From Tetradesmus obliquus (lineage: Eukaryota; Chlorophyta; Chlorophyceae; Sphaeropleales; Scenedesmaceae): a stretch of DNA of 64,000 bases. Under the pieces are notes generated by a model that was not told where the DNA came from, searched no databases, and was given only the letters and a program-made list of their open reading frames with translations. The stretch spans positions 1,348,501-1,412,500 of the forward strand of contig CP126194.1 of the NCBI GenBank assembly GCA_030272155.1. Reading direction: 5' to 3'. Numbering within the stretch: the stretch's first letter is position 1; each line of letters begins with the position of its first letter. The translations under genes and the position numbers were made by a program. Below are positions 1 through 64,000 of this stretch, piece by piece.

Positions 1-27
1 TTGCTGTCCCTACATTCTCTGCCGCAG

Positions 28-3000
28 GCATCCTGCTGGCCTGCAAGGACAAGTCAGCCAGCAGCAGCAGCCTCAAAATCGAGGCGCTCACATTCCTGCG
101 GGCTGCCATGGAGAGCAACGCGCCCCCAGTGTTCCAGCAGCACGTTGCACAGCTCAGCAGCGGCGTGTTTGCGGCAGTCGGGGAGCGCTACTACAAGGTG
201 AGGGTTGAGGGTTTGAGCAAGGCTGCACACACCTGCAGCAGCGCCTGACAGCTGGTGCAAGTACAGCTGCGCAGCGGCGTGTTTGCGGCAGTGAGGGAGC
301 GCTACTACAAGGTAGGCGCCTGCACACAGCAGCGCTTGTTCAGCTGCCGGGACATAGAATAACGTGTGCTACCGAGTCACTCACTTAATGATTTACATGC
401 TTGCGGCAGTGGGGGAGCGCTACTACAAGGTGGATCGGTTGCGCTGTTTAGCAGTGCCTCACATAAGAACTTGATAGGTGTGTTGAAGCGCGTCCTCGGC
501 ACCCTTTTTGTCAGAGCACTGTTCAACACTCACCCTATTGAAGCTAAAACAGCGCAGCTGCGCGTGAGCTGAAATCATGTGTACATGTCTGTACATGTTT
601 GCAGGTCGCCGCCGAGGCGCTGCGGGTGTGTGAGCAGATGGTGTCAGTCATCCGGCCCAACCCGCCCGCCCCAACAGCCCCCGAGCTGGCGCCTGTTGTG
701 GCTGGCATGTTCTCCTGCATCAATGGGCGGCTGGCAGCACAGGACCAGGACCAGGAGGTCAAGGAGTGTGCAATTTTGTGCATGGCTCATCTGGTGGCAA
801 CCTGTGGGGACCTGCTGTCAGCTGAGGTGCGTTGGCTGAGGCAGCATTCTTCATTTGTAGCTATATTCTGGGCTCGAGGCGGCAGAGAAGGCCAGGAGGT
901 CAAGGAGTGTGCAATCCTGTGCATGGCTCATTTGGTGGCAACTTGCGGGGACCTGCTGTCAGCTGAGGTGGGTTGGCTGAGCCGGCATGCTTCATAGTTA
1001 GGCATGGGCTCGAATGTGCAGAGAGAGCCAGGCGGTCACGGAGTGTGCTATTTTGTGCATGTCCCATTTGGTGGCAGCCTGCGGGGACCTGCTGTCAGCT
1101 GAGGTGCTTGTCAAGGCAGCATACATTACATTTAGTTAGGGGCTTGAGCGTGCAGACAAGATCGGGAGGTCAATCGGGCACAATGAGTGTGCCATCCTGT
1201 GCATGGCTCATTTGGTTGCAACCTGCGGGGACCTGCTGTCAGCTGAGGTGGGTTGGCTGAGTCAGCGCAACAGGAGGAGCAAGTGCCTGGTGTGCTGAAG
1301 CTGCTGCTGTTGCTTCTGCGCAGCAAGATCACCCTCGTAACCATCATCACAAATTAACAATCATCGTGTGCTGCAGGTCGCTGGCATGCTGAAGCTGCTG
1401 CTTGTCAATTGTAAACAAGCAAGTGGTTGTCAGCGACAATTGCAAACAAGCAAGTGGTTGTCAGCGACCCAGACAATGATATCACTCCACTATCGCCACC
1501 ATGATTCATGCTCAGCATCACATCGTCTGCTGCAGGTGCCTGGTGTGCTGAAGCTGCTGTTGGAGCGGCTGCGCAACGAGATCACCCGGCTGTCCGCTGT
1601 GAAGGGCTTTGCCATCCTGGCCCACTCTCAGCTGGAGCTGGGGCTGGACGGCGCACTGGAGCCGGTCATTGTGAGTGCGGCTTTCTTCACAGTTGGTTTC
1701 ACACAGCGAACGCAACACTTTGCATTCATACAGGCTGGGAACAGCCTGGTGGCACAGTACTGCAGCTGGCACCACAAGATAGGGAGTTTGTGAGGCTGTG
1801 AGTGGATCAGGTTTGAAGTTGAGCACGCAGTTGCAGCTGGAGCTGGGGCTGGACAGCGCACTGGAGCCGGTGATTGTGAGTTGGTGCCTGCTTGCAACCT
1901 TGTTTGTTTGTACAAAAACAGTTCAAGCTGTTTGTCCTATGCATCTACAGCTCTTCAATGATAGCCTGGTGGTGCAGCATCACAGCTGGCAGCATATCAA
2001 GAGAATTGCACGGTGCTGGGTGGGTGCTGGGAACAGCCGGAATCTCCCAAGCAGCGCTCATCAACCCTTGCACCACATCACTGGCCATTTTTGCTGCCTT
2101 GCAGGCACCGTGTGATGCCGCTTGCCACACCTGCAACTCCACAGGACCATTTCACTCACCCTCTCGTTTGCTTGCCGCATATTATACCTCACAATCTCAC
2201 CAACAGGCTGAGCTCACCAGCTTCCTGCGAAAGGCCAACCGCCTGCTGCGCCAAGCAGCATTGGCAGCTTTAGAAGCCTTGGTAGCCAAATACGGCCCAT
2301 CCCTGGATCCTGCAAGCACCAGCGCGCTGCTGGCTGAGTCATCAAGCCTCATCAGTGACGCTGACCTGTCAATTGCGGCGCTGAGCCTAAAGCTGGCGGT
2401 GACGCTGCTGCGGCAGCAGCCGGCAGTGGCGCAGCAGGTCGTGGAGCGGGTGCTGCCTGCTGGGCTGGTGCTGGTGCGCAGCCCGCTGCTGCAGGTGAGA
2501 AAAGATATGTTATGGTTTGGCGAGGGCAGCGTGTAAAACGAAAGCAAACCTGACGCGGCCGCCTTTGGGAGCAGTGCTGATGCGCTGGCAACCTGCAGAT
2601 GGTACATGGGGGCATGAACCATTTCGTGAGCGTATGCACCTGTGTGGTGGAGCGGGCGCGGCCTGCTGTCCTGGTGCTGGTGCGCAGCCCGCTGCTGCAG
2701 GTGAGCGCGACTGGCTTATGTATACTGGGGTAGCGTGGTGGCGTGCTGGTACTCTTGGTGCTTTGTTGGAGCAGTGCGGATGCTGCCTGCTGGGCTGGTG
2801 CTGGTGCGCAGCCCGCTGCTGCAGGTGAGGGTGAAATGTATGTTAGGGTTTGGTTGGGGCAGCGTGGTTGCGTGCAGGCGTGCGGGATGAAAGCATTTTT
2901 GAGGCCAACACGGATGCACCCTGTGTGAGCAGTGCTGATGCGCTGGCGATTTGCAGATGCTGCAATGAGGGCATGATCCATTTTGTGAACGTATGCACCT

Positions 3001-6000
3001 GTGCATGGGAGCGGGTGCTGCCGGCAGGGCTGGTGCTGGTGCGCAGCCCGCTGCTGCAGGTGAGAAAAGTTCTGATATGGTTTGGCAAGCGTGCAGATCA
3101 AAGCAAATCTGAGGCGGCGAGAATGCACTCTGTGCGAGCAGTGCTGGTGCGCTAGCGGTCTGCAGGTGCTACATTGAGCATGATCTGTTATGTGAGCGTA
3201 TGCACCTGTGTAGTGGAGCGGGTGCTGCCGGCAGGGCTGGTGCTGGTGCGCAGCCCGCTGCTGCAGGTGAGACAAGTTTTGATGTGGTGAGGCAGCATGG
3301 TCGCGTGGCAGGCGTGAAGGATGCAAGTTTGTGAAGCGAGGATGCTGTTGGTTGGAGCAGTGTTGATGCGCTGCCCGAGTCTGCAGCTCAGGTTCTGTGC
3401 ACGTGCCATTTGAATGCATGCAGTTTTGTAATAAAGCAATGGCATGTTTGTTTTGCCCATGCCAATCAACCTGTATAGCGCTCTCTTACTCTTCCACCAA
3501 CCGCGTTTGACCGTCGTTTGACCGTCGTTATTGTGCTGCATGTAACGCGTGCAGGGTGCAGCGCTGGCGGAGCTGCAGGCGCTGTTCCCGGCCCTTGCAG
3601 GAACAGGCTCCCCAGCAGCCAAGACAGAAGCACTACTGTCAGCACTGCTCGATGAGGGCAGGGGCAGGCGGGACGGCGGCGGCAGCACAGACGGCAGCGC
3701 ACGGCAGGCCCAGCACAGCGTGGCGCAGTGCTGTGCGGTGCTGGTGGTGCCGGCTGGGCAGGCGCAGGTGGATGCAACCGTGAAGCAGCTGCTGCAGATG
3801 CTCAAGTCAGCAGACCAAGGTGGGTGAATTTGGTGGTGGTTGTGGGCTATGCATGCAGCTGCAGGCAATGGAAGGAACAGGTGGCTGCTGTTTGCTGTGT
3901 GTATGGCGGAGGTTCTGCTGCTGTCTGTGCCAAGGATAGATTGCAGCACACCCACTCGTGTACCTGCCCGCCTGTTGCTTTGGCATGTAGTAACCTACCC
4001 TCTGTCTGCCTGCTGATGTGCCTTGTCTTGCAGCCTCCCAGCGGCTAGCGCTGCTGTGCCTAGGAGAGATCGGCCGTCGCACAGACCTCTCATCAGCGCC
4101 TAACGTTGAGTCAGCAGTCAACGCCTCCCTCAGCTCTGAGAATGAGGACATCAGAGCAGCAGCAAGCTTGGCTCTGGGTGGCGTGGCATGTGGCAACCTG
4201 GGGCGCTTCCTGCCGGCGCTGCTGCAGAGCATTGAGGGCGCTAGCGGGCAGAGCAAGCAGCAGTACCTGCTGTTGCAGGTGCGTTGACTGGTCAGCGCGG
4301 GGCTGGCAGCTGCAAGTAATGCGCCACTTCGACCTATTCAGGCCACTCCACCTGTATGTACAGAGCAGGGCACTGTTGATGTTGGGCAGGATGTTGCCTT
4401 TACACGTTTGTGCCGCCACTGCAGTGCTTCATGTATGTTCAGACGTTCAGATAGGCGTGGGCGGTGTGATCATGTTTGACCCTTGTGACTCACGAGCTGT
4501 CTCTTTGGCTGCTGCTGTTTCCTGCAGGCGCTGAACGAGGTGGTGACCACCGTCAGTGCACGCAAGGCAGCAGACACGCGGGCAGGCTTCACAGAAGGTG
4601 TGTGAGGGGCAGTAGCTTTCATCTATTTGTACGTGTAGTGTGTTGTTGACGAAGGGATTGCATATGAATGCATGCAAGCAGGATAGCGATACATGCCTGT
4701 TGTGTGTCTGCTGTTCCTTGCATGTCGTGTGCCTGCTGTTCCTTGCATGTCAACTGCCACATGCTGCCTCGCAGCCACGCCATGCATGCACAGCAGGCGT
4801 CTCAAAACTGTTGGTGCACACATCACATGCTGTCTGGCTCATGTCTGCTCGCTGCTGCTGTGTTGCTGCTCTTTTGTGCTCTCCTGCAGCGCAAGTGCAG
4901 CAGGTGCTGGACCTGCTGGTGTCCTGCAGCAGGGCAGAGGAGGAGTGCAGGAACGTGGTGGCGGAGTGCCTGGGGCGGCTGGCGCTGCTGCACCCCTCAG
5001 AGGTGCTGGCGCGGCTGCGCACAGGTGCGGAGCCGCGCTGTTGTATGCTGCTGCTGCCATTCAATGTGTGGACGCTTGCTGTTGTATGTATGTGCTGCTG
5101 TGCCTGACAGAGATGTTCTTATGCCTGCGCACATGCCCGCACAGACAGCTGCCGTTGCGTGGGTGCTGCTGTTGCGGCTTGACGCTTGACTGCGTGTACG
5201 TGCTTGCTGCGCTGCCTGCTGCAGGGCTGTCGAGTGACAGCGAGCACACGCGCTGCGTGGTGGTTGGCGCTGTCAAGTACATGGTGGTGGACAAGCCACA
5301 CCCAGTGGATGACCTGCTCAAGGTGCGTGCAGAACATTGGGACGCCTGCATCCGCGATTACTTTTTTTGCAGCTGCACCGTTAGTCTGGTGCTGTCAAGT
5401 ACATAGTGGTGGACAAGCGCCGCCCAGTGGATGACCCGCTCAAGGTGAGGCGCAATAACTGTGCAGCACAAAGTGCAGTGCAACACATCATCATATGTGT
5501 GCCACCATGTTTTGCTGCAACCAGGACAGGTGCTCGCTGCTTCTGCGTGTCATGCCACATGCAGGTATCAACATCAGTGTTGCCATGCCGCTTACAGATA
5601 ATAACATCACAAGCGCCTGCATCTGCGTTTGAATGTGTTATAACACTGTTACTTTTCTCCTGCAGGACTGCCTGCTGGACTTCCTCATGCTGATGAAGGA
5701 CCCAGACCGGCACGTGCGCAAGGCGGCAGTGGTGGCGCTGTCTGCTGTGGTGCACCACAAGCCGGGCCTGGTGGCTGCTGGGCTGGAGCAGCTGCTGCCT
5801 CTGCTGTACGACCAGACAGCAATCAAGCCAGAGATGGTGCGTGGTGAAACTACTGTCTCTGTGGTGTGCCAGCTGCTGCCTGTCCATCTGAAATCTGTCA
5901 TCAGCTCAAGTTGCTGCTGGTTGGTTGGCTTCTATGCTGCACCTGGCTTGCCATGTGCCCTGCATTCTTTTTCCCTCCCCCTTCCTCACCCGGTCAAACT

Positions 6001-7342
6001 CTGGTCAAACATGCAGATCCGCACGGTTGACCTGGGCCCCTTCAAGCACCGCATCGACGACGGCCTGGAGCTGCGCAAGGCTGCCTTCGAGTGCCTCGAC
6101 ATCCTGCTCACGGCGCTGCCACACGTGCTGCAGCAGCAGCCGGACTTTTTGGCAGCGTTGGAGAGTGGGCTGAAGGACCACCAGGATGTGAAGGCGCCTG
6201 CACACCTGATGCTGGTCAAGCTGGCAGCAAGCCCAGGTGGGGTCGGATAAGAGCAGCTGCCTGCATAGTTGTGCGTGAAGCGTGTCAGACCTGGTGGATA
6301 TGTGAACCTGAGGTGGTGGTTGTTGCAGTGGCTGTTGAGTTTTGGCGTGTCCTGTGTCATGCTCAGGCATGCAGAAGCAGCAGCAGCAGCTGAACGGGCT
6401 GGCAACAGCCTCCAAGTATATTAAATTGCCTTTCTTGTTTGTCAAAATTCGTCACATATTCATGCTACAGGTGGCGGCCCCGCTGTGCTGAGCCAGCTGG
6501 GCAAACCGTGACAGCCAATGTGACTGTGTTCATTGCATTCGTGTGCTGCACTGCTGTTGCCCAGTCTGCAGGCGGCGGCCCTGCTGTGCTGAGCCAGCCG
6601 GACAAGCCTTGAGGCCAATACAATCACTTAAATCCTTGTGCTGTACCGTTGCTGTACTGTGCTGCAGGCGGCGGCCCTGCTGTGCTGAGCCAGCTGGACA
6701 AGCTGGTGGAGCCGCTTGAGAAGACGCTCACCGCAAAGCTCAAGAGCGACGCAGTCAAGCAGGAGGTGCGGCGGCAGCCACATTGATTACACTTGTTGCA
6801 TGACTGTGATGTAAACGGAAAGTTTTGATGTGTCCGCCATAGGGCGGGTTGTGGTGCAGCTGCTGGTTGACTTGCATGGCAACCGGCTGCAGCAGAAGTG
6901 GATTTGACTTGCTGGGATGGATACAGTGCAGATGCTGCAAGCAGAGCAGCGGGTGCCTGCAGGAATGCACACAGGCGCCTGCTGCATGACAACAACATTG
7001 CCTCAAGACTTTGCAGCTGCTAGTCCTGCTTGAACTCAGCATCCTCAGCACACGCGTCATCTGTTTCTCAACTCACCATCAGCACTATTCTTGCAGCCCA
7101 GGTTCAAGTCTGTCAAAGTCAATTGGTCAAACATGTGGTCCGCGCAGGTTGACCGCCACGAGGAGCTGCTGCGCAGCTGCCTGCGCGCCGTGGACGCGCT
7201 CAACCGCCTGCCAGGCAGTGAGGCCAGCGCCCCCTTCACAGGCTTCCTGAAGCGCACTGTTATGAGCGGACCGCTGCGGGAGAAGTTCCTGGCGGCACAG
7301 GCGGAGCGGCAGGAGGCAGAAGGCGAGGCAATGGAGCTGTAA
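28..7342 (+). CDS. CAND1: CAND1 (cullin-associated NEDD8-dissociated protein 1), C-terminal part
   Basis: HEAT-repeat exchange factor that binds unneddylated cullin-RBX1 and swaps SCF substrate receptors. The 5' part lies outside the window. Phase-consistent exons: 28-197, 605-826, 1536-1670, 2207-2494, 3555-3819, 4034-4278, 4528-4597, 4890-5024, 5225-5322, 5666-5836, 6017-6236, 6668-6765, 7148-7342, about 770 residues. The family is about 1,230 residues, so roughly the last 60% is here. Recognisable blocks are SSSSLKIEALTFLRA, LERLRNEITRLSAVKG, AELTSFLRKANRLLRQ, RSPLLQGAALAELQALFPAL, TVDLGPFKHRIDDGLELRKA and DAVKQEVDRHEELLRS. The C-terminus LREKFLAAQAERQ resembles the plant CAND1 end. The stop TAA at 7340 is embedded in GTAAGT, a perfect 5' splice-site consensus. 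Introns hold many partial copies of the flanking exon ends (separate entries), so the donor actually used after exons 1, 2, 4 and 9 needs transcript evidence. Confidence 0.93.
150..434 (+). repeat. Duplicated 3' end of CAND1 exon ending at 197
   Basis: The exon end coding VFAAVGERYYK plus its GT donor recurs at about 265-316 and again, shorter, at 401-434. The extra copies lie in the following intron and keep a GT after the AAG codon. They look like local duplications of the exon/donor junction, not separate exons, because the next real exon (605) joins in frame to the first copy. Confidence 0.8.
755..1260 (+). repeat. Four tandem copies of the CAND1 exon-2 3' end with donor
   Basis: The segment coding KECAILCMAHLVATCGDLLSAE and the following GTGSGTTGGCTGAG intron start occurs at about 758-838, 889-978, 1026-1113 and 1165-1260. 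Copies differ by point changes. The first is in frame with the upstream exon. The unit contains exon end, donor and proximal intron, with a period near 130-140 bp. Confidence 0.85.
1283..1878 (+). repeat. Repeated start and end of the CAND1 exon at 1536-1670
   Basis: The exon start (acceptor CAG plus bases coding VPGVLKLLL) has partial look-alikes at 1283-1310 and 1374-1400. The exon end (QLELGLDGALEPVI plus GTGAGT) has a near-identical copy at 1832-1878. A separate 30-bp direct duplication sits at 1410-1466 in the preceding intron. Both edges of one exon have therefore been copied into its introns. Confidence 0.75.
2434..3270 (+). repeat. Five-copy array of the CAND1 exon end at 2494
   Basis: The segment coding ERVLPAGLVLVRSPLLQ followed by GTGAG occurs at about 2440-2497, 2647-2703, 2766-2828, 3006-3063 and 3211-3270. 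Intron motifs between copies also recur (GCGTATGCACCTGTG at about 2631, 2990 and 3197), so exon end, donor and intron amplified together. Only the first copy is continuous with the real exon. The next real exon starts at 3555. Confidence 0.88.
5265..5450 (+). repeat. Duplicated CAND1 exon-9 3' end
   Basis: The exon end coding VGAVKYMVVDKPHPVDDLLK plus donor (to 5325) is repeated at about 5385-5448, with an in-frame TAG replacing the Met codon and several substitutions. It is a decayed junction copy inside the intron. Confidence 0.8.
6473..6710 (+). repeat. Three copies of the CAND1 exon-12 5' end
   Basis: The start of the exon at 6668 (bases coding GGPAVLSQLDK) has two upstream copies at about 6473-6510 and 6571-6617, with a period near 96 bp. 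In the two upstream copies the frame soon reaches TGA, so only the copy at 6668 continues as an open exon. Here the exon start and its acceptor side are duplicated, the mirror of the exon-end arrays. Confidence 0.8.
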
Positions 7343-8030
7343 GTAACAGTTCAAACTGACAGCTCGCAGCGCTGTGAGGCTTCCTGAAGCGCACAGTCAT
7401 GAGCGGACCGCTGCGGGAGAAGTTCCTGGCTGCGCAGGCGGAGCGGCAGGAGGCAGAGGGCGAGGCGATGGAGCTGTAAGCAGAAGTTGTAGAACGAACG
7501 TGTCGCAGTGCTTGGGGGCTGTCTGGAGCGCAGCAGTGGCCGGAGCGCTGCAGTTCCTGGCAGCACAGGCGGAGCGGCAGGAGGCAGAGGGCGAGGCCAT
7601 GGAGCTGTAAGTGACAGTTCAAACTGACAGCTCGCAGCGCTGTGAGGCTTCCTGAAGCGCACCATGATGAGCGGACCGCTGCGGGAGAAGTTCCTGGCGG
7701 TACAGGCAGAGCGGCAGGAGGCAGAGGGCGAGGCAATGGAGCTGTAAGTAACAGTTCGAACTGACAGCACGCAGCGGTTTGCGGCTTTCTGAAGCGCACC
7801 GTGATGAGCGGGCCGCTGCGGGAGAAGTTCCTGGCAGCACAGGCGGAGCGGCAGGAGGCAGAGGGCGAGGCCATGGAGCTGTAAGTGACAGCTGTCAGTA
7901 ACGGTCAGAGCAAGTGGCATCACTTTACTCGAGCGCAGCAATGGCTGCGTCGCTGCAAGACAAGTTCCTTGCGTCGCAGGCGGAGCTGCAGGAGGTGGAG
8001 GGCGAGGCATTGGGGCTGTGACTATGAAAG
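7240..8030 (+). repeat. Six-copy array of the CAND1 terminal exon end
   Basis: Units of about 125-135 bp begin near 7240, 7376, 7500, 7644, 7780 and 7925. Each carries bases coding FLKRTVMSGPLREKFLAAQAE and EGEAMEL. At least the first five end in CTGTAAG, so stop codon and potential donor are repeated together; the sixth ends in CTGTGA. Copies 3 and 6 are the most degraded. Some copies are followed by CTCGCAG, a possible acceptor, so exon-skipping isoforms between copies are conceivable. Confidence 0.85.
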
Positions 8031-9714
8031 TGGTTACTGACAGGGTGCATGTGGGGCCAGAAGGTACAGCAGGGATAGCCCGCATGTGCCATAGCTGCAC
8101 ATGCTAATCTGAGGTTCAGCAGCCACGGTGGCCTTTCGGGGGACCACTTCTTGCCATGTGAGTGCGCATTATGTTGCATGATGCTTATGCTTGTAATGAA
8201 TGCAATTCGGCAACTTTCTTTATATGTGCCGATGGCTGCTGCTGTTGCCGCTGCCTAGCTGGGCACAAGGCAGATTGCTGGCAGGTAGTGTGCTCAGGAT
8301 GAGGGTGTGCATTTGGGGCATCTCATGGTTTCCAACCACCTGCAGAGATCTGCAGCACCATGCTGATGTCTGGCCCCGAGGGCCCGATTACTGAGGAGTT
8401 GGTTGTCGAGCCGTGCAAGTGTTGCTGTTGATGCTGCGTTTGTGCAGCCGCACGCCTGACAATGGCATGTGCAGGCGCAAGCATGTGTTGTTGCGTCAGC
8501 TGCCCAGCGACAGTGACGGTGCGCACAGCTGTGAGCCAGCAGCCAAGCAGACTGCACCGCGCCCCTATAGCTACGCCACCTCGGCCGACAGCATGAGCAT
8601 GCATTGATTGAGGCGTTGGTGCATGCTACGTTGCTGAATGCTTTGTGTCAGTGCAGCCCCCACCGCCCCCTGTGAATACCGGGGTATAACTACACCTACA
8701 CATCTGCAGGGCGGAGTGTAGCCTAGCCTGTGGCAGCATCTCGTAGGCCTTGCAGCTGCCTTGCAGTTCAAGGTTCGGATGGTCCATGGTGGTTATCAGT
8801 GGTGGTTATCAGAGGCATGATGGCTATTTTACCAGATGGTGTACAAGCCAATGGTTGTGCCACAACTGTAGCCTACAGCATGATGCTGGCACGTGGTTGG
8901 AACAACACACATGTCAGAGACCATCCCTGGTAGTCTCCCCAGTAAACAAGTCCCACAGTGTGTACGTGTGTTCGAGAGAAGCATGCCCTGCCCACACAGC
9001 CATGCACGCTGCAACTCTTTATACAGCCACTTCTGCCGATGCTGCTGCCCCACAATGTGTTCAGCGCAATTGTCACCAACTTGCTGAACAACCATGCAGT
9101 CAAAGCACAATGCAAAGGTGATCCCACCGCTGAGCCGCGTTGATGCTGACAACCACCACGTATGCAATTCCCAACACCAGTTTTGATTTTGGATCTGGGC
9201 ATATCAGCACCCAGCCATCTTCCCGCCATACACAGCAACAACGCAAGCGAATCAAGCAGTACACTCCTCATAACCCGACAACACAGGCATGTGCGCATTG
9301 CGGCGCACGGAACCAGCTTGTCGCACCTTTCACAGCACCGGCACTCAGCCAGCCGCTTGCTGTGTGCAAACACAAAACTGGCATGCAGATGCATCAGCTG
9401 CTGAGCTGCTGTAGCACACACCCTTTCCACAGCAGGTGACACCTGCTCGCCCTGTAACGTGTGCAACACGACTGGATATCTGCCCATTCAACCAAGGTGT
9501 CAGCCTGTGTAACAGGGAATCCACAAGCCTGCTGCTGTGTGACCAGCCAGTGAGATGGGTCCCCTTTGGTAACGAAACAGCATGCTGCTGTGCGCACAGA
9601 CACGTGTAACAGGTGGCCTCAAAGCCTTGTCTGGTGCAGGTACGCCATGCAGCACAGACGAGTTACCAACGGCTTGGGCCCAGCTGGCCAGCAGCTCTGC
9701 CTCGCAGCAGCAGC
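8031..9714. other. Spacer between CAND1 and the BTB gene
   Basis: I see no supported gene here. The spacer holds the end of the CAND1 terminal-exon array and one copy of a dispersed 130-bp repeat (8094-8225). The short open frames lack family resemblance and splice continuity. Confidence 0.5.
8094..8225 (+). repeat. Dispersed repeat, copy 1
   Basis: About 130 bp starting GCTGCACATGCTAATCTGAG and ending near CAACTTTCTTTATAT. It is almost identical to 15423-15554 (same strand) and to the reverse complement of 60274-60380. No terminal inverted repeats or coding function seen. It may be a fragment of a larger transposable element. Confidence 0.85.
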
Positions 9715-11456
9715 TCACGCCATCCCTGTGACTATCACCTGTATGTGCAGGCAGCCGTCAGCATGCACAGCGTGAGCAGCTCGCAGCTGCTGCTTAGCCT
9801 CCTGCCATGCTGTGGTCCCGCCATTGAACACAAAGGTCGTCACACCCCAGTTCCTGTTCTGCCCAAAGTAAGCCTCAATCCTGCAGTTGTCAACGGCGTC
9901 AGCAGCACGTCTGGAGCCTGCTCTCAGGAGCAGATACCTACAGTCTATTTTGCAGAGCTGTTGCTTGTAAGCAGTCAGGTACACATAGCAGCCGAGCGTG
10001 ACATTTTTGGCTGATGCTGTGCGTTCTTGGCTGCTGCTTGCAGGCTCTTGGTCCTCCTCAGCTTCCAGGGCCAAGTAGCAGCTGCTGCCCTGCCATGTGT
10101 AGACTTTGCTCTGCAGCTCTTCACACCTGTTTTCTGCAACTCTCTGCTCAAACATCACCTTTACATCCTGCAGCTTCACGTGCCAGTCGATGACCAGCTG
10201 CTGCATGCTGGAGGCCGGCCGCGCCGGCAGGAACCAGCCTGGGTACTCGCGGCGTGTGGGGCTGCTGTCAATTTCCTCGACCAGCTGGCTGCCTGCTGCG
10301 CTGCATGCGGCTGCATTTAGCAGGTGGCCCAGGCCAAAAGCCTCGACAACGTCCTCAGGGTGCTGCAGGAGCACGGTTGTGATGTACAGGTGGCTGCACC
10401 GAGGCATCCGCACCAGACTCGCCTGCAAGCGGGCAGGGTGGGCCCACAGGTTCAGAGGTAAGACGGCAGCATAGGTCGCAAACTTCCTGCCAAGCAGCAG
10501 AACCATTACGTTGCTGAACTGCAGGGCTAGGCAGTTGCAGTTCTGCACTGGCATTGCAACACCTGTTGCTGTTCATCAGCTGGGTTGTTCTGGTACTAGA
10601 GCACTCACCAGCTGCTTCAAGTGCTCCGGGCTGATGTCCTTGTCTTCCGACCACTCGAGCAGTGCATGCGCTGCTGTGTTTTCCGATGCCACACGTGTGC
10701 GCTCATCGCGCAGCAGCTGCAGGAGCCCAGCATGCGGCAGGTCATATAGCAGCTGCTGCTTGCTGCCTTGCCGATCTGACTGGTCTGCAAACACCAGCTC
10801 CAGGTCGCCCAGTGTGTGCTGCAGCACATCTGCTGCTGCTGTATACACGTCCGCGAACGCTGCGTTGTCAGCGTAGACAGCGGGCAGCTCGTACACAGCC
10901 ACTACTGTCTCCCATAGCAGCTGCTCAACTGGTGTCTCCTTGAAGGCCCTGTTGACCGCAGCAACTGCTCCTGGCACTGCATACTTGTCTGCAAGCACCA
11001 GCAGCTGCAGCAGGGTGGCCTGCTGCTCTGTGCTGCGCAGGTCTGGTTGCTGCTGGTACATGCATCGCAGCAGCAGCCGGCCAACCTCCAGCTGCCCTGC
11101 AGGCACTTCTATGTTGATTCTCTGACCCTCTTGCTGGGAGCTGCTGCGCTCCAGTTGAGCATCTGGACAAAGCAGGAAGGGCAGCAGAGACAGCACGGCA
11201 CAGCACGTTGCAGATTACGCTCGGCAACCATCTGGGCTGTTCTGCATCCTTCGTGCTGCTCCAAGTCATTCACCTGGGCGCTCAGCACTTCGCTTGCAGC
11301 ACACACTGCTAACCGGTTCCCAGGCAGCACCAGCTCTTCCGCGCGCGATCGCTTGCGTCTGCTGCTTTTATCACATGCCATGGTGTTGGCCTGCACAATG
11401 ACTACGTCTAAGTCCGCCAGATCTTCCCTGCCATAGAAGCCTTCGAGGCCTGCCAT
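9715..11456 (-). CDS. BTB/BACK-domain protein
   Basis: BTB/POZ proteins commonly act as CUL3 substrate adaptors, but that role is inferred here. Three exons close in phase: 11456-11219, 11162-10609 and 10518-9715, giving 531 residues. The BTB part begins LADLDVVIVQ, continues LPGNRLAVCAASEVLSAQ and ends GQLEVGRLLLRCMYQQQPDL. LLVLADKYAVPGAVAAVNRAF follows as the BTB-to-BACK linker, then a helical BACK-like region. The C-terminal third (EDVVEAFGLGHLLNAA; WQGSSCYLALEAE) is unassigned but typical of algal BTB proteins. The first intron (56 nt) is very short and its donor was chosen by phase alone, so residues near 80 are uncertain. The ATG at 11456 precedes the BTB core closely. A further upstream exon cannot be excluded because an AG acceptor lies just before it. 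Confidence 0.72.
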
Positions 11457-12310
11457 CACAAGAGCAGCCTGGAGTATAAAAATGGTACCTGGAGCTTGAC
11501 AGTTGCTCAACAAGGATCGACGAAGATGAACGTTGCAATGAACAGTCACCCAGGTAAATTGGAGTGCTGCTGCCGCAAGTTGGCGCCAAACTGGTTGCTT
11601 CAAACACAGCTCAACCCTAGGGTTGTGCAACAGCAACTGCTGCAGAAGTACCATGTACTGCTCGTGCTTGACAAGGAAGCCGCAGCAACGTACTCCACGC
11701 GCAATGGAGACCTGAATGAACTCCAGCACAAGCGCAGAGCCGCTATAACCGCTCGCCATGCAGCACAGTGCACACAAGTACAACAAAGCCTCGTCTAAAC
11801 ACTGGCAGAAGTTCAATTGCAGGGCCAGCAAGGAGCAGCACAAGGAGTTCCCCCAGAACCAACAGTCAAGCCAGCAACAACAATGCATTTGCCATTTGCA
11901 CTGCACACGCTGTTGACGACGCAGTGCGGGCACGCGTGCGTGACAACACACCATGTCCAGGCTGGAGTCGCTGTCCAGGGGGTACGGTGCTATGTATGCT
12001 GACAGTGCAACATACGGCAGTGAGAGGCATTTGGCCATCGTCACGCACGCAACATAGCAGGCTAGGCTGACAATTTAGTCAGCTCGAGACCAGGGTCACT
12101 CCTCCAAACAGGTGTTCAAAATCCAAGCCATGGCCTGTGCAAACAGCCGAGTCCAGCAGACGTAGCTTTTATGGACAACAGTTAACAGCACCAAACCTCC
12201 AGCAGAACCCAGGTGACACCAAACAACCCCTACCATCTGCAGCAAGTGCCATTTCTAATAAATTCCACTGTGAAGGACGCAGCTGCAGTCGAGGACAGCA
12301 ACTCACAACC
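11457..12310. other. Intergenic spacer, no gene recognised
   Basis: Between the BTB start and the 3' end of the TLC gene. No conserved reading frame, RNA gene or repeat was recognised. Confidence 0.45.
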
Positions 12311-14331
12311 CTACTGCGCCTTGGCTGTCACCGCCTTTGCTGTACTGCTACTGCTGCTGCCCCGCACCGTCTCCAGCAGGATCTTCATCATCTTGCTGAA
12401 CCACCACGCATTCAACCCATTCATCACCAGAGTAGACAGCCGGTACACCCAGATCGCTGACATGGGCAGCGCAGCACCTGCTGGCGTTGCCAGCACGCGC
12501 ACCGAATCAACCCAGAACATGATACTCAGGAAGTTCCCCCACAGGATGCGGCACAGGAAGAACACAGCCATGCCTCCCAGGGCGTTGTATGCATAAAGTT
12601 TTGTGGTATCCTTGCCTATCTTGTACAGGAACCAGCGGAAGTGCATGAAGGGAGTGCTGAGCTCCCACATCAGGAAGCCGGCGCCTGCAGGACACCAAGG
12701 CAGAGCGAGTGAGCAGCTGCCAGCAGCATCCCAAAAGAGCATGCAGGTGTGCCAAGGAGTGGACATCGCACATGTGCACAGCACACACCGAATCGCTGCT
12801 CGACGCTCTACGAGGTGCCTTGGCGCCGCCACTGCACAATCGCATGTCTAACATCATGCATGTCTTGGGCGTGCTTTTGCAAAGCCACCCAACCCCCCAG
12901 CGCAGATACCCAAAAGAAAGTCATGCTCACAAGCACATGTTCCATACCTGTGGTGTATGCATACACGTACGTGTAGCTCTTTGCTGCCTCTACTCCGCTC
13001 ACTGCATCAGCAGCAGCCCGCCCCTCACCGTAGAAGTGCAGGTAGCCAGTGTGCGTCAGGAAGCTGTAGACCATGAGGCAGAAGACGCCATGCAGCAGGA
13101 AGTCCCAGCCCTCGTGCTTTATGCGGTACATGCACTCCAGCGTGTCGTATAAGAAGTAGCCGGCTGAGATGGCCATGACCAGCGTGGAGAAGTCGTCACG
13201 CGCCCAGATGGCGTTGCGGTTGTAGAAAGGGTCCAGCAGGATGAACAAGCCCAGCGGGATCTGCAGCAGCAGCAGTAGCAGCAGCAGCAGCAAGAGTAGC
13301 AGCAGCAGCAGCAGGGAAGAGATGGCAGTGCACACAGCTGTGTCAGAGCACCGCAGCAGCTGTGCCTGCAAGTGAGAGTGAGTGTGAGGTACAGGATGCT
13401 GCTGGTTCAACTGCTTGTGTAGCTGGTCTCGCACGTTGCAGGATCGCCGTCCTGCAGGTGTGTTGCTACCTGGAAGCTGTGCTGCACTGGCTAGTGCTAC
13501 TGCTCCTGGGGAGTGGCAGCGCCGGGTGGCATGTGTTGCAGCCACCTGTACTGCTGCCATTGCTGCTGCTGCATGCCATGTGTCCCAATTGTGCACACAT
13601 GGTGCATGCTAAGATACATCTTCTCAGCTGCTGCAGGAGTTCACTAGCCCCACACACAATGCGCTGGTTGCTGTGACGAGCACGTTGCACGCGGGAGTGT
13701 GTCTCGGCAGCATTGCTGCTGCTCTATATTGGCATGGCGCCAATCACATGCTAAGTTGGTCAAACCAACTGCAAGCATGCCAGTCTACACTGTTGCTTAA
13801 AGTGGCTGGTGGCCGGCTGTGAGGGTGGAAGCATCCAGTGCTGTGCTGCTGCTGCAGGCCCTGTGACCCGCACCTGAATGATGTTGTGCACAAAGCATAC
13901 CACACGAGGCATCATCTGTGTGGCTGTCGCCTCCTGCTTCTTTTTCTGTCCTGCAAGCTTTGGGTTGTTCTCCAGCAGCTGCAGGAAGAATGGCCTGATG
14001 ACCACATATGAAATCAGCTCCAGAGATGCCCATGCTAACCCTGCAGCAACAGAAGCAGAGCAGGAGCATCAACAATGAGTGGTGAGAAGCAGCAGGCGAG
14101 ACTAGCAGCCTTTGAAAACCAACAGCCGGTCTATGACATATGCATTCAAGGTTCATGGCTCAGCAAGAATCGTTGGGCCACATGGTCACAGCCGTTGGAG
14201 CTGCTTTACTGCCATACTGTGCCATACTGCCTGCCTGCACAAGGGGCACAGCCTGTGCTCATACCTAGCAAGCCAATTAACCTGGCAGTTTTGTAGGCAT
14301 GCGGATCATCTCGGAAGCTCTGGAAAGACAT
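12311..14331 (-). CDS. TLC (TRAM/LAG1/CLN8) domain membrane protein, TMEM56-like
   Basis: Complete four-exon model, phases closing exactly: 14331-14265, 14040-13874, 13260-13029, 12684-12311, 279 residues. It starts MSFQSFRDDPHAYK. Segments include SLELISYVVIRPFFLQLL, MPRVVCFVHNIIQ, IPLGLFILLDPFYN, then the TLC core FLYDTLECMYRIKHEGWDF, LLHGVFCLMVYSFLTHTGY, ELSTPFMHFRWFLYKIGK and NALGGMAVFFLCRILWGNF. Five to seven hydrophobic helices are visible, consistent with an ER or Golgi multi-pass protein. TLC proteins sense, transport or synthesise lipids, ceramide synthases being one branch. The ceramide-synthase signature is not evident, so a TMEM56/FAM57-type role is the better guess. The tail is Ser-rich and ends in KAVTAKAQ. 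The acceptor of exon 3 directly follows a (CTG)n tract. Confidence 0.85.
13261..13316. repeat. (CAG)n tract adjoining a 3' splice site
   Basis: Imperfect CAG repeats on the + strand, read as (CTG)n by the minus-strand TLC gene. The tract ends in CTGCAG, the acceptor of the exon starting at 13260, so the microsatellite occupies the polypyrimidine-tract position. Confidence 0.8.
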
Positions 14332-14812
14332 ACTCGCTCTTGCACGGACAGCAAAATGTGTTGCCAGGGAATATCGTGAGCTGTGGGGCAGATATGGCTG
14401 CAAGCCACGGTTTTAACAAACAAAGACATCCATCACTTTCAAATTTCTATATGTAATCGCCGCAAGGCGGTTTCTGTGTGATGGCACTCAAGGTTTAACC
14501 AAGCCCCAGGGTTGTTCAAACCTTTGCGCCCTGAACTTCGGTCACAGCACACAACCGCCCGTTCTCTCTGACACAGATCGTGAATGTATCGTTTCGATGT
14601 TTTGCGCCAGCTGCCTTCTTGTGTCGTCGCAGCTGTGTGACCTGCCAGGCTGGCACAACAGGGACAGGCAGTGACTTGAAGGCAGACCTCTTACTAAGAT
14701 CTTTCGTTGCACTGCTGCATCGACTGCCAGGCGCTTGTCATAGGCCGCACAAACTTCTTGCGTAACAGTGGACGAGAAAACTGTGGCAATGACGGTGGTC
14801 CCATCTTCAGCC
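14332..14812. other. Spacer upstream of the TLC gene, no gene recognised
   Basis: Probable 5' flank of the minus-strand TLC gene, ending at the 7-bp target duplication of the transposon. No other feature seen. Confidence 0.45.
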
Positions 14813-14883
14813 TTGCCAGCAGCTAAGTCACATGATAAGGGCTACCAACATGGGGTAGGAACTCCTAACCACAGCTGGTATGA
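14813..14883 (+). repeat. Left target duplication and terminal inverted repeat
   Basis: TTGCCAG (14813-14819) followed by 64 bp that match the reverse complement of 27055-27118 at 63 positions. Similarity stops after CTGGTATGA on both sides. Confidence 0.85.
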
Positions 14884-15422
14884 AATATCACGCACTGCAG
14901 CGCAGCATTACTGCTGTAATGTATGTCTTTAAACATGGTACGCTCTTGTCCTAGCACAGCGGCCAAGCAGTAGGTGCTCATACACCAAGGAGGTATCCTC
15001 AATGCATATAACACATCCCATACGATCACTCGCACGTGACGATGGGGAGCGCTGAGCGCCCGTCGTCTGATAAAGGACGACAAAATTTACAACATGCCAT
15101 ACATGGCCACTAGGACAGTCAACTTTGTATGACAGTAGTACAAAACGGTAAAGCAGGCATACACATTCCCCCATTACATGCAATTTACACTACTGCCACT
15201 CCTGCTTCTTGCGAGGAAAACTTCAACTTCAATCTGAGCTACGGTGTCAACCAAGTGGCGTCACTGACAAGGTGTCACTACCCAGGCTACCAAGGACTAC
15301 AAGAGGATGGAAGACTGTCAGTGCCGTTGCCCCCGAAGGGCATCGTGGCTCTTCGGGACGGCGCTGACCAGGTGTTGTTATGGTTGCAGGTAATACTAGA
15401 CGACGTAGGAGCAGAAGCAGGA

Positions 15423-15554
15423 GCTGCACATGCTAATCTGAGGTTCAGCAGCCACGGTGGCCTTTCGGGGGACCACTTCTTGCCATGTGAGTGCGCATTA
15501 TGTTGCATGATGCTGATGCTTGTAATGAATGCAATTCGGCAACTTTCCTTATAT
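15423..15554 (+). repeat. Dispersed repeat, copy 2
   Basis: Nearly identical to 8094-8225, with only a few differences. It lies inside the candidate transposon while the other two copies lie outside, so it is not specific to that element. Confidence 0.85.
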
Positions 15555-15583
15555 AAGCAGGTGACTACGTGGCGCCCCCTCAT

Positions 15584-15607
15584 CCCCCCCCCCCCCCCCC
15601 CCCCCCC
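15584..15607 (+). repeat. Homopolymer of 24 C
   Basis: Uninterrupted C run. The opposite strand is G24, able to form quadruplex structures and prone to assembly-length error. Confidence 0.9.
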
Positions 15608-16123
15608 AGCACCCAGCAGTGTTGACGCCAATTGATGACACTGCCTCCATGCATGCATCATGTAACATAAAGAATCAAACGCAACTAGAGATGACAGAGA
15701 GCATCCTTACTGTTGCTAAGTCACTGCTGCTGCAAGTCATGCCACAGTGACTTTCTGTGTGAAATACATTAGCATAGCATACCATCATGGTATCCCGACA
15801 GCACACCCTGCTTCAACACATGAAAGGATGTTATTGATACTTGTCCGAAGTAGTAATAGGTAGCAGCCGTGGGACGTAATCATGTTTTTACGTTAGAACA
15901 GCCCATTCAAACCTGCGTGACAGGTTCGCGCTGCTACAATGGCGTCAGGAATGAATGTGCAGTTTGATCGCCGCCTTGCTGTACTTTCTGGATGCTGCTA
16001 TTGCGTACGGTGCCAAAGCGGAAGCAGACTAGACAGTGAGGCAGGTGCATTTGGCTGGTGGCGACAACATTGCGCACAAACGAACGCATAAGTGCCTGAC
16101 TTTATATTTTTACGCTTTTAACG

Positions 16124-18790
16124 ATGACGAAGCGCAGCAGCGCGCGCCAGCAAGCAAGAAGGTGGGCTGCAGGCAGTTGGTTGACAAATGCTACCTGCTC
16201 AGCTTGCAGCGCGAACTCTGTTGATGTCAACACTCAATGCTTGGGACTAAATACCACGGGTTTGACATATCCGCAGCTGGCGAAACTCACCAAGGCTGCA
16301 GCACAGGCGCTTGGCAAGCAGCAGCAGAAGAAGAAGCAACAGCAGCAGCAGCAGCACCCAGCTAAGCAGCCGCGCCAGCGCAGTAACCAGTCTGAGACGG
16401 GCAGTGTTGCTGAGCAGGAACCAGCATCAGGTGGCAGTGCCGCTGCTGCTAGCCATGGGCGGTGTCAGGCCAGAAGCCAGAAGAAGACCAAGAAACAGCT
16501 GAACATCAGCAACCTGAGGGCACGTCTGCATATGGGTGTGCAGAGGCGCAGCATGAAGATGCGAGCTGCTCCTGGTGGGGCTACTGACGTGGTGGTGTTC
16601 GTGCACTTTCCCCTTGGCCTGAATGGCAAGCTGCGCACTGTGTTCCAGGGGGTGACAAAGCAGCAGGCAGGTGCCATCCTTGGCGCGCTGATAGAAACGA
16701 CGGGCTGGGAAGACGATCGCCTGGAGGCCAAGTACCAGGAACTTGTCTCAGGTGCGGTGGTACACTGGAGCGTCCCCGCAAGGGCTGTGCCTATTGCAGA
16801 AATTCTCTTGTGTTCCTTTGCAGCGCATGGATGTGCATCAACCCCATCAAACACTATCATGCTGCACTGTATGAAGCTACTGTCCCCCCACTGTTGTGCC
16901 TGAAAGCACCTGCGTGGGTCTCACCTTCCCGTGTGCTGCTGCTTCTGCATTGCTGCACTACTCTGCTCCTCACAGGTGGCGAAGACAGTGCTGAGCACGA
17001 TGTTCAGGGGCAGCAGCTGGAGCAGGACGCCAGCAGTGACGCTGACAGTGAGTTGTGCAGTGAGGCGGAGACAGCGGAGGAAGGAGAAGCAGACGCAGAG
17101 GACGAGCAACAGCAGCAGCAGCAAGGACGGCGGCTGCGGCGCCTGCAGCAGACTGGCAGCCGTCGCGCAGCAGAGCATGCAGAGCAGCAGCAGCAGCGCG
17201 CCAATGATGCAGCAGTTCTGCAGGAGGTCGACGAGGTTGTTGCAAACGCGTGTGGCGGCATGCGCGAAGCAGTCATGGCAGTGCTCACTGGTGGGTTTGC
17301 CAGCAGAATGTGTACGTGTGATGTGGGTGCAGGTATCAGGCGTGCACAAGAATGCAGATGTAACTGCCTGAAGCTGTTGCAGTATGCTTGTATGGGTTGT
17401 GCATGTTCAAAAAACCATATCAATGCGTTGAAAAGCTGGTGGTGCGTGTCGGTCAATATGGCAGTTGCTGTGCTGTGAAGCACCAATAAGGAACGTGCCT
17501 GCTTTGAGGTGAGCAGAGTCTGCTCAAACGCCGCTGCTAGCACTTGGGATACCCCTGATCTGGTGTTGTCTGCTGCTCCCACCTGTGCTCGCCACTGCTC
17601 AACCCTTGTACCCCAGGTGCGCAGGCTGACGGCTGTCTGGCCGAGATCACCAAGGGCCAGGTGCGCACAGCCGTGGAGGAGCAGACTGGCTGGAGCCTGG
17701 ACCGCGAGACTGGCTCAGCAGCACTGCGCAGGCTGTTCAGCAAGGTTCTGGAAGAGCTGCACCCGCAGTTCTGGTCACAGGTAGGTGAACTCATGTGCAT
17801 CCGCGCGCTGCTAGCTTGCGGGGCTTGGCGTTTTGAGGCTGCCCCAAGTTGCTTCGATTTGTCGCATGCAGGCCATTTAGCTTGCTCCACTGCTTCAGTA
17901 TACTTGCATGCCATGATGCCGCTGCTCTTGCCATTGAGTTGGTGCTCTTGATGCATGAACAACCAGAATGTCAGCATCCCATATTCATCAAGTTTAGATT
18001 CCTTTTGCGTGTTGTTCTGGAGCTGATGCTGCTTGTTGCCGCCCCTGCTGTCGTGCTGCTGTGCTGCTGAATATTGGCTGGTGCTTATCCGGCCCTGTGT
18101 GTTGCCACAGGACCAGCAGCAACAGGCGCAGCACCAGGAGCAGCAGCAGCAGGAGCAGCAGCAGCAGGTGCAGCAGCAGGAGCAGGAGGAGCAGCAGCAG
18201 CAGGAACAGGAGGCAGCTGCAAGCCGTGCCTCAGCTGGCCCACGCCGCCAGCAGAGGAAGGCAGCAGCAGGTGCCAAGCAGGCCGTGCTGGCTGTGCTGG
18301 GCAACAGCCAGAGCCCGTCAGCTGCGGCAGCAACAGACAAGGCTGTCAAGGCATCCCAGCGTGCAGCGCTGCCGGTTGAGGTGCCTGCTCCTGCCACTGT
18401 CGCTCAAAAGAAGATGGTTCAGCAGCTGCCATGCGATGGACTGGTGCGTAGAGCCTGAACATGTGCTGGTTCCTTGCAATGCATGTTTTGTGGTCTTCTG
18501 CGAGCAGCTTGCTTGCGTGTTGTCTGTTGTCTGCTGAGATGTTTCTGAGGGGTTCTGCGGCATATGAATTGCAGGGCATCAACGTGGAGGGAATGCTGCA
18601 CCAGCTGGAGGCTGCGCTGGGCCGCAGCAAGGCAGCAAGCGGCAGCGCGAGTGGCATCCAAGCTGTCGAGGACGACCTGGACTATGCTGAGCGCCTCCTG
18701 GGCGTGTGCAAGCCGCCGTCGGGCCGTCTTGTGGCTGCGTTGGCCAAGGGGCGGACCGCACTCAACACACAGAAGATTGGGCTGCAGTAG
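16124..18790 (+). CDS. Gln-rich protein with DEK-C-like domain, possible transposon cargo
   Basis: Five exons close in phase: 16124-16751, 16976-17290, 17617-17780, 18111-18443, 18575-18790, 551 residues. Order: a basic and poly-Gln N-terminus; an unassigned globular stretch (NISNLRARLHMGVQRRSMKM to ETTGWEDDRLEAKYQ); an acidic Glu/Asp stretch; then a helix-rich module GMREAVMAVLTG ... LAEITKGQVRTAVEEQTGWS ... ALRRLFSKVLEE that matches the DEK C-terminal DNA-binding fold (T-x2-x-VR-x2-LE-x2-G-x-L pattern); a Gln tract; and a helical C-terminus. DEK-C domains bind DNA and are found in chromatin proteins. The DEK-C call is by pattern, not alignment. The start at 16124 is the first in-frame ATG in this open frame, and an unseen upstream exon is possible. 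No lesion was seen, unlike in the neighbouring transposase. Confidence 0.68.
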
Positions 18791-21700
18791 CTCATGTGCG
18801 CTCCTAGCGCACAGTTGGTGTGAAGCGCGAGGTTGTGGCCGGGTCAGGCAGGCGTTGCTGTTGGGAATGTTGCACCGTGGAAGCATGCGTTGGTGTAGGT
18901 TTGAGAGAGTGGCTTCCCTAATCCCGCCATGTGTTGCTGTCAGTGCAGCAGCGGTGTGTCACTGGCAACAGCGCAGTGTTCACAATCAATTGTGAGCGCA
19001 AGCACAGTACTCAGTGGTCAGCTGAGTCACCTTATAAAAGCTACCAACATGGCAGTGGTGGTGACACTTGGCATGCATGTTCACACTGTCTATGATGATG
19101 GGCCAAGTATATATGCTGCGACAACGTAATATGACTGATGATGTGCAGCAGGCCATCTTGTGCAGCTGCTGCGGTGTGGGTGGCGTGCTGTTGCCACAGG
19201 TTCTGATATGTGCACAAGCAGTAGGTGCTCAGGCTGCGCTGGCGTTGTTGAAAAATGGAACTTGCAGAGCTAGTGCCTTCAGCTTTCTTGCGTAACTTCG
19301 TAGATGTGTTGTGCATGCATGTTGTAGCAGCAACTATACTTTTGAGAATGCTGCAAGCTCAATGTGTGGTGCTGCTGCCTCTGTCCAAGGGCTTGGTGTT
19401 ACATGCAGTACATGTTTTACTTTGATACGCATGCACGCAGACGGTGCATGCGCATGGGCACTCTGGTGTGGTGGGCTTGTTTGGGGTTTGTGTTATCTGT
19501 ACAAGTGTGCACAACACCGGCTGCATGGCAGCACGTGCAGCAAAGCAACTCGTGACTTTGCTGCATATGTAGCATGAACGGTTTCTTTGTGTGCATATGT
19601 GCTTGTGCAAACAGGCGTGCGGTAGCACGCAGCTGTTCAAGGCGAACCTTTGGTGTTGTGGCGGTGATTGACTGCAGTACAAGCAGGCTCGAGTTGAGTG
19701 GCTGACTGGCTTCAGGCTGCTCTGCGCGTGTGGCCGCTTTAGAAGGCGCATTGTTGCAGTGTGACTACAAGGCTGCTGCGGCTGCAGCCCATGTAGAACA
19801 TGTAGTGTTTGCACACCCAGGCAGTCCCTTTACACAGTGCTTTTATGGCTTCGCCGGCGGTGTGGTTGTGTTGACAGTGTTGCACACGGCAAACAGTTGG
19901 TGTGGCGTGCAACAGACTGGTAGCTGCTGATGACAACATTTTTGTGGCTTCAAGGGTAACGTAACATGTTGATTGTGAGCTGGAGAGTTGCATGACACTG
20001 CAGACTGTTGTCACTGTCCTTGGTGCCGCCTGCCCTGCCGCACCTGGGCAGGCTGTGTGCGCTGTATAAATTTAGGGCAGCAAGGCTGTCAATGCTGCAT
20101 CTGCAGCATATGTCTTCACACAGCCCAACAACACGTGCTGCCCTTACACAATGAGTGGAGGTGCCAGCACACCTCAACATACAGCCTCTGCTGCAGGCCG
20201 GTGCTACTCAGCCTCTGGCGCCCTCATCCTCGCCTTGTCGTCGCTCGTGTGCTGCACACGGACACCAAAGGTTGCACCATCATTGCTGGTGTGTGCGGGT
20301 TGCCGCACACGTGTACGTGCAACGGCAACCTGTACACACCAGCAATCTGTGTAGTACACAGAGCGCGTTAGCGGGGCCGGGGTGTGATGGCCGCCCTCGT
20401 CACACAGCATCGCGGTGTACAACCTACATGGCAAATCAAAGAATAGCGCTGGTAACTTGAAAGCGCAGTCATGCATCCACTGTTGCCCTCGGGCCTCGGT
20501 GGGTGTTTACACTCATTTTTATACAAGATGTTGTTGTGCGCAACCAATGAAGAGCTTTCAAAGCAGGTGTGTGCAGGTGGCTCATTTGGATCTCAGTGAG
20601 GTCAGCAATGGACGTTGCTGGCGCACTCGAAGCACTATGTCTGACATTCGACAGTATACGCATGTGCCCTGTCTTGATGCTGATTTCAATTGTTGGCGGC
20701 AGCATGGCTGCGCTGTCTGTAACCCACTCCATGCGCCTGTGGGCTTGATGCTTATAGAGGCGCAATGCATGTGCAACAGAAGCCCCCAGTGGGGTACAAG
20801 TGTTGTACCAAACACCAAGTGACCACCTGCTGATGCTGACCAGCACTAGCCACGACTGCAGAACCAGGTTTATTCCACACATGTCTGCGTTTTACTGAGA
20901 AATGGAGAATGGCAATGGCGCAACTCATACCGACAGCAACAACGCCAAGCGAGTGCGCCTGCAATCGTCATGCGGCATCATCGTTGTTGGCCTGAGCCTG
21001 AGTAGGCCTGCCACGTTTGCGCTGGATGGTATATGTGTGCTGGATGGTATGTGTGTGCTTTGCAGTGCCGCACCACGTTGCTGCTGGCCTCTATCCCGGT
21101 ACTAAATAGTTCCGCGCAAAATTGATTGAAATGCAGTCACACTGCTGCTAATGTGCGATGTTACGCACTGCATGGTGTTGTGCGCACAGCAGCGGCGCAT
21201 AACAAGGTCAGCTTCATGTCTTTGTCAGATAGTTCTTGCACGTTATAGTTGAACTGTCCGGCTTGAGCTATGCTGCTGCCATCTACATACACAATCCTAG
21301 GTGCAGGTGTGTCGTTCAAGGACAGTTGCATGCTTGCATCAGAATGCAGTACCTCTCAGGACACAGCAGCAACAGAAAGCGGCCGCCTTTCTGCAGTGCC
21401 TTAGCTGTACATGCCTGACAATAGTCAGCTGGCTCGCCATCACTGCGCTAGTGCAGCAATGCTGTCAGTGCCGAAGAAATATGCCTCAGGGTGTCAGTGT
21501 GCCTCAGCCAGTGACCCATCATGCCAACACTGCTCAATGCAGTGTGGCCTGGCCGGCTGTGGGTTCAGCTCCTATGACAGTGCATATTAGCCAGTAGGCC
21601 AAGCGCTTGGCTGCAGTCAGCTGAGGCGCTGCGCAGGCCAGGCCGCTGCACTGCAGCTCATTGCATAACTGAATCTTTCATCAACCTCATCCTTCATCAC

Positions 21701-22123
21701 GTTACCCATTGCATAGTTGACTCTATTGAGCCCTTGCAAGGGCCTTTCTATTGTTCATCATGCTCTGAAGGCGTGCCCCTCCTGGCCAGCATGCCAACTA
21801 TAAAGGTGACTGCTGCCCAACTTGAGCAACCTAGACAGCTAGCCTAGGTCACGGTGAGGAGTGCACACACAACTGTACTGTTACACCCTCAGTTGACGTA
21901 CGATCATGTCAACGCATGCAGTAGCAGATGGCCACTGGGAGATGCAGTGCGCCACGTCAACTGTACGCTGCACTATCACAAGTGCTACAACGGAGCGCTT
22001 CCAGTATGGCCATGGCACTATACAACAGTAGAGTGACATACACACGAAATACATCTAGCCGCGTGATACCTGTTGTACTGCACTGGGGCCATGTCACCCC
22101 GCCATGGGCCGCAGGGCAGAGCT
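18791..22123. other. Central spacer of the transposon
   Basis: Between the convergent 3' ends of the DEK-C-like gene and the KDZ transposase. No supported gene. It contains a degenerate internal copy of the element terminus at 19019-19052. Confidence 0.5.
19019..19052 (+). repeat. Internal degenerate copy of the transposon terminus
   Basis: 29 of 34 positions match the outermost 34 bases of the left terminal repeat, in the same orientation, ending GCTACCAACATGG. No TTGCCAG precedes it. It includes TATAAAAG, so it could also serve as a core promoter. Confidence 0.6.
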
Positions 22124-25100
22124 TCACCCGCTCAGCCCCTCAAACCTAGTCACTGTTGCTTCATACCAATCATGGTGCTTTGCGGCGCTGCGCTGCAGCA
22201 GCACTGCCACAGCAACGTGCACAGCTGCCTCCTCCAGCACGTGTTTCACTGCAGCAGTGCAGCCAGCGATGGCATTACACCATGGGCCATCTGGCATGCA
22301 CCCTGCCATGCTCGCATGCAGCTCATCCGCTGCCTCTTGCCGCGAGCGGCTTGCTTCCAGGCAGACGTTCTTCACGTACAGGAAGTACTGCTGCGTGCGC
22401 TCTCGCTCAAAGCGCTGCAGCACCAGCTCCTCGATGGTGCGGGCCATCTGCAATGGCAGAATCAAACCATACAAGCAGAAATGTGGCAGCACATGAGCGC
22501 TTGTAAACCAGCACAAGAGTGCACAAAAGCTATCGCAAAATAATCTGATGCATGCTTGCGCTTCTGGCACGCAGCGACTTTGGCGCTTGACACTAGGCAC
22601 CTGGCTAAGCAGCAAATCGGCTACGCTCCTGCCATTTGCATGCCTTCTGCTCTTGCCTCTGCGCAAACGTCGCTGAAGCGCTCTGCCAGAACTGATGCAA
22701 CTGCGCCAGACCTGCTCCCCCCCGCCACGGGTACTCGCCCTTGAACAGCTTGGTCACTTCAGCCTCTGTCCAAACTGCAGGCAGCAGCTGCACTGCATCA
22801 CTGCCGGGCGCGTCCACCACCTGCCAAGTGTGCAGCATCGCCACCAGCTGCCGCACACGCTTGCGCCTGCTCTGCGCCTGTTTGCGCTGCGAGCGGGTTA
22901 TGCTGCTTGCTGCGCCCTGCTGCTGTCGCTCGTATGCCAACACAGCAAGCGCGGACACATTCTTCTCCACGTGTGCCTGCAAGCTCTTCAGCTGCTCATC
23001 CCGCAGAGCAGCCAGGCCCTGCTTGTACTCAGCGCTGCCAGGCTGCAGTGGCGTGCTGATGTCCAGCTTGGTCATCAGTGCACCCAGCTTCTCCGCAAGC
23101 TTCTGTAGGCGTGGGGCGTCCTGCCCGCGCGCGTGCAGCCAGCGCCCCTCCCTGCCAGGCAGGGCCACAGCCAGAATTGTGGCGTGCTGCTGCATCTGCA
23201 GCAGCCCCCTGCGCTGCTGGTCCACACGCACATAGTCGACCTGCAGAACACAGCACACGACCAGGCGCAAAGCACGGAAACAAGCAGATGGTGTGAGCTT
23301 CAAGTAATTGCAACCCCAAAAAGCCTTGTATGGATTGCGCAACCACAAACACCGACCAGTAACAGCCGATGCTGCTGCAACCCCCCACAAACAGTGCGGC
23401 AGCCGCTGTCACAGCGTTCTCAGATGCATGAACACAGGCTGCAGTGGCAGGACTGTGCTGGACACTGCGCTGCACCACTAAGCTCACCAGCAGCTTCAGC
23501 CGAGCGGCTGCAGCATCAAGGGCGACAGGAGCTGCAACATCAGCAGGTCCGCATGCATCCACTGCAGCAGACATCATCTCAGTCAGGCCCTGCCGCCCCG
23601 CTGCGGCCACCAGGTCTGTGTAGCGGCTGCGGCATTCCTCTGCACGGCGGCAAACAACATAAAGTTGCGCTGCAGTGCACACAGACATAGGCACAGATAG
23701 CAACTACTTGGACATCTACTGTCTGCATTCAGCAATCGCAGGTGGTGCTGGACGCACACATGTCGGACAAACAGCTCAGGCCCCAGCTGCAACACAACAC
23801 CCGCATCTTGGCGATGTTATTTGGAAGCCTTGCTGCCACTTACCCAGCTTGCGCACAAGGCTCCTGTGCTGCTCCACCATGAACGGCACAAACTCTGCAA
23901 GCCGTGCAGCTGCAACGAAGCGCAAGAAGTCGTCGATGCAGTCCAAGTAGTTGGGCTTAGCCATGTACCTCGTGACGGAGGTGAGAGGCTTCAGCTGAGC
24001 CCACAGCTGCTCGCAGGTCTCGCCAACCCTGCGGCCAGCACCTGCGCAAGCAGCAAGTTGGCGCGCAGAGCCATCGTCAGTCATGATGCCTCAAGCTACG
24101 CTTACACTCGAGGTTTGAATACACGGCCAACAAGCGCTGTCATCTGCAAATTGCACAGCAGTGCTGCGCACCGTGCAGCCATGCAGACTGTGCGTGTGTT
24201 GTTTTTGTCAATGCCAAACTGTACGCTAGCCACCTGCTGTAACTGCACCAAGATGTGCACGCAAGAACCCTGCGCAAACACAACATACCTGGTAGGTACA
24301 AGCCGGAGTTGCGCAGACAGCACGTCGCTCCGTGCCCCTTGGCATGCCACCACGGCAAGCGGACGTGAGCTGGCTCAGCCGCTGGTTGTGGCTTCAGCAG
24401 CTGACGGTGGCGGTAGTAGCTGCAGCCGGTGTCCAGGTACATTATGTGCACGTGCGCGTCCACCAGCAGCTCCTCCAGCGCCAAGTCATAGTAAGGAAGC
24501 GCTCCGGTGCCGGCATTGCCAGGAACATGCCCAGCAGCGGGAAACCATGGCTGCACACGCCGCCAGCCAGGCCGCACTCGTCGCTGATGCCACTGTGCAG
24601 CGACGTCTCCCTTGCACAGCTCAGCTGCGGATGGCACTTGCCCGCCACCTCGATGCTGACCTCATCAGCGCCAAGCTCGGCAAGCTTGGTCTGCTTCACG
24701 TGCAGCTGGCTGTTGCCCTTCATGTCCCACAGCCTGGTGTGTGCCCTGCCTAAGAAGCGGCCTAGCACTGCAAAAGCCTCGCTGTAGCCGCCACTCCTGC
24801 TGGCGGAGGCGTACCGATTGGACTTGACATTGGCATCAAAATCCACAGCTATGATGGCCGGCTTGCTACTGATGCTGAAGATGGACAGGATGTCGCGCGC
24901 ATCAGCTAGCAGTGTGAACAGCAGAAGGCGAGCAACACGGCTGGGTGTTAGTCACTGAGGCCTGCTCCAAGGATGTTGCCAGGGAGTTTGCATGGTGCAT
25001 GTAAGCAATCTGGTCACAAAGTGGGACGTGTTGCATGCGCTAAGCCAAGTACACAACATGCAGCGTGCAGAGCGCCCATGCCAGCATGTACACAATGCAT

Positions 25101-26555
25101 CTTGCGGCAATGTCGCAAGTGCTACACCAACAGCTGCAACATAAACACAGGGCCAGGCAGCCACAGCATGCTTGAGCCCGGCTGCCAGCTCACCTGCTAG
25201 CAGGCCCCTCTCCAGTGCGCTGCGCTGTAGCGTACCCGCAGCAGCAGCACCTGCACCACACAACAGCATACATACATGGACTGCAGCACAAGCGACATGG
25301 CAGCAGAAGCGCAGCTGACCTGCAATGGCTGCAGCTGTGTGGCATGCGCTGCTGGCTAAGAGGTGATACATGCCAACCCAATAGGCAGATTCGCTTAGCC
25401 GCTCTCACCTGGGTCAAACAGATGCTCTGCAGAGTGGCGAGGTGGCGCCACCGCTGCTGCTGCCTCTGCGGCACCTGCACATGAGCAAGATCGCGTCACA
25501 CGCTGCCTGCCGGTCACAGCGCTGCAGTGAGGCTGAAGCGCTAGTGGAACACATCATACCTGCCGACTCAGGCGTGCCAGCGCATGCTGGGCATAGCCCC
25601 GCAGGGCCAAAGAAGCTCAGCTCGGCGCCGACCAGCGCGTGGGGGTCATGAGCATACTCTGCTGCACGGCTGTACTCCAGCCACGCCGCCTGTATATCTC
25701 TGCAAGCAAGCACCATCCTGTCAAGGCGGCAGCCCACACAGCGCACAGCATCGCTAGCGTGCAAGCGCTGCATTAGCGATGCTCACCGTTGGTCAATGGT
25801 TGAAACTGCGCCTCGGCCAGTTGGGCATGCTGCTGACGCTGCTGCTGCTGCGGTGGCACCATCTATGACCACAGCAACAGCATTGCAGTCACCTGCAAAT
25901 GTGCCGTGCTGAGGCCACCCGGAAGCACCAGGTGCCTGTAGAACTCCAGGAGCTGCTTGTCAAACCAGGTGTTGGGCACAACAGGACTGCTCCCCCAGCA
26001 GCCAGCTGCGGCAGGGCTGAGCTCCCATGTGGTGCCACATGCGTCGCACGTGACAGTTGGCACTGACAGCCAGAAGCTGGCGCCCAGCATGTGGCAGGCA
26101 ACTGACCTGCTGCTGCCAGCTGTTATGCAGGTGTCACCGCCGTGCACTCTGATCACACCGCTGCCGCAGCACCAGTGACGTGAGAGCGCTACCACCATGC
26201 GCTCGTTCATCAGCTGCACAAGACTCTCCCGCTGCTTCAGCTGGTCCTCAGACTGCTGGCATGCCTCGTACTGCTGCAGGCTGTTGATGTTGGCAGGCCT
26301 GCGTGCATCCCAATTGAGCCGCTGCTGCTGCACACGCCGCTGGTGCTCACTGTCGCCATGACACACGTCCAGTTCTGCCCAGGTGTCTTCGTTTTACTCC
26401 ACACCATCGTCACTTGTATGTACCCGCTGCCTAGGCCTGCCTCTGAAAGCGTTTGGTGGCAGTTGGTTGGTCCTCTTACTGCTGTCCCTGTGCTGCTTTA
26501 GGTTTGCTTCGACAAAGTTGAGCCTCTGCTGCGACGCAGTCACGAACGAAGACAT
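22124..26555 (-). pseudogene. KDZ-family transposase, degraded copy
   Basis: Exon-like blocks in order: 26555-25895, about 25850-25798, 25698-25560, 24913-24296, 24042-23846, 23653-23350, 23240-22640 and 22455-22124. KDZ hallmarks are a Cys cluster (CDACGTTWEL; LCPACAG), the DGN-like block AIIAVDFDANVKSNRY, then HGFPLLGMFLAMPAPERF, YYDLALEELL, YLDTGCSYYRH, PWWHAKGHGATCCLRNSGLYLP, GETCEQLWAQLKPLTSVTRYM, and a helical C-terminus containing TQQYFLYVKNVCLEASRSRQ. Damage: an in-frame TAA at 26396-26394 after 53 codons from the ATG at 26555, and a one-base frameshift near 24495 between PAPERF and YYDLAL with no room for an intron. It is therefore probably inactive, unless these are assembly errors. 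Exon boundaries are approximate. Confidence 0.8.
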
Positions 26556-27054
26556 GTTTTTGCATCATAGGTACATCAATCGACAGGAGAACGTGCTGCG
26601 AGAGGATGGATGAGGATGCAAGCTCAGGCACCAAGCACTGCTGCGAACAAGCCACTCGTTCAAGACTTATCGGCAAACCTCTTGTTCATGTCAAGTTACT
26701 GCCAGCACCAGGCATTAACTGCAGATGCAGTAGCACCAGTGAGCACTGGTTGTTACAACAGCTACAAGGGTGTCACTAACGTGAGCTGACAGAATGTATC
26801 CGAGATAACCCATATGACGCTGATGTCTATGCATAAACACACGTTTTTAACTTGTTGCATAATGCCACAGTGATGCTGTGCCACCCCGCACATAGTTTTT
26901 GGCACTGCAGCTGCCACAGCTGGCTGGCACTGGTGCCATGGCTGGCCATAGGGCCCCAGGTAAGCACCACCTGCAGCGGAGCTTTTCAAACAAAGGATGC
27001 TGCTTTGTATATGTAATTAATCTTTGGCAAGCGCTTCCATGGTAGGCTGGTAGG
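26556..27054. other. Right subterminal region of the transposon
   Basis: Lies upstream of the transposase start. No coding sequence recognised. It presumably holds the transposase promoter. Confidence 0.45.
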
Positions 27055-27125
27055 TCATACCAGCTTTGGTTAGGAGTTCCTACCCCATGTTGGTAGCCCT
27101 TATCATGTGACTTAGCTGTTGCCAG
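27055..27125 (-). repeat. Right terminal inverted repeat and target duplication
   Basis: 27055-27118 is the inverted partner of 14820-14883. It is followed at once by TTGCCAG (27119-27125), identical to the bases flanking the left end. Confidence 0.85.
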
Positions 27126-28308
27126 AGAATCATGGATGCACTCAGCGGTACAAATCCTGCAAATGCGAAACCGCCTTTTCCAGCGACAGCAGTACAATAT
27201 GATGAACATGCAGAGCAGTACTAAGCTCTGCTTGTAACAGCAATGGCATACGTGACATATTTATTGCAGTGTAAATGCAGCACCCTGGCGGTTCGGACTA
27301 GGCTTTCAGCCAGTGCGTGACCAGCTGTGCAGAAACCTCGACTATATGGCTGGCATAGGCAGAAGGCTAGCCCACTGCTTCAGCCTGTGCCCTGCTGCAC
27401 ACCGGCAGACCAAGTTATGTGGTGCTGACATTTGTTTGCACAAACTGAATAGACAATCTCCAAGGTAAAAGACTTCAACAGCCGATTGCAGAACCACATG
27501 CACCCAAGAAAGGTATGCAAGCAAGCTGCACAGCCCTCTGCAGAATGCAAAGGTACGTGCGCAGCGCAAGCACACACACAAAAAACAATCCAACCTGTTC
27601 ACAGCCCAAACTCATTGCAGAACATGCCGTCACCCTGTTGAGGGTGTGCTGTGGCGTCAAGAGCCTCTGAGGCCCCATGAGGCCCCGTGACTGACCAACC
27701 GCCCGCTGCTGCCACCTGCACTGGAACGATGAACTTCAGCTGTCATTAAATAGCAGCTTGAAACAGCTGCTTGCACATAAGTGCCTGCCAGGCGCATTCT
27801 AGAACATGTCAACACCCAGAACCAAGTCATGAGCTGTATGCCTGTCAGCAGCCATATGCCCCCATATGCAGCTACCCACCATGCATGATGCAGATGAAGT
27901 GTCATGTAATCTCCTCATTTTTCTGGATGCAGTTCACAGTGCAACTCCGTGAGTTTCTTATTGGTGTCGCACTTTCATCAAAGTCCATACAATGCTCTTG
28001 GCTGATGCAATATTGTGCAGACACTGCACAGCGAACCAACGTAAATCAACTCGTAGCCCCCCGCCCAACCCCTCACACCTGGCACCCACCCAGACATGCG
28101 CTTCAGCGATGGTACAATAGAAGCTGCAGAGCGACTGCAGACGGTTGCACCAAGGCGGCTCCCGCAGCAGCGGAGCATTGTCCACGTCCCTGCTGCTGCT
28201 GCCCTCTCAGCAGCTGTGCACACCCTTGTAACCACTGCTGCTGCTGCTTCCGCCTCAGCAGCCAGGCACACCCACATTACTGCTGCTGCTGCTGCTGCTG
28301 CTGCTGTT
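27126..28308. other. Spacer between transposon and septin A
   Basis: 3' flank of the septin gene. A (CTG)n run of about ten units lies at 28279-28308, ending just outside the septin stop codon. No gene recognised. Confidence 0.5.
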
Positions 28309-30676
28309 TCAACAGCTGGCCACGCCCGCGCCGCTGCTGGTGACGCTGCGCCCGCCGTGCTTCCTGCGCAGCGTCTCCACAATCTCTGCCTTCTCCGCCT
28401 CCACTTCCGCCAGGCGCTCCGCCAGCATGCGGTTCTCCTCTGTCAGGATGGTCATTGCTGATTTGGCGCTGCTCAGCGCGGTGCGCGCCTTGACGCTGTT
28501 GTCGTACTCCAGGTACGGCACGCCCACCTGCAGGGCCAGCAGCAGCAGGATGGTTGCAGGCCAGCAGATGAGAGTGATTTGGCGTGCAGTGCATGCCAGG
28601 TGTGAAGTTGACATCAGCAGGGCCAACAGCAGGATGTTGCATGATGTCACGGGATGTTGTGAGATGTTGCAGGCCAGAGGATGAGTCAGCGGGCAGTGCG
28701 TGGCAGGCGCAAGGGTGCCACGGCGTTATGCATGATCGCAGAAAAAGGCAGTGTTGCAGCCAGATTTTCGGCACGCAGGCGAACTACAGCTATACCTTGC
28801 GTTCATTTACGGGCCGCTTGTCATGCTCCTGTGCCGACATTATGCTGCGGCTGCTGTGGCAGCTGCTTCAGGTTACTGCCTGCATTGTCAGCTCACCTGG
28901 CACGCATCCTGCAGGATGAGCTGCAGCTGTCTGTCGTTCTCCTCATACAGCCCACAGAATGCCACGTAGCGGCTGTAGCTCTCATCGAGCATCGCATACA
29001 AGCTGTCCACCCTGTCTCCCAGCAGCAGCCGCTTGAGCACGATCAAGTCACTGTGGCCGCGGTTTAGAGGGTACACTGCGCCCCACTTGTAGTGCCGCAC
29101 CGGCTGCACTGGCTTCTCCAGCCCCTCCAGTCCCATGCTTTGCAGGAAAGCCGGGTCGTCGCAGGGCTCGACATCGCAGCTGCAGGAAACTGCCAGCGGC
29201 AGGCTGCGCATAGCCAAGCCCTCAATGATGGCCTGCGAGAACTGGAAGGTGGATACATCGAGCTGCGGCATGTTGCGGCCGCTTGTGTACTTGTTTGGGG
29301 ACTGCAGCATGCCCTGCACCTCGTTGCGGTAGGTTGCCAGCTCGCGGTCGGTCATGCAGTCGGCTTTTGCGATGACCGGGATGATCGGCACCAGCTGGCT
29401 GACTGCTGCCATGAGCACCAGGTCGATCTTCTTGGTGCGGTGCGGCGGCAGGAAGTACAGGCAGGCCGTGATGGAGTGCGGCAGCTGGCCACACATAGTG
29501 GTGGGATCAAAGTTGCAGCCGCCGTCGAGCTTCTCGTAGTCCTTTATGCGCTGCTCCAGCAGGAAGGATGCAACGGCACGCAAGTAGCGCGTGAGGTTCA
29601 CGTCGTCGCCCCAGCCGGGCATGTCCTGTGACATGACATGTTATTGTGGCGGCGGCGGCAGGTGGTGGCGGGAGGGTCAGGAGCAGCAGCAGCTACGCAG
29701 CAGCAGGGTGGTAGTAAACCGTTAGCTGCAGGTAGCGCATGAGGTTCACGTCTTCGCCCCAGCCGGGCATATCCTGCAAGCACATACAGGCAGACATTGG
29801 CAACACAATTGACTATGCAGATCATGCTGCTAATCCCAACTTGCTCGCCACCTGGCACCAGACCAGAGAGCTTCCGGCGTCTGCCACAGCCGTTGCAGCA
29901 TTGGCTGCTGCCTGTGGCTACTGCTATTCACAGCTTGCCTGGCACCCTCGTCCTGACACCTACCCACTGCTATGACTGCTGCAGCATTTGTTGCCGCTGC
30001 AGTCACCTGCACTAATGCGGCTGCTGCCACTGCTGCTGCTGCTGCTGCTGCCGCAGCCATGCTGCTGCCGCGGCCATGCTGGTTGCCCCTTCCTGCCCAC
30101 CTGAATGGAGATTATCACCCTGCGGCTGCACTCCGGCACCATCATTGGCTCCAGCACTGTGCACAGGCTCTCCGAATCACCCTGGAACTGGCTGAGAGTA
30201 GTGGTGTTGCTGTCTTGGATGCGGGCAGGGGTGCTGACTGCATAGCTGCTGATCAGGTTGTTGATGAAGGTCGTCTTCCCCAGACCGCTCTCGCCTGCAC
30301 GTCGCATACAAATGCGTGTTTACCGTATCAAGTTGCTTGTTGCAGCTGCTGATTCAGCGTGCTGCTCAGCGCATCATTTGGCGCCATCAGCGATGGGAGT
30401 CCTTCGACGCCATCAGCAACTCTTCCGCAACAAAGTCGATGTGAAACCAGAAGATTCTGTAATACTGTGCTATTATCCAAAGAGAGATGAACGTCTGGCG
30501 CAGGTGAAACCGTGCGTACCGAGCACCATGTAGTTGACATAAGTGTCCAGCCAGCGGCTCTGAACGCGTGGCTTGGCCTGCCATGCTGCTAGTGCATCGT
30601 CGTTAGCAAGTTGGTACGCTGCCTGGGGCACTGGTGGCCTTTGGCTGCCGTCGCGAGGACTTGCGCCCTGTGCCAT
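28309..30676 (-). CDS. Septin A (GTP-binding cytoskeletal protein)
   Basis: Septins form filaments at membranes and bases of cilia. Four exons close in phase: 30676-30520, 30294-30101, 29625-28897, 28527-28309, 432 residues. G1 P-loop GESGLGKTTF, G3 DMPGWGDD (DxxG), G4 PVIAKAD (canonical AKAD), then the septin-unique element including YPLNRGHSDLIVLKRLLLGD. The C-terminus (ILTEENRMLAERLAEVEAEK) is a short coiled coil. The switch-side segment TTTLSQFQGD is Thr-rich. The start is chosen at the ATG at 30676 (MAQGASPRDGSQRPP), whose exon joins in phase to the P-loop exon. Same exon structure and conserved intron remnants as the septin at 33616-37121 show a tandem duplication. Confidence 0.93.
29722..29778 (-). 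repeat. Partial duplicate of the start of a septin A exon
   Basis: About 50 bp matching the acceptor and start of the exon at 29625 (bases coding QDMPGWG-D-VNLxRYL) lies some 140 bp upstream in the intron, in the same orientation. It reads QDMPGWGEDVNLMRYLQ and then decays. It is an exon-start junction duplication like those in CAND1. Confidence 0.8.
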
Positions 30677-31145
30677 TTGAGCAGGTTGTTCTGTATTAAA
30701 TTACGCTCTGGTTGAATTTAACAAAGAAGTTTTCAAAACTGTGTGCGTTGAAGCCACGGGCTTTACAAAGAGCGGCATGTCTTGCGCAGCGCGTGAACCC
30801 GGCGCCGCTGCTAGGCAGCCGCTGAGCGATGGTGCTGAAGGGAAACTGTTGTAGAATACCATGAAAATAAAGTAAAAGGATAAACTCACATGCTTGACAG
30901 CATACGGGACACCTCCTGGGGGACAAATACATTGCACGACTCACCTGAGTGGCCAGTCACGGTGCCCTCTGCACTTGGAAAAATCGCTTGTGCCAGCACT
31001 GCATTTGGGGTATGAGCAGCCTTGATGCTCCTGTGTTGTGTTGGCTGCCATCGTACAACGGTGGCACAATGCACAGCCGCTTCCTTTACGGAGCAACCCT
31101 CCCTAGGGACAGGCCTGTTGCCTGCCAGGGGGTGCAGCTTGCACA

Positions 31146-31171
31146 ACTCAATTCAATTCAATTCAATTCAA
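31146..31171 (+). repeat. (TCAAT)5 microsatellite
   Basis: Five consecutive pentamers upstream of septin A. Confidence 0.9.
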
Positions 31172-33314
31172 GTTTTCTCAAACACGTGACATATTTCCTG
31201 GATCGCTCTGTTGTGGTGTTAACACTGAGCTGCAGCATCGGTTAGCAGCACATGCCAGCCAATGTATATGCCACATGCAGTGCACGGCAGGAACATGCCA
31301 GCTTGGGAGCTGCTCAGTAGCATGCACGGCTGCAGCGCTGCTAGCATTATGTACTGAGCATATGCATGCTGCAGACGCAGCAGCATGGCACAAGCAGAGC
31401 CGCAAGTGCACGGAGTGTCTTATTGAACATGTTACATAACCTCTTATTCCCAAAGGACCAGTCCAACCAAGCATCACTGTCCACCCTTGCATCCATCATC
31501 ACCTGACAGCCACATGTACACATGTCACAAGCAGGTGGTTCAAGCCTGCAAGCGCACCTGGTTAGGAATTGCTATCTACAAACCAGCTTAGTACAGATGA
31601 GGTCCCTGGCATGCAGCTGGCAGCCGTACATCAGCAATGCACTTTTTGAGTTGCATCTGCTGGCAGGCAGGCACACAGCAGGACACCAGGCAGCATGGCA
31701 TACTGTACAACACTGTTGCCAACGCTGCACAAACCATAGACCTTTGTCATGATGAAAGCAGCCTGCTTCGTTCACCGTCAAAGCACAGCCATCCTCTTTC
31801 GATCAGCTTTGACATCATCATTGTCATCATCACGATCAACATCACCTGTCTTCCATTCAAAGCAGCAGCAGGGTTGCTGCTTGATCACAGGAAGCTGCTT
31901 CCTCAGCACCTTATGCCTGCACCACACACACTAAATAGCCATATACGCCACAAGCATCAACAGCAAAGATAGAAGTGGCCAGATTCTTAAGTAGACACCA
32001 AATATGCACATCACATCACAGTTGCAGTGCTCTGCAGCCGGCAGCTGGGACCCTTTTCAGGGAGCACCTGCCAGCAGCTTCCGCCCAGGGCTGCAACATC
32101 ACATGCACAGCACTCCCTTGACCCTAAACTCATTTTGCTGCTAAACCTGAGCACCGCAGCATGCTGCCAGCTGCCATGTTAGGTCCCACACATTTCAGGC
32201 AATCAGGCCTGTGTGTCACACACCACACCACTGCCCACCGCAGCTGCAAGCGCACTGTGCGTGCTGCAGAGATTGTCGGCTGCTGTCGCACCGCAAGCAG
32301 CGCAGTACAGCTGCCCTTTAAACATGTCATGTTCAAGCTGGTGGTGATTGATTCACATGTGGATGCATGCTGGCAGCTAAGTGCCATGGTGTATGCTGTG
32401 GACGCTGGCATATGTACAGCAGCGCCGCAACAAGCCGACCATGTGGCAACCCTGTCCATCTGTACAGCTTTACGTAGGTATACATAAATGCGTGCAGCCT
32501 GCATGTAGCAGAGCCGCGGTAACAATGTTCTGAGAGCAAATCAAGTGCATGCGGGTGAAGAAGGCACATCTGCTGCTGCAACAGCCTGTGATCAGGCCTA
32601 CCAACCAGAGTCACGCAGGTCTCCTACATTCATCCACCATCCTGCAACAAGCACGCACATGCTGCCAAGCCATGTTTTCACAAGCGCTTATGTTGCAACA
32701 ACAAATAAGAAGTTCTCAAGTTTTTCAGCCAACCCACCAACCCCTACCCCCATGTGACCGCACACGCAGCCAAGCAGACAGCTGATTGGCTGTGAACGGC
32801 CACAAAACATTGTGAACTGCATCAGGAACGTCCCAAGCTTTGCAAGTGCATGTGGTGAGCAGGCTTCCGCAGCCGCCTCCCATGTGTTTTCACCGTTGTT
32901 GGCCAAGGCGCCAACAATCAGCAGAAGCTTTTGCAGCTGCCAGGACCTGAAGCAGTTGAATCTATACATAGAACAGTGACAGTTCTTGCCCAGCCAACAG
33001 AGACGTCCAGCGCAGTAACTCAGCCCAGCCGTTGTCACAGCAGCAGCACATCACAACAGGCGGCGCGGCGGCGTACGTTGTGTGCACCGTCGCAAACATC
33101 GTGCTTAAGCAGCCTGATGCAATGTCTCTCTTAAGGATAAGTGCAAGCAGCAGCACATGTATGTACAAGGCTGAACACACGCCGCAGGCCCGCACAGGCA
33201 GGCCCTCTGTACAAACACAACACAGCCCCAGCCAATCAAACTATTCACAGGAATAGCTACAGCCATGCAGGCCACATTTCTCCAAGCAATGCATATCCAA
33301 GCTCTGCGCCAGCT

Positions 33315-33412
33315 TCCCTGCAAGCCTCCACCACCAGCACCTTTCCTGCAAGCCTCCGCTGGCATCTTTCCTGCAAGCCTCCGCCAGCACATTCCTGCAA
33401 GCCTGCGCTGCG
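33315..33412 (+). repeat. Minisatellite with CCTGCAAGCCTCC core
   Basis: Four imperfect units of about 22-30 bp, each with CCTGCAAGCCT, about 200 bp beyond the septin B stop codon. Confidence 0.75.
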
Positions 33413-33615
33413 CCGACGCCAGAGCCCTCACCAGGCAACAAACCCTGCAGCAAACCCTCCCGCAGCAAGCCGCTCCTGCCTCCGGCAAGCCGCTCAAAAC
33501 CCTCCGACCTCATTGCGGGCAGAACCTCCCCCGCCGCTGGGCCTTCTTAGGCCCTTAGGCCCTCAGCTCCCAAGCCGTTAGGCTCTAGGCCCTCATGCCG
33601 TTAAACCCTCAGGTC

Positions 33616-36600
33616 TTAGGCCCTCATGCGCTCCAGCAGGGCCTTCTTCTCCCGCTCTGCTGCTGCCAGGCGCTCCGCCAGGATGCGGTTCTCCTCGGAC
33701 AGCGTGGACATGGCGGCCTTGGCGCTGTCCAACGCCACCTTGGCCTTTGCGTAGTCATCGTACTCCAGGTGGGGCCCGCCGACCTGCGGAAGTAGTAGTA
33801 GTAGTAGTAGTAGTTTGAATATAAAATTAATTTAGTGGGAGAATGGATGGTCTGAGTAGGGCAGCGGCAGGAGAGCAGGGGCGGGGTTAACCACTTTGCT
33901 ACTTATGCAGCAAGTGCAGCTGCTATGCTGCAAATGCAGTGGTGTTTGCAAGGATGCGGTATGCGTGATGTCATGGGGGTTGCGGCATGGCAGTGGAGGT
34001 GTGAGGAAACAATGCAGCAGCTGCAAGGCAGGTGCAGGCACAGTGAGAAAAGCACATGATGGCATGATGCAGCATGGCATGATGCAGCATGGCGATGCTT
34101 GTGACAAGCAGTGCAGCCGCAGCACAGTGTGCTTGGACAGAGCATGCAGCTTGGCCAGGCATGTGTGTGCGCCAACTGCAAGCAGGTGCAGGCACAGTGA
34201 GCAAAGCACATGATGCAGCATGGCGATGCTTGTGACAGGCAGTGCAGCAGCCGCAGCACAGAGTGCTTGGACAGTGCATGCAGCCGGCCAGGCAGGCACT
34301 GCTCCAGCCTGCCTGCCTCTGCAGCACCTCCAGTTGCCTTCCAAGGGTTTTTTGAGCCACAAAACCTGCAAAAACATGTCATCTAACGAACTTGTGAGCT
34401 ATGGCGGCTAGGGCTCTGGCTGCCAAAGCGTGGGCTGCTGGCAGCTTGGATGGTGACTACTTGGTCGAAGTGCTATAGCCACCATCGGCAGCAGCAGCAG
34501 CAGAGCCGAGCAACCACGCTACGTCAACAGCAACACAGCAAGCAGCCTACCAGGCTGCAACATGATAGCCTGCAGCGACACGTCAGCAATACAAAGCATA
34601 CAGCCCCCTGCCAGCACTTCACCTGCCCACCACATCACCGCTGCAAATGCTCAACGCGCTACACCGCCAGTGGCTGCCAATGCTGCGGCCTTCCCTGCTA
34701 TCCCTAACACATCGCTGACCTGCCAACCCTAGGAGTGAGTTTGCCTGGTCATACATACATACACCCCCCACATGTTCCACATCACCACGCGCACCTGGCA
34801 TGCGTCCTGCACCACCATCTGCAGCTGCTTGCCGCTGTCCTCGAATGCGTTGCAGAAGGTCATGTAGCGCGCGTAGGAGTCGTCCAGCATGGCATACAGG
34901 CTCTCCACGCGGTCGCCCAGCAGCAGCCGCTTCAGCACGATGAGGTCGCTGTGGCCGCGGTTCAGCGGGTAGCACGCGCCCCAGCGGTAGTGGCGCACGG
35001 GCTGCACGGGGTTCTGCACATCTGCTAAACCCAGGCTCTCCAGGAAGGCTGCATCATCGCAGGGCTCGGCGTCGCGGCTGGTGACGACAGCGATCGGCAG
35101 CTGGCTCTGGGACATGCCAAGGTCTGTGAGGATGGACTCGGCAAAGCTGAAGAGGGACACCTCCAGCTGCGGCAGGTTGCGGGCCGCCACAAACTTGTTG
35201 GGAGCGGAGAGCATGGCGAGGACCTCTGCGCGGTAGGCGTTGAGCTCTGCCTCCGTCATGGAGTCTGACTTGCCGATGACCGGGATGATGGTCACCAGCT
35301 GGCTGATTGCTGCCATGAGGATGAGGTCGATCTTCTTGGTGCGGTGCGGCGGGATGAAGTACAGGCAGGCCGTGATGGAGTGCTGCAGCTGGCCGCACAT
35401 CGCGGTCTTGTCGAGGGCGCGGCCGCCGGCGAGTTTCTCGTAGTCCTTGGCGCGCTGCTCCAGCAGGAAGCCGGTGATGATGCGCATGTAGCGCATGAGG
35501 TTGATGTCGTCACCCCAGCCGGGCATGTCCTGTTATGTAACATGTTATTTTGGCGGGGGCAGCAGGTGGAGGCGGGAGGGTGAGGAGTAGTGTAGCGGCA
35601 GGGTTGTGCAGCGCTGCGGGCTGTTTGTTGGCGCTCGAAGCAGACAGACAGACAGATGCAATGCTTTGAAGGCTGTTGCTGCAGCTACAGGCTGCAGCAC
35701 AGCTGTGGTGCTGGCCAGGTGGTGTTTAAGGTGACAATGAGCAGGCTGTTGAACAGCAAGCTGAACAGCTGACACAACACAAAACATCAGCAGAATGCAT
35801 GCTGCTAGACTGCATGCAAAGTAGAGACGAAACATATTACTTGTGGCAGGCCGTCTGCCTGCTAAGCTATGGTTCACAAAAAGACAGCGCAGGCTGCCCG
35901 ACCGCTGCATAGTGCAGAAGCATGCGTATCCTGTGTTATCACTGCAGCAGTGAAAGATCAGCTGCTGTCAGTCCTAGCACTGCTGCTGCCACTGCTGCTG
36001 CCAGCTGCTGCTGCCTGCTGTCCTGCAAGCTGGCAGCACTGATTGCCAATGACTGCACCCCCTGGCAGCTTTCAAACGCATTCAGCATCCTGCCACGCAC
36101 TCATCCGCATATCGTTCACTGGTTTCACCATTTTCTAGCTAGTTTTCACAAGCATCACCCACCTGGATGGAGATCATGAGCCGCCTGCTGGACTCTGGGA
36201 TGTCCATGGGCTCCAGCACTGTGCGCAGGCTGTCAGGGTCGGCCTGGAACTGGCTGAGCGTGGTGCAGCTGCCGTCCTGCACGCGCCCGCCGTTGACCAC
36301 ACGGAAGCTGCTGGTCAGGTTCTGGATGAAGGTGGTCTTGCCCAGGCCGCTCTCGCCTGCAGGACGGATAGGCAGCAGGCAGTGGCGCAACGGCAGCAGC
36401 AGCAGAGACAGCAGCAGCTCCGGTCAAACATTGCATGGCGTTGACTGCGTCATTTCGAATCATATATATGTGCAGCGTCTATAGATTCGAAGAATATGTC
36501 ATGATTGCGATCGACCATCGTTGTTACGTGCATGCAAGATCCCAACGCTGTGTGCTGCTGATCGGCAGCTTGCCAGTAACTGTCCAGCTTCCCGTCGAGC

Positions 36601-37121
36601 AAAGCAGCGCCACGCACCCAGCACCATAAAGTTGACGTAGGTGTCCATCAGCCTGCTGGGCATGCGAGGCCTGGACTGCCACGCTGCTGCTGCGTCGTCC
36701 CTGCGCAGGTTCATCGCAGTGGGAGCCTCGTGCGCTGGCTCGGCTGGCGCCAGCCTGCGCTTGCTGACTGCAGCGGGAGAGACCGGGCTGCTTGAACCCA
36801 TTGGCACGCCGTTTGATAAGACCTTAGGCACTGCTGCCTTTGGGCTGGATGTAGCAGCGCTGCTGCTGTTGCTGCTCGCCTTGCTCACGATGGAGGAGCC
36901 CTTCACCGGCTTGTCGCTGGGCTTGGTTGTGACCGACGCTGTAAAGTTAAAGAGAAAAGCAGCGCGATACGTAAGTGGTGAGTGCGTGCTGGGTGTGCTG
37001 CGTGGCCAGCTGGCGTAGGCAGCCGCAGATACTCACCAGCCTTGGCTTTCTCTGCCTTGTTGCGGCCGAACGAGAACAACAGGCTTCCGCCTTTCTTCTT
37101 TTCAGCTGTTGCTGGGGCCAT
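33616..37121 (-). CDS. Septin B (tandem paralogue)
   Basis: Five exons close in phase: 37121-37037, 36938-36618, 36356-36163, 35529-34795, 33783-33616, 500 residues. It has an N-terminal Lys/Ser-rich extension (MAPATAEKKKGG...) absent from septin A, then NLRRDDAAAAWQSRPRMPSR, G1 GESGLGKTTF, G3 DMPGWGDD, and G4 as PVIGKSD instead of AKAD. It shares YPLNRGHSDLIVLKRLLLGD and a coiled-coil tail (LSEENRILAERLAAAEREKK). The P-loop exon is 194 nt in both septins and the exon after it differs by only two codons, supporting tandem duplication. The altered G4 (Ala to Gly, Ala to Ser) may weaken or change nucleotide binding; that is inference. Just past the stop the motif GAGGGCCTA recurs several times. 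Confidence 0.93.
34057..34275 (+). repeat. Direct duplication in a septin B intron
   Basis: A block containing GATGCAGCATGGCGATGCTTG and CAGCCGCAGCACAG occurs at about 34078-34150 and 34209-34275, about 130 bp apart, with few differences. Intronic. Confidence 0.75.
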
Positions 37122-38736
37122 TTTACGATGATTGGCGTTGGTGAGATTGTAAGGGGCGTGGCTTAAAAAAGAGGCGCGAAGTGCGTGGGAAAACTTGATG
37201 ACGTTTGATGGATTGTGAAGCATGAATGGTGGCCTGTCTCAGGCACCAGCAATGGCCAGGCTGCGACAGACGCCCGACTAAACGTTGGCGGGAAGATGAT
37301 ACTAGCCGGGGCGGGTTTTATGGAGCTGAAGGCAGAACGCAAACAATGGTGTGAACAATATTTTTCATTGTAATACCATGATATCTTAATTACACCACAG
37401 CTTCAACGAGGCGGCGGCAGCACACACGGTCTGCGGTACACACACAGTAATCGATGCCCAACGAACGGTCCACTTATCACAGCCTCCCAAGGTGTGGCAA
37501 AAGCCATGGTTCGTCGTGTATTTTCCTTCACAGGATTCCTGTGTGCTGTCAGCCTCTTGCATCAGCAAGTCAATGTCACCAGGTTGCTACAGCCTTCACT
37601 GCCCCCAGGCCAAGCCTTGACGTAGGCCCGTTCATGCACATCTGGACTGAGACCTGGAACTAATGGTTAAAACGAACATTGCAGTATGCAAACCTCAAAT
37701 ATACTGGCTCAGCAGATGATACACCCATCTGGCAGATACAACTAAGCCAAGCATGCAACCACCAACTAAAAACAGCAGTAAGCCCGTCAAAGGCATTTTA
37801 GTATGGTGCGCATCATGGCATGTAAGATAAGCCTGCACCATATGAACATGGAACTTGCTAAAGTGCTTCAGTGCAAGGGATCCTTGCTGTGATAAGCACA
37901 AAAATGGAGGGCAAAGGCTACGGGTGTCAAAGCCACATGTGGCTTAATGTACAGCAGCTGGAGATCTGCGGATGGTGACGACTAGCTGCAACTTGCTGCT
38001 GTCGCCATCATCTGCCGCTGCATACACCACAAAACCTCACATGACTTGCTGTACAGCCCTCGCAGCAAGGCATGCTGAAACCATGCACGAAACAGACCTG
38101 CTGCCCTGTAATGATGCTGTTGTGCTCAGCAGCAGGCATAAGTACGACTAGCTCCAGCATTTAAAAACACTGCTTCAAGCCTTGTGGATGCAGTCCACTC
38201 CTAAATCACCTGCTGCGCTGCGTTGTACACGTACAGCTACAGCAACTTACGCATGTACATGTCACCACCAACACATGCACATGCTGTGCACACATGGAGA
38301 ATCGCCTGGATTGTTTGTGCACTACTCAATGTAATGCTGCTGGCATGCTGCTGTGATATACATTTCAGCTGCGCAAAGCCTCAAGACACCAACAACATTG
38401 CCTGTGTGCTTGCTGTGCACAGAAGAGTCTGCCGGACACTCATGCTCATGCAGATTGTACCACATTCCTTTTGTCGCTTCTCCTCATATGTATGATGCAG
38501 CACCCCATGCAGCTGCAAGATCACCCCACACAACCAGAGCAGCAAATGCTATTCAGTATGCACACAAATGCAGCTGCCACCATCAGCACTCAGTCCATCA
38601 ATCAGGGTGCTTTACTCCACCACGCGGTGCACAAGAATCAGAACCAGAACCAGCACTTGCCTTTGACCCATTGCACAATGCAGCTGTTCAAGCAGCAACA
38701 GTAGCTTCCTAGAACAGCTTGGGCAGCACTAGGTGC
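37122..38736. other. Spacer between septin B and the aquaglyceroporin
   Basis: Holds the 5' flank of septin B and the 3' flank of the aquaglyceroporin. No gene recognised on either strand. Confidence 0.5.
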
Positions 38737-39357
38737 TCAGAACAGCTTGGGCAGCTTGGCAGCAAGAGCAGCAGCCGCCTTGCCAGTCAGCTCATCTGTC
38801 TTGGCTGCAGTGGAGCCGCCGCCAGCGGAGAGCGCCCCAGAGGCAATGTCTGATGCTGTAACGTTGGCTGTGACTGTGCTGTTGCCCATGGCAGTGGTGG
38901 CCCTGCAGGAAAATAACAAGTAACAACAGCGGCAGGAAATGGCAGGCAGCCGCGATGTCGGATGAGTGTTAAAATTGTATACACAGCGCCTGGACACCAA
39001 CTCGCAGAGGCTTGCTGAAGGGAACTGGCAAGGCGGGTGCACAATCTTGCACACTGCGTCTTCAGAAGTGAGGGTTACCGACCCCGCCTTCTGCAACCGG
39101 CAATATGGCGGCGGTCACCTAGTGCAGCTGATGTATGCACTTTGAGCATAGTGCTGCAGCTGTTCATGCAGTCACTCACCAGGGGTTGGAGTCGACTGAG
39201 ACCTGCCCCTTGAGGATGGACACATATGCCTTGTACAGCCCGCCAGCCAGCACACCACCGCACAGCGGGCCCAGGATGGGCACCCACGCGTACCACCACT
39301 CGGAGCCGATGCGGGGGTTCTTGGGGATAGGCAGCAGCCAGTGCGCAATGCGGGGAC

Positions 39358-39413
<56 letters not shown>

Positions 39414-39830
39414 GCATGTTCAAGCAGCAGGCTTTTTCTGGTAGCAGGCATGTTCAAGAGCAGGCACCTTCAAGCAGGGATGTGCAGCCAGCCCCAAGCC
39501 TGTCACATCAAACAAAAAAGCTGTCCTGTGCTTGCGAGGTTCTGATTGACAGCAACCATGCTGCGAGCTGGCTGCGCTCTCACCAGGCATATGAGCACGG
39601 GTATGCAGCCAGCAGTCTATCACATTCAAAGTCTGTCCTGCCTGCGGGGTTCAACAGATTTGAGCGTGCTGTGGAGCTGCCTGCGCCCTCACCAGGTCGC
39701 GGGCGGGGTTTCCTGCAAAGCCTGTTGGGCCTGTGGCAAGGATCATGGCGCAGATGACAAAGCCGATGAGCAGCGGCAGCACGATGTTGGAGTACATGCC
39801 ATAGCTGGGCTGGTACAGGTACTGGCCCCT

Positions 39831-39879
<49 letters not shown>

Positions 39880-41128
39880 TTGGATCAAGAGTGTGCTGGA
39901 GCACGAGCAGATGATCAGATTGTGCATCGCTGACCCCTTCAGGTGTCCTACAAATTGTGGAGCGTAACAAGATGACGTCACAGCACTTGAGTTTGTTGCA
40001 CAAAGAGACAGCCTGCCGCGCCGGCTGGGTCATGCGACACAAACTTTCTGGCTGCTTTCCGCCAGGATGCTGCGTGAGCTGTTGCTGGTTGGAGAGCTTT
40101 GCCGGAGGGGTGCTAGCAGCGCGCAGCCGGCTACCTGCATGCCAGCTGCTGCCTGCAAGCCTTCTTCCTGGAGACTGGACTGCTGCTGGTATGCCGATGT
40201 AACAGGTAGCCGAAACAATGTGACAAGTGGGCCAACAGCAGCTGTGTTGACTGCCCACCTTGCTGTCATCATGTTGACCAGGAACAGGAACATGAAGGTC
40301 ATGATGAACTCGTTCAGGAAGCTGCAGGGCACACACACGGCGGCAGCACAGTCACTAGTTACACTAGTTACACTCATCACAAGCCCGCAAAGTGGCTGAA
40401 AAAAGCGAATATTACATCAGGCATGCTCTAGAGTGCTGCGACTTCAGAGCCTGGCAGTGACTGTGTGGGGCATGCAAGCATCACTGCTTGTGGCACATTA
40501 TCCCTGTTTACTGCACACATCACATCTGCTGGGAGTCACTGCTGTAGTGCAAGGCGCCAGCGCCACTGCATACACCGCTGTTGGCACTGCAGGAGGCAGC
40601 ACACACATGCTGACAACCAAGGTGCTGGCTGACACCAAGAGAACACAGCTGCAGCAAGTGTGAGACTGCTGAAACCCCCTGAAACGCATATACATGTGCC
40701 TCACCTGATTAAGGGGTTGTATGATGCTGGGCGAGACACCCAGATGCCCTGCAGCCCAGGCAGCACAGCAGACACAGCAGCGTGTCAAATATGTGCATTG
40801 TTCTGCAGTAACTGCTGCCTGAGTCAGTCACCACCACCTGCCTCACAAAATCATGCCACAACAACAATACACGCTATTTCTGCGAAAAGTAACCGTCAGG
40901 CTTCGCCGCACCAGGAAGGGGTCGTCATCATCCTCCAGGGGCGTGATGGGGTTGACCACCTGCTCCACGTCAGCCTTGGGGGCCATGCCCTCCACCACAT
41001 CAGCACGCTGCAGCAGCAGCAGCAGCAGCAGGTGTGAGCAGCAGCGAAGCGAGCTTGACAGAACATGACCACCTGCTCCACGTCAGCCCTAATGCGCCCA
41101 TGCGCCATGCCCTCCACAGCAGCAGCAC

Positions 41129-41168
<40 letters not shown>

Positions 41169-41403
41169 GAGCATGGTGGGCGTTGCAGCATGTCCAAGCA
41201 GGGGTGCAGCTGCTTTGTGGGCTCACTGGGCGCCTGCGTGGGCTGTGACCGCCACTCGTCTCACCGCCACTTGGTTATGCAGTAAGTGCGTGGCTACACA
41301 CGTGCTGCGCTCGGACTCACCTTGCCCATCTTGCCCACCCCTGCTCCCACTGAGCTCGTGTTGCCCTTGATGCCCTTGGACATGTCTTTGAAGGTGAACA
41401 CCT

Positions 41404-41444
<41 letters not shown>

Positions 41445-42900
41445 GGTCCTAAGCGTCTGTGCGCATTCCACAAGGGCAGCACCTACATCAGCATGCCCTT
41501 TTGACTAGGCACATGTTTTGCAGACCTGCTGTGGGTGTACAGTTGCATTGTAATGAAGATGACACGCTACATGCTGTTGAACCCAGCCCATGAGCGCGTC
41601 ACGCGCAGTAGGGTAGTTGTATTGTAATGAATCATGCTCTCACCTTGGCGCCGGCCTTGTACAGCTGGGGCATGTACAGCAGGTACACAGTGAGGCCACC
41701 CAGGATGGCACCAGCCATCTCGCCAGCCACAACAGTGAAGAACTGCTTCGCATTCAGGTTGCCCGCCACCACCTGGCTCAGCGCGGCAGCAGGGTTGAAC
41801 ATGGCAGACACGCTGCCAAACGCGACGATCTATGTTTGATGATATGATTTGCAGCAGCAGCGGCAGCAGCACAGCGGGTATGGTTGTGGGGGGGGGGGGG
41901 GTGTTGAGCAGGTTTGTTGGCACGTGCACATATGCTCTCGCGCTAGGCTGTCTGCTGGTGCTGGTATGTGTGTTCAGGCAGCATGGTCCAGATCGCGTAG
42001 CAGTAGCATATCAAGCATCAGCACCGAACGCTGGGTGACAATGCAACAACACTGCGCCTGGCTTTTCAACATTCAGGGCATCAAAGATTGCAGGACATGC
42101 ACATACTGACTGTTACATAACATTATACTACACACTTACCGGGAACGCAAAGGCGAACCTGCGCAACACCAGCCACAGCAAACAGGAGATTGGCGTCAGT
42201 GCATCATTCAAAACAATATAGGCCAAGCGGCCTGTGTGCACAATTGACACTGCGACTGGCTGTATGCTCATACAGGAGAAGTGGCACCAATGGGCACACG
42301 CAGCACACTCATTGCGCATCACTCCAGTGACAAATTGGCTGACCACATGTGCAAACACGCATGCATCTTTCTGTTCTGTTGCAGGAGCTTTGAGCTTTTT
42401 CTCACCCAAACTGCACGGCGATGGCCAGATAGCCCATGCCCCTGCCTGCGGAGGGATTCAGCACATGGTTTGCCACGCCACCCAGCGCCATCACGATGAC
42501 AAACCACATGCCAAACAGCTCACTGCAGCGGGGGTGTGGTGGGACAATCAAAAAGGGAAGGAATGAGGCCATGCAGGTGTCAGTGAGGTGCTGCTCATGT
42601 TTAGCAGTGTGTGTGGCCTGGACTGCGGCTGAGTTGAGATGTGGCGGGGATGCGAGCGGGTGCTGTGTGGTGTTTGAGCACTGGGATGTGCATGCGAGAC
42701 TGCCAGGCTAGGGCGGTTTGCATTGGCGTCAGCAGCAGCAGCAGCGGCAGCAGCAGCAGCAGCACTCGGAGCGAGCAGTGCCCCAGAGCAGCAGCCGGGG
42801 AAAGCAAGCAGACACGTACAGGGTTGGACCTGTGCGCTGTTGCAACTGCTGCTTGGCTTGTATCTCACCTGGCGAACACTTCTCGGTACCTGTAAGCCAT
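38737..42900 (-). CDS. MIP-family aquaglyceroporin
   Basis: Membrane channel for water, glycerol or other small solutes. Eleven exons close in phase: 42900-42869, 42522-42406, 42158-42140, 41829-41644, 41401-41321, 41007-40912, 40748-40705, 40321-40259, 39828-39693, 39358-39180, 38902-38737, 372 residues. The two half-helix motifs are NPAAAL (in [12 protein letters not shown]) and NPARDL (in [13 protein letters not shown]). Asp after the second NPAR is the glycerol-facilitator signature. Other blocks are [44 protein letters not shown] and [16 protein letters not shown]. The inserted loop [14 protein letters not shown] plus acidic LEDDDDPF is unusually long. The 19-nt third exon was placed by phase and its GFAFAFP product. 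Exon 6 could end at either of two donors (40912 chosen because LGIW fits the family). Several acceptors follow (CTG)n tracts. Confidence 0.88.
39362..39411. repeat. (CAG)16 beside an aquaglyceroporin acceptor
   Basis: Read as (CTG)n by the gene, ending in CCAG, the acceptor of the exon that starts at 39358. Confidence 0.9.
39443..39700 (-). repeat. Duplicated donor region of an aquaglyceroporin exon
   Basis: The intron start after the exon ending at 39693 (CTGGTGAGGGCGCAGGCAGC) is repeated about 110 bp downstream with CTGGTGAGAGCGCAGCCAGC. More distal intron sequence is repeated too. It is a donor-side junction duplication. Confidence 0.65.
39830..39874. repeat. (CAG)14 beside an aquaglyceroporin acceptor
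   Basis: Read as (CTG)nCAG immediately before the exon starting at 39828. Confidence 0.9.
41008..41166 (-). repeat. Duplicated aquaglyceroporin exon start with CTG tracts
   Basis: The real acceptor at 41008-41010 follows a short (CTG)n run (to 41033). A second (CTG)n run (about 41131-41166), followed on the coding strand by bases matching the exon interior (VEGMA ... ADVEQVV), lies upstream at about 41066-41125. The acceptor, CTG tract and exon start were copied as one unit. Confidence 0.8.
41402..41442. repeat. (CAG)13 beside an aquaglyceroporin acceptor
   Basis: Read as (CTG)n followed by CTCAG, the acceptor of the exon starting at 41401. Confidence 0.9.
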
Positions 42901-44331
42901 GGTAGTGAGTCTGCCTACTCAGGCACCTGCGGCTGTCCTGCAAAGGTGTTGAGCGTGAACGTGAGTATCAGACGTGTTGTGTGCTGTTGCCTGCTGTTCA
43001 ACATGAAGCTTAGCTAAGCTCCCGGCACCGTCAGTGAGCACCGACAGCAGCAGTATCACGGCAGCACGGAGGACTCTCTCAGGTCCAACAGTCACACTGC
43101 AGGCTTTTGACTCGCTAGCACCTTTTTCATGACTTCCCACCTGCGAATGGGGCCTGCTTCGCGCAGAGCTGGTGCTCGGCCGTTGCACTGCCCACCCAGC
43201 TGCGATCAAACAGATAATACGGCTGGAGTATGGACAGCACGCACGGGGTTCGGTGTATGGCAGACAACATGCAACCATGCGGTGCGGACAGATGAAGCAG
43301 GAGTAGTCAGCCAGAGTTGACTGGACCATGATCCAGTGTACATTCCACCCTCAGAGTGCTTCTACCATTGACGCCACAAGGCGTTCACGATCTTTTTACG
43401 GATGTAAAAGTGCCGTTACTGCGGCATCCGTAGCCAGGTGCACTATATAAGCAGGCCAACGCAGAGTCTACAGCGAGTTCTTTAAAAGCTTCGCACGACG
43501 CATGTTCACTGTGTTGGTGAACTTGATCATAATTTGATCCATCCCCTATCTGGGGCGACAGAATCCTTTACCGGCAAGCAGGGACTCCAAAGTTAGGTTA
43601 TGAGACAGCTAGTGACTCCAACATCAGAATTCAGATGAAACTTATTCAAACATGATGATAAATAGAATTTCTGATACGAACCTCCATGTTCTCGCCGCAC
43701 TGGGATTGTCAACTTGTCCGGCTTGTTTGGTCGGCTTTGCGTGGGCCGCTTGTGACGGACTTCGTGCACTGTGGCTGCACCGATCTTGAGACTGGCAATC
43801 GTGGATACTATTTGCCTTTACATCTTGTGACCACGTGCCACACACAGTGCCCAGGACAAGTTTGCTGCTAAACGGGCCCACGCCTGCTGGAATCACAGCG
43901 GCCACGCTTGCTATACATGTTAATCATTCTGGACGTTTTCTCACGGCTGTGTTAGGTGCGTGCTCGTTGCCAGCAAGGCTCATTACCCGCGTCTGCTGCC
44001 TCTGAAGCCCAGTGATGTTACCATCATCCAAGCCATGCACTTGCTGTGCCATTGTATCCTTGCTTCTTGCTTTTTGGTTTCGCTGTGCATGAACGCGTGG
44101 ATGTCTCTTTGCAGCTGGCTGCTCTCCATACCCGTAGAGGTTGTCTTTGGCTGCCCTTTGCACCCTGCCACAGTGCTGCTGCTGGTGTTGTTGCTGCTGT
44201 TCCCTGCACAGGGTGCACGGTAGCTCAGTAGAGCTACATCAGCAAACGCATGAACAGTCAAACTAGCACGGTGTAACAGCTGCCATTGCCTCCTGCAAGC
44301 AGCAGCAACAGCAGCAGGTAGCAGCTGTGCC
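42901..44331. other. Divergent spacer between aquaglyceroporin and GDPD-like gene
   Basis: Likely holds promoters of both divergent genes. A TATATAAG box lies at about 43444 on the + strand, about 60 bp upstream of a short non-coding-looking stretch with a small CCCC-TATC-TGGGG hairpin (43542-43555). I cannot assign that stretch to a known RNA family. Confidence 0.4.
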
Positions 44332-47045
44332 ATGACAGCGGCAGAAGCAGCTGCAGAAGCAGCGGCAGCAGCACCCCCGCTGGCCCCGCCACTGCACCTG
44401 TACCTAACAGGCATTCAGCACCACTACAGGCCAGTGCGGATACTGGGCATGGGCATCATGTTTCAGCTCATGGTGCTTCGCAGCTTGGCGCTGTTCAAAA
44501 GGCAAGTTCCTGCAAGCAGCGTCTGTTCCGGCTCTGCAGCAGCTGCATGGCTAGCTGCGCCCAGCTGCATAAATATCAACTGCAAGGACTGCTGGTGTGC
44601 TCGTGTGATGTGCAAGCGGCAGTACAGTACGGCAATGCCAGCCAGCAGCAATGCACCACTCAGCCACAGAACAACACCACGCAAGCAGCAGATGCTCACA
44701 CGAAACAGCCACCTGGCCATCAAAAGCACCGTGTACATGCAACCTGGCACTGCCTCTGACATGGCAATGTCCTTCACAAATCACTTTTGCTGCAGGGAGG
44801 TGCTGGCGGCAGTGGGTGGCGTGCTGCTGGCAAGCCACTTGCTCAGCTGCAGCATGGTGCTGCTGCTCGCGCTGCTGCTGGGCTGCCTGCAGCTGTGGTG
44901 CTGGTTTGAAGCCGCGCAGCGTGTCGAGTACATCAGAGGGCACAGGGCAGGCGCACACGGCTATGACGGTGCGTTGGCTGCGCATTGCATGCAGTAGCAG
45001 CGGCAGCAGCAGGGGAAGTAGCCATTTCTACGTGCCAGCTATTACGACTCCGCCAACACAGCTGCCACAGCAGCAGCAGCAGCAGCAAATACTGTCATCA
45101 TCAGCAGTCACAATGCAGGCAGCTTCCACTGCTGATTACAAGCTTTTTGCATGACCTGGCGGCCTGCAGGGAGTGCAGCAGCACTAGCGTTATTCACAGC
45201 AGCAGCCATGCAGATCACCTTTGCCAGCAGAAGCTCAGTGCCTGTGTTTGGCCCACAACCCAAGATCTTTTGCTGCAGGGTCACATTGTGAGAACACGAT
45301 CGAGGCAATGCAGGCGTTAGTAGAGGAGGATAATGGCCCACATGGGCCAGTCAAAGACTTGCACTACTTTGAGGTGGACATCCAGGTCAGTCAAAGACTT
45401 GCACTACTTTGCTGGAGGCCTACAAGCTGCACATTGCGGCAGTGCTTGTCAGCTACGAGCTGCTCTCACCACCGGCTTGCATTTGGTGCTTAGCAGCAGC
45501 GCAATCTGCGCCAGCAGTTACTTATGCAGGCTTCAGCTCTGCTCAAACATGTCAAGTGGCCAATCACTCAGTGTTCCCAGCAGCTTAGCTGCTTCTCTGC
45601 ATGCATGCAGCTGCATGCGCAGCAATGCATGCTGCAGCTGCTGCAGCAGGCGACAGCTGGCACGCTTGCAGCGCTGCATGTCATTCACCCGAGGCTGCTG
45701 CTGCTGCTGCTGCTGTTGTTACACTTGTGCTTGCAGGAAACGGCTGATGGCGAGCTGGTGGTGCTGCATGACTTTGACCTGCTGCGGGCCTTCCCCAACA
45801 CCGGCCCAAACATTGCAGCATACCAGCAGCTGGCGCAGCATGGCATCAAGCCGCCGCCAACATCAGAACAAGTCAAGGTAGGCGCTGCACGACTGTGATT
45901 GTAGTGCATTGGTGGTTGGAGATCATCACCTTGTCAGCCAGCCTGCATGATGCTGCCTTGCTGTCTCGCAACATGCGAGGCAGCTGGTGTGCTATTGTAT
46001 GTGTACCCCTTGCATGTTGAGAACGTTGTGCAGCAGAGGGAAGGGCAGGTGGAGGTGGATGCTGCTGCTGCTGCTGCAAACGCAGCATTCGCCTGCAACT
46101 TATGTCAGGTGCAAGTGCTCATGCTGCATCGTGCCAGAGGCAGCAGCAACACACCTGTTGCCAAATCCTGCATTGTGCCAGTATCAAAACAACAGCCTAC
46201 TGTTCCCGCAGGCTGTCAAGGCTGTGCTGAGGTGTTCACATCGTGTTGTGGCTGCATTCTGCCTTTTTGCAGGATGTGACAGCCGCGCAGTTGCGCACGC
46301 TGCACATAGCTGGCCGCCAGGGCCTGCATGCCCCTACGCTGCGGGAGTTCATGGCTGCATTCAGGGCAGCAGGCTGCAGGCGGCCGCTGATTGTGGAAGT
46401 GAAGAAGGTTGTCACTGACGGCGGCAGGATGCTGCTGCTGCAGCTGCTCAAGTAAGCAACCACGGCCCAACACACTAGGCTTGTCTGTTCTGTGGTGTCC
46501 AAGTTATTGCTTAGATATGCCCTTAGGATGTGCGGTTGCATGTTGTGAGTGGTGTAGGCGTTGCATGGCAGGAGCACGCCTGCAAGGGGAAGTGTGCATT
46601 AGGTTTGTCTGCTTGTGTTGACCTGTCAGGCGTGGCGCCTGCAGCAAGCTGCTAGCAAGCTGTCTGAAGGCGCGGCAGTTCAACCTGCATGCAGCATACG
46701 CACGCCAACTGATCAAGCACACTACATCATCAACGCACACTGACTGACCAGTTCTGCCGGCCTGCCCACGCCCACCGCACCACTGCCTGACCCCGCAGGG
46801 AGCACAAGCCCTACGCAGACCGGCTTGAAATCGATCACCCCGGGGCTCGAAACCCCCACCTCGGCTTCCTCGCGCTCATCGCCTTCCCGCACTTCTACTC
46901 CAAGTGCTTCGGCGAGTTTGGCAGCCGGCGCTGGCGCCAGTGGTCGCAGCTGTACGCGGCCGAGGGCATCCCTGTGCGCTGCTGCTTCCTGGAGTCGCTG
47001 TCCTACTGCCACGGGCTGCCTGATTCCCAGGAGCAGGCGCGCTGA
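44332..47045 (+). CDS. Glycerophosphodiester phosphodiesterase-like membrane protein
   Basis: GDPD enzymes hydrolyse glycerophosphodiesters to glycerol-3-phosphate and an alcohol. Exons: 44332-44501, 44796-44968, 45279-45385, 45737-45877, 46273-46451, then about 46630-46666 and 46799-47045. Hydrophobic N-terminal helices (GMGIMFQLMVLRSLALF; GGVLLASHLLSCSMVLLLAL) precede the catalytic start GHRAGAHGYDG. ENTIEAM, FEVDIQ and LVVLHDFDLL follow, matching the HR-x-ENT / E-x-D / HD metal and acid-base residues of the family, and IVEVKK adds the later Glu. Phases close through 46451. The sixth exon is uncertain because its donor is weak. The first intron begins with GC (AAAAG|GCAAGT), the standard GC-AG donor form, and phase supports it. 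The usual HRG is HRA-G here. The last exon (PYADRLEIDHPG to DSQEQAR) is repeated downstream. Confidence 0.8.
45349..45411 (+). repeat. Duplicated GDPD exon-3 end
   Basis: CAGTCAAAGACTTGCACTAC with its following TTTG occurs at the exon end (45349-45372) and again exactly (45388-45411) right after the donor. It is a perfect 24-bp junction duplication, so probably recent. Confidence 0.9.
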
Positions 47046-47600
47046 GTGCAGCACGGGTTACGACTCCAGGAGCGCTGAGTGCAGCACGGGTTGACAACAA
47101 ATCCAGGAGCGTTGAGTGCAGCACGGACCAGCCACCCAGTCCGGCTGGTTGTCACTATGTTTGGCTTGGTGCTGCTTCCTGGAGTCGCTGCGCTACAGCC
47201 ACGGGCTACCTGGATGCCAGGAGCAGGGGCGCTGAGTGCAGCACGGGTGAACCATCTAATGTGGTGTTGCGTGACAGCGTTTGGCATGGTGCTGCTTCCT
47301 GCAGTCGCTGCCCTGCTGCAACGGGCCGCCTTATTTGCAGGAGCAGGCGCGCTGAATGCGGCACACGCTCAACAAATTATAGCTCGGCTCAATGTCGCAA
47401 TATTTGGCCCACTTGGCTCCAGGTGGCAGCAGGAAACGACACTGCTGTGACGTAATGCACAGTGCAGTTTGACAGTGCAACCTGGACATTGTCCACTGCA
47501 CTGTGCATTACGTCACAGCATTGAAAATGGTGTCGTTCCTGCTGCCATGTGCTGCATGGCGCCCAGGAGCAGCAGCGTTGAGTGCAGGTTGACGATGCAG
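46975..47600 (+). repeat. Decayed array of the GDPD terminal exon
   Basis: The end of the coding exon (bases coding CCFLESLSYCHGLP, the Gln-Ala-Arg end and stop, then GTGCAGCACGGG) recurs near 47165-47250 and 47285-47365, with shorter pieces at 47066-47130 and 47550-47590. Each keeps GAGCAG and GCGCTGA. It parallels the CAND1 terminal-exon array. Confidence 0.8.
47425..47545. repeat. Long inverted repeat, hairpin-forming
   Basis: Arms 47443-47467 and 47496-47520 are perfect 25-bp inverted copies around a 28-base loop that itself holds TGGAC-ATT-GTCCA. Outside a short bulge, 47425-47442 pairs with 47528-47545 (GGCAGCAGG...CGACAC). A fold-back of about 120 nt results. Confidence 0.9.
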
Positions 47601-49861
47601 CCTGACCGTCCACTGTGCCGTTAGTTTTAGGTCACACCAATGGATTGCGAGCACCGTTACTGGAGCTGCTCCGTGATGTGGCCACGGCATGAGTGGCTGC
47701 CAGGGGGGAAGCAAGGATGTGTGGATCGACAGTGCAACCTGTCTACTGTCCGCTGTGCTGTGGGTTATGTCACAACACCGGGTGACCTGACAGATGGTGA
47801 TTCCTGGGGTGTCTTTGATGCTGCTGCAACCTCCCGGCTTCTAAAAGGAGGAGCAATGAATGCAGCGCGCATTGACAGTCCAACGCGGTCATTACACCGT
47901 GGCTGCTGTCATATCATTTGTTGCGGTACTGGCTGCATCCAAGCAGCCATTGGTGGGCACTTTCCAGCACCATGCAGCTTGCTTAGGGCATGCAGGCTGT
48001 TGTGTGGTGGTGATGCAGTGGACGCGGCAACTCCTGTCTGTGCAGTGAAGAGCCGGCTACGCGTGCTTGTGGTGGTATAATGTCATAACCATTGCAATGC
48101 TGAGCACCAATCCGGTTGTTTGGGACTCTGCGCCTGCTCTCCGTGGGGGCTATGGTGGTGCGGGGTTAGCTTTCAGGATTTCGTGGAATGCCACGGCCTG
48201 CGCGCTGTGCCGCAGTACTGCAATGCGCTTGGGGCGCCTGTTCCAGCAGTTATCACAGGTTGCTGCTGCCTGGTAGGGACATTCTCGCAATGGTGCTTTG
48301 CTCTGGGCGTGATGTGAACGGGCCTTGCTGCCTGTTTGAAACAGCTGCTTGATCAGCTGGCGCTCACTGCGATGTTGGGGGTCTGCAGAGGTTGCAGGGT
48401 TGGTGGATGATGCATATCTGAGATGTGTGGGTGGGTGTGCAGTTTGACGCAAGGATGGCCATGGTATGCGTCTTGTGGTTGATTCTGCTGGTGGCATGTG
48501 TGCACAGCTGGCATGTGCATGAAGCTGTTAACATGGAGTTTTGTAGAGTTTGCTGTGTTGCATAGTTCCAGTGTGCAGTAGCGTGCAGTAGTGTGCTGGA
48601 TGTGTGCCTTGCCAGAGCAACGTATGCGCTAGGTGATGCTGCACAATTGATGAGCAATGACACAGCCAACACCCAGTGTTGCTTGCTGTGATGGTTATGC
48701 TGAGTAACAATCAGTGTTGTTTGACATGATGAGGAAATGAAACTGCCAGCAGCAGCATGTCTGGATGTGTGCAGGTTGCATGACACCCTCAAGGCTGCCT
48801 GACCATGCATGTTGTCATGCTTATGCAACATGCATCAGGAGTGTACTGGCGGCAGCAGTGATTTTGCTGGCGGACCATGTTGTGCATGTGGTCTGCGCAT
48901 CTGAAAGTTGCCGTGCGGTGCAGGCTCCTAGCGGCTGCATTGTGGCAGACTGTTGATGTCAGCAACACTGACGTACAGCCGTTCGTACATGTGATGAGCT
49001 GATTGGCCTATGCAGAGACAGTTGCCAGCTGTCCGAGTTGTTAGTAGCTGTGGAAATGACGTGAAAATGACGTGCAGTACGGTGGCTATCAATGGCTTGA
49101 GGTTCACCAGGTGATGTGCCACCCAGGCGTAGAGTGTTGGGGTGCCGGAATGTCCTGCAATGCTGGCCAAAGCTTGATTGGGGCGTGCATCAAAGATTTG
49201 GCCTGACTGCAAGGTTCAGCTCCAAACATTCGCTTTTCTACTGGTTTCACGGTTTGTGCCAACTGAGCGGACATTCAATGCAGTGCAATGTATTGTGCCT
49301 GCCTGCTGTTTTGGAGGCTAGTTCAACTGGTGGTTTGTGCATGTCGCCTGTGCCGTGTCAGCATGACAAAGGACACGACATGCCAGCGGACTGCATGTCT
49401 GCGACGCTGCTGCTAGCTGTTTACGGGGCACAGCTGCTGTCGGACTACCCTGCCTGTTGCGTGAATTAGTAGCAGTACAAAACATGAGGGGCCTGTACGA
49501 TGTACTGCACTGCCTGCGTGGCTGTATCCTTTGCGCTAGTGGCTTGCAGGATTTGTTGGTGGCAAGCTTGTGCTGCTTGACGCCTGCAGTCGATTTTGCC
49601 GTACCCTTCTGCGCAACATGCCATGCCAGCAGTGCTGGAGCTTCTTCACACTGCTGCACGCTGGTGTTTGTGTTCTGCACTCCCCTAGAAAATTTGTCGG
49701 CGGCACTCGCTGAATCAGTTGTTGACACATTGTTTGGAGTTGCTTTGAAGTACGTGGCTGGTGTGATGATTGTGCTTCTGTGCATTATGTGCACGCTGAA
49801 TAGTACTGATGCAGGTGTGTCTTGCCAGCCTGCATGGCATCAGTGGTTTGGACTGTCTTTC
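47601..49861. other. Spacer downstream of the GDPD array
   Basis: Contains further decayed repeats of the GACAGTGCAACCTG unit (for example 47731-47744). No gene supported up to the LINE insertion. Confidence 0.45.
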
Positions 49862-50725
49862 ATGTGAGTGCACTATTACTTCAGGGTACAGCGTATGCCT
49901 GTATCCAGATTGCCCAAGCAGGTTGTTTCTGCAGAATGGAGGGCCCAGGGCGGTGCTACGCTGCTAACCGGCTGGCAAAAGAATGTACACAGCCTTTTGT
50001 GCAAATATGGTGTCAATGTTGCGGTTGCGTCCGGGTCGGCTAAGGAGTGCAAGAATCACATCAGGCGGCAGGTGGCATCCATCTACGCTGATGTGGCGGC
50101 TGATGCGGCCAGCAAGAAATCGACTTTTGGTTCTTACGTCACTCACGTGCATAAAACTCATGTTGATTCTATGCGTTTCAAGGCACCTAGGCCATTTTTG
50201 TGTTCAGGTTGTCCTTCACGTGGTATCGAGCTCCTGATGCGAGTTCGTCTGCGCTGCTTGTGTGTGCATGCACGTACAAGCAGATATGGTGGCCGTCGGG
50301 CCAATCCTACCACTGTCTGTCCTGCATGCGGTTCTGCTACTGAGACTTTGTCCCACTTTGTTTTGGGGTGTCCTGATACCGCTGATTTGAGGCAATCTAT
50401 GTACGCAGAGCTGCGAAGGCTGCCAGGTTGCGCTGAAAAACTGCGCACTTTATTGGCCATGACTGACCCCTCTGCCATGGTGTTGCGTTTTGTTTCTGAC
50501 GATGTTTGGGGTGGATCTGGTGTTTGCAGGTTGGCTGCTCGGCTGATTGCTGACTACCTTGTTCTTGCCTGGAATCACAGGAATGTCTGCAAGCGGGATA
50601 ATGAAATAGTGCTCCCTCCCCTTCCCCCTTCGCCTGTTCATTCAGCCGCTCCTGTGGGGCGCGGGGCCGATGGCGACGTTGCTATGGCTTAAACGGTAAC
50701 ATGATGATGATGATGTGAGTGCACT
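49862..50725 (+). mobile_element. 5'-truncated LINE with 13-bp target duplication
   Basis: ATGTGAGTGCACT occurs at 49862-49874 and 50713-50725. Between them is about 840 bp with one open frame ending in a TAA at 50690-50692 and a short (ATG)n tail. Truncation at the 5' end, a simple-repeat tail and a target duplication of this size are the expected result of target-primed reverse transcription. Confidence 0.88.
49875..50692 (+). pseudogene. C-terminal end of a LINE ORF2 (zinc-knuckle region)
   Basis: The frame is open from the insertion point, so no native start is present. It encodes the region downstream of reverse transcriptase, with the typical Cys-His cluster CPACGSATETLSHFVLGC and flanking MRVRLRCLCVHARTSRYGG and DLRQSMYAELRRLPG. 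The catalytic domains are missing and the copy cannot be autonomous. The frame has no internal stop, so the insertion is probably young. Confidence 0.8.
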
Positions 50726-51402
50726 GATATCAGCCACATGATTTGAATGTGTCGCAGAGACGACAATCTACAAGCAGTTTCTTGCCCAAACAGCAGCAGG
50801 ACTTGCAGTCTCTGGCTGCCATCGTCGCTTTATGGCGGCTTGCAGGAACGTACTAGGATGTCAACTGGGCAGTATCAACTTGCCATTCACTGAACTCCTT
50901 TGGTGTGCAGGCTCTGTTGGTGCAGCTGTTGCTGATTGACTGTTGAACAGCTTGAATAGCTGGCTGCAATACATGGCTGCTGGCGGCCTTTCTGGCATGC
51001 CCTGTCAGCAGACTTGTTTACCCACGGCGCTTGGACAAGCTCAGCAATTGCTGCCCAAGACGTGCCTGATGGGCACCTAGCTGACTGTGTCATATGACAC
51101 GTCAAATCGTCACTGTTAGCTGTCACTGGCTGATGTGGTTCTGCCGGTGCTGTTGCTGCTGCTGATTATCAGTAGCCTTGGTGCTTCACAGCCTGCTTCT
51201 TGTCTCTGTCTCTGTTCTTCTGTTTTCCTTTGACCTTTGTGTACGCTCCTGTGTTGGCTTTGGCAGCCTACCTTGCTGAGTTTGGCTGCCTGTTGTGTAA
51301 CTCAACCCCTCCACAACCGCGTGCTTCAGAAGCTCAGCAAGCGATTAAGAACGAAAGAACAGGTGTTGACCGCTGGAGACAGAGCGCCAGCCCGAGCAGA
51401 GT
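50726..51402. other. Spacer before the ankyrin gene
   Basis: Probable 5' flank of the ankyrin gene. No other gene recognised. Confidence 0.45.
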
Positions 51403-52309
51403 ATGGCATTGAGCGATGACCCACATGCTTCCGACCAGGAGAGCGATGGCGAGGGCCTAGACGAAGAGCAGTACCAGGTAAAACGGCGTATTCAACAACA
51501 TGCAGCACTTCAGCAAGCAGACAGTCCTGCAGCAACAGCAGCAGCAGGGGCAGCAGCAGCAGCACAGCTATGATCGACCTCTTGTGCCATGTTGCATCAC
51601 TCCCTTGCCTCCATCGCCGTTTTTGCATATGCAGTGGCTGCAGGAGCAGCTGGCACACATCGGAAACCTGCACATAGAAGGCGATGAGGAGGAAGATGAG
51701 TGGGCAGACCCCTCCGGTGGCCTGCTGGTCAACATCTTTGCTGCATGTGAGGAAGGCAGCATGGACCAGCTAACCACCAACATCCAAGAGCTGAAAGACA
51801 CGCAGTATGACGTCAACACCCCTGGCCCTGACGGAGACACAGCGCTGCACCTCGCGTGCCTGTACGGGCATCAGCAGTGTGCTGAGCTACTGCTGCAGGA
51901 GGGTGCCAAAGCAGATGCGGTCAACCCAGAGGACGGCACAACGCCTCTGCATGATGCAGCTGCAGGGGGTTATGCAGGCATTGTGCAGATGCTGCTGGAA
52001 AAGTCAGGCCCAGGCAGTGTCAGCTTGCAGGACAGCGATGGAGACACAGCACTGCACAACGCAGCGCGCGGCGGGCACTTGGCAGTCGTGCAGCAGCTGC
52101 TGGCGGCGGGCGCGGCACCCAGCGTGCTCAACAGCAGCGGCAAGACGCCTGCAGGAGAGTCAGACAATCAGGAGGTGGTGCGGGCGCTGGTAGCTGCTGC
52201 AGCAGCAGCACTTGGCGTTGGTGGCACAGCGCCAGCGGCAGCAGCAGCACCGGCAGCAGCACCAGCAGCGGACACAGCAGCATGCGGTGCAAGTATGGAT
52301 GCACCGTAG
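51403..52309 (+). CDS. Ankyrin-repeat protein
   Basis: Two exons close in phase: 51403-51477 and 51635-52309, 249 residues. The N-terminus is acidic (SDDPHASDQESDGEGLDEEQ; EGDEEEDEW). Ankyrin repeats follow from about residue 65: DGDTALHLACLYGHQQCAEL, DGTTPLHDAAAGGYAGIVQM, DGDTALHNAARGGHLAVVQQ and a partial fourth, SGKTPAGESDNQEVVRALV. The tail is Ala/Pro-rich. There is no signal peptide or membrane helix, so a soluble protein-protein interaction adaptor is likely. Nothing in the sequence gives the partner. The start at 51403 gives a short first exon followed by a CAG|GTAAAA donor. Confidence 0.88.
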
Positions 52310-53994
52310 CAGCTGGAATGGCATGTGGGACAGGGTGTGCGAGTGTTTGGCAGTGTTGCTCTACTGCTGTTGGTCTGGTCAACCTTGTGCACATGTGCCT
52401 GTGATGGTGGTGCCACAGGATCAGCATGCGTTGTACGTGGGAAGCAGCAGGTGCACTGTTCCTCTTGCTGTTGAAACTGAAACAGTACGGCAAATAAGGG
52501 GTTGCTGTGCTGCCATGTTCCTCAGTGGCGTTGCCTTAGAAACGGTTTTGGTGAAGCACCTGGTTATCACCTCCGTGTCCTGCTTTGCTCCACTTGCTGT
52601 TGATGATGCTCTGCAGCTGCAGTCATTCACAACAGGTACAGCTGTTATCTCTGTGCCCTCGTTTTGGGCAGCGTACATTGTGTACATGTGTTTGCCTGCC
52701 TGGCAGCCTTTCCACAGCAGCAGTGGCCCCGTGTAGGTGGAGGCTGGCTGTTGCCAACCACTCTCGCTCTGCCATGCTGCTGTTTCAACGTGCCGCAACC
52801 GGCGACACCTGCCATTGTTCCCAGCCTTTTGGGATCAGGCTCCTTGGGTGCATCTTTGGTCTGTGGCTTTGCCAAAAGCTTGACACTTGGCACACCTGTG
52901 AAATGCATATGCTGGCCACCCGGTCGTTTGGTGCCATACCGTGCTGCCACAATTCTTGCATGCGCCACAACAAGCAGTGCAAGCGCAGCTCACAGCCGGC
53001 GTCATATTTTTGATGCAGTGCACATGCAGCAGGCTTGCCAATGCTAGCAGCATTACTGTCTGTGATACATGCGACATGTAGTTAGTGTGGTATGCACATG
53101 TGCTGTGGCACAGCTGGTGTCCTGGCCCTAAGGGCAGCAGGAACGGTGCTGGTCTGGATGCGCTGCCAGGGCAGCTGTGCAGTGCTTTGAGTCAGCGCAT
53201 CTTTGGCCTGCTTCACCTTACCGGATTACCTCATCGGGCGAAGACGATTTTGATGTATGCTGCACCATGCTGTACCACCTTTGAGGCAAAGGAAGCGTAT
53301 GTCGGCATGCAAGTCGCGCTCGCAATTATTGAACATGGCACAGGCTTGTACATAAATGGCGCTCTGCATGTAGTTGCGTCATGCGTGGCGGTGCATTTGT
53401 GTTACATGTTTGGCTGCATGACACAACCAACAGACCGATTTATTGGCGCCGCTACTGGTGTGGAGATGAAATAGGTGTGCTGTCAAGCATTGATGTTGCA
53501 GCCTGCAGCTTCAGCGCAGCACGGTGCATGACGTCATGTCGACGCAGCTGTCAGAGATGCTTAATTGCCTATGAAGATGTAAATGTTTTCCCGCATGATG
53601 CATCTGCTTCATGCGGCATTGGGGGCCTGGTGAAGTTGTGACAGTGGATGAGTTGGCGCACCCTCAGTATTTCTTGATGGTGTGGCACACGGCTCAGATG
53701 TAACATCTTTACATGAGCTGGTACTGCTGGGTATACCGTTACGTAAACTCGACGTCAGTGGCGCCCCACAGGTCCAGTTCTCCAGGTAGCTGCCAAGAAG
53801 TGATCCCGTTTGGCGCCGCGGCGGTGTGAGGTAGAGGCAACAGTACACATTACCATGGAACTATACGCTGGAGCGTCCTGGGCAGCAGAGCATATGCCGC
53901 CTGCATGTCAACAAGTGCAAGACTCTTCTGCCGTTGACACATGCCATGGCACGCAACTACCAACCGCACCAATCAACACGCTTCGCAACAGCGC
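52310..53994. other. Convergent spacer, no gene recognised
   Basis: Between the 3' ends of the ankyrin and thioredoxin-fold genes. Open frames here lack family resemblance. Confidence 0.45.
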
Positions 53995-54267
53995 TCATCC
54001 CAGCAGCGACATGTCCTTGGTGATGCTGTCCAGCATCGCATTGTCGCCGCCAGCGCCAAACCTAAAGCCCTCCGGCAGAAAATCGCGCCGCCGCCCAGCC
54101 GCCAGCCCCGCTGCTGCCGCTGCAAGGAACTCATCGGCGCTGCGCATGCTGTTGCCTGCGCTGACCAGGCGGCCTCCGTAGAAGAGCAGGAACATGGGGA
54201 TGGAGCGGAAGCCGTAGCGCTGCTGCAGCTCACGGCTCTCGGAGCCGTCCACTTTGTACATCTGCGC

Positions 54268-54359
<92 letters not shown>

Positions 54360-55275
54360 GTGAGGCGAGGCAGTCACTGTAGAACTGGATGCTACACAAG
54401 CCCCTGGCTGTGTTCATACGCTGCTGTGAGGTTGTGCAACCTCTGCCAGCAGGCTGTTGCATGCACTGAATGCACGTTGCTGAAGCATCATTCCCAACAC
54501 GATGCCTGCTGGCCGTGATCTGTCACGTATGCGCTGGTTGTATCCCAACCTTGGCACTTCACATACGCCCAAATGAACTGAAAGCATGTCCACTCGTCAC
54601 CTGCATGTACGCAGCATTTGCACCAAGAGCAACACTGCTGCTGCAGCTGCTGCCGCTGCCATCACAACTGCTGCCATGCTGCAATGCCCCGCCACCTCCT
54701 CCGTGCACATGCTTGGCTGCTGCTGCCTGCTGCTGCAGCTCATAGGCCGCGGCCTGCAGCTGGTAGTGCTCCAGCTTCGTGCAGACTGGGTTCCAGCTAG
54801 CCAGCACACACACTGCAATGAGCACGTCTTGCGGCCCCGCAGGGCCCAGCAGAGCATCCAGCTGGGCAACGCTGAGCAGCGGCAGCTTCTTACGCCTGCA
54901 GGCGCAGACAAGATCATTAGCAGTGGCCAGCAGCAGCCATACATGCAGCATGAAATCAAAGTTGGCAGGGTGTGACTTCAGCATGGTAGCATCCTGCCTG
55001 ACTCATCGGGTTAGCCAGCGCCATCGCATAGGCAGCCACTGCAATGCCGGCACACTTTAGCTGGTTGAGCAACCTCTGCTGCTTTGCAGTTGCTGTGCAG
55101 AGCCGCAGCAGAGAACAACTTATCTGGCGTAAGTGACATCCGGGCGACACACACCTGATAGTATAGTTGGGCTTAGCCACCTCTGCCCTTTTGAGCTTAG
55201 CCGCCAGCTTCTGCTGCGCAGGCGTCAGCACAGGGCTGCCATAAGGAGCATCCTGCTCAGCATCTGCTGTGTCAG

Positions 55276-55318
<43 letters not shown>

Positions 55319-56343
55319 CGCTGACGCACTGCTGCCAGGCCTGCTGCTGCTCCTGCTGCTGCTGCGGCTGCCGTATGTGTGCTTCAGTGTGGTCAAGCCA
55401 GCAATGCGCGCCTGACCCTTGTCTAGTGCGCTGATGGTAGCTTGCAGCTCGCTTGCAGGATCCATCTTGCTGACTATGCTGCGCAAGTTTCCTGCAAGTG
55501 AAAGTACAAGCACTAGTAAGCAAGATGCTGCAGCGATTGCTGTTGCAGCAGCAACAAGCCGGCTGAGCCCACTGACAATTTGCACCGGAATAATGCCCAG
55601 CAAGTGCAGCTGGTTTCCCGATATGGTGGTTGACTTGACAGCAGCCTGAGAGCTGCCGCAGCTCATGGCATTGCACATGGCATGCACCTTGCGATGATCA
55701 TTGCACATGGCATGCACCTTGCGTTGATCACTGCACATGGCATGCACCTTGCGATGATCATTGCACATGGCATGCACCTTGCGTTGATCACTGCACATGG
55801 CATGCACCTTGCGATGATCATTGCACATGGCATGCACCTTGCGTTGATCACTGCACATGGCATGCACCGTGCGATGATCATTGCACATGGCATGCACCTT
55901 GCGTTGATCATTGCACATGGCATGCACCTTGCGTTGATCATTGCACATGGCATGCACCTTGCGATGATCATTGCACATGGCATGCACCTTGCGTTGATCA
56001 TTGCACATGGCATGCACCTTGCGTTGATAACTCATCCTTGCTGGCCGGCCGCACTCAGCAGCTGCACACATACAACCCACCCCTCACCCTCAAAGCCACC
56101 CAGCACAGCAAGTGTTGCGGAATAAAGATTGTCCGGCTGCCCAACCATCTGCCACAGCGCGGCAAAAGCAGCCTCACCTAGCCCAGGCTGCGGTGTCACG
56201 CTGTGATGTGGCCCTGGGGGAGTGTACAGGCTGCCCACTGCGCTGATGCGCTGCCTGATGGCAGGGATGTCCAGCTGCAGCCTGCCCTGCGCATCCGTGC
56301 CTAGTGCAGCGATGCCCTCAGAGCGGCGCAGGTACTCGCCCAC
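53995..56343 (-). CDS. Thioredoxin-fold protein lacking the CxxC pair
   Basis: Exons 56343-56088, 55491-55155, 54895-54601 and 54261-53995 close in phase. The N-terminal end is uncertain and an upstream exon containing LFPELHTHPEAAAA (about 56535-56400) may belong. Order: a helical region (EYLRRSEGIAALG; QPDNLYSATLAVLGGFEG), a Ser/Ala-rich linker with PYGSPVLTPAQQKLAAKLKR, then a thioredoxin-like domain: LIAVCVLASWNPVCTKLE in the position of WCGPC, and KVDGSESRELQQRYGFRSIP followed by MFLLFYGGRLV with the cis-Pro. The first active-site Cys is Asn, leaving one Cys, so classical disulfide reduction is unlikely. A 30-unit (CTG)n tract precedes the last acceptor and a 30-bp satellite fills one intron. 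Confidence 0.72.
54268..54358. repeat. (CAG)30 beside a thioredoxin-fold gene acceptor
   Basis: Longest triplet tract in the window. On the coding strand it is (CTG)30 followed by CCGCGCAG, the acceptor of the exon starting at 54261. Confidence 0.92.
55671..56030. repeat. 30-bp satellite, 12 units in an intron
   Basis: Twelve head-to-tail units based on TTGCACATGGCATGCACCTT followed by GCGWTGATCA. In the first part units with GCGATGATCA and GCGTTGATCA alternate, so the higher-order period is 60 bp. The unit length is divisible by three, which makes it look open in several frames. It lies wholly inside an intron. Confidence 0.95.
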
Positions 56344-57268
56344 CTGGTGCGCAGCAGCCAAAGGTAAGCAGGATCATGAGGACACAGCATCACAGGCGTA
56401 AGTTGCGCTGAAGCGCCAGCCCTGGATGAGATAGCAGCAAACACTGATGGCTGAGGGCAGCCGAGCAAGCAACCCTGCTGCTGCTGCTGCTGCTGCTGCT
56501 TCTGGGTGCGTGTGCAGCTCAGGGAACAGCATGCCTCGACAGACCCACTTGAAACAGCCTGTCAACATCTGCACAGCTGAAGGCTGCTTGTATGTGTTGC
56601 TGGTCCACAAATGTAACTGTGAACTCCGGCGTGACTTGGCAGCTGCACATCAGGAGTGTGCAGGAGCAGCGGCAGCAGCAGACTAGAGTTGCTGGCTGAC
56701 ATGGTTGGACACAGGCTGCAAGCGTTTGGCATGATAACTGGGTGGCTTGACAAGTGAGTTACAATCAACTGGCGCAAATCAATCAATGTAATTGTCTACT
56801 GCTGATAAGTACCGCCACACTTTCAGCACTGCCTGCTTGCCATGATGTCTTGTCAACTGCGTGACGTTCGGCGCGCACACTCTTCGGGCTCTGTTTGAAA
56901 CAGCGGCTGCCTGGCTGCCTGTTGCTTACGTGCACAGCATCCGCACTGTACTCACATAACCGGCTCCTTGGCTGTGCGGGGCCAACTGCCGCGCTGCTCA
57001 ATTCTGCCTTCTTTGCTGCACAGCATCCAGCCTGCTTTGGTGGTGACAAGCCTGCAGCAGCAGCACCAGCAGCGGCGACAGCAACAGAGCATGTTCCAGC
57101 ATGTTGCGGCACACAGAAGGCTCAATGGTGCTGATGACTCTCTGCTGTTGCTGCTCGTACTTCTGCAGCCCCTGACGCACAGCGCTGGTACAGCTGATGT
57201 GCAGCACTGCATAACTGTGTCGAAGTTAAGGTGCGCTGCTGCTGCTGCTGCTGCTGCTGGCGGGGCTG
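56344..57268. other. Region between the thioredoxin-fold and FAM194-like exons
   Basis: May contain additional minus-strand exons: LPSAISVCCYLIQGWRFSAT near 56400-56535 and QKYEQQQQRVISTIEPSVCR near 57110-57170. I could not join them with confidence. These and the flanking models could be one larger gene. Confidence 0.35.
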
Positions 57269-57755
57269 CTAGAGCATGAAGAGTGCGCACCATGGGTTGC
57301 CTCCCTGTGCATAGTTGACGCTGCCAACTCCATCCGTGTCGAAGCAGCAGAGCACCTGCATGCCAAACCCTGCCATGTGAATAGTGTGGTGTCATGAATG
57401 CTGCAGTGCCAGCACGCAGCTGCTGCAGAAACCCATGCCAAGCGTCAGGCTAGCATGTAACACACCACATGCTGCGGCAGCTGCGGCCCACTATCGCCGT
57501 GCCGGCTGGAAAGTACCACAGCCTCAATTCACCTGGAAGACATCACTGTCAGCAATGAATGTGTGGAAGAAGCCAGATGCACTCTTGCACACGGTTACTG
57601 CTGTCCTGCCAGAGGGGTAGCTGCATCAGGTTGAACACCCCTGGTGTCAGCATCATCTGCAGACCACTGCTGTGTGCGAACAATGTCTGCTGTATAGCGT
57701 CAATGGCTTACAGAATGGTACCATCCCCGTCTGAGCTTAATATGTCCAGTTGCAT
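57269..57755 (-). CDS. FAM194-like domain exons (partial or short gene)
   Basis: Three exons join in phase: 57755-57712, 57620-57533 and 57355-57269. The product contains DGDGTILYPSGRTAVTVCKS, FFHTFIADSD and CFDTDGVGSVNYAQGG. This matches the DG-x-YPSG-x-AV ... F-x-D ... D-x2-G-x-G-x2-Y layout of the FAM194/ERICH6 C-terminal domain, seen in several ciliary-lineage proteins. The third exon reaches a TAG soon after NPWCALFML. Alternatively it splices at TG|GTGCGC (coding NPW) and continues, which would better fit the domain length. Function unknown. Confidence 0.45.
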
Positions 57756-58183
57756 CGCTGCTGGTTGGGGTCAGCAGTGCCTGTGACAGCAACAGCCTGA
57801 CTGGCTTTCACAGCTCCGCCGCTATTAAGCGCGAGGTGCTCGCTGCCAGCACATCAGCATACAAGTGTAGGATGAACTTACATCATGTGTTGGGTTTCGG
57901 GTTGCTCAACAGAGCGAGGAGCGTGTGATGCAGTACATGTATCTCTGCTGATAAGATGACCTCGGCTCAGGTGAATGAGACAGCTTGAACCAGGAAAGGG
58001 TCACGAATTCTAGACATCCTGGACTGATGATTGATTTGAACTTCATCAAGCAAAGACACAATCCTGCCAAACCCTTGTCATCCCAGCACGTCTTCAGCGC
58101 GTGAACTACTCGCAACAACAATTTGATGTTCAATGAACATACATGATATAGGTTTGGCTGAGATCCACGACACATCACACGCC
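57756..58183. other. Divergent spacer
   Basis: Between minus-strand FAM194-like exons and the plus-strand lumenal-protein gene. Nothing else recognised. Confidence 0.4.
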
Positions 58184-60044
58184 ATGGCCACACTGCATCG
58201 CATCGAAGTCCGTGGCAGCACGGCAAAGGCCAATGCTGCACCGTTCCGTCACTCTCTTATCGCACCTACATGCTTGGTCAATTCAAAGCGACAGTCATTG
58301 ACAGTTGCTGCCGCATCTTCCTCCACTGGCACTGCTTCCAGCATTGGTAGGTGCAGCAGGACAACACACCACATGTACCTGCAGAGCTGTAGCGCGTTCA
58401 TGTGCTCAATTTTTCGGGCTACATGCGCCCTTGGTCGCTATAACAAACTAAGTATAGCATGCCCATCTGTCCTGCTTCAACTGTGTTGGCAGATGGAGCT
58501 GCAACAGTGGCACAACGGGTGGTATCAGCAGCAGCAGCGGTGGCGCTCTTGCTGGCGCCGTCAGCACATGCCTTTGGCCCTGTCTCAGTCAAACTTGAAG
58601 ACATAGTCGTCAGCAGGGTGGATTGCGCAGGTATGAATGCTTACGTTGCACGCGATGTGGTGATCAGCATGCAACAAGCAGGCACAGCGGTCCACGTCAG
58701 TTAGCATATGCATGCTGCACTGCGGTGGTTGCGTTTCATCTGCTGCTGTGGCCGGCCAACTGCAGCTGCCAATGATACACCGTGTTGCATCTGCATGCTA
58801 ACGTATGTCCTGCTTGGGTGGACGCGGCAGTCTGCTGCGAGCGCAGCCCTGCGTGCTGTTGACCGAGCAGCAGTGCATGCATCATGGCAATCCGCCTGCT
58901 GCCTAGCTGTTCAAAAGTGTACAATAATGCTAGTATGCATACCAACACTAGTAGTGTTACAAGTAACAGCACCATGCTGCCTTTAATGTTGTGTTATGTG
59001 TTGCACATTGCAGCTGGCGTGTCCACAGTGGGTGGCGTCACATTTTCCGGAGGCTCCCAGAAAGCGGCCTGCCTGGACATCACAGCAGCAGCAAACAACC
59101 CCACCAAGAAGCCGCTGTACAACGCAGACGTGTTTGGAAGGGTGTACGACACCAACGGGGAGGCCGCAATAGATGATGTGAGCAGCACGCAATGACAACA
59201 GCACAGTGCGCTGCCAGTCAACGCAGCAGCAGGACAGTGTGCAGCCCGCAGACCGTGCAGCAGCAGCGCCGTTTGCGACCGCGCAGCAGCACGACAACCT
59301 GCCTCCACAACTGCATCCTGCCGCGCACAACGCATCACTTGGCAGCCCAACTGTTATGCACAGCAGCTAGCCTGCCAGCTGTCACACTGCACCCACAACC
59401 TGGCCTCACAGCCTCATTTGCTGTCACCACACGCCGCTGCTGCTCTACGGCCTGCAAGCTGCAGATAATATGCCTTCCCTGCCGCCTTTTCTGCTCAACT
59501 CCACTCCTGCTGTTGGCCTCTCCCTCTGTATCTATCTCTGCATGCAGACCGAGAACATCCGCATCGCATACATCGATGAGATTGCGCCTGGCGTGAGCAA
59601 GGTGTCCTTCAAGCTGTTTGTGCCGCTGGAGCAGTACGAGCTGGGGCCGCTGAAGCTCACAGGGTTCAAGGTGCGGGGGGTTCAGTCAGTGGCCAGGGTT
59701 CTGTAGGTGGGGTTCGGTGCATGCAGGTTGTTGCACAGGTGAGTCAGGGCTGGCAAGCCGCCTTAGGCGGCGTCTCAGGCTTTGTGTGGCTACGCAAAGT
59801 GCTGGCCGCCTTCCCTGTTGACTGCTGTCCGTTCTGCTCTTGCGGTTTGCTGCTGGCTGCTGTTGCGTGTGCCGACATCGACTCGGTTCTGCTGCTGCTG
59901 CTGCAGGCGAGCGGCTTCCCAGGCAAGATGCTGCCAGGGCAGGGCAGCGGCCTGATCGGCGGCGCGCCTGACGCGCAGGCGCTGGCGGATTGCGAGATCA
60001 CTGGCGACTGCGACGAGCTGGCAGCAGCCTCTGCCATCCGGTAG
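58184..60044 (+). CDS. Probable thylakoid-lumen protein
   Basis: Five exons close in phase: 58184-58346, 58493-58630, 59014-59177, 59548-59670, 59907-60044, 241 residues. The N-terminus MATLHRIEVRGSTAKANAAP is rich in Arg, Ser and Ala without acids near the start, typical of a stroma-targeting peptide. A second targeting segment follows, RVVSAAAAVALLLAPSAHA, a hydrophobic core with an AHA-F cleavage site, as in lumenal precursors. No twin Arg is seen, so the Sec route is more likely than Tat. The mature part (FGPVSVKLEDIVVSRVDC, NADVFGRVYDTNGEAAIDD, ENIRIAYIDEIAPGVSKVSF, PLEQYELGPLKLTGFK) has no family I can name. It looks beta-rich and conserved. Lumen location is inference from the bipartite leader. 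Confidence 0.78.
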
Positions 60045-61635
60045 AGCAGCGGCGCACTGCACTCACTGAGCATGTGTGAACGGGTAATGTCTTTTTGATC
60101 TACAGGAAGTCCTGCTGCCCCGGTGTGGGCGTTGGTATGGCTATGATGTAAATTTTGATTATGACAAGACATTCTTAAGTAATCGTTACCAGGGGCGAGG
60201 GTGCTGAGCTTGAGACAGCAGTTACGCGTTTGCCAGTGTGGCGGTGATGCAACAGGCCAGCACTGACAAGCCACATAAAGAAAGTTGCCGATTGCATTCA
60301 TTACAAGCATAAGCATGATGCAACATAATGCGTACTCACATGGCAAGAAGTGGTCCCCCGAAAGGCCACCATGGCTGCTGGAAAGCCACAGCAATGAACC
60401 TGTTGGTGACGCTGCTGGACCAACAGGATAACTGCAAACGCTACGCTACACGCAATACATAGTGTGCAAGCAGCAGGAACTGCCAACAGCAACGTGATGC
60501 AGCACAACAGCGTGCTGTGCACAAGCTTCCAACATATATTTGCCGGTGCCGCCTGGCGCCGTACCCAGCACACATATGGCACAACGTCATCTCCCAACAC
60601 AGCGCAACGTGTACCAAATTGTACACAGGCCACAGCAGTGAAGCAGCACGCGTTCTGGGTCCCACACCTCACGCCCCGTGTCCCTGCCAGGTGTCCTACA
60701 GTTGATGCACAGCATGCCTGAACAGCTGAACACCACAAGCAACACACAACCCTGCTGGAACATGACATGTAGTGTAGGCACAAAGCTGCGGCAGCTTGCT
60801 TGTTCACCACCGAACACGGCATTCCAAACCGAGTGGGCCAACTGCTGCCAGGCCAGCCCCTCAACATGCGCACTGAGCAGCGCGACACCACCACAGCGCT
60901 GGAGCTAGCTCTTGACAGAGCGCATGATAAGCGCAACCTACCGTAGGTCAGGGTGACCCTCTGATGCATTGCATGCTCTGCTTGCTGGCGATTACCACAG
61001 GCGAGGCACAGACTGAGCGCTGCCTGGCCGCCACACATGCCACATCTTCTGCAAGCATGTCATGCGCAGCGCTGCTCAACATCCAGCTCGGCATGCTGCC
61101 TACTGCTATGCCGTTCCTCTGCTGCTATGCTGCGATGTCACGCCCAATCTACTGCCGCATCAACTAGTGACAAACGGCGGCAGCGGCAGCGCCTTGCCTC
61201 TGTGGTTCACTTGGATGAATCCTGCCCGGCTGCTGCCAGTGTCCACGCTCCTGCAAGCAGCCACACCGCAGCAGCACAGATACAGAAGGGGTTAGGCCTG
61301 GTTGCCAAGGCACCACACACCGTACTGCTGCTAGATTATAGGCAAGCATTGATTTGCTGCTTGTTCATGAGCAGCGTTTCTGAGTCTGCCCTGCTGCTTG
61401 GCACCCTGCTGTGCGATCAGCATCCTGTGTTTGTAGTACGCAGCAGCCACACTGCAACACTGGAAGATGCACGGCAGAGCCAGTGAAGCTGACTTGGCTA
61501 TAGATCAGCCCCTGAACTCAGACATCGCACGCCGGAAAGATGCACCTGCCATGAAACAGCGCTGTTGTACTGCTGCCTTGCTGCGCTGTACAGCCTGCCT
61601 GGTGCTGCTGCTGGTGCTGCTGCATGGCCACTCAC
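60045..61635. other. Spacer with dispersed-repeat copy 3
   Basis: Holds the inverted copy of the dispersed repeat (60274-60380). May include the last coding exon of the EMC5-like gene near 61500-61550. A 245-codon Cys-rich minus-strand frame here is judged spurious. Confidence 0.4.
60274..60380 (-). repeat. Dispersed repeat, copy 3
   Basis: Reverse complement of the repeat at 8094-8225 and 15423-15554, slightly shorter and more diverged at its start. Confidence 0.85.
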
Positions 61636-62103
61636 GGTGCGCCTCTGCTGATGACAATGGGCTTGACACCGCCTGAAATGATAAATCCACCTGCAGAGCG
61701 TACCAGGGAATAAGGCAAATTAACATCAGACATGCAATTAAGCAGAGATCCAAGCAGCAGCAGTGACATGCACAAGCTGCAGCAAGTTTCATGTTGTCCA
61801 TTGCAGCGCAGGCCAGCAGGCCCAGACAGCACCCTGAGCACAAGTTGCTCACCTATTAAACATAAAGCTGTTCCTATCAGCAGTTCCAGCTGCAAGTGTT
61901 GAGGCAGGCCAGTGAACTCTTGCTGTGTAAGCTTCAGCATGTCCCTGTCTGCAAAAGAGAAGCCCACGACGTGTCAGGCAACAACTATATGATGTATAAG
62001 GGCTTGATATAGGCATAAATAGGCCCTTACATTGCGAAACCGCCCAAGCACACCGCAGCAGCACGACGAAGCCTACGAACGTTGCTGCGTTCCCGATCTT
62101 CAT
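61636..62103 (-). CDS. EMC5: EMC5/MMgT-like ER membrane complex subunit, 3' end unresolved
   Basis: EMC5 is a two-helix subunit of the ER membrane protein insertase, formerly called membrane magnesium transporter 1. Exons 62103-62031, 61948-61853 and 61690-61636 join in phase. The start MKIGNAATFVGFVVLLRCAW is a first hydrophobic helix. It is followed by AVSQYRDMLKLTQQEFTGLP, matching the family pattern A-x2-S-x-Q-x-R-x3-LT-x2-E-x3-LP. The second helix is LQLELLIGTALCLIGGFIIS, then VKPIVISRGAP. A terminal exon is expected (family length about 110-130). Candidates near 61500-61550 (FRRAMSEFRG) do not match the phase of the donor at 61635, so the end is open. Confidence 0.72.
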
Positions 62104-64000
62104 CCTGATGCGGTTGATCGCTAAAAATTATGAGACTATACTTCAGGAGTCAGTAAACTTGCCACCTCTGCGGCTCAAGTAGCTGTGCTGGGGTGAATGT
62201 AGGTACTGTTCCTGTGTCAATTTTTGTGCTGCTTGTTGCTTGCTAGGCACCAGCATGCAATCGTAAGCGTAACACCTCACGAAAACCAGACTGTATCATC
62301 CCAGTGCCCCTAGCTTAGCTTTTGAGAGCATACGCGCATGCAGCTGTGCACCTGGTTTAGGGCTTGGCAATGTGCCTGACGTCAGTGACGCTGGTTGTTG
62401 GTGTGAGAGGGAGATGTGCCGCGCCATTGCTTAAAATCGTGAAGCTTTCCCCACTGTGCACAACAGCAACTGTCCACCCTGCCAATAGCAGATCCAAGAG
62501 ACAGCAGGGTTCTTTGATACAGCGGTTACATAGACCAGCAGGTCCTGCAAGTGTGAGAACAAACCCATCCTCAAACCCACAATGGAAGCGGCAACCTCAG
62601 CCCTGATTCCCAGCTGACGATGCAGTGTGCAGTGTGTGACACAACGCACAAGCAGCACGTCCCACAAATGCTGCAGCTGCAGCATCCTGACCACAATGCA
62701 GCGCAAGTGGCCGACAAGCAACAAAGTGGTGAGGTGGTCAAAGACATGTGCAGCATCATGGTCAACTCAACAACCACCCATGTCAATACGGGTGAGCAGT
62801 CTGCAACACACAGCACGGAGGTTGCGCCAGCATCGTGCTCATCTGGTACATCACTGCACACTCATCCGTCAACCAAACAGACCAAAGAGCCATAAGCCTA
62901 AAAAAAACCTGGCTCTGTTGTCCCGCCTGCCTCACCACCAGCAACTTTCCCCTGGCTTGCAGTTGGCCTGCAACCTGCCTGCATCTCCACAAAGACAACA
63001 TGCAAAATCTACGTCAACAGCAAACCAGGCGTACACCCAGCCACAGGAGGCACAAAGCAGCAGTTGGCCTGCCTTCCCTTTTGCGTGAAAGGGCAGGACG
63101 TAGCACTGTTGGCTTTGAATTAAATGGTGAACATGATGGTCAGGCGACCATATGCAGCCTCAGCATCTATGGTCTGGGGGCTCATGTGCACATTCATTAG
63201 CCTGGGTGCTGAGGCACAACATGCACACTGCATGAAGATATGCGCAGGCAGCACACACGCATGTGAAATCAGACTGCTCTGCAGCACGCACAGCAGCACA
63301 CCTCTCACTATATGAAATAAGGTATTGGAGTTGACAGCACATGACAGAATGAGTAAAGCTCAACAAGCAGCACAAACAGGGTATCCTCAGTGTGTTGTGT
63401 GAGCGCATGCCGCTGGGTCTACTGCACACACGTTGCATGCAGTGAAACCAGAACGTTGCGTGAAGGTCGCCACACTTGCGGTGGTAATGTACTGGTGGTA
63501 ATGTGCCGCAGTCATAATGTACTGCAGTGGCAATGTACTGCAGTGGTGTACTGAAGTAGTAATGCACGCATCGCGTTGAAGACACATGCAGCCGCAAAGT
63601 CACCACGCGAGCAGCAACTGTGCTGCTGGTGGAAGGTTTCAAGCCAATGTGCAACACGCACTCTTTCAAGCCATTCAGCCAGCCAACATACCTCGCCAAA
63701 CGGCAAGTATCTGAGATAGATACACACCAGCAATCAAGCCCAGCCCATGCCCATGCAACCACAGAGCATCCCTGTTTCCTGCGCGCACCCCAATCACACA
63801 TGTCTGCGTGTGTATGGCTGTCGCGAAGATACACCCGCACAAATCGCTGAGGGCAGCACACACGTTGATGAAATAATACCGCCACCATCTGCCCTGTGCT
63901 ACATGATTGCAGTCACATAAGGCTCAACATTGCACAGCTGAGCAGCAGAGGGAGCAGTGCTGGCGGCACAACACCCAACAGCAGGCCAGCAGCCGATCAA
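62104..64000. other. Right-hand spacer, no gene recognised
   Basis: Starts with the 5' flank of the EMC5-like gene. No conserved frame seen on either strand. Contains a small minisatellite at 63478-63566. Confidence 0.45.
63478..63566 (+). repeat. Minisatellite with TAATGTACTGCAGTGG core
   Basis: About five imperfect units of 15-22 bp sharing AATGTACTG. Confidence 0.7.

Follow-up and report, generated by a model that had tools for sequence, protein, structure and literature searches.

A KDZ transposon family with 64-bp inverted termini and 7-bp target duplications in the green alga Tetradesmus obliquus

We have delimited, in a 64,000-nucleotide stretch of the Tetradesmus obliquus genome (assembly GCA_030272155.1, contig CP126194.1, positions 1,348,501 to 1,412,500; hereafter the window), what is very probably a full-length class II (cut-and-paste) KDZ transposon that makes a 7-bp target duplication, was probably moved in trans by an intact copy and carries a second gene, probably for a helix-rich accessory protein. 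The element proper, copy E1, occupies window positions 14820-27118 (12,299 bp). Its CAG...CTG ends and the 7-bp duplication length are proven on sister copies, the window locus itself excepted. In our judgement, KDZ transposons belong to the less well characterised eukaryotic DNA transposons. Here, within one genome, the ends are exact, empty sites of sister copies prove the 7-bp duplication, and the transposase has a full exon model; a second gene recurs in a sister family, and intact copies coexist with defective ones that moved recently.

Results

A first-pass annotation of the window had proposed 64-bp inverted termini flanked by TTGCCAG, enclosing a KDZ transposase and a second gene, and each of these components was found. 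Positions 14820-14883 (plus strand, starting CAGCTAAGTCACATG) and 27055-27118 (minus strand, ending CTTAGCTG) form an inverted repeat that differs at one of 64 positions, and the similarity ends sharply on the inner side of the 64 bp; E1 runs from CAGCTAAGTCACATG to the reverse complement thereof. Identical TTGCCAG heptamers at 14813-14819 and 27119-27125 adjoin the two ends, their 7-bp length being set by the empty sites of sister copies. A chance inverted repeat was rejected, as three shuffles of the window contained no exact inverted 24-mers against 1,014 pairs in the real sequence; 29 of these pairs fall on the diagonal of the E1 termini, the highest count of any diagonal. The GC content of the window is 56.1%, and that of the assembly is given as 56.5% (PMC12571836). 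Additionally, a terminus-like copy, 85% alike over the first 34 bp, lies inside the element at 19019-19052 (plus strand) and recurs in E2-E4, E6 and E7 and at C5:6367954; no inverted partner for it was reported inside the element, the sole one reported being the outer right end.

The pairing of these termini around a KDZ gene, proposed from the window, recurs across the genome. Searching all 17 contigs (104.66 Mb; the window lies on C4) placed the terminus at 21 positions, which resolve into eight inverted pairs plus five ends that are single or partial. Besides E1 (12,299 bp), the seven further paired loci are E2 (C4:1.308M; 12,298 bp), E3 (C4:1.4745M; 12,299 bp), E4 (C6:79k, G000:C6:79.4-91.1 kb; 11,735 bp), E5 (C16:3.987M; 7,191 bp), E6 (C7:515k; 11,720 bp), E7 (C13:4.549M; 11,741 bp) and E8 (C13:4.121M; 2,268 bp). 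The terminal inverted repeats (TIRs) agree at 63 or 64 of 64 positions in every pair, and all pairs except the 2.3-kb E8 enclose a KDZ profile match (7/8). Two further KDZ-bearing relatives, E9 and E10, were found without one or both ends. A pattern built from the first 24 bases, with one mismatch allowed and the sister family covered, gave 29 termini genome-wide; the same pattern read backwards had no match in the genome.

Exact 7-mers flank five of the eight pairs: TTGCCAG at E1, GTCGCAG at E2, CCTTAAC at E3, CAGCTGC at E7 and GATAGGC at E8. The flanks of E6 are offset by one base, such that 6 bp directly adjoin each end, or 7 on the assumption of one shared base, and the flanking 7-mers of E4 and E5 do not match. 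The joined flanks of E1-E6 and E8 (E7 was left out) were searched against the genome for empty sites, with 40 of 246 candidates scored, so that the counts are minima. E3 lies inside a dispersed repeat, at least 11 other sites of which span the junction; all 11 fetched sites are uninterrupted and hold a single CCTTAAC, and thus fix both the ends and the 7-bp length. For E8, at least one diverged paralogue (80%) is likewise uninterrupted, with a single GATAGGC. In both cases the inserted unit is the CAG...CTG segment and not a smaller, different element. The empty-site check proposed for the window was therefore answered by sister copies, E3 (11/11 fetched) and E8 (one), and not by E1, which showed itself only among the matches listed in the joined-flank search; the same was true of E2, E5 and E6.

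The flanks of E4 match at least two uninterrupted places at 91%. These paralogues suggest that the right duplication of E4 disappeared through a putative short deletion between AGCT repeats. The right flank of E4 is also found next to numerous members of the nested-repeat family described below, and E4 therefore probably inserted into such a repeat.

A sister family has related ends. Two further KDZ loci, on C10 and at C4:4.76M, match 24 bp of the terminus at 92%. A pattern derived from this stretch located nine termini, with pairs at three KDZ loci (C10, C6:5.51M and C4). Duplications of 7 bp flank two of the three pairs (CGCAGGC on C10, ACCCCCC at C6:5.51M), and the C4 pair has no matching 7-mers. 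At the C4 locus (L084, G000:C4:4754400-4754520), a right and a left end stand back to back, 10 bp apart. The second gene is recognisable in the C10 and C4 loci, with 33-39% protein identity in matching stretches, and transposase exons at C10, C4 and C6 5.81M, where one end was found, follow the exon order of E6.

The transposase gene of E1 occupies 22124-26555 on the minus strand. Its nine exons were mapped from E6, exons 1-5 to 26555-25787, 25699-25560, 25474-25409, 25250-25194 and 24905-24289, and exons 6-9 to 24041-23844, 23639-23488, 23240-22657 and 22447-22124. The KDZ match in the window is at 23920-24057 on the same strand (C4:1372420-1372557; PF18758 positions 169-214, 35.1 bits). The E6 gene encodes 973 aa in nine exons separated by eight GT-AG introns, and its spliced product scores 89.3 bits against the KDZ cut-off of 26.6; a candidate N-terminal cysteine cluster, CxC3, scores 23.3 bits in the whole protein and 25.9 as a fragment, against a cut-off of 26.6. 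E7 is open across the same nine exons, and these two open copies, E6 and E7, are 93% identical to E1. A 978-aa database protein is colinear with the E6 transposase (41% identical over 918 aligned positions), aligning well across the exon 5/6, 6/7, 7/8 and 8/9 junctions and poorly at some earlier ones. The same junctions are used from exon 1 to exon 5 in a predicted T. obliquus protein (P0006) and from exon 1 to exon 3 in a predicted Scenedesmus protein (P0009). The database proteins that support both genes of the element are gene predictions, not expression data.

The transposase genes of E1, E2 and E3 are frame-broken in exons 1, 5 and 8, and their exon-8 donor reads GC. The exon-5 lesion lies between two Asp motifs, near residues 367 and 501 of the E6 protein, which we take to be catalytic. 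All seven copies of the subfamily (E1-E5, E9 and E10) carry this frameshift, which neither E7 nor the reference E6 has; E8 does not contain the exon-5 region. The intact gene of an autonomous KDZ element is thus missing from E1, whereas E6 and E7 are open. Because its transposase is broken, E1, although full-length, is probably non-autonomous.

These defective copies are nevertheless young. E1, E2 and E3 differ at four positions in 12,299 (E3 is 99.98% identical to E1), and occupy three different sites on one chromosome (C4), each with its own target duplication. Among the flanks of E1-E8, 16 sequences of 501-588 bases, no two match at E 1e-5. All three copies lie within 180 kb of C4, a clustering with a probability of ~9e-6 under uniform placement, a figure computed post hoc when the cluster had already been seen. 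The clustering is compatible with local hopping.

E1-E3 also share a nested insert of 584 bp (14971-15554 in the window) that is absent from E4-E8. Flanked by AAGCAG at 14965-14970 and 15555-15560, it corresponds to the 3' portion of a repeat present in many copies. The repeat gave at least 45 matches (40 of 472 candidates scored), which by our count represent at least 40 separate places, E1-E3 among them. At the 20 other loci fetched, the similarity extends upstream beyond the 584-bp segment and stops at a common 3' end (CCTTATAT or nearly so), give or take one base. The insert is probably a fragment of a 5'-truncated retroelement, as in the non-LTR class, to which these features would assign it. 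It was inserted before E1-E3 split and was then carried along.

The second gene, ORF2 (16124-18790, plus strand), converges on the transposase gene and encodes 500 aa in six exons, at 16124-16161, 16277-16751, 16976-17290, 17617-17780, 18111-18443 and 18575-18790. The exons were mapped from the intact E6, and the junctions are common to database proteins, from exon 2 to exon 6 in P0002, P0003 and P0005 and from exon 1 to exon 4 in P0004. In E1, exons 2-6 are in frame. A one-base difference affects exon 1, whose frame continues through intron 1 with no stop (ORF 16100-16903). A database search with ORF2 returned these four proteins, all from T. obliquus and none naming a function. No Pfam family scored above its cut-off: PF02166 reached 18.5 bits against 25.3, on a glutamine-rich stretch, and DEK_C reached 13.4 against 24.8 on a 20-residue piece. 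Searching the PDB by sequence gave one match, which was not significant (E 0.67). A low-confidence structure model (mean pLDDT 65.5, three similar sequences) is mostly helical, and a fold search of the PDB with this model gave 42 matches, the best at E 0.72 and none at E<=0.001. ORF2 probably encodes a helix-rich accessory protein of this KDZ lineage.

Length changes in ORF2 among E1-E4 (-3, +6 and +36) fall in exons with CAG-type repeats and keep the frame, which may be a weak sign of selection. It is weak because exon 1 is altered, because steps of three are expected of CAG repeats, and because dN/dS exceeds that of the transposase in both comparisons: 0.0079/0.0172 versus 0.0032/0.0156 for E6/E7, and 0.030/0.0545 versus 0.023/0.0563 for E1/E6. 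It is conceivable, although we consider it doubtful, that this is a two-protein transposon lineage in which ORF2 supplies a dedicated transposase partner for end binding or targeting, and whose most recent spreaders, E1-E3, lost the transposase and kept most of the ORF2 frame.

Discussion

Our data suggest how defective copies could have spread recently. A KDZ transposase would recognise the 64-bp CAG...CTG ends, cut the element out and join it to a 7-bp staggered cut, and enzyme from a copy with an intact gene would act in trans on the termini shared by E1-E3. Because frameshifting disrupts the catalytic region of the transposase in each of these copies, the enzyme responsible for their movement most probably came from an intact copy. 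The most economical account is that an intact relative sharing their ends mobilised E1-E3 in trans.

Near-identity and confinement to 180 kb of C4 would also be expected had a single insertion been spread by segmental duplication rather than transposition. That account is very improbable, as the flanks of the three copies (507-588 bases per side) are without similarity at E 1e-5, each copy has a different exact 7-bp duplication, and E3 interrupts a dispersed repeat whose 11 other fetched copies are uninterrupted. An assembly duplicate is ruled out by the three different flanks and duplications. It is somewhat less improbable, but still unlikely, that E1-E3 are autonomous, each bypassing the frameshifts by splicing or ribosomal frameshifting and making its own transposase. 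The frames are open on both sides of the exon-5 lesion, and the 314-aa database protein OEZ86_006092, which derives from C4, connects exons of the E1 type and omits most of the catalytic exon. However, the reading frame is lost in three separate exons, and exon 8 has a GC donor. Additionally, OEZ86_006092 skips both conserved Asp motifs, and therefore looks like a gene-model artefact around the lesion. Mobilisation of E1-E3 in trans remains our preferred explanation.

The duplication length also needs weighing against known systems, since 8 bp is reported for Zisupton and Kyakuja-3_cRei (PMC12730594, PMC10828217) and the 7 bp observed here might be an 8-bp duplication like that of Zisupton, read incompletely. 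We regard this as the least probable of the alternatives: identical 7-mers stand next to both ends in E1, E2, E3, E7 and E8, the E3 and E8 empty sites hold one 7-mer, and the sister family gives 7 bp in two of three pairs. The fungal Kyakuja-1_LB and Kyakuja-2_LB are likewise described with 7-bp duplications and CA..TG ends (PMC12730594). An 8-bp duplication was rejected on the 7-mers of the copies, the empty sites and the sister-family duplications. The first-pass proposal of CAG...CTG termini with a 7-bp duplication accordingly holds for the copies, at exact length in five of eight pairs and in agreement with the empty sites of E3 and E8.

With 7 bp, the family falls within the 7- or 8-bp range of the KDZ superfamily and outside the 8 bp of Zisupton sensu stricto; TIRs, which Zisupton has and fungal Kyakuja_LB does not, are present in all eight pairs. 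Fish Zisupton resembles the elements described here in being a KDZ transposon with TIRs, and differs in its 8-bp duplication (cited in PMC12730594 and PMC12477816). Kyakuja-1_LB and Kyakuja-2_LB of Laccaria bicolor share the 7-bp duplication, CA..TG ends and KDZ transposase, but are described as having no TIRs and as carrying a TET/JBP dioxygenase (PMC12730594), whereas E1 has 64-bp TIRs and an ORF2 with no Pfam family above cut-off. Kyakuja-3_cRei of Chlamydomonas reinhardtii is, similarly, a mobile green algal KDZ element with TIRs, but it is reported with an 8-bp duplication and imperfect TIRs (PMC10828217). As both Zisupton and Kyakuja-3 duplicate 8 bp, 7 bp is not the sole KDZ value. E1 combines a 7-bp duplication and CAG..CTG ends with 64-bp TIRs and a convergent second gene.

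Large KDZ elements are known elsewhere. The giant KDZ elements of Ectocarpus, compared here by description only, reach 30.3 kb and reside in a brown alga, whose giant transposons have extra genes and nested insertions fixed among copies (PMC12477816); the same source also cites a KDZ element of 31.7 kb that moves in C. reinhardtii. Zisupton and Kyakuja transposons are also reported in a comparative Chlamydomonas genome study (PMC8226300). In Scenedesmus sp. NREL 46B-D3, two hypothetical KDZ-like proteins match a 532-aa query, P0007 with 64% identity over 56% of the query and P0009 with 68% over 42%; by eye, the matching stretches follow the same order. Among the papers listed in searches of the open-access literature, titles and abstract beginnings described no KDZ element in Tetradesmus or Scenedesmus. 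The annotation had expected a new full-length element description. That can be upheld for this family and alga, and, as the ends of Kyakuja-3_cRei are already described (PMC10828217), the novelty does not extend to algae generally.

The family makes it possible to ask, in a concrete case, what KDZ transposases recognise, why some duplicate 7 and others 8 bp, and what role the second protein has. It also flags incomplete database gene models: those for three KDZ copies of T. obliquus (P0006, P0011 and P0013) omit portions of the catalytic region. Elsewhere in the genome, five equal-score KDZ profile matches are spaced 23.9-26.5 kb apart on C3 (G000:C3:7390909-7489888), a pattern reminiscent of tandem copies of a ~24-kb unit that contains a KDZ exon.
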